Source of the DNA: a virus
DNA length: 24,871 bases
Strand: one strand, 5' to 3'
IMG/VR virus record: IMGVR_UViG_3300042475_004074
Span: 1-24,871 of that record
Below are positions 1 to 24,871 of the stretch, piece after piece. Under the pieces are notes generated by a model. That model saw nothing but the letters and a program-made list of their open reading frames with translations, was not told where the DNA came from and ran no database searches. Both the position numbers and the translations under genes were made by a program. Numbering within the stretch: the stretch's first letter is position 1; each line of letters opens with the position of its first letter.

Positions 1-1
1 C

Positions 2-37
2 AATGAATTTCGTTTTAAAACGGATGCTGATGTTTAA
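2..37 (+). CDS. Possible 3' end of an upstream gene (partial)
   Basis: The frame starting at base 2 is open from the window edge and reads NEFRFKTDADV before a TAA at 35-37. The polar, ordinary composition would suit the C-terminal tail of a + strand gene, and the stem-loop at 44-114 follows seven bases later. Eleven codons are too few to identify a family, and an open frame this short can occur by chance. Sequence to the left of the window would settle it. Confidence 0.25.
   Translation, partial: NEFRFKTDADV
11..22. repeat. 12-bp perfect palindrome
   Basis: CGTTTTAAAACG is a perfect palindrome of 6-bp arms with no spacer. It lies within the possible end of the upstream reading frame. It could be a dimeric protein site, or chance in AT-rich DNA. 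It is the first of several dyads in the gene-free left end. Confidence 0.5.
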
Positions 38-43
38 TTTTAT

Positions 44-114
44 TGAGCCTATTTGCTGTTATAAGTAAGCGATAGCGACCCGATAGGGTTACTTATAACT
101 CGTTTATAGGCTCA
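44..114. other. 71-nt imperfect stem-loop
   Basis: The outer stem pairs TGAGCCTAT (44-52) with ATAGGCTCA (106-114). After an asymmetric internal loop (53-57 opposite 100-105), the inner stem pairs GTTATAAGTAA (58-68) with TTACTTATAAC (89-99). Together this is 20 Watson-Crick pairs. The 20-nt apical loop (69-88) carries CGATAG twice. It follows a possible stop at 37, so it could terminate or protect an upstream transcript, but no T-tract follows and it is unlike an intrinsic terminator. A processed RNA end, an origin dyad or a packaging-related site are alternatives. The 7-bp outer stem resembles an acceptor stem, but there is no T-loop or anticodon arm, so it is not a tRNA. Confidence 0.6.
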
Positions 115-200
115 CATTCATAGCGCATATCTTCCCCAAAAACGAACAAAACACGCCAAAGCATAAGAAATAATGAAAAGGGCAAAAATATTAGAGGAAA

Positions 201-218
201 TTTCTATAATTATAGAAA
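201..218. repeat. 18-bp perfect palindrome
   Basis: TTTCTATAATTATAGAAA is a perfect 18-bp palindrome (9-bp arms, no spacer). This length suits an operator for a dimeric regulator or a replication-protein site. It lies about 110 bases upstream of a candidate -7 element at 313-320. Confidence 0.6.
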
Positions 219-312
219 GAAGCAGAAGTTCAAAATATTTATTCAATTAATTCAAAATCAATGAGTTTTAATTGTTTAATAAATTATAATTACCACGAAA
301 TGATTTTTGTAT

Positions 313-320
313 TATCTTCG
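313..320 (+). promoter_or_regulatory. Candidate -7 promoter element for the 437 operon
   Basis: TATCTTCG, followed by C, differs at one position from the Bacteroidota -7 consensus TAnnTTTG. No TTG or TTTG lies at the usual 19-21 base spacing upstream, so the match is incomplete. If it is used, transcription would start around 327-330. The mRNA would then begin at the first arm of the interleaved inverted repeats at 331. Confidence 0.35.
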
Positions 321-330
321 CCTTTCCATA

Positions 331-434
331 AAGCAACAGGGGAAAATATGAGAATCTTGCATCCTTATTTGCGCTTCGTGTGTGTTTTGCCAATCTCATA
401 TCTGTTGCTTGGCGCAAATAAATAGGGTGCAAGG
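331..434 (+). promoter_or_regulatory. Two interleaved long inverted repeats in the leader of the 437 gene
   Basis: Repeat A pairs 331-339 and 346-353 with the uninterrupted run 394-410, giving 17 pairs with one 6-nt bulge (340-345). Repeat B pairs 356-364 and 365-374 with 425-433 and 412-421, giving 19 pairs including one G-T, with one 3-nt bulge (422-424). The order along the strand is A, B, A', B', with one or two nucleotides between A and B and one between A' and B'. Those linkers are too short for both full stems to form together in RNA, so they should be mutually exclusive or form only a partial pseudoknot. Stem B ends three bases before the ATG at 437, so folding it should hinder initiation and folding A should free that segment. 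A riboregulator is my inference; a DNA-level site for a replication protein is the main alternative. Confidence 0.6.
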
Positions 435-436
435 AT

Positions 437-1330
437 ATGGCTAAGGATAAGCAAATAAAAGGCATAGCTTATATTGCAGATATTTTACGAAGGAAAAAAC
501 CTTCTGTATTTACCAGCAAGAGATTAGCCACTTCAAAGGCAAGGGAGATTAAGAATGAACTTAAAAGACTTGGCAAAAATGTTACGATAAAAAATGTACT
601 ACCTCTATCCAAAGTAAATAAATCTACTAAAAGGAAGAAATTTGTACCTGTATTACATAAGTCTTTTAAAGAAATAAGCAATTATTTTGCACTTGCAGAT
701 TATCCTCGACTTATACAAACAAAAGCTAAAAAGAATATATGGTTTAGGTCTAAAGTATCAAAGTCAAGTTTGCCTCTAATACAAGGTGGAAGTCAGATAG
801 AATATGAAGAATACTTTAAGGAGTTTGTAGATTATGTAAACTCAATGACCTCTATGCTCGATGATAATACGAGATATGAAGTAGATTGGTTTATAACAAC
901 TCAAAAACCAATATTTGAAAATGGGATATGGGTTGCAAATATAATTTCGTGTACGATAGACGGTGTTGAATTTTTATATGGGTTTGCACCAGAGAAGCCT
1001 AAACCTCCACAAAAGGCAGTTGTTACAGAAGATGAAAAGAAGAAGAAGAAAAAGAAACAGCCAATAGCGGAAAAGCCTATAAAAAAGAAAGTCGAAGTAG
1101 ATAAAAAGATACAGAAAGAAATAGAGTTAGAGCAGAAAAAGATTGAGTTATCAAAACAACTTGAGAAAGAATCAAAACAAAGAGAGAAAGAATCAAAACA
1201 AAGAGAGAAAGAAAAGCAAACAGAGGCTAACATAAGAGAGCAAGAGGCACAAGCTAAAATCGCAAGAATAAAGGAACTTAAAGAAATGGGATTCACCACT
1301 AAGGAAATCATGGAGATTTTGAAAGGATAA
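437..1330 (+). CDS. Lys-rich coiled-coil protein of unknown function
   Basis: I do not recognise this 297-residue protein. Residues 1-50 are basic and helical. Residues about 70-185 form a mixed, probably globular domain with many aromatic residues. From about 190 it becomes a charged low-complexity tail with seven consecutive lysines and a predicted coiled coil (about 215-280) that includes a duplicated ESKQREK. The last 20 residues form a small helical unit (MGFTTKEIMEILKG) reminiscent of UBA/SHOCT-like ends, which is only a resemblance. It opens a run with the polymerase-palm-like gene (18-base gap) and the OB-fold-like gene, so DNA binding in replication is an inference from context. The A-rich start context lacks a Shine-Dalgarno sequence, and the leader carries the interleaved inverted repeats. 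Confidence 0.85.
   Translation: MAKDKQIKGIAYIADILRRKKPSVFTSKRLATSKAREIKNELKRLGKNVTIKNVLPLSKVNKSTKRKKFVPVLHKSFKEISNYFALADYPRLIQTKAKKNIWFRSKVSKSSLPLIQGGSQIEYEEYFKEFVDYVNSMTSMLDDNTRYEVDWFITTQKPIFENGIWVANIISCTIDGVEFLYGFAPEKPKPPQKAVVTEDEKKKKKKKQPIAEKPIKKKVEVDKKIQKEIELEQKKIELSKQLEKESKQREKESKQREKEKQTEANIREQEAQAKIARIKELKEMGFTTKEIMEILKG
1169..1210 (+). repeat. 21-bp tandem repeat, two copies, inside the 437 gene
   Basis: Bases 1169-1189 and 1190-1210 are identical 21-mers, each encoding ESKQREK. The unit is a whole number of codons, so copy-number change would lengthen or shorten the coiled coil by seven residues, one heptad. This looks like a recent slippage duplication. Confidence 0.8.
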
Positions 1331-1348
1331 TAAATTCTAAGACAATTT

Positions 1349-2131
1349 ATGAGAAGAATGATTAATGAAACACCGCAAGAGTATAGTTACTCATTGCGAA
1401 CTTTGAGGTATAACAAAACTCCATTCATGGAGCATACCTTTGGAAGCAGAAAAACGATTTACGTTAATAATTACCCTGTTTCATCATGTTTGCTATCAGC
1501 TAATCTTTCAATAGGAGAAATAGAGGGAAAGCAGTTTAATGCGTTTCTTGGCTCATTTAGCAAGAATCTATACAAAAACCTAAGAGAGAATGATGCTTTG
1601 TGGAAATTGAAAATAGATTATAATGGCTATTCAAGAAATAGGAATATAGCTTTTTGGGAAACACTTAAATTCGGTTCTTATTTTTACAACATAGATTTAA
1701 CCTCTGCATATTGGCAAATAGCAAGGCGACTTGGGTATATTGATGAAAGAATATTTAAGAAATATCAATCAGATTCGTATAAGAAAGCAAAAAGATACTG
1801 CGTGTCCTTTTTAGCAAGAAAGTCGTATGTTGAATATTTCGATGGTAGAATAATTGACCGAATTGATTGCGATATAACTTTGTTCAAAAATATTTATGAT
1901 AATATCAGAAATGAGTTATACATTTGTATATCGAAAGCAGTAAAGGTCTGTAATGAAAGATATGTCGAATACAATATTGATGGCATCTCTGTTTGCGCTA
2001 AAGACGTTGACAAAGTTAGATTGGTACTCGATAAGCTAAAACTTACATACAAAATAACCGAGTGCAAAAAGATTAACAATTACGAGTACGTCAAACAAGG
2101 AGAAACAAGAAATTTCAGAACCAAAATATGA
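1349..2131 (+). CDS. Family-B polymerase palm-like small protein (putative)
   Basis: This 260-residue protein carries three motifs in the order expected of a DNA polymerase B palm. Residues 113-121 read YNIDLTSAY, like motif A (D-x-x-S-L-Y), with D116 as metal ligand. Residues 145-160 contain a K/R-rich helix, KKAKRYCVSFLARKSY, like motif B (Kx3NSxYG). Residues 208-214 read YNIDGIS, like motif C, with D211 in place of the second Asp and Asn in place of the first. No 3'-5' exonuclease motif is seen, and normal family-B polymerases are at least twice as long. It could be a minimal polymerase, an inactive palm, or a chance look-alike; motif A also resembles some reverse transcriptases, but YxDD is absent. 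It overlaps the next gene by 4 bases (ATGA), so the two are probably translationally coupled. An in-frame alternative start lies at 1358. Confidence 0.8.
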   Translation: MRRMINETPQEYSYSLRTLRYNKTPFMEHTFGSRKTIYVNNYPVSSCLLSANLSIGEIEGKQFNAFLGSFSKNLYKNLRENDALWKLKIDYNGYSRNRNIAFWETLKFGSYFYNIDLTSAYWQIARRLGYIDERIFKKYQSDSYKKAKRYCVSFLARKSYVEYFDGRIIDRIDCDITLFKNIYDNIRNELYICISKAVKVCNERYVEYNIDGISVCAKDVDKVRLVLDKLKLTYKITECKKINNYEYVKQGETRNFRTKI

Positions 2132-2652
2132 AAACAGCAAAAATAACCAGCGTTAAATTTTCAACAAGATGGCAGTCGCCAAGTGGTAGCTACGTCTATT
2201 ACCATGACCTTACTTTAGACAATGGAGATACGGGAACTTGCGGTAGGAACAAGGAGTGTCCTGATGATATGAAAGTAGGAAATGCAATAAATTATGAAAT
2301 AAATGAAAAGCGTATTAAATTCATTTCTCATATAAAGGATTTCAAAAAAAACAACAGATATAGTCCAAAAGACTACAAAAAATCGCCATCTGATTTTATA
2401 GGTTACGCCTATTCGTATGCTAAAGATTTGGTTATAGCTGGAAAGGTAGGAGATAAAGATTTGCAAGACCTCGAAAAGATAGCAACGGATATTTTTACTC
2501 ACATTAAACAGCTTTTGGTTGAGGATGATGAAAATATCGAAGGTTCTGAAAAAGACGATAAAACCCCCTCTAATAGCGAAAAGGTAGAGGAAAACAAAGG
2601 CACAAAGCAAACACAAAATAAAGAGCCAAGAAAAAACTCAAAAAGATATTAA
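2128..2652 (+). CDS. Probable OB-fold DNA-binding protein
   Basis: Residues 1-68 have the alternating strand pattern of a compact OB-like barrel, with a core such as YYHDLTLDNGDTGTCG followed by a basic strand. A similar domain occurs in small single-strand-binding-type proteins of Bacteroidota phages; that is recalled, not searched. Residues 85-132 are helical (SYAKDLVIAGKV and on). Residues 133-174 are a charged, disordered tail with acidic then basic patches, as in SSB-like proteins that recruit partners. It is coupled to the palm-like gene by a 4-base overlap, which suits a replication or repair pair. Single-strand binding is an inference. Confidence 0.75.
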   Translation: MKTAKITSVKFSTRWQSPSGSYVYYHDLTLDNGDTGTCGRNKECPDDMKVGNAINYEINEKRIKFISHIKDFKKNNRYSPKDYKKSPSDFIGYAYSYAKDLVIAGKVGDKDLQDLEKIATDIFTHIKQLLVEDDENIEGSEKDDKTPSNSEKVEENKGTKQTQNKEPRKNSKRY

Positions 2653-2658
2653 CAATAC

Positions 2659-2689
2659 TTGCTTTTGTTATACATTTGTATTACTTTTG
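2659..2689 (+). promoter_or_regulatory. Bacteroidota-type promoter for the 2706 gene
   Basis: TTG at 2659-2661, a 20-base spacer, and TACTTTTG at 2682-2689 match the -33/-7 consensus T(T)TG-N19/21-TAnnTTTG. Transcription should begin near 2696. This rules out the in-frame upstream ATG at 2676, which lies inside the promoter, and selects the ATG at 2706. Confidence 0.6.
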
Positions 2690-2705
2690 CAGAAAGATAA
2701 TTTAT

Positions 2706-3197
2706 ATGAACATCTTTGCCCTTGATTTGAACCCAAGCCTTGCAAGTAGGTATCATACAGATAAGCACGTTGTTAAGATGCCTTTGGAAACAGCGCAAAT
2801 GCTATGCACAGCCTCGTATCTTAGCGGTAGTCCTCAAAAATATAAACCAGCTTTTATAAATCACCCTTGCAATATATGGGCAAGAAAATCTTTAGATAAC
2901 TATTATTGGCTATGTGAATTAGGTCTATACCTATGTGATGAATATAAATACAGATACAACAGAGAACACGCTTGTAAAAGTGTTATAAAAGAATGTTACA
3001 ACAACATTCCCGCTATTTTGAGTATAGGTCTTACCCCACATGAACTTGCAATGCCAGATGATTGCAAGATGAATGATGCAGTTAATTCATATCACGCATA
3101 TTACAATAACTACAAGAGGCATCTTTTTTCATGGACTAAAAGAAATACTCCTGAATTTATTGTTACAAAATTTTGTAATCTCGGACAAGACCGCTAA
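2706..3197 (+). CDS. Conserved phage protein with DKHVVKM motif
   Basis: This 163-residue protein belongs to a family common in phages that starts MNIF-L---P--A---H-DKHVVKM--ETAQML and continues with an NHPC-x-W-R block and an AMPD segment. Here these appear at residues 1-33 (with DKHVVKM), about 52-60 (NHPCNIWAR) and about 117-120 (AMPD). The conserved His, Lys and Asp residues suggest an enzyme. Some relatives have been annotated as pyrimidine-dimer glycosylase-like, but I cannot confirm that and the sequence is unlike T4 endonuclease V. It has its own promoter 17 bases upstream. The start at 2706 is chosen over 2676 because the family begins MNIF and the -7 element ends at 2689. Confidence 0.8.
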   Translation: MNIFALDLNPSLASRYHTDKHVVKMPLETAQMLCTASYLSGSPQKYKPAFINHPCNIWARKSLDNYYWLCELGLYLCDEYKYRYNREHACKSVIKECYNNIPAILSIGLTPHELAMPDDCKMNDAVNSYHAYYNNYKRHLFSWTKRNTPEFIVTKFCNLGQDR

Positions 3198-3202
3198 ATT
3201 TG
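3172..3202 (+). promoter_or_regulatory. Consensus Bacteroidota promoter for the repeat-protein gene
   Basis: TTTG at 3172-3175, a 19-base spacer, and TAAATTTG at 3195-3202 match TTTG-N19-TAnnTTTG without mismatch. The element overlaps the end of the preceding gene. Transcription should start near 3209, after the ATG at 3207, so the functional start is the in-frame ATG at 3243. Confidence 0.75.
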
Positions 3203-3213
3203 CAAAATGATTA

Positions 3214-3240
3214 AATCAAAAACCAATCAAAAACCAATCA
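3214..3240 (+). repeat. 11-bp tandem repeat in the leader of the 3243 gene
   Basis: AATCAAAAACC occurs twice in tandem (3214-3224, 3225-3235), followed by AATCA. It ends two bases before the ATG at 3243. The AACCAAT core recurs in the leaders of the genes at 10149 and 10600, so this may be an A-rich translation-enhancing leader. Confidence 0.6.
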
Positions 3241-3242
3241 CT

Positions 3243-3932
3243 ATGAGCAACAAAACGCTTGAGCAACTTAAAGAAGAACTTGAGATTCACAAAATGAATC
3301 TTCATTCAGAAATGATTAAGAATGATGATGTGTTAAGGGATTCTCTCGCAAAAAAAATCGAAGAACTCGAAACTCAAATTGAAAATTATTCAGAGCCGAT
3401 AGATGATGTTCAAGAAGAACCAACATTTACGCCTGTTGTGAGTAAAGGCTCGAAGTCAAAAACAGAAGAAAAGAAAGAAGAAGCACCTGCGAAACCTGTT
3501 GCAAAAGCACCTGCGAAAGCACCTGCGAAAGCACCTGCGAAACCTGTTGCAAAAGCACCTGCAAAAGCACCTGCAAAACCTGTTGCGAAACCTGTTGCGA
3601 AACCTGTTGCAAAAGCACCTGCAAAAGCACCTGCAAAAGCACCTGCAAAAGCACCTGCGAAACCTATTGCGAAACCTGTTGCGAAACCTGTTGCAAAACC
3701 TGTTGCAAAAGCACCTGCAAAACCTGCTGCGGAATCAGGTAAAAGAAAAACAATGATTGAATTGGATAAATTCAAAATAGGTCAAAAAGTTTCTTTTATT
3801 GATAGGACATCAGGAACTACCAAAAAAGGTATCATCTTGAAATTTGCAATAAGCAAGGGTGATAATTGGGCGAGAATACAGACAAAAGAAAAGGAACAAT
3901 GGGTTGCTACTAAAAAGCTGAAATTGGATTAA
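3243..3932 (+). CDS. Ala/Pro/Lys tetrapeptide-repeat protein, histone-H1-like
   Basis: This protein has 229 residues from the ATG at 3243. Residues 1-45 form a charged coiled coil (TLEQLKEELEIHKMN and on). An acidic linker follows, then 20 tetrapeptides of type APAK or PVAK (one PIAK) spanning residues 81-160. The C-terminal 55 residues (KFKIGQKVSFIDRTSG to the end) look like a small SH3/KOW-type barrel. Lys/Ala/Pro repeats of this kind occur in eukaryotic H1 tails and bacterial AlgP-like DNA-binding proteins, so DNA or RNA binding is likely. The parts together suggest a multimeric nucleoid or mRNA-associated protein. A consensus promoter and short leader suggest strong separate expression. 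The 12-base DNA unit makes copy number prone to change. Confidence 0.85.
   Translation: MSNKTLEQLKEELEIHKMNLHSEMIKNDDVLRDSLAKKIEELETQIENYSEPIDDVQEEPTFTPVVSKGSKSKTEEKKEEAPAKPVAKAPAKAPAKAPAKPVAKAPAKAPAKPVAKPVAKPVAKAPAKAPAKAPAKAPAKPIAKPVAKPVAKPVAKAPAKPAAESGKRKTMIELDKFKIGQKVSFIDRTSGTTKKGIILKFAISKGDNWARIQTKEKEQWVATKKLKLD
3483..3722 (+). repeat. 12-bp coding minisatellite, 20 units
   Basis: Twenty consecutive 12-base units are of two types, GCACCTGCRAAA (APAK) and CCTRTTGCRAAA (PVAK, once PIAK). The order is A P AAA P AA PPP AAAA PPPP A, with A and P for the two types. Units within a type differ mostly at a wobble G/A, a sign of repeated slippage or unequal exchange. The period explains why long frames stay open in other frames and on the other strand here. 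Confidence 0.95.
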
Positions 3933-3951
3933 TATTTAATTTAATTTATGT

Positions 3952-4344
3952 ATGAAGCAGTTTAATCTTTTCGGTAAAGAAGAAATACAAAAGGAGGAAA
4001 GGTACTCAAATAAAATTCTCGCTCCTATTTATGAGCCAAAGAATAATAAGCCTCATATTGGCGAATTGTTTGATGAATCTAAAACGATAAGGATTGTAAA
4101 TGAGATAACAAACTCAAACTTAACCGAAGAAGAAAGAAAATTTCTGATTAAATCTGCTCAAAGACACATCGTTTTTCATTACGAAAGAATAGCTGACTAC
4201 TATGCACACGCTACGCCTGAAATGCAACAATTAATGGAAAGAAGCGGTTTGATTATTATTGATTTCAATAAAGCCATTGAATTTGGATTTATCAAAGTTT
4301 GCGATGCAGTAAGAAAGCAATATCTGGAAGAATATGAAAAATAG
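3952..4344 (+). CDS. Conserved Bacteroidota-phage protein (YRHIVF-type)
   Basis: This 130-residue protein opens with a short linker (MKQFNLFGKEE), then KILAPIYEPKNNKPHIGELFD. A helical core contains RHIVFHYERIADYYAHATPEMQQLMERSGLIIIDF at about residues 68-101. I recall this core from phages of Bacteroidota, often beside or fused to DNA methyltransferase or ParB-like genes, but not its function. Its last 11 bases overlap the methyltransferase gene, so the two are likely co-translated and may cooperate. Confidence 0.75.
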   Translation: MKQFNLFGKEEIQKEERYSNKILAPIYEPKNNKPHIGELFDESKTIRIVNEITNSNLTEEERKFLIKSAQRHIVFHYERIADYYAHATPEMQQLMERSGLIIIDFNKAIEFGFIKVCDAVRKQYLEEYEK

Positions 4345-5185
4345 TGCGTTCATATCTAAAATAGGGAAAAAGGACTTGCATGAATTTATAGATTTGTGCA
4401 AAAAAATAGGAATAGGAATAGATGAAGAAAAATTTGAATCTGTTGTTTCAAACACAATGAAATATCTTAATGGGGATAAGGGGAAAAGAAATGAGTTAAG
4501 ATGTATGCAAGAAATTGAAAACAGATGGTACAAGTCTTTAGAAAATGGAAGTCCTGATTTCTCTGTTTATGATGATATTTATTACCTTGCTGATGCTTGG
4601 GTATGCTGGAAAAAATATTCGAGGGAATACATAAAATCAATAGAATCTGAAAAATCTTTAGCTACAAGATTGGAAGATGGAACTTGGGGCAATCTTAAAT
4701 CAATTAAAGATTATATTGGTAAAGTAAAAAGAATTGCTGACTTAGGTTGCGGAATGGGATATACAAGTGCATCATTAAAACAATTATTTAATTGTGATTT
4801 ATATGCAACAAACTTAGAAGGAACTAATCAATACAAAATATGCGAAATAATCGCAAAAGAATGTGGCTTTAATTTGCTTCCAGATTTCAATAATATAGGA
4901 TATGTTGATTTGGTTTTTGCAAGTGAGTATTTTGAGCATTTTCAAGCACCATTAGAGCATCTTTCAGAGGTTATAGACAAATTAAAACCTAAATATATCA
5001 TATTCGCAAATACTTTTAATGCTAAATCAATAGGTCATTTTCCAGAATATAAATATGGACTTTTTTCTTGCAACGGAAAGAGTATGTCGAGATTCTTTAC
5101 TCAAGAATTAAAAATAAGAAAGTATAGAAAAGTAAAAACAAATTGCTTCAACGATAGACCTAATTTATATGAATATGTTGGATGA
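4334..5185 (+). CDS. Class I SAM-dependent methyltransferase
   Basis: This 283-residue protein has a Rossmann-type methyltransferase domain in its C-terminal half. Motif I is IADLGCGMGYTS (134-145), the SAM-binding loop. The acidic end of strand 2 falls near 155-162. VDLVFASEYFEHF (191-203) is the motif IV-like segment typical of UbiE/Methyltransf_11-type enzymes. The N-terminal 130 residues are helical and not recognised. There is no DPPY/NPPY motif of adenine methylases and no PC motif of C5-cytosine methylases, so it is not a standard restriction-type DNA methylase. The glycosyltransferase gene overlaps its end by 17 bases, suggesting both act on one substrate, possibly modified DNA or a surface glycan. 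Substrate is unknown. Confidence 0.85.
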   Translation: MKNSAFISKIGKKDLHEFIDLCKKIGIGIDEEKFESVVSNTMKYLNGDKGKRNELRCMQEIENRWYKSLENGSPDFSVYDDIYYLADAWVCWKKYSREYIKSIESEKSLATRLEDGTWGNLKSIKDYIGKVKRIADLGCGMGYTSASLKQLFNCDLYATNLEGTNQYKICEIIAKECGFNLLPDFNNIGYVDLVFASEYFEHFQAPLEHLSEVIDKLKPKYIIFANTFNAKSIGHFPEYKYGLFSCNGKSMSRFFTQELKIRKYRKVKTNCFNDRPNLYEYVG

Positions 5186-6038
5186 TAATTTTGCTATATT
5201 TATTTTAACACACGGCAGACCAAAGAATATTAAAACTATATCTGCATTGAAAAAGCACGGGTACACAGGAAGATTATATCTAATTATAGACAATGAAGAT
5301 AAGTACATATCAAAGTACAAAGTAATTCATGGCTTATCTAAAGTAATTGTGTTTGATAAAAAAGCAATGGCCGATAAAATAGATGAAGGTAATAACTTTG
5401 ACGAAAGAAGAACTATAACCCATGCGAGAAACGCTTGTTTTGAAATAGCTGAAAAACTTGGGCTAAAATATTTTTTACAATTAGATGATGATTATACAGC
5501 ATTTGAATATAGAATAGATGAAAAAAGCGAAAACAACAGGGGGATTGTAAGGCCTATAAAAAATCTTGATAAAATAATTGGATTGTTTTTAGATTATTAT
5601 AAAAATATTCCAGCATTATCAATAGCTTTTTCTCAAGGAGGTGATTTTATAGGAGGCATTAACAATGGAAAAGGTGCTTATAGATTCAATAAAAGAAAAT
5701 GTATGAATAGTTTTTTTTGTAGCGTTGATAGAACTTTTACATTTGTTGGTGCTATGAATGAAGATGTGAACACATATACAACTCTCGGTTCGAGAGGCAA
5801 TTTGTTTTTGACGATTCCTTTTGTTTCAATAGTTCAAACCCAGACACAAAATAACAAAGGGGGCATAACTGATATGTATTTGAGATTTGGAACTTATTGC
5901 AAGGCTTTTACAACGGTATTGATGCAACCAAGTAGCGTTTTCGTTTCTATGATGAACTCTAATCACAAAAGAATACACCACTCAATAAATTGGGCTAATA
6001 CTACTCCAATGATAATTGATGAAAAGTACAAAAAATAG
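5169..6038 (+). CDS. TET-associated-type glycosyltransferase (TAGT-like)
   Basis: This 289-residue protein has a GT-A-type nucleotide-sugar fold. Residues 10-18 (IFILTHGRP) and 36-44 (LYLIIDNED) are the first strands. A conserved-looking FDERRTITHARNAC block spans 77-90. LQLDDDYTAF (103-112) holds the metal-binding Asp cluster, D106-D108. This layout is what I know of the TAGT/GREB1-like glycosyltransferases, which in phages glycosylate hydroxymethylated bases in DNA. No TET/JBP oxygenase or hydroxymethylase is in the window, so the acceptor base would have to be made elsewhere. A general family-2 transferase acting on a glycan is the alternative. Co-translation with the methyltransferase (17-base overlap) favours a shared modification pathway. 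Confidence 0.8.
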   Translation: MNMLDDNFAIFILTHGRPKNIKTISALKKHGYTGRLYLIIDNEDKYISKYKVIHGLSKVIVFDKKAMADKIDEGNNFDERRTITHARNACFEIAEKLGLKYFLQLDDDYTAFEYRIDEKSENNRGIVRPIKNLDKIIGLFLDYYKNIPALSIAFSQGGDFIGGINNGKGAYRFNKRKCMNSFFCSVDRTFTFVGAMNEDVNTYTTLGSRGNLFLTIPFVSIVQTQTQNNKGGITDMYLRFGTYCKAFTTVLMQPSSVFVSMMNSNHKRIHHSINWANTTPMIIDEKYKK

Positions 6039-6043
6039 ATAAA

Positions 6044-6607
6044 ATGCTTGAACTAATCACCCTAAAGGCAATTAAAGATATTTTTGATAATTGTCGAATA
6101 GAATTGTCATTAAAGGCTAAGTCTATTTATATTCAATGTTTGATGTTGAAGTTTACAGATTTAGAGCCAACAGAAGAAAATTCATCCGCTTTTGAATTGC
6201 TTAAATCGCCAATAGGATATGAAAATGACAAAGAGGCTTTCTATGAACTTCATAAAAACTCATTAATTCGCATTGAGGACATTTATATCACGTTTTTACC
6301 TGCTTGGAGGAAGTATATTGACCTTAACGCAATAAAACAGCCTATAAACGATGTTTCGCAGAAAAGAATTAAAGAGTTTCTTTGTTCTCAAGTTTTTTGT
6401 GAAATGTTAGCAATGAATTATAAATTGGAAATGATTGAAATATCTAATCTAATTGATAAATTTGCAAAACTTCAATCAGGTCTTTCTAAGTTTTATAGAA
6501 ATGAAAATGAGTGCAAGGTTCACTTTTCAAATTGGATTAAATTTCAGATAAAGAGCAACGAGCCAAAAGTTGTTACAAAATCAAAAGGTAAAATTCTTGG
6601 TCAATAA
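6044..6607 (+). CDS. Probable replicative-helicase loader / replication protein
   Basis: This 187-residue protein has an N-terminal helical region, possibly a helix-turn-helix. Its C-terminal domain (about 118-170) has the pattern LCSQVFCEMLAMNY then HFSNWIKFQ. That resembles the domain in Bacteroidota phage replication proteins, where a Trp/hydrophobic helix is followed by a hF-x-N-W ending. Its place five bases upstream of dnaB fits a loader or initiator that recruits the helicase. No ATPase motif is present, so it is not DnaC-like. The function is an inference from position and weak similarity. Confidence 0.7.
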   Translation: MLELITLKAIKDIFDNCRIELSLKAKSIYIQCLMLKFTDLEPTEENSSAFELLKSPIGYENDKEAFYELHKNSLIRIEDIYITFLPAWRKYIDLNAIKQPINDVSQKRIKEFLCSQVFCEMLAMNYKLEMIEISNLIDKFAKLQSGLSKFYRNENECKVHFSNWIKFQIKSNEPKVVTKSKGKILGQ

Positions 6608-6612
6608 TTGAT

Positions 6613-8064
6613 ATGGAAGAAGCATTTATGAATGAGTATGTTGCCCCGCCAACAGATAAAGATTTAGAACAAATAGTTCTTGCTTGTTTAATAGTTGACA
6701 AGTATCAGATTAATAAATTTATTTACCAGATACATAGAGAGGTTTTCTTTTTTGAGGATAACAGAATTATTTTTGATTGTCTTATCGAGATTTATGAGCA
6801 AAAGAAAGGCGCAGATTTAATGGTTTTGTACTATAAACTGAAAGAGAAAAAATATCTTGATAGAGTTGGAGGACACGCATATCTTTTATCTATAACAAGT
6901 AGAGTTTCTTCGGCTGAAAATTGCGAGATTCATATAAGAAAGCTACAAGAGTTATATCTAAGTAGGAATCTTATTGATATTTGCACAAAGTATTCTAATA
7001 AGGCTTTTGATTATTCTTATGATTCATTTGATTTAGTTTCAGAAATGAAGCAAGATTTAGATTTATCAATATCGAATGTAGTAAAAAGCGATATAGAAAC
7101 GGCTGGCAAAATTCATATTGAGAACATGAAAAATGCCATGCACATACAACAAAATGGAATCGCAAGTGGTATAAAAACTCATTTAAGGTCAGTAGATAAA
7201 TTGACTAATGGATGGCAGAAATCAGATTTGATTATTCTTGCAGGTCGTCCTTCAATGGGCAAGACTGCCGCAGCTATAAATTTGGCTGTAAATTCTGCTA
7301 TTGAAGAAAAAAAGGCTATTGCTATATTTTCCCTTGAGATGTCTAAAAGTCAACTTGTAGGTAGAATAGAATCTATGTTTTCTGGAATTGACGTAAGCAA
7401 AATAATAAAGAAACAATTAACTCAATATGATATTCTTACTATTGAAGAAAAATGTAGGCATTTAGAAAGTGCGCCTATTTACATAGATGATACTGCTGGA
7501 ATATCTTTAATTGAATTAAAGGCAAAAGCAAGAAGATTGTATAATGAAAAAGGAATAGAGTTGATTGTTATTGATTATTTGCAGTTAATGAAATCTGGTG
7601 CAAAGATTGGAAATAGAGAGCAAGAAATAGCCGAAATAAGTAGAGGTCTTAAATCACTTGCAAAAGAACTTAATATTCCAATAATTGCACTAAGTCAGCT
7701 ATCGAGAATTGTGGAATCGAGAAGCGACAAAAAGCCTATGCTATCTGATTTAAGAGAAAGTGGTCAGATAGAACAAGATGCAGATATGGTTATTTTTTGT
7801 TATAGACCTGAATATTATGAGATTGATTCATACGAAATAGACGGCATACAATTAGATGCAAATGGATTATTCATGCTTATTTGGGCTAAACATAGAAACG
7901 GAGAGTTAGGCGAAATACCTCTAAAATTCATCAAACACTTAACAAAATTGGAAAACTATGATGTTACAACATTTCATCAAGAAGAACCTAAATACAAAGA
8001 GCCAATGAACTCACAACCATTTAAGTCAGATTTAGGAATGAATAGACAAGATATACCTTTTTGA
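6613..8064 (+). CDS. dnaB: Replicative DNA helicase DnaB
   Basis: This 483-residue protein is a full-length hexameric 5'-3' replicative helicase. The N-terminal DnaB domain spans about 10-115, beginning PPTDKDLEQIVLACLI. The RecA-like motor follows, with Walker A GRPSMGKT (211-218), FSLEMSKSQLVGR (239-251), Walker B ELIVIDYLQLM (316-326), and SQLSRIVESRSDKKPMLSDL continuing to the RESGQIEQDADMV segment (381-393). It unwinds DNA at the fork and normally recruits a primase; none is visible here. Length matches bacterial DnaB (about 450-480), with a 40-residue disordered tail. In-frame starts are at 6613 and 6628; the first leaves a 5-base gap from the loader gene. Confidence 0.97.
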   Translation: MEEAFMNEYVAPPTDKDLEQIVLACLIVDKYQINKFIYQIHREVFFFEDNRIIFDCLIEIYEQKKGADLMVLYYKLKEKKYLDRVGGHAYLLSITSRVSSAENCEIHIRKLQELYLSRNLIDICTKYSNKAFDYSYDSFDLVSEMKQDLDLSISNVVKSDIETAGKIHIENMKNAMHIQQNGIASGIKTHLRSVDKLTNGWQKSDLIILAGRPSMGKTAAAINLAVNSAIEEKKAIAIFSLEMSKSQLVGRIESMFSGIDVSKIIKKQLTQYDILTIEEKCRHLESAPIYIDDTAGISLIELKAKARRLYNEKGIELIVIDYLQLMKSGAKIGNREQEIAEISRGLKSLAKELNIPIIALSQLSRIVESRSDKKPMLSDLRESGQIEQDADMVIFCYRPEYYEIDSYEIDGIQLDANGLFMLIWAKHRNGELGEIPLKFIKHLTKLENYDVTTFHQEEPKYKEPMNSQPFKSDLGMNRQDIPF

Positions 8065-8067
8065 ATT

Positions 8068-8409
8068 ATGAAAACACCGCTTGAATACTTAGTACATCTG
8101 ATTGAAAACAACATTTCAGAATTAAACAATCACTTAGGCAAAAAAGCAATAGATAATTTCATTATTCAACAAAATCAAATGATAATGAATTGGGCTAAAG
8201 AGTTGACCAAGATAGAGAAAACAATCATTGAGGATGCTTACAATTCTGGCGAAAATTACGGCTATTCTATTGCTATGTTTCAAATAAAGAACAATGTAGT
8301 AATGGATGAAAATTCTTTTATGTTAGGAAGCGAATATTTCAAGCAAACATTTACCGAAAACGAAAACAAGAATGAGAAAGAAAGAGAGATTAAAACTGAT
8401 AAACAATAG
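8068..8409 (+). CDS. Small Bacteroidota-phage protein (EK-x-I-x-DAY type)
   Basis: This 113-residue, mainly helical protein has a central EKTIIEDAYNSGENYGYS segment and ends with a GSEYFKQTF motif. This combination recurs in small unassigned proteins of Bacteroidota phages; function unknown. The last 15 residues are highly charged. It starts three bases after dnaB stops, and its end overlaps the XRE regulator gene by 38 bases, so translation of the two is linked. Confidence 0.7.
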   Translation: MKTPLEYLVHLIENNISELNNHLGKKAIDNFIIQQNQMIMNWAKELTKIEKTIIEDAYNSGENYGYSIAMFQIKNNVVMDENSFMLGSEYFKQTFTENENKNEKEREIKTDKQ

Positions 8410-8590
8410 AATTAAGGATTACCTTGAAGTTAGAGAAATGAGCCAACAAGAACTTGCTGATAGAGTAGGCACAAACAGAGCGCATATTTGCAAAATCGTA
8501 AATGGGAAAAGCCCATCGCTTTCTTTAGCTATGGCTATTAAGATTGCAAAAGAATTAGATGTATCTATTGAAGTATTGTTTTATGAATAA
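8372..8590 (+). CDS. XRE-family (Cro/CI-type) transcriptional regulator
   Basis: This 72-residue single-domain protein is a lambda-Cro/CI-type helix-turn-helix. The segment MSQQELADRVGTNRAHICKI (24-43) holds helices 2 and 3, and the C-terminal ELDVSIEVLFYE completes the five-helix bundle. It lacks a sensor or protease-cleavable domain, so it should act as a simple dimeric DNA binder. The start overlaps the preceding gene by 38 bases; a later start would remove helix 1. The promoter at 8695-8725, with a small dyad on its -7 element, lies about 100 bases downstream and is a natural target. Confidence 0.9.
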   Translation: MRKKERLKLINNRIKDYLEVREMSQQELADRVGTNRAHICKIVNGKSPSLSLAMAIKIAKELDVSIEVLFYE

Positions 8591-8717
8591 TAAACCTAAA
8601 AGAAAAAGGATTCTAAAAAAGCTACCAGCGTTTTCATCATCTTGGTTAAAAAAAGATTGTTCAAAAGTTTTGGAAATAAAAAAAGACAAACCTGTTGTAA
8701 GATTGTGTAACAATTAG
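8583..8717 (+). CDS. Small basic protein, 44 aa
   Basis: An ATG at 8583, overlapping the last codons of the XRE gene, opens a 44-codon frame to TAG at 8715-8717. The product begins MNNKPKRKRILKKLPAF and is strongly basic, with no membrane segment. It fills the space between the regulator and the next promoter, and its overlap matches the coupled style of its neighbours. It could bind nucleic acid. I do not recognise it; a chance frame is possible. Confidence 0.5.
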   Translation: MNNKPKRKRILKKLPAFSSSWLKKDCSKVLEIKKDKPVVRLCNN

Positions 8718-8725
8718 TATGTTTG
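8695..8725 (+). promoter_or_regulatory. Promoter of the recombination operon
   Basis: TTG at 8695-8697, a 20-base spacer, and TATGTTTG at 8718-8725 fit T(T)TG-N20-TAnnTTTG exactly. Transcription should start around 8732, 15 bases before the ATG at 8747. This excludes the in-frame TTG at 8723 as a start, because it lies within the -7 element. Confidence 0.7.
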
Positions 8726-8730
8726 CATAC
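8717..8730. promoter_or_regulatory. Candidate operator dyad on the -7 element
   Basis: GTATG-TTTG-CATAC is a perfect 5-bp inverted repeat around the TTTG of the -7 element. A protein bound here would block RNA polymerase. The XRE regulator immediately upstream is the obvious candidate, though the half-sites are short and only one copy is seen. Confidence 0.4.
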
Positions 8731-8746
8731 ACTAAAGCGAATTTAT

Positions 8747-9601
8747 ATGAACACACAGAAAATTGATTTTGTCAAGGACACATTTGAAGAATATCTCGGT
8801 GCTAAAGATTTCATATCAGCATCAGACATTAAGAATTTTTTGAAATCACCAAAAACGTATCACTATAAAAAATACGGTGAATCAAAGAAAAGTGAGAATG
8901 AAAGGCATCTTGTAATAGGAAGTGCTATACATGAAATGGTTTTAGAGCCGCATCAATTCAATCATAACTTTTTTGTATATCCTAAAATCGACAGAAGAAC
9001 AAAGGAGGGAAAATCTCAATATAACGATTTTATGTTGGAAGCAGAGGGCAAAACATTGCTTTCTGATGAAGAAATGGAATTAGTTACAAAAGCCTCTGTG
9101 GAAACTGCTAAAAACCCCACTTTGGTTGAACTTATGAGGGATTCTTATAGGGAACTATCTTGCTATACAATAGACGAGAAAACAGGTCTTAAAATAAAAC
9201 TTAGACCAGATAATCTTTGCAAAAAACAAAACACAATAGTTGACCTAAAGACTTGCCTTGATTCATCATATTTTGGATTTAGGAGGACAATAGAGAATTT
9301 TCAATATCACATATCAGCCGCTTATTATTGCGATTTTCTAAATAGGGAAAACTATGTATTTTGTGCAATAGAAAAGCAAGAGCCTTATCAAACATCACTA
9401 TTCTGTATAGATGATGATTTTATGGAGAGAGGAAGAAAGGCTTATAGATTAGCTTTGGACTTGATGAAATGGTGTTATGAAAATAATTACTTTCCCGATT
9501 ATGTGGAATTTGAGATACTAAAGGAATGTAACGAACTCGAAAATCTGCATAACTTCTTTGATATTAAAGAAAGGTCTGAAAAGATACTAATAATAAGATG
9601 A
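8747..9601 (+). CDS. recE: RecE/exonuclease VIII-type PD-(D/E)XK exonuclease
   Basis: This 284-residue protein is a phage 5'-3' double-strand exonuclease that makes the 3' single strand used by RecT. Residues 22-38 (FISASDIKNFLKSPKTY) are the usual N-terminal helix. GSAIHEMVLEP (58-68) gives the helix with the conserved His. RPD (153-155) and VDLKT (165-169) give the catalytic D-x(n)-D-x-K. FQYHISAAYY (185-194) is the conserved C-terminal Q/Y motif. Length fits the RecE nuclease domain and viral exonucleases of this type. It is the first gene of its transcript, and recT lies about 1 kb downstream. The ATG at 8747 is chosen because the in-frame TTG at 8723 sits in the promoter. Confidence 0.9.
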   Translation: MNTQKIDFVKDTFEEYLGAKDFISASDIKNFLKSPKTYHYKKYGESKKSENERHLVIGSAIHEMVLEPHQFNHNFFVYPKIDRRTKEGKSQYNDFMLEAEGKTLLSDEEMELVTKASVETAKNPTLVELMRDSYRELSCYTIDEKTGLKIKLRPDNLCKKQNTIVDLKTCLDSSYFGFRRTIENFQYHISAAYYCDFLNRENYVFCAIEKQEPYQTSLFCIDDDFMERGRKAYRLALDLMKWCYENNYFPDYVEFEILKECNELENLHNFFDIKERSEKILIIR

Positions 9602-9828
9602 GCGAAAAAATGATACTAAATTGCTTGAGAATAACTAAGCCTATCGAAGTTGATTTTTTATTTATTGATGTAAATGAAGAAAACTGCGAAACTTATATTT
9701 TGAAGCACGATGATAATTCCATTTCAGTTAAGTATATTCTAAAAGAATCAAGATTGGAAGTAGAAAAGGATAGAGTATATGAACACGCAAAAGAAATCTG
9801 GCAAAAGGCGCAACAACAGCAACTATGA
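9598..9828 (+). CDS. Small protein of unknown function, 76 aa
   Basis: This 76-residue protein has a beta-rich first half (MILNCLRITKPIEVDFLFIDV) and a charged helical end terminating in QQQQ. It overlaps recE and the next small gene by ATGA junctions, so it is translationally coupled within the recombination operon. I do not recognise the family; a recombination accessory role is only a guess from position. Confidence 0.7.
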   Translation: MSEKMILNCLRITKPIEVDFLFIDVNEENCETYILKHDDNSISVKYILKESRLEVEKDRVYEHAKEIWQKAQQQQL

Positions 9829-9989
9829 AATTAAGATTAATGAAAGTTATATTGTTCTTTCCTTGCATCATATTAGATGGACTTGTATTAATTTTTATAC
9901 TACTCCCTATGTGGATTGTATGCGGTATAAAGGTGTCAAATAAAGAGCCTTTATTAGAGTGGCTTTTTGAAAAAACTAATGAGAAATAA
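9825..9989 (+). CDS. Small membrane protein, 54 aa
   Basis: An ATG at 9825, in a 4-base ATGA overlap with the preceding gene, opens a 54-codon frame ending at TAA 9987-9989. The product has a basic N-terminus (MKLRLMK), one hydrophobic segment of about 28 residues (VILFFPCIILDGLVLIFILL and on), and a short charged tail. A single-pass inner-membrane protein is likely; the positive start suggests the tail is outside the cytoplasm. Function unknown. Confidence 0.6.
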   Translation: MKLRLMKVILFFPCIILDGLVLIFILLPMWIVCGIKVSNKEPLLEWLFEKTNEK

Positions 9990-10116
9990 CAAGTGTATCA
10001 ATGCCTACAAACAAAAAAAGCGAAGAAGAAGTGTGTCAGCGTTTGAGAGGTGTTGTAGTTTCAATGACCTCAATGGTTTTAACACTTTCCTATGAGTGAG
10101 AAAACGTACACTTGTT
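9988..10116. repeat. 10-bp inverted repeat enclosing a 32-codon frame
   Basis: AACAAGTGTA (9988-9997) and TACACTTGTT (10107-10116) are perfect complements 109 bases apart. Inside are an 8-bp pairing with one bulge (CTACAA-a-CA from 10005 with TGTTGTAG 10051-10058), a further pairing of 10043-10051 with ACCTCAA near 10067, and three TCAATG copies. The right arm contains TACACTTG (10107-10114), one mismatch from a -7 element. There is no target-site duplication, so a mobile element is unlikely; a folded RNA is possible. Confidence 0.45.
10001..10099 (+). CDS. Possible 32-aa peptide
   Basis: ATG at 10001 opens 32 codons to TGA at 10097-10099, reading MPTNKKSEEEVCQRLRGVVV and on. It fills the middle of the interval between the small membrane protein and the gene at 10149, and its start lies 11 bases after the previous stop. 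With no family and overlapping secondary structure, it may be a peptide gene or only part of a structured leader. Confidence 0.3.
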   Translation: MPTNKKSEEEVCQRLRGVVVSMTSMVLTLSYE

Positions 10117-10126
10117 TTACAAAAAA

Positions 10127-10146
10127 TAACCAATAAAACCAAATAA
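10127..10146 (+). repeat. 20-bp leader repeat, copy 1
   Basis: TAACCAATAAAACCAAATAA lies two bases upstream of the ATG at 10149. An identical 20-mer lies at 10576-10595, just before the recT start. Both copies sit where a ribosome-binding site would be, suggesting a shared translation leader. Confidence 0.8.
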
Positions 10147-10148
10147 TT

Positions 10149-10595
10149 ATGGACTACACTCTAATTTTTGAAGATAAGCAAGGTCAATCAGAAAGTATTG
10201 ACATTGTAGGAATATTGCAAGTTTTTAATCAAGTTAAACTAAATTTACATAGAATAAAAAATAATGATTTAAAAATTACTTTGATTAAAAATGATGGCAA
10301 TTTATCTGAATATTTGTCAAAACCTAAAGACACAAATGTTTTAATTCAAATGGTGAAAGATTATTACAAATTTATTGATGATAAACTCGCACTAATAGAA
10401 AGTCCAAAAAAAGATGAAGTTCTTTTATTTAATACAGGAAATTCAGATTGGTTTGATACAAATATTTTTGAAGCGTTAAAAAGACCTTGCGATAAAACAA
10501 CTAAATTATTGGTTGTCAAGAAAAAAGATTTGCTTGAAGTAAGCGAAAAACATACAGAACTTGGAATTTATAAACTAACCAATAAAACCAAATAA
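10149..10595 (+). CDS. Hypothetical protein between recE and recT
   Basis: This 148-residue protein is unrecognised. The first 65 residues are beta-rich with an early helix (VGILQVFNQVKLNLHRI). The middle is helical (LIQMVKDYYKFIDDKLALI), and the end is again beta-rich. It has no cysteine cluster or membrane segment. It has the same 20-bp leader as recT, and its last codons are part of the second copy, so the two genes may be expressed to similar levels. An accessory role in recombination is a positional inference. Confidence 0.75.
   Translation: MDYTLIFEDKQGQSESIDIVGILQVFNQVKLNLHRIKNNDLKITLIKNDGNLSEYLSKPKDTNVLIQMVKDYYKFIDDKLALIESPKKDEVLLFNTGNSDWFDTNIFEALKRPCDKTTKLLVVKKKDLLEVSEKHTELGIYKLTNKTK
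10576..10595 (+). repeat. 20-bp leader repeat, copy 2
   Basis: The same TAACCAATAAAACCAAATAA as at 10127-10146. Here it also encodes the last residues and stop of the preceding gene, and it ends four bases before the recT ATG at 10600. Confidence 0.8.
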
Positions 10596-10599
10596 ACAA

Positions 10600-11454
10600 A
10601 TGGAAACAAAATCCAATTCAGTCGCAACGAGCGGCAAAAAAACAATCAATTCTGTGCTTTCGAGCGATTCAGTAAAAACAAGATTTAATGAAATTCTTGG
10701 AAAGAACGCCAACGCATTTATGAGTAGTATAATATCTGCTACTAAATCTAATCCCGCATTGCTTGAATGTGATGTAGATAGCGTAATATCAAGTTCTGTT
10801 ATTGCGGCTACCCTGAATTTGCCTATTCAATCTAATCTTGGATTTGCTCATATTGTTCCTTACAATACAAAAGATTCAAATGGCGCACCTATAAAACAAG
10901 CCCAATTTCAAATGGGTTATAAAGGATTCATTCAACTTGCTTTGCGTACCGCACAATACAAAAACATTAATGCAAGTGAGGTTTACGAAGGTGAATTAAT
11001 CTCTTATGATAGAATATCTGGTGAGGTTAAAATTGATACAACCAAAAAGAAAGGGAATGATGTTATTGGTTATGTTGCATATTTTAAACTACTAAATGGT
11101 TTTGAAAAAATGCTATACATGACAAAACAACAAATAGAAGGTCATGGAGTTCGTTACTCAAAGTCTTACAATCAAAAGTATGGAAGATGGCAACAAGATT
11201 TCGATTCTATGGCATTGAAAACGGTAATAAAATTACTTCTTTCAAAATATGGTATTTTATCAGTCGATATGCAAACTGCTATTACTGCTGACCAAGCTAT
11301 CATTAAAAATGCAGACACTATGGAGGTTGAATACGTTGACAACTCTCCAGATAAATTCAGTCAAGGAATATTAAGCCCTAATAATGATTTTGATATTGAA
11401 GGAGAGATATTTGTTACTGAAAAGCAAAAGGCAATTAATGACAAGAAGCAATAA
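10600..11454 (+). CDS. recT: RecT-family single-strand annealing protein
   Basis: This 284-residue protein matches RecT in length and order. A variable N-terminus is followed by NPALLECDVDSVISSSVIAA (51-70), then TLNLPIQSNLGFAHIVPYNT (71-90), the family signature (LGLxP...GxAYLVPY). AQFQMGYKGFIQLALRT (101-117) is the second signature. VYEGEL and a basic YSKSYNQKYGRWQQDFDSMALKTVIKLLL stretch follow. It coats the 3' strand made by the RecE-type nuclease and anneals it to complementary DNA, for recombination-dependent replication and repair. The tail after about 240 is acidic, where RecT proteins recruit host SSB. Confidence 0.95.
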   Translation: METKSNSVATSGKKTINSVLSSDSVKTRFNEILGKNANAFMSSIISATKSNPALLECDVDSVISSSVIAATLNLPIQSNLGFAHIVPYNTKDSNGAPIKQAQFQMGYKGFIQLALRTAQYKNINASEVYEGELISYDRISGEVKIDTTKKKGNDVIGYVAYFKLLNGFEKMLYMTKQQIEGHGVRYSKSYNQKYGRWQQDFDSMALKTVIKLLLSKYGILSVDMQTAITADQAIIKNADTMEVEYVDNSPDKFSQGILSPNNDFDIEGEIFVTEKQKAINDKKQ

Positions 11455-11460
11455 TCAAAT

Positions 11461-11874
11461 ATGACACACGAATTAATTAAAACAGAAAATTATTTGCTGG
11501 TTGTAGATGAATCAGAGATTAAAAAAAGTAATTGGTGCATCATGTTTGATAGTTTTGGGAATATATTTTCCAACCCACAGCAATACACTAATCCTGAAAC
11601 ACAACATTTAAACAAGGGATTAAAGAAAATAATAGCACACCTACCACTCAACAACTCACCAATACTTGAAGGAGTAGACTTGTTGCCACCACTTGAAGAT
11701 AATGTTAAGTGGTTTGATGAGTTTATCCAATCCTTACAACAACCAAAATATCCTGTTGGGTTTGAGTGTGAGGAAATTTATTGTGGATATACAGAAGATG
11801 AAGCCATAATGAAACCCAAAACAATAACCAACCCACAAGGTATTACTCAATTAGTAGGAACTTATAAATACTAA
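11461..11874 (+). CDS. Conserved phage protein, 137 aa (unknown function)
   Basis: This 137-residue protein starts VDESEIKKSNWCIMFDS from residue 15 and contains KKIIAHLPLNNSPILEGVDLLPPL at about 54-77. I recall this text pattern from many Bacteroidota phages, always unassigned. No catalytic or membrane motif is visible. The next gene begins alike (a short beta-rich domain with KKIILTTDQDLI), so the two may share a fold and have arisen by duplication. The 6-base gap to recT suggests one transcript. Confidence 0.75.
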   Translation: MTHELIKTENYLLVVDESEIKKSNWCIMFDSFGNIFSNPQQYTNPETQHLNKGLKKIIAHLPLNNSPILEGVDLLPPLEDNVKWFDEFIQSLQQPKYPVGFECEEIYCGYTEDEAIMKPKTITNPQGITQLVGTYKY

Positions 11875-11879
11875 TAACA

Positions 11880-12863
11880 ATGAAAAACATTCATTTAATA
11901 CCAACAGATAAACCAAGTAGGTTACATTTAGCTTATGATAAATTTTATTACTTATCATTAGAGCCTTTTATTCAATTAGATACTAAAAACTACAAATCAT
12001 TTAACATCTACATCACTTCTGATGAAGAAATTAAAGAAGGGGATTGGTTTTATAATATATTATCTTTAAAACCTGAACCATTTAAGGCTTGTGAAAATGG
12101 TGATGGATATGTAAATTGTAATAAATACTCACATTATAGAATTGATTGTAAAAAAATTATCCTAACAACAGACCAAGACTTAATCAAATATGGTGTACAA
12201 TCTATTGATGATGAGTTCTTAGAATGGTTTATTAAGAATCCGAGTTGTGAGTTTGTTGAGATTAAAATAAAACCTATGTTTCCAATGTATTCTACATTTA
12301 TTGAATCTATTGATAATCCGCCATTTTACGGAAATCTTAAAAGAAAAATCATCATTCCACAAGAAGAACCTAAACAAGAATTACCACAATTAGGAACAAC
12401 AGAATTTGTTAATATGTGTGAAAGTATATTTAGTGGTAAACCTAAACAAGAAAAAACAAATATGAATACACATTATGTAGATTTTAGTAATCCTAATGCT
12501 GATAAAATATCTTCTGCATCAACTACATCTATAAAGCAAGAAACACTTGAAGATGCCGCTGATATAGAAAGAATAGCAATGGATAAACTTAAAAATAAAT
12601 GGGGGCATTTATACACTTTTGGTTATCCGCAAAGACCATTTCCTACAAATTACGAAAATGATTTGAATAATATTAAAGTAGGGTTATACGAAGGTGCTAA
12701 ATGGAAAGCACAAAGAATGTATAGTAAATTTGATTTAGATGCAGAAATCACAAAACTTAATACACCAGATAGATACGATAATGTAAAACATAAATATAAT
12801 TACTCTGAATCTGACATTGTAAACTTATTTGATAAATGGTTTGAACAATTAAAAAAGAAATAA
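11880..12863 (+). CDS. Conserved multidomain phage protein, 327 aa
   Basis: Residues 1-145 form a modular domain known to me from Bacteroidota phages: MKNIHLIPTDKPSRL, then NIYITSDEEIKEGDW, KKIILTTDQDLI and DEFLEWFIKNPSCEFVEI. Residues 160-200 form a Glu/Gln/Pro-rich linker. The C-terminal half holds EDAADIERIAMDKL, then an EGAKWKAQRMYS motif and a final SESDIVNLFDKWFEQLKKK helix. Similar modules recur in different combinations in related phages, so this is a mosaic gene prone to reshuffling. No enzymatic motif is visible; function unknown. Confidence 0.75.
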   Translation: MKNIHLIPTDKPSRLHLAYDKFYYLSLEPFIQLDTKNYKSFNIYITSDEEIKEGDWFYNILSLKPEPFKACENGDGYVNCNKYSHYRIDCKKIILTTDQDLIKYGVQSIDDEFLEWFIKNPSCEFVEIKIKPMFPMYSTFIESIDNPPFYGNLKRKIIIPQEEPKQELPQLGTTEFVNMCESIFSGKPKQEKTNMNTHYVDFSNPNADKISSASTTSIKQETLEDAADIERIAMDKLKNKWGHLYTFGYPQRPFPTNYENDLNNIKVGLYEGAKWKAQRMYSKFDLDAEITKLNTPDRYDNVKHKYNYSESDIVNLFDKWFEQLKKK

Positions 12864-12864
12864 T

Positions 12865-13242
12865 ATGGAGGCTAAAGAAATACAAGAACGTAATAAGCAG
12901 ATAGCTTTGATGCTTGTTTTGAAACCTTTAACAAGCCCATATTTAGGAGCTTATCAACCTACGAGAGATACTCATAATCCTAAATTCTACCACGAAAGAA
13001 TGGAGGGTGAATCTTGGTATGTGTACCCAAATTATGATTCAGATTGGAATTGGCTTATGGAGGCAGTTGAGTTTATTGAGAAATTAAACTATAATATAAA
13101 TATATTTCATCAAGATTCTCTAATTGAAAAAGATAATAAATTTATAGTAGTTACTCATGCTATAAAAAATAAAACAAAAAAAGAATCCGTATTCATAGCC
13201 GTATCTGATTTTGCTAAAAAGTTTAACAACAAAGAACTATGA
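12865..13242 (+). CDS. Hypothetical protein, 125 aa
   Basis: This 125-residue protein begins MEAKEIQERNKQIALMLVLK, then has a Trp/Tyr-rich central part (ESWYVYPNYDSDWNWLMEAVEFIEKL) that looks like a small globular fold. It begins one base after the preceding stop and overlaps the next gene by ATGA. It resembles the short 'start-stop array' proteins of Bacteroidota phages but matches no family I can name. Confidence 0.7.
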   Translation: MEAKEIQERNKQIALMLVLKPLTSPYLGAYQPTRDTHNPKFYHERMEGESWYVYPNYDSDWNWLMEAVEFIEKLNYNINIFHQDSLIEKDNKFIVVTHAIKNKTKKESVFIAVSDFAKKFNNKEL

Positions 13243-13466
13243 AAGGAATTTATTTAACACCAGAAGGTAAACAAGAGATTGAAGCTAAGATAGCTGAAAT
13301 AGAATCTTATGAAGGATTAGAATCAGGTATGGCTGATACTTTAAAAGAAATCCTATCATCAGCAACAATACTACCTGTTGAAGAAAGTTGGGGAGATGTG
13401 CCAATGGGGGTAAATGAATGTGAATTAATATTACCAAGTGGAGTAATCATCCAACCTAAACAATAA
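13239..13466 (+). CDS. Hypothetical protein, 75 aa
   Basis: This 75-residue acidic protein begins MKGIYLTPEGKQEIEAKIAEIE, a short strand then a long helix, and ends with a beta-rich ELILPSGVIIQPKQ. The N-terminal LTxEGKQxIExKI is seen in other small phage proteins and faintly resembles the helical start of Gre-type proteins, but the length is too small to claim that. It is coupled by ATGA to the preceding gene. Confidence 0.65.
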   Translation: MKGIYLTPEGKQEIEAKIAEIESYEGLESGMADTLKEILSSATILPVEESWGDVPMGVNECELILPSGVIIQPKQ

Positions 13467-13467
13467 T

Positions 13468-13698
13468 ATGGAAATAATATTTTTAATAATCTCAATAATA
13501 ATGACTTATTTATTTATATGGTTTGTTGGCAGATTAGTTTTTGACACCAACAAAGAACTATTAGAAGCGTATAAAACATCAGATTTTTTAGCCACAATTC
13601 ATTTGTTTGTTGGTATAATTCTCATGTGCGTTTTTTTCATACTTCTATGTGCTTGTAATAATACTTTTTGGCACTTACCTTACTTAATTAAACAATAA
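13468..13698 (+). CDS. Small membrane protein with two transmembrane segments
   Basis: This 76-residue protein has two strong hydrophobic helices, about residues 3-27 (IIFLIISIIMTYLFIWFVG) and 43-64 (TIHLFVGIILMCVFFILL), joined by a charged loop. Size and layout are compatible with a class II holin or a superinfection-exclusion protein, but no lysin gene is nearby. Function unassigned. It starts one base after the preceding stop. Confidence 0.7.
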   Translation: MEIIFLIISIIMTYLFIWFVGRLVFDTNKELLEAYKTSDFLATIHLFVGIILMCVFFILLCACNNTFWHLPYLIKQ

Positions 13699-13702
13699 AA
13701 CT

Positions 13703-13960
13703 ATGAATTGGAAACAATTTAATTTTTGGAATTTTTGGGTTCCTATTATATTCTTTATAGTTGGTATTCTTATGGGTATAATGTTTCCTCGTAATTCAAA
13801 ACCAACTAAAGAATATCCAATTAAAGTCCAAACTTATTGGACAAGTGGAAGTATGCAATCATATCCAGATATGGAAGCAGATTCAGTAAAATGTGATACC
13901 ATTTGGAAAGATGGTAATAAGATTGTAAACAAAAACATTATTAATGTAATTTTCAAATGA
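13703..13960 (+). CDS. Small N-terminally anchored membrane protein, 85 aa
   Basis: Residues 1-30 form an aromatic-rich membrane segment (FWVPIIFFIVGILMGIMF), followed by a polar, probably extracytoplasmic domain of about 55 residues with a single Cys. It has the build of a signal-anchored envelope or spanin-like protein, but there is no lipobox and no supporting neighbour. It follows the two-helix membrane protein closely, so they may form a pair. Its last codons overlap the next gene by ATGA. Confidence 0.65.
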   Translation: MNWKQFNFWNFWVPIIFFIVGILMGIMFPRNSKPTKEYPIKVQTYWTSGSMQSYPDMEADSVKCDTIWKDGNKIVNKNIINVIFK

Positions 13961-14100
13961 GAAGTAAAGTATTCCAAAGAGTTCTTGACGACTACAAATC
14001 TAAACCACTATTTTATAGGTTTAAGATTTGGTTTAAAAATGAAATTTACATAATAAAGTGTTTGGGAATCACAAAATATCTAAAACTTAAAATCAAATGA
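13957..14100 (+). CDS. Small basic protein, 47 aa
   Basis: An ATG at 13957 within an ATGA junction opens 47 codons to TGA at 14098-14100, which itself overlaps the next ATG at 14097. The product (MRSKVFQRVLDDYKSKPLFY and on) is strongly basic, with an amphipathic aromatic helix. Precise coupling at both ends supports a real gene. Function unknown. Confidence 0.6.
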   Translation: MRSKVFQRVLDDYKSKPLFYRFKIWFKNEIYIIKCLGITKYLKLKIK

Positions 14101-14489
14101 CAAAAGAATTTGTACCTTACAAACAAGCATTAGAAATGAAAGATATTGAGTTTGATGAACCGTGTTTTGGATATTATAATATGGTTAATCATTCGGGTGA
14201 ATTTAAGTTTGATACAAGAATATGGGAATACTCGGATGATTATATTGATGCACCAACCTACTCACAAGCATTTCGTTTCTTTAGAGAGAAGCATGGATTG
14301 TTTATTAGTTTTGTTAGGTTTAGAAACTCAGTAGTAATTGATATGCCTGATACATTTTCTAAGGTTTATGAAATATGGATTCAGGATGAGAATGAAGATG
14401 AATCTATTTGGGTTGGAGGTTTTGATACCTACGAAGAAGCAGAACTTGCTTGTTTGAACAAATTAATCGAAATTGTAAAAAACAAATAA
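14097..14489 (+). CDS. Conserved phage protein (YEEAELACLNKLI type)
   Basis: This 130-residue acidic protein has a substrate-like N-terminus (FVPYKQALEMKDIEFDEPCF), a PTYSQAFRFFREKHGLF helix near 59-75, and a C-terminal FDTYEEAELACLNKLIEIVK helix. That combination recurs in small unassigned proteins of Bacteroidota phages and prophages. No enzyme motif is seen. ATGA coupling to the preceding small gene indicates co-translation. Confidence 0.75.
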   Translation: MTKEFVPYKQALEMKDIEFDEPCFGYYNMVNHSGEFKFDTRIWEYSDDYIDAPTYSQAFRFFREKHGLFISFVRFRNSVVIDMPDTFSKVYEIWIQDENEDESIWVGGFDTYEEAELACLNKLIEIVKNK

Positions 14490-14490
14490 A

Positions 14491-14655
14491 ATGGATTGGT
14501 ATAAAAGGCTAACAATTCAACAACGAATAAACTTAAAAGATTTATGTGAATCAATTTGTGGTTCAAGATATGATTTTCTTATACGCTTATTCGGAATGAG
14601 GCAAACTATTGAATTGATTAAATACAAATTAGAATTAGAGGGTTTTATATTATGA
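14491..14655 (+). CDS. Small protein, 54 aa
   Basis: An ATG at 14491, one base after the preceding stop, opens 54 codons to TGA at 14653-14655. The product (MDWYKRLTIQQRINLKDLCE and on) is helical and moderately basic. The sequence WYKxLTxxQRxNLK is familiar from short phage proteins with a helix-turn-helix-like N-terminus. It overlaps the next ATG at 14652 (ATGA). Function unknown. Confidence 0.65.
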   Translation: MDWYKRLTIQQRINLKDLCESICGSRYDFLIRLFGMRQTIELIKYKLELEGFIL

Positions 14656-14834
14656 ATAAATATAGATTAACTCAATTCTTAAAACACATATTTTTTAATA
14701 GGCTTGTTCCTGTAAGGTATTATGTGATAGAGTTTTTTTTCTGGGTAATATGCAGAATAGATTTCTACAAAAACTATCGAAGGTTTTATAAAAAGTTTCT
14801 AAATAAAAGAATTAATAATCTAAATTTGCAATAA
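14652..14834 (+). CDS. Small basic aromatic protein, 60 aa
   Basis: This 60-residue protein is rich in Phe, Tyr, Lys and Arg, with one short hydrophobic stretch (YYVIEFFFWVICRI, 23-36) flanked by basic residues. It may lie on the membrane or be an aromatic-rich DNA-binding peptide. Its end overlaps the HNH gene start by one base (TAATG). I do not recognise it. Confidence 0.55.
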   Translation: MNKYRLTQFLKHIFFNRLVPVRYYVIEFFFWVICRIDFYKNYRRFYKKFLNKRINNLNLQ

Positions 14835-15085
14835 TGAAACCACACACGAAAATATACATGGAATTTTTCAACTATGATGTTTCAGATTTTATACCATGCG
14901 AAATATGCTCCGATAAAGCCGTTGACATTCATCATATAGAAGCAAGGGGAATGGGTGGCTCTGAAAAGAATTTCATAGGCAACCTTATGGCATTGTGCAG
15001 AAATTGCCACATAAGATTTGGAGATAAAAAATCATACAAAGAAGAACTAAAAAAAATACATGACAAAAGAATGTATGGAAATTAG
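14834..15085 (+). CDS. Small HNH endonuclease
   Basis: This 83-residue protein has the zinc-ribbon form of the HNH nuclease: CEIC (22-25), DIHHIEARGMGG (31-42) with the catalytic His pair at 33-34, the conserved Asn of NLMALC at 49, and CRNCH (54-58). This is the whole catalytic core with almost nothing added, so DNA sequence specificity must come from partners or be low. Such small HNH proteins in phages aid packaging, recombination or DNA processing. The adjacent RusA gene, overlapping by 26 bases, favours recombination or branch processing. Confidence 0.85.
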   Translation: MKPHTKIYMEFFNYDVSDFIPCEICSDKAVDIHHIEARGMGGSEKNFIGNLMALCRNCHIRFGDKKSYKEELKKIHDKRMYGN

Positions 15086-15479
15086 AGTTAATGTAGAACC
15101 AATGGGTGCGGTTAGAATGACAAAATCTGATACTTGGAAAACCGACCCGAACCATCCTAATCCTATGAAAAGGCAAAGGGATGCTGTGAGAAGGTATTTT
15201 GCTTTTAAAAATGCAATATTAGATTCTTGCAATAAAGCCAATTTTACGCTCGATAATTGCATACACCTTACATTTTGTTTGTCTATGCCTAAATCGTGGA
15301 GCGAAAAGAAAAAAAAGGCATATTGTGGTCAGCCTCATAAATCAAGACCAGACCTCGACAATTTGATAAAGGCAGTAATGGATTCCTTACGCAAAGAAGA
15401 TGGGGATATTTATAGGATTTATGCCGAAAAAAGATATTCTTACGAAGGTTTTATTTTAATAAAATCATTTTCAGATTAG
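15060..15479 (+). CDS. rusA: RusA-type Holliday junction resolvase
   Basis: This 139-residue protein matches RusA. An N-terminal strand VNVEPMGAVRMTKSD (10-24) corresponds to the usual GEPxxKGRPR. SMPKSWSEKKKKAYCGQPH leads to the catalytic motif RPDLDNLIKAVMDSL (96-110), with the essential Asp residues D98, D100 and D108, then the EDGDIYRIYAEKRYS strand. As a homodimer it cuts four-way junctions symmetrically, completing recombination begun by RecE/RecT. The start overlaps the HNH gene by 26 bases; a second ATG at 15075 is also possible. It ends the large operon before a new promoter. Confidence 0.93.
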   Translation: MTKECMEIRVNVEPMGAVRMTKSDTWKTDPNHPNPMKRQRDAVRRYFAFKNAILDSCNKANFTLDNCIHLTFCLSMPKSWSEKKKKAYCGQPHKSRPDLDNLIKAVMDSLRKEDGDIYRIYAEKRYSYEGFILIKSFSD

Positions 15480-15496
15480 GATATTAATTTTTTTTT

Positions 15497-15523
15497 TATA
15501 TTTGACGAAATTTTGTCGTCAAA
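15497..15523 (+). promoter_or_regulatory. Promoter -7 element with overlapping hairpin dyad
   Basis: TATATTTG (15497-15504) is a perfect TAnnTTTG, preceded by a run of ten T (15488-15497). The -33 side is weak: only TTAG at 15476-15479, 17 bases upstream. TTTGACGA (15501-15508) and TCGTCAAA (15516-15523) form an 8-bp inverted repeat with a 7-base loop. It starts inside the -7 element and ends four bases before the ATG at 15527. It could be an operator, or a hairpin at the mRNA 5' end. This is the only substantial gap between 10149 and 22820, so it probably starts a new unit. Confidence 0.55.
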
Positions 15524-15526
15524 AAA

Positions 15527-16120
15527 ATGATAAAAACCAATAATGGAAAAAAGGGGGGAGTTTTAAAGGGTAAGCCTCATTCAAAAGGCGGCATCAAGGC
15601 TATTATAGCTGATGATAACAGACCTGTTGAGTTAGAGGGAGGTGAGGTTATTATAAATAAACACGCCGCAAAAATACATTGGAAAAAGCTATCTGAAATA
15701 AATCAGAGCGAGGGAAATGGCGTTCCCATACATGAGCCTTCTTTTAAGTCAGGAGGTAATGTTTCTTATACTGATTCAGAAAAAAAAGAAATTTACAATA
15801 AGTGGTCTAAATTAGTCAATATGTCCTATTCTGAACTTAGGAAGTTTTACTATTCAGAAGAAGGTAAAAAAGCTGGTCTTACTTCATCAGAGGCGAAAAA
15901 GCAAGGCATAAAATCGGGTAGAGAAAGCGCACGTTGGATTATGCGGATGCTTCAAAGAAATTGGAAAGATTGGAGCGTTCAGATGTTTGATTGGGCTAAT
16001 AGGCAAATAAGTTTCATTAGCAGAATGAAAGGGGGCAAAGGCAGTCTTTATGATGATAATGGAAATAAAACTCGTAAACACTTGGCTCTTTTAATTTGGG
16101 GGCATAATCCAGATAAATAG
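15527..16120 (+). CDS. Two-domain phage protein of polyvalent-protein type
   Basis: This 197-residue protein joins two modules known to me from large phage and mobile-element proteins, neither with a proven function. Residues 9-68 read GGVLKGKPHSKGGIKAIIAD, then ELEGGEVIINKHA and INQSEGNGVPI, a Gly-rich beta module. Residues 85-195 form a Trp-rich helical domain with a series of GKKAGLTSSEAKKQGIKSGR, SARWI, RQISFISRMKG and LLIWGHNP. The second resembles domains of unknown function of phages and giant viruses whose W/R/GH pattern suggests nucleic-acid or protein binding. It opens the SprT/helicase unit with its own promoter. Confidence 0.8.
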   Translation: MIKTNNGKKGGVLKGKPHSKGGIKAIIADDNRPVELEGGEVIINKHAAKIHWKKLSEINQSEGNGVPIHEPSFKSGGNVSYTDSEKKEIYNKWSKLVNMSYSELRKFYYSEEGKKAGLTSSEAKKQGIKSGRESARWIMRMLQRNWKDWSVQMFDWANRQISFISRMKGGKGSLYDDNGNKTRKHLALLIWGHNPDK

Positions 16121-16121
16121 T

Positions 16122-16802
16122 ATGTCTTTTGAAAGTTTTGTAGAAGGATTGGGAGAGAAACCCAAAGAAACGCCCAAAGAGGTTAAGGAAACTATGCTTA
16201 TCGGTAGCGAATTGCTTGGTACTGATTTTATCGAAAAGCTAAGGCATAGTACACAGCTAATCGGGTATAACGAGGAACTCGCTAAAATAATTAGCGAAAT
16301 AAAGCACATGAATCTCTATAAGCATGGATGGAGGTTTCAATTTGGTAAATCAAAACAATGGGCTGGTCTTTGTAGTCAAGCAGAATCATCTTCGTATAAA
16401 TCAACTAAGAATAAGAACATATTTGTTTCAATAGATTTTGTTCGTGGAGATAGTAATTGGATGAAAAACATGAAAAGTGTTATTTATCACGAAATAGCCC
16501 ATGCAATAGTTAGAGAAATTTTTAATGGATGGACTTTACAAGTTTTGTTATTAAATATCGACCCATCGCATAAAATAAATGCAGGTCATGGAGTTATTTG
16601 GAAATATGTATGCGATGCTATCAAAGAAGAACAATGTGTATGCGAAATGTTTTATTCAGATTTCGCTCAAAATGATTTATTCTTGCCGTTTAGATATTGC
16701 TGTGTTTTTTGCAATAACAAGCAGTATGGTAAAACAAAATTTTTTGCTATGAGATGTAGCAAATGCAAATCACCTATAACAATCGAAAACAACCCTCTCT
16801 AA
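16122..16802 (+). CDS. SprT-like zinc metalloprotease
   Basis: This 226-residue protein has the SprT-type layout. The zincin motif is YHEIAHA (122-128), with H123, E124 and H127 as ligands and base. The third ligand is probably H156 in AGHG. A Cys4 zinc ribbon near the end has C194-x2-C197 and C212-x2-C215. SprT/Spartan proteases cut proteins crosslinked to DNA or stalled on it; in phages the domain recurs in polyvalent proteins beside helicases and nucleases. It follows the 15527 gene by one base, and its stop overlaps the helicase start (TAATG), so the protease and helicase are made together. Confidence 0.88.
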   Translation: MSFESFVEGLGEKPKETPKEVKETMLIGSELLGTDFIEKLRHSTQLIGYNEELAKIISEIKHMNLYKHGWRFQFGKSKQWAGLCSQAESSSYKSTKNKNIFVSIDFVRGDSNWMKNMKSVIYHEIAHAIVREIFNGWTLQVLLLNIDPSHKINAGHGVIWKYVCDAIKEEQCVCEMFYSDFAQNDLFLPFRYCCVFCNNKQYGKTKFFAMRCSKCKSPITIENNPL

Positions 16803-19800
16803 TGGAAAACAACCAATTATTCAGTATAGAAAACGTAACAGAATCAATAAAACTACTTGAGGATAAGATAGTTTCGCCTTATGTTAAAGGCACTTATTCT
16901 ACTCTCGGTGGAATAAATAACATTTCTATATTACTTACAATAAGTAAGGATGCAAAAAGCGAATGGGCTGGTGGAATATTGCAAAATTCCAACTATGCAA
17001 TGTTTCATATTTCGCATACAGGAAGCATTGAAAGGTTTTCAGGGAACTTGCCTAAAATGAGAAAGCGCAAAGTCGCTTCTTTAGAGCAAGTTATAGAAAT
17101 ATTAAATGACTACATCATAGGCAAGGAGAAGTATGACTTAGGTAGCAATGTAGAAGTCGAAAATGAAGAAAAGCAGATTAAATATAAACCTGCATCATCA
17201 AGCGGTTTCTCAATCAATACATTTGTTCCTGCGAGTATGTATAACGAATTAAATTCGTTTTACGACTATTTAAAAAGCTACATATTGTCGAATTACAATA
17301 TGACGGTGGAGCAATTCGTGGCTATTAAATTGCATTACAATTCAGTTGACGATTTGTTTTATTCAGAAGAATTGGATGAGGCTGGAAATAGAAAGGGCAG
17401 ATTCGCTAAAGAGCAAATTGATGCTATTGCAACAGCTATTTATAATGCAGAGGCAAATAATCAAGGTATAATAATCGCAGACCAAACAGGTGTTGGTAAA
17501 GGTAGAACTGCCGCTGGATTAATAAGATATGCAATATTAGAAGCGAGAGTATTGCCTCTATTTGCTACTGATAAAAAGCATCTAATTAATGATATTTATA
17601 GAGATTTGATTGATATTGGATTTGAGGCAAACATACCTGTTGCAATAAGGAAGAAAAATGTTGTAAAGAAAGATGAATATACGCAAGATGAGATAATAAA
17701 AGAGATAAAAAAAGATATTGCAGAATTTGACGATTTGAGAATTGACTATTCATTGCCTGACGATGATGAATTTAGTCTTTCAAAACTTACAAAATATCCT
17801 GATAGGTCTAAGTTTGCAAATGATGAAGAATTTGATTACTATGAAGAAATTATTGAAGAAATAATTGGCTTGTATGAACAGCATCTTATTGAAAATGGAA
17901 TCGTTGAGATAGTAGAAACAGAAGTTCCTGAAACTACAATAGAAAGGCTTGAAAAGGAGGCTTTAGCAAAAGGTAAAATTAGAGTTTTTCCTTTTGTGCC
18001 ATCAATGATAGACATAGAAAACCAAGAAGGAAATTTGCTTTATAGAAAAACAAATAGAGATGAATTAAATAAAATTTTTGGATATACAAAGGATTCAAAG
18101 GGTAAACATACTCAATACGATTTTCGCAATCCTCCTTCAATGTATGATATAAAAATGCCGTCTATTTATAAACTAATAGCTGTGCCATATAGTCAAATAA
18201 GAAGCGAAACAGAAGATGTTGCTGGTTTAAGATATACTTCTCCAAAGTATAGATTTTATCAAGCTGTATTAAAAGATAGTATTTTGGTTTTAGATGAAGC
18301 GCATAATGCCGCTGGAGGCTCTGCGACATATAGGGTTGCAAGTAAGTTAATATCGCAATCAAAAATGAGCGTTTTTCTTTCTGCTACTTTTGCGAAAAGA
18401 CCAGACAACTATCCGCTTTACGCCAAAAAAACATCTATTAGTGAATCAAGGCTATCAGATGATGAACTTATAGAGGTGTTCAAGAAAGGCGAAACTGCAC
18501 TACAAGAAGCAGTATCAGTAGAATTAACTCGAAATGGTCAGCTTTTAAGGAGAGATAAGCAAATAGCGGGTGAAACAGATTATTTTTATGTTTACGATGA
18601 TGAGGTAGAATATGATGGTAAGCGAATTGGAACTCAACAAAGAGCAAGACTTGATAGAGTAGCCGAATTGTTTAAAGATGTTTTGAATTTTCAAAACTTA
18701 GTTTCAGAAGAAATAAAAAAATATAGAAGCGGCCTTCCTAAAAGAGAGATGGATATGCCAATAGAAGGAACAAAATCAGAAATAAAAGCGGCGAGGACAA
18801 TAAAGGCATTATCATTCCAGCTTTTTAATTTCTTTTTGGTTGGTATTAAAATAGACCAAACAATGTATATGGCAAAGAATAAAATGACCAACGGAAGGAA
18901 ATTGGTTTTTGCTATTGCTAATACAATGGAAAGCGCACTAAAAAATATGCCTAAAACTTTTAAAACAGGAAGCATGAGTGATAGGTATAAAATTGGCGAT
19001 ACAATAGAAAATGACTTTAAATTGTATTTAGCATATATGCTTTTTTATACAATGAGATTCAAATTGGTGAAAGAAAATGTAGATGATGAAGGAAGAATTA
19101 CACAAGTTGAAACAACGCAATGCGTATTTGATTCATCGCATGATTTAGCGGAAGCAATACTTGTTAAAGTGCGTTCAAAATATGATGAGTTATTAACTAA
19201 AATATTAAATACAGATACATACATTTCTATATCACCAATAGATGTATTGATTAAAAACATAAATGGATATACAGATTCAGATGATTATATTCATAGTATT
19301 GAAGAAATAACAGGTAGAACAATTAAGTTAGAGTTTTTAGATGATGAAATGAGGACAGGTAGAATTGTGAAAAGGGAATCTAAGCCAACAACTCAAATTG
19401 TTAAGGACTTCAACTCTAATGAAATTGACCATCTAATAATAAATCAATCAGGAGCAGTAGGTATATCAATGCACCCACGCCCTGTTGGAAGGTCTAAAAT
19501 TTTCTATCCTACAAAAAAGGAATCTTATACAGAAGCAAAAGGCGATGGCGAAAAAAAGGTAGAAATAGGATTTCCAAAATCACTAAAAAATAAGGATGAA
19601 ATTAAAAAGCGATGTATGATAATTCTTCAAATGGAATTAGATATATCGAAAGAAGTTCAAAAAATAGGTCGAATATCAAGAACAGGTCAAGTTTATGAGC
19701 CTGAATATGTTTATGCAATATCAGCGATACCAAGCGAATCAAGATTGACTGCTTTAATGGAACGCAAATTGCGCTCATTGTCTGCTAACACATCTGGAAA

Positions 19801-22219
19801 CCAACAACAAGCATCTGACCTATTTGAACAAGAAGATTTTTTTGGCGAGATTGCTGTTAATCCATTTAAGGATGCTATTAAAACAACACAGCTTCAAGCA
19901 TTGTTTTCACAATCAACAGGCAAAGACATTGAAAATGCGCTAAAGGAAGATATTAAAAATTTCACCAAGATATTATACTTTATTCATTTTGAAACGCAGA
20001 AAAAATTTTATGAAACATTTTCCGAAGAATTAAATAGATATATTATAGAACAGAAGAACTTAGGGGTATATGTTGGTCAATTAGGAAACAGAGATTTCAA
20101 ATCAGAAACGAAATTAAAATTGCCATTTTTTATAGGTAACGAAAACTCTCTTACATCGTTTGGTCGCCATTCTTTTATTGAAAAGATAGATGCCGATGTG
20201 CCTGTTCAAAAAACAACTCAAAGAGATGTTAAAGAGTTATTTGATTATTTTTTACAGAATGTTGACTTTGGTTATGTAAGGAGTAAATATGATACAATAG
20301 ATGAATATAAATCTGACATTGGTAGTCAAATTGAAACATTGTATAATGAGGCATCTTCTGCAATTAAAGAAAATATATTCGGGTTGAAAGCTACTATTGA
20401 TTATTATGAAACCCTTATTTCAAGAATGAATGTTGACCTCGATAATTTATCAAAATTACTACCGAGTGTTTCAGAGGCATTAGGAAATGAAAAAGATAAG
20501 GCTGAAAAATTTAATGAGATTAATGGTGCTTTTGTAAAAGCAAAAGAAGATGATGATTTTGAGAAAGCTAAAGAATTAAAGCCACTAAAAGAAAAGGCTC
20601 AAGAAGAATATGAAAAAGCAAAAGAAGTTGTAAAAGGCATTACCTATACAATGAAAGAAGATGGTGAAGTAGTTGAGCCTAAAGATATTGAGAACAAAAT
20701 AAATTCTATCAGCAATAAAATTGAAAGAAATAAAAAATATATTGTTGCTGAACAAGATAAAATTGAAAAAGCAGAAGCAGAATTGGTTGATAAGCAAAGG
20801 CTATACGAATTAGCTAAGAAATACTATGAAATGTCTGGTGCTATTTGTATTGAAACTCAATTTATACAAGATGATTTATATGAAGATGAGGAAGTAGAAA
20901 ACGAATTGGGTGAAAAGGTTACAACATCTGTATTAAAGGGCTATAAATACGAAAAGGTAAATACTAAATACGTTGTTATATTTGGTGTTACTTTCAAAGA
21001 CAGAAACTTGACTGCATCTAATATAATTTTGCATTTTGCAACTATGTCAAATTCATCAACTCAAAAAATTCCATTTTCACAGATTCATCCTACATTAAGT
21101 AGTAGGGAGGCTGAATTAGGAAAAAGAGGATTAAATGAATTTTCCGAAATAATAAAAATGCCTTACAATGAAAAAGATTTTTGGAATGATTTAGTCAAAA
21201 GTGAAAAGTCCACAACAAGACAAACACGATGGATTTTATCAGGTTCTATTTTGAGGGCATATAAAGCTGGTATTGATAGTTCATTTAAAATGGAACTTAC
21301 AAAATATACAACGAAAGAAAGAGATTTGAAAATGGGTTGTATAATATCAAATTTAAAAGTAGATTCAAATTCTCCTTCGCTATATGATGATTTAGAACAA
21401 CAATATAATTCAGGAAAAGAATATTCAATACTATTTGAAGGAAGCGTTGTTAATACTATGAATTTTATTGCTGGTAAAATGTATAATTATTACATAGAGC
21501 AGTATTATGAAATGGCAAGGACAGGAAACAAAGATTCAATGATTGAAAGATGGAATATTAGAAATACATTCATATTTCAAATTAGCACATCTAAATCTCC
21601 AAGTTTTATAGAAATAAAAGTGAATGATGAAATTATGCAAATGGCAAAACTTTTATGGAATAACGTAGATAGCAACTCGCTAATTGATTCCATTGGAGTT
21701 GAAACAATACCTCAAATGACGGATGAGGAATTTATGTCAAACATTATTTCTGTAAAAATAATATCTGGAGAGGTCAAAATAACTGATGCTTTTGCAATGA
21801 TGGCTATAAGTAAAGGACAAGCAATAAGTTATACCACGCAAAAGGCTTCTCCAATAAAAGAAGCAGTAAAAATGAAGGATAACTATTATTCAAGTTGGGA
21901 TTTAAGTTGGTCTTTCAATACATTGTTTGTTACAAATTCAACTCAAGTTAGACAATTCATGCTTGAAAGAAAGGTCGCTAAAAGTTCAGTAAATTTGCTT
22001 GAGTTAGATTCCTTTCAATCTTTTTTAGAATGTATTGCTTCATTTGAGGAATTTAATGCGCTACCAACATTGCCTGTTAGTAGTTATTATTTTCAAAAAT
22101 ACTCAAGCATATATTCATTTGATGATAGTATTGATAGGAAAGTACAAAGTGATTCAGCGCAAACTAATTCAGAAGAACAAATATCTAACCTAATTGAAGA
22201 ACTTTCTAAACTAATCTAA
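16802..22219 (+). CDS. Giant Strawberry-notch-type superfamily 2 helicase
   Basis: This protein has 1805 residues from the ATG at 16802, which overlaps the SprT stop (TAATG); a start at 16763 would lie deep in SprT. Motif I is DQTGVGKGR (227-235), the SNO-type Walker A with K233. Motif II is DEAHNAAGG (498-506) and motif III SATF (527-530). The second RecA lobe has NQSGAVGISMHPRPVG near 880 and QKIGRISRTGQ (953-963). Together these match Strawberry-notch helicases of eukaryotes and phage polyvalent proteins rather than ordinary DEAD or SWI/SNF enzymes. An insert of about 170 acidic residues separates motifs I and II. Residues 1200-1360 are coiled coil, and the last 450 are unassigned. Likely roles are remodelling DNA-bound proteins or countering defence; the substrate is not known. 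Confidence 0.92.
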   Translation: MENNQLFSIENVTESIKLLEDKIVSPYVKGTYSTLGGINNISILLTISKDAKSEWAGGILQNSNYAMFHISHTGSIERFSGNLPKMRKRKVASLEQVIEILNDYIIGKEKYDLGSNVEVENEEKQIKYKPASSSGFSINTFVPASMYNELNSFYDYLKSYILSNYNMTVEQFVAIKLHYNSVDDLFYSEELDEAGNRKGRFAKEQIDAIATAIYNAEANNQGIIIADQTGVGKGRTAAGLIRYAILEARVLPLFATDKKHLINDIYRDLIDIGFEANIPVAIRKKNVVKKDEYTQDEIIKEIKKDIAEFDDLRIDYSLPDDDEFSLSKLTKYPDRSKFANDEEFDYYEEIIEEIIGLYEQHLIENGIVEIVETEVPETTIERLEKEALAKGKIRVFPFVPSMIDIENQEGNLLYRKTNRDELNKIFGYTKDSKGKHTQYDFRNPPSMYDIKMPSIYKLIAVPYSQIRSETEDVAGLRYTSPKYRFYQAVLKDSILVLDEAHNAAGGSATYRVASKLISQSKMSVFLSATFAKRPDNYPLYAKKTSISESRLSDDELIEVFKKGETALQEAVSVELTRNGQLLRRDKQIAGETDYFYVYDDEVEYDGKRIGTQQRARLDRVAELFKDVLNFQNLVSEEIKKYRSGLPKREMDMPIEGTKSEIKAARTIKALSFQLFNFFLVGIKIDQTMYMAKNKMTNGRKLVFAIANTMESALKNMPKTFKTGSMSDRYKIGDTIENDFKLYLAYMLFYTMRFKLVKENVDDEGRITQVETTQCVFDSSHDLAEAILVKVRSKYDELLTKILNTDTYISISPIDVLIKNINGYTDSDDYIHSIEEITGRTIKLEFLDDEMRTGRIVKRESKPTTQIVKDFNSNEIDHLIINQSGAVGISMHPRPVGRSKIFYPTKKESYTEAKGDGEKKVEIGFPKSLKNKDEIKKRCMIILQMELDISKEVQKIGRISRTGQVYEPEYVYAISAIPSESRLTALMERKLRSLSANTSGNQQQASDLFEQEDFFGEIAVNPFKDAIKTTQLQALFSQSTGKDIENALKEDIKNFTKILYFIHFETQKKFYETFSEELNRYIIEQKNLGVYVGQLGNRDFKSETKLKLPFFIGNENSLTSFGRHSFIEKIDADVPVQKTTQRDVKELFDYFLQNVDFGYVRSKYDTIDEYKSDIGSQIETLYNEASSAIKENIFGLKATIDYYETLISRMNVDLDNLSKLLPSVSEALGNEKDKAEKFNEINGAFVKAKEDDDFEKAKELKPLKEKAQEEYEKAKEVVKGITYTMKEDGEVVEPKDIENKINSISNKIERNKKYIVAEQDKIEKAEAELVDKQRLYELAKKYYEMSGAICIETQFIQDDLYEDEEVENELGEKVTTSVLKGYKYEKVNTKYVVIFGVTFKDRNLTASNIILHFATMSNSSTQKIPFSQIHPTLSSREAELGKRGLNEFSEIIKMPYNEKDFWNDLVKSEKSTTRQTRWILSGSILRAYKAGIDSSFKMELTKYTTKERDLKMGCIISNLKVDSNSPSLYDDLEQQYNSGKEYSILFEGSVVNTMNFIAGKMYNYYIEQYYEMARTGNKDSMIERWNIRNTFIFQISTSKSPSFIEIKVNDEIMQMAKLLWNNVDSNSLIDSIGVETIPQMTDEEFMSNIISVKIISGEVKITDAFAMMAISKGQAISYTTQKASPIKEAVKMKDNYYSSWDLSWSFNTLFVTNSTQVRQFMLERKVAKSSVNLLELDSFQSFLECIASFEEFNALPTLPVSSYYFQKYSSIYSFDDSIDRKVQSDSAQTNSEEQISNLIEELSKLI

Positions 22220-22220
22220 A

Positions 22221-22817
22221 ATGATAGAACTTAAATACGCTGACTTTCGCTTTGATGAATTTGCGGAAAACGTAAGAAATTCTGCGCCAACAAGTATGTA
22301 CTCTGACGAGTGGATGAACAAGATGCTTGAAATTACAACTAAGGCTAATGAGTTTTCTATGTCTGATAAAATAAACTTTTCAGATAGGAGGCTTATGTTG
22401 ATAGCATATCGCATAATGCTTAAAGTTTCTTTGAAAAAAGCAAGATTAATAGAATGGGGAATTGTGAGAGGATATTTTGATTACTTCTATAATGACGATA
22501 AAAAAATAAAAAATGATGTTAAAACATTCCTAACTGCATACATAGAGAATAATTTTGGAAAGGGCGAATTAACAGAAAAGCAAATCGAGGAAATGAATAA
22601 CCTTCGAGATATTATTCCCTCTTACAATATTGAATTTCCAGATTTTGTTCAAAATGCTTTTGCAAAAGAAGTAGTTGTTGAATATGATGATGAAGTTTTG
22701 AGAAAATGGAAAGAGTTGAGAGAGTATTGCGAAATGGTTATTGATGATAAACGTGCTGGTAAAAAAGAGAAATCTAAATGCGAAAGACTTTTAATTAGTT
22801 GCCAATTATTTGTTTAA
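22221..22817 (+). CDS. Helical protein of unknown function, 198 aa
   Basis: This 198-residue, almost wholly helical and charged protein starts MIELKYADFRFDEFAENVRN and includes DRRLMLIAYRIMLKVSLKKA (74-93). It shows no catalytic, zinc or membrane motif. It lies one base after the giant helicase and two bases before the PcfJ-like gene, so it is part of the same unit. It may be a partner of the helicase. I do not recognise the family. Confidence 0.75.
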   Translation: MIELKYADFRFDEFAENVRNSAPTSMYSDEWMNKMLEITTKANEFSMSDKINFSDRRLMLIAYRIMLKVSLKKARLIEWGIVRGYFDYFYNDDKKIKNDVKTFLTAYIENNFGKGELTEKQIEEMNNLRDIIPSYNIEFPDFVQNAFAKEVVVEYDDEVLRKWKELREYCEMVIDDKRAGKKEKSKCERLLISCQLFV

Positions 22818-22819
22818 AT

Positions 22820-24871
22820 ATGAAAAAAGCAAAGGTTCTATACACAATTTACGATGATAGCGGCAATGTATATGCTGAAAATCTACCCATAAAAAAGGTT
22901 ATTAATGAGGTTAATGAACTGCTTTCATCTTCGGAATCTGATGATGGGGAATGCGAAAAGATAAAAACTCTAAAAGATGCCAAAGATGAACTTTTGCTCA
23001 TTGATTTTAAGGTAAAGAGAAATCCTAAAATGAAATCAAAAGATGTCGAAATTTACGATGTTTCTAATGATTATGAAAATGAGTTCAACGAAGGAGGAAA
23101 GATTGATAAAAACCTTGAAATAATAACAAAAAAGATAGGTTTTAATGAAAGTAATGCAAGATACATAATTGAACAAAGTCCAAAATTTGCAATATGGATT
23201 GCCGATAGTATTTTAAAGGAACAAATGAGCGAAATTAAAGCAGGTTATGTAGTTGACATAGAATTAGGTAAAAATGTTGAGATTCCTAAAGAGCCTGTTT
23301 TGAAAAAAATGGCTTTAGAATATATTAATGAAAGAAGGGGATTTGAAGTAAGAAGTGCTTATGGAGGTGGTATAAGAATAATTCTTGATTGGCTAAAGCA
23401 CCCTTTAACTCCAAAGCAAAATTTAAGAGAGTTGTCATTTATGGAGGCGGTTGATAAGGCTAAAATATTTCACGAAGAATTAAAAGTTCTTGGTGGCGAT
23501 GTAGATTATAAAGAACCAGAAGAAAATATCATAATAAAAGAATACGATGAACAAGGTGATATTAAATACTATTGGGTATTAATACCAAAAAGTTTCTGTG
23601 ATGTTGAAAGCGGTAGAATGGGGCATTGTGGTAGGACTTCAAGTGGAAATGAATTAATATCCTTACGTTCACAAAAAAAATATGGTAAAGACCATACAAT
23701 AACTGATTCTCACGTTACGATAGCTTATGGAGTTGAAGATGGCTTATTCTATCAAACCAAAGGAAAGAAAAACCAAAAGCCTAACGATAAGTATAAGCCA
23801 TATATTTTTGACTTAATAAAGCACTTATCAAGCGATAAATTTTATATTTATCATAATCGTAATAAATTAACCAACTTTAGTGTCGCTTATAGAACAAGCG
23901 GAATGGATGCTGGAAAATATTTTATTTATGAAGGAGCAGAAGAAATAAAAAACCAAAATGGAAATATAAAGTATTTTGAAACAGAATCAGATGCGTATGG
24001 TTATATTGATGAAATTGCTGATTCCCAAAATTCACAAAAATATATTTATACTTTCAATGGATTCGACTCTGATTACGATTCAAAAGAAGATTATGGATTT
24101 GAAGATATGACAAAAGAGGAAGTAAATGAACTATATCAAATAAAGCCAGAGATATTCAGCGATTTTGGAGGTCAGATTTTATTATACGATTTAGATATTA
24201 TTGAAGAAAGACCATCAACTAATTTTATTTATGAAGCAGATATTAAATATGCTGTTGATTTAATAACGAAAGATAGGCAAGATGAGAAATTTGTATTAAG
24301 CATAATTAGTGGCGATTATTTTGATTATTATGATTCATATTCATATTACTATGAAGCATCAAATAATTACATTGACGATTTGAATAAAGAAAATGAAATG
24401 CGAGTTTTTAATGAAATTTCAAGAATAACAGGTCATTCGATAGATGAAATAAAAGAAAAAAAAATAAAACATTATTTAAACAGAAAAAATAATAATTTTT
24501 CAAAAAATAATTTTGATTCTATAAAACGCTCAATAGCAAGTGCTTTAAATAGGGCTTATGAAAGTAATTGGTATAATTATTTTTATGGTCGAATCAAATA
24601 TGCGTTTGAGAAATTAGGAGTAGTGCATAAATTAGATGATTCAGGAGTTAAAATAGAAATAGATTTATCTAATCAGTTATCTACAACGCAAATATCTGCG
24701 TATGCAAAGGAATACGGCAACAATTTAGAATCAATTTTTTTCGAGGCTATTGATAAAGGGGATATAGAAATTGAAAAATTTAGCTATGATGAAAGATACC
24801 AAGCATATCCTGATAATAAAGATTTCAATGAGGCATTTGCAGATATTGATTTAAGCGAAGGTTATGAAGAT
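22820..24871 (+). CDS. Large PcfJ-like phage protein (3' end outside window)
   Basis: An ATG at 22820, two bases after the preceding stop, opens a frame that stays open for 684 codons to the window end, so the gene is truncated by the edge. Residues 249-330 match what I know of PcfJ-like domains of conjugative plasmids and phages: C260, then RMGHCG (266-271), SLR (281-283), SHVTIAYG (297-304) and LFYQTKGKKNQKPNDKY with a following helix. The Cys/His residues suggest an active or metal site, but PcfJ biochemistry is not established. Residues 1-100 are helical and charged; residues 340 onward are acidic and Tyr-rich, with no recognised domain. It fits a polyvalent early protein. Confidence 0.85.
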   Translation, partial: MKKAKVLYTIYDDSGNVYAENLPIKKVINEVNELLSSSESDDGECEKIKTLKDAKDELLLIDFKVKRNPKMKSKDVEIYDVSNDYENEFNEGGKIDKNLEIITKKIGFNESNARYIIEQSPKFAIWIADSILKEQMSEIKAGYVVDIELGKNVEIPKEPVLKKMALEYINERRGFEVRSAYGGGIRIILDWLKHPLTPKQNLRELSFMEAVDKAKIFHEELKVLGGDVDYKEPEENIIIKEYDEQGDIKYYWVLIPKSFCDVESGRMGHCGRTSSGNELISLRSQKKYGKDHTITDSHVTIAYGVEDGLFYQTKGKKNQKPNDKYKPYIFDLIKHLSSDKFYIYHNRNKLTNFSVAYRTSGMDAGKYFIYEGAEEIKNQNGNIKYFETESDAYGYIDEIADSQNSQKYIYTFNGFDSDYDSKEDYGFEDMTKEEVNELYQIKPEIFSDFGGQILLYDLDIIEERPSTNFIYEADIKYAVDLITKDRQDEKFVLSIISGDYFDYYDSYSYYYEASNNYIDDLNKENEMRVFNEISRITGHSIDEIKEKKIKHYLNRKNNNFSKNNFDSIKRSIASALNRAYESNWYNYFYGRIKYAFEKLGVVHKLDDSGVKIEIDLSNQLSTTQISAYAKEYGNNLESIFFEAIDKGDIEIEKFSYDERYQAYPDNKDFNEAFADIDLSEGYED

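Follow-up and report, generated by a model that had tools for sequence, protein, structure and literature searches.

Two interlocked inverted repeats form a probable RNA control element at the head of a phage replication gene set

Structured leaders that control translation have scarcely been described in DNA phages. In erm-type translational attenuators, stems that share segments (1:2, 2:3, 3:4) respond to a stalled ribosome, and proteins such as gp32 of phage T4 and ribosomal protein S15 bind pseudoknot operators to block or free a start codon. The T4 gene 32 pseudoknot, an interleaved pairing in the mRNA leader of a replication gene, consists of short coaxial stems lying 67 nt upstream, leaves the start codon uncovered and controls translation through gp32 binding; a 2010 review counted it as perhaps the sole autoregulatory pseudoknot then known from a virus (PMC3014915). 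In the leader of the MS2 maturation gene, an early structure keeps the start open and a stabler later one closes it, and co-transcriptional metastable hairpins likewise time translation in the hok and aapA3 type I toxin mRNAs (PMC6733600).

The stretch of DNA analysed here (hereafter the window) spans an entire IMG/VR virus contig of 24,871 bases, linear and without end repeats. It carries a replication and recombination set (DnaB helicase, exonuclease VIII, RecT, RusA and HNH), and its further products include a large helicase-like protein and a TET-associated glycosyltransferase, the latter with a ParB-like partner. The leader under study stands 5' of gene 1 (437-1330, + strand), the first gene of this rightward set, whose 297-aa product combines a basic N-terminal part with a coiled C-terminal part and found no match in Pfam, PHROGs or PDB. 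The basic part is a predicted three-helix segment, and the model as a whole was too poor (pTM 0.24) to be searched by fold.

Between positions 331 and 434, two long inverted repeats interlock in the order A-B-A'-B', as the first-pass annotation had described; read directly on the + strand and re-derived by duplex folding, they give 17 and 19 pairs. The 5' part of arm A (331-353) comprises nine paired bases at 331-339 (AAGCAACAG) and eight at 346-353 (ATATGAGA) on either side of the 6-nt bulge GGGAAA (340-345), and its pairing with A' at 394-410 (TCTCATATCTGTTGCTT) is Watson-Crick throughout. Arm B (356-374, CTTGCATCCTTATTTGCGC) pairs with B' (412-433), in which the segments 412-421 (GCGCAAATAA) and 425-433 (GGGTGCAAG) flank the 3-nt bulge ATA (422-424); this stem includes one G-U and could be extended by one more pair, U375-G411. 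The linkers measure 2 nt between A and B, 19 nt between B and A' (375-393) and 1 nt between A' and B', in agreement with the 1-2 nt given earlier for the first and last of them, and the last base of B' (433) indeed lies three bases before the ATG at 437.

Folded conventionally, with nested pairs only, the leader region has a minimum free energy that is not unusual (z = -0.29), which counts in favour of chance pairing in A+T-rich sequence. The interleaved topology itself was therefore scored, as the best energy of two interleaved duplexes in a split-point scan. The window leader reaches -47.4 kcal/mol, which was attained by none of 120 dinucleotide shuffles (-26.0 +/- 3.9) and by none of the 413 tiles covering the whole window (mean -16, best -38.1), bearing out the earlier judgement that a chance origin is very unlikely. 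The signal of the leader is confined to the interleaving of the two long helices.

In the collections searched, no close relative of the window contig was found. Single-protein queries with gene 1, gene 2 and the 1818-aa helicase against viral contigs, blastn with the first 2.7 kb of the window against phages and tblastn with gene 2 and its relatives against phages all returned nothing. An A-arm DNA pattern occurred in 69 stretches of viral contigs, none of which had a full A' partner nearby, and these were therefore taken as chance matches; a degenerate gene-2 motif pattern matched four contigs, all unrelated. Alignments of the TAGT glycosyltransferase and of DnaB retrieved many phages that had few genes in common with the window; one true relative, L164, emerged by DnaB, upon which an alignment of two exonucleases (A4) was used as the query and yielded 15 contigs with a close exonuclease and 4 to 17 genes in common with the window. 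Homologues of gene 1 occur in G002 (contig of L256), G004 (contig of L255) and G007 (contig of L257); G007 stops within the gene, and only G002 and G004 extend upstream of it; in these two, gene 1 is 31% and gene 2 44-45% identical to the window copy. No prophage was found among 84,980 species genomes probed by exonuclease and gene 2.

The comparison thus comprises three leaders, all from metagenomic contigs. In G002 (L271, + strand), a promoter box at 152-159 (TATATTTG) is followed by arm A from about 163 (GCTACA, then ATGAAGA), arm B at 226-244 (ATAGGC, AA, AGTTACAGAT), A' at about 252-276 (ATCTTCAT ... TGTAGC) and B' at 300-315 (ATCTGTAACTGCCTAT), which abuts the start codon (ATG 317). In G004 (L272, - strand), the corresponding parts are the box TAAATTTG, arm A (GCTACA...AATAGATATG), arm B (ATAAAAA...AAAAGGGG, extended by TTACA and TAGGT), A' (CGTATCTATTGTGTAGC) and B' (CCCCTTTTATTTTAT), the last overlapping the ATG. 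Their linkers A-B, B-A' and A'-B' are about 43, 8 and 23 nt in G002 and about 39, 25 and 32 nt in G004. The interleaved score is -36.1 in G002, reached by 0 of 60 shuffles (-19.1 +/- 2.4), and -45.7 in G004, reached by 0 of 100 (-19.9 +/- 3.4); with three separate leaders beyond all of their shuffles, chance pairing is extremely improbable.

The three leaders agree in the order of promoter box, A, B, A', B' and AUG; in each of them, A sits where transcription is expected to begin and B' lies at the start codon. The leaders of G002 and G004 are alike in sequence (0/300 shuffles) and can be aligned together, the window leader with neither, its primary similarity to them being undetectable (p 0.21 and 0.20), and the base of stem A differs jointly on both sides, GCAACA/TGTTGC in the window and GCTACA/TGTAGC in the relatives. 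Because the window leader is without detectable similarity to its relatives, the architecture was judged to be the conserved feature, and this supports the reading of an RNA leader that acts on translation. The first-pass annotation had named uncompensated loss of pairing in homologous leaders as a test of its proposal; G002 and G004 keep both the topology and its position with largely different letters, and this retention in two distant homologous leaders supports an RNA leader element before the operon's first gene. Its remark that each stem has one bulge is accurate for the window and does not extend to the relatives, where internal loops occur at differing places. Rfam covariance-model searches gave no match for the window leader or in the G002 and G004 loci; a leader of this kind would escape sequence-based RNA family searches.

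The same comparison bears on the possibility that the inverted repeats act in double-stranded DNA, as an operator, a recombination site or the origin that had been offered as an alternative. Replication genes do follow the region directly and several relatives' contigs stop near it, but the arm letters vary among relatives, and such variation is hard to reconcile with a DNA site recognised by a protein. Moreover, the promoter box and the start codon fix the place of the arms in each of the three leaders, and the bulges, loops and G-U pair make sense in RNA, so that a DNA-level element is not favoured and seems very unlikely.

The TAnnTTTG promoter box of Bacteroidota occupies -12 to -5 (PMC6847099). 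Compared with this consensus, the window has a weak Bacteroidota-type -7 box (TATCTTCG, 313-320, + strand) with a predicted transcript start at about 325; a -33 TTTG was looked for at this box and is absent. In G002 and G004, perfect TAnnTTTG boxes stand directly 5' of arm A. By box position, transcripts would start at the first bases of A in these two relatives and about 5 bases 5' of A in the window, and we infer a host group of Bacteroidota type. In Flavobacterium, whose mRNAs have no Shine-Dalgarno sequences, initiation is tuned by how the RNA folds around the start codon (PMC6847099); in Bacteroidota-type hosts without such sequences, start-site structure is expected to be a main control point.

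Stem B is the stronger one in all three leaders, with B/A duplex energies of -29.3/-18.9 kcal/mol in the window, -21.0/-15.2 in G002 and -25.8/-21.6 in G004. When formed, it would also cover the initiation region in each, ending 3 nt short of the AUG in the window, abutting it in G002 and overlapping it in G004. Minimum-energy folding of the growing window transcript gives the A-form until B' emerges and the B-form thereafter (-22.9 to -32.6 kcal/mol). G002 changes at the same point, less cleanly than the window, and the predicted minimum of G004 is the A-form throughout, with the B-form only about 3 kcal/mol worse. The computed openness of the start region in the A-state and B-state is 0.50/0.39, 0.68/0.34 and 0.55/0.33 in the three leaders, the A-state fold of the window having been obtained by penalising and being confounded by other pairings.

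Judged from these sequences, the leader is likely to be a genuine RNA regulatory element through which gene 1 is opened or closed. The form of control to which we give slightly better than even chances is a cis-acting leader acting on the translation of gene 1, which would head an early operon for replication and recombination, with the leader open in the A-form and closed later by the B-form; we infer both that translation is what changes and the direction of the control. Transcription would begin just 5' of arm A, as the position of the promoter box suggests, and the A:A' hairpin is computed to form first on the nascent RNA, since A' is transcribed before B', so that B' and the start codon are still single-stranded at that stage. 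After B' has emerged, the stabler B:B' would sequester the bases around the start as far as the AUG or across it, as computed for the window and G002; in G004, the energies of the two forms are near-equal. The A-form would then be translated and the B-form not, because Bacteroidota-type mRNAs are without Shine-Dalgarno sequences and structure in the start region adjusts how readily they are initiated, a dependence established for Flavobacterium in general. A likely use would be a limited burst of gene 1 protein from each new transcript, and another would be a switch point at which a protein or a ribosome shifts the balance between A and B.

On this reading the leader would work most like metastable-folding leaders such as that of the MS2 maturation gene, whose kinetics might be mirrored by the stabler B in three of three leaders and the growing-chain change in two of three; G004 stays in the A-form and the nested barrier is high. 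MS2 differs in being an RNA phage, in closing its start with a cloverleaf and in lacking an A-B-A'-B' arrangement of two separate long helices, and homology between the two leaders is not expected. The hok and aapA3 mRNAs are unlike the present leader in that they involve an antisense RNA and pairing of the 5' and 3' ends and belong to bacterial toxin genes. The barrier just mentioned amounts to about 26 kcal/mol when the A-form of the window is converted directly into the B-form by nested steps, and it calls for caution: spontaneous refolding would be too slow unless assisted by strand displacement via pseudoknotted intermediates, so that strand displacement, a ribosome or a protein would be required for the change.

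The proposal that the stems must compete holds for the window only, where the full stems are mutually exclusive by geometry because its linkers are 2 and 1 nt. Those of G002 and G004 permit coexistence, and there both stems could form together as an H-type pseudoknot with long loops, which makes a protein-bound operator a serious rival: A and B would exist together, and a bound protein, perhaps that of gene 1 with its basic N-terminal part, would block or free the start. T4 gene 32 provides the precedent (PMC3014915). The short linkers of the window forbid both full stems in a normal pseudoknot, however, and the gene 1 protein matches no recognised nucleic-acid-binding family. In addition, although the topology is that of translational pseudoknots, the stems here are much longer and fill the space from promoter to start codon; to our knowledge, the stems of known translational pseudoknots are much shorter than the 15-20 pairs found here. 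A pseudoknot operator is thus regarded as possible, if on the unlikely side.

Each of the three leaders also contains an upstream open reading frame (uORF) that starts in arm A and stops just before or inside B', with 25 aa in the window (MRILHPYLRFVCVLPISYLLLGANK, 348-425, + strand, from within arm A to within B'), 41 aa in G002 and 44 aa in G004. Equally long frames arise in 10% of shuffles of the window, so the possible uORF there is not significant alone, and in 0.9% and 0.3% of those of G002 and G004. These frames raise the question of leader-peptide attenuation, in which a ribosome translating the uORF through B and A' into B' would set the choice of stem and couple it to gene 1. This idea draws on the presence of uORFs in all three leaders, unusually long in two of them, and on a hydrophobic ...CV[AL]... 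stretch common to the window and G004 frames and to an overlapping alternative 21-aa frame of G002 (MKVIFIYVFCVAAFIISTSNL). Against it, the peptide similarity is weak (best frame-to-frame p 0.15, 0.035 and 0.03, with pairings that disagree on one frame set), and G002 and G004 have their long frames out of register, which leaves attenuation unlikely. The erm-type attenuators resemble this arrangement in a possible short uORF and a stem closing the downstream start, and differ from it in that A and B have no common segment here and in that weak similarity of the peptides. A distinctly doubtful extension is a two-ORF switch on one RNA, in which A would hide the uORF start and B the gene 1 start, the layout being conserved without sequence across a phage lineage; if true, the interlocked stems would pick between two translation programmes.

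Returning to the preferred reading of translational control by the A- and B-forms, a layout that is kept while its sequence drifts offers clean natural variants for testing folding order and start-codon control.

In L274 (G005), a more distant relative, a box TAATTTTG lies at the contig end directly 5' of a gene 1-like ATG. That gene seems from its sequence to be leaderless, and the interlocked leader may therefore be limited to one sub-lineage. Most contigs with gene 1 or gene 2 (the window, G002, G004, G003, G005 and G007) stop within or near gene 1, at most a few hundred bases away, a pattern that may reflect a break in assembly or the physical end of the genome.

Elsewhere in the window, the tile with the second-best interleaved score (-38.1) contains a long hairpin at 44-114 (TGAGCCTAT...TTATAAGTAA...TTACTTATAA...ATAGGCTCA) with a small hairpin within, and no T-run lies behind it on either strand. 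Gene 2 (1349-2131 in the window, L271:1117-1896, L272:962-1744) encodes a 260-aa protein with the motifs D-L-[TS]-S-A-Y-W-Q and Y-N-I-D-G-I, the AlphaFold model of which weakly matched the palm of the B-family DNA polymerase alpha (E 1.6e-3, low TM-score); it is possibly a minimal polymerase-like protein without family match. The 241-aa protein encoded at 3207-3932 carries a long PAKAPAKPVAK repeat resembling histone H1-type tails. At 3952-6038, a ParB-like fragment, a methyltransferase-like protein and the TET-associated glycosyltransferase are encoded in a row, which suggests that the phage DNA may contain modified bases, and the ParB-like fragment and this glycosyltransferase are paired in many otherwise unrelated phages.
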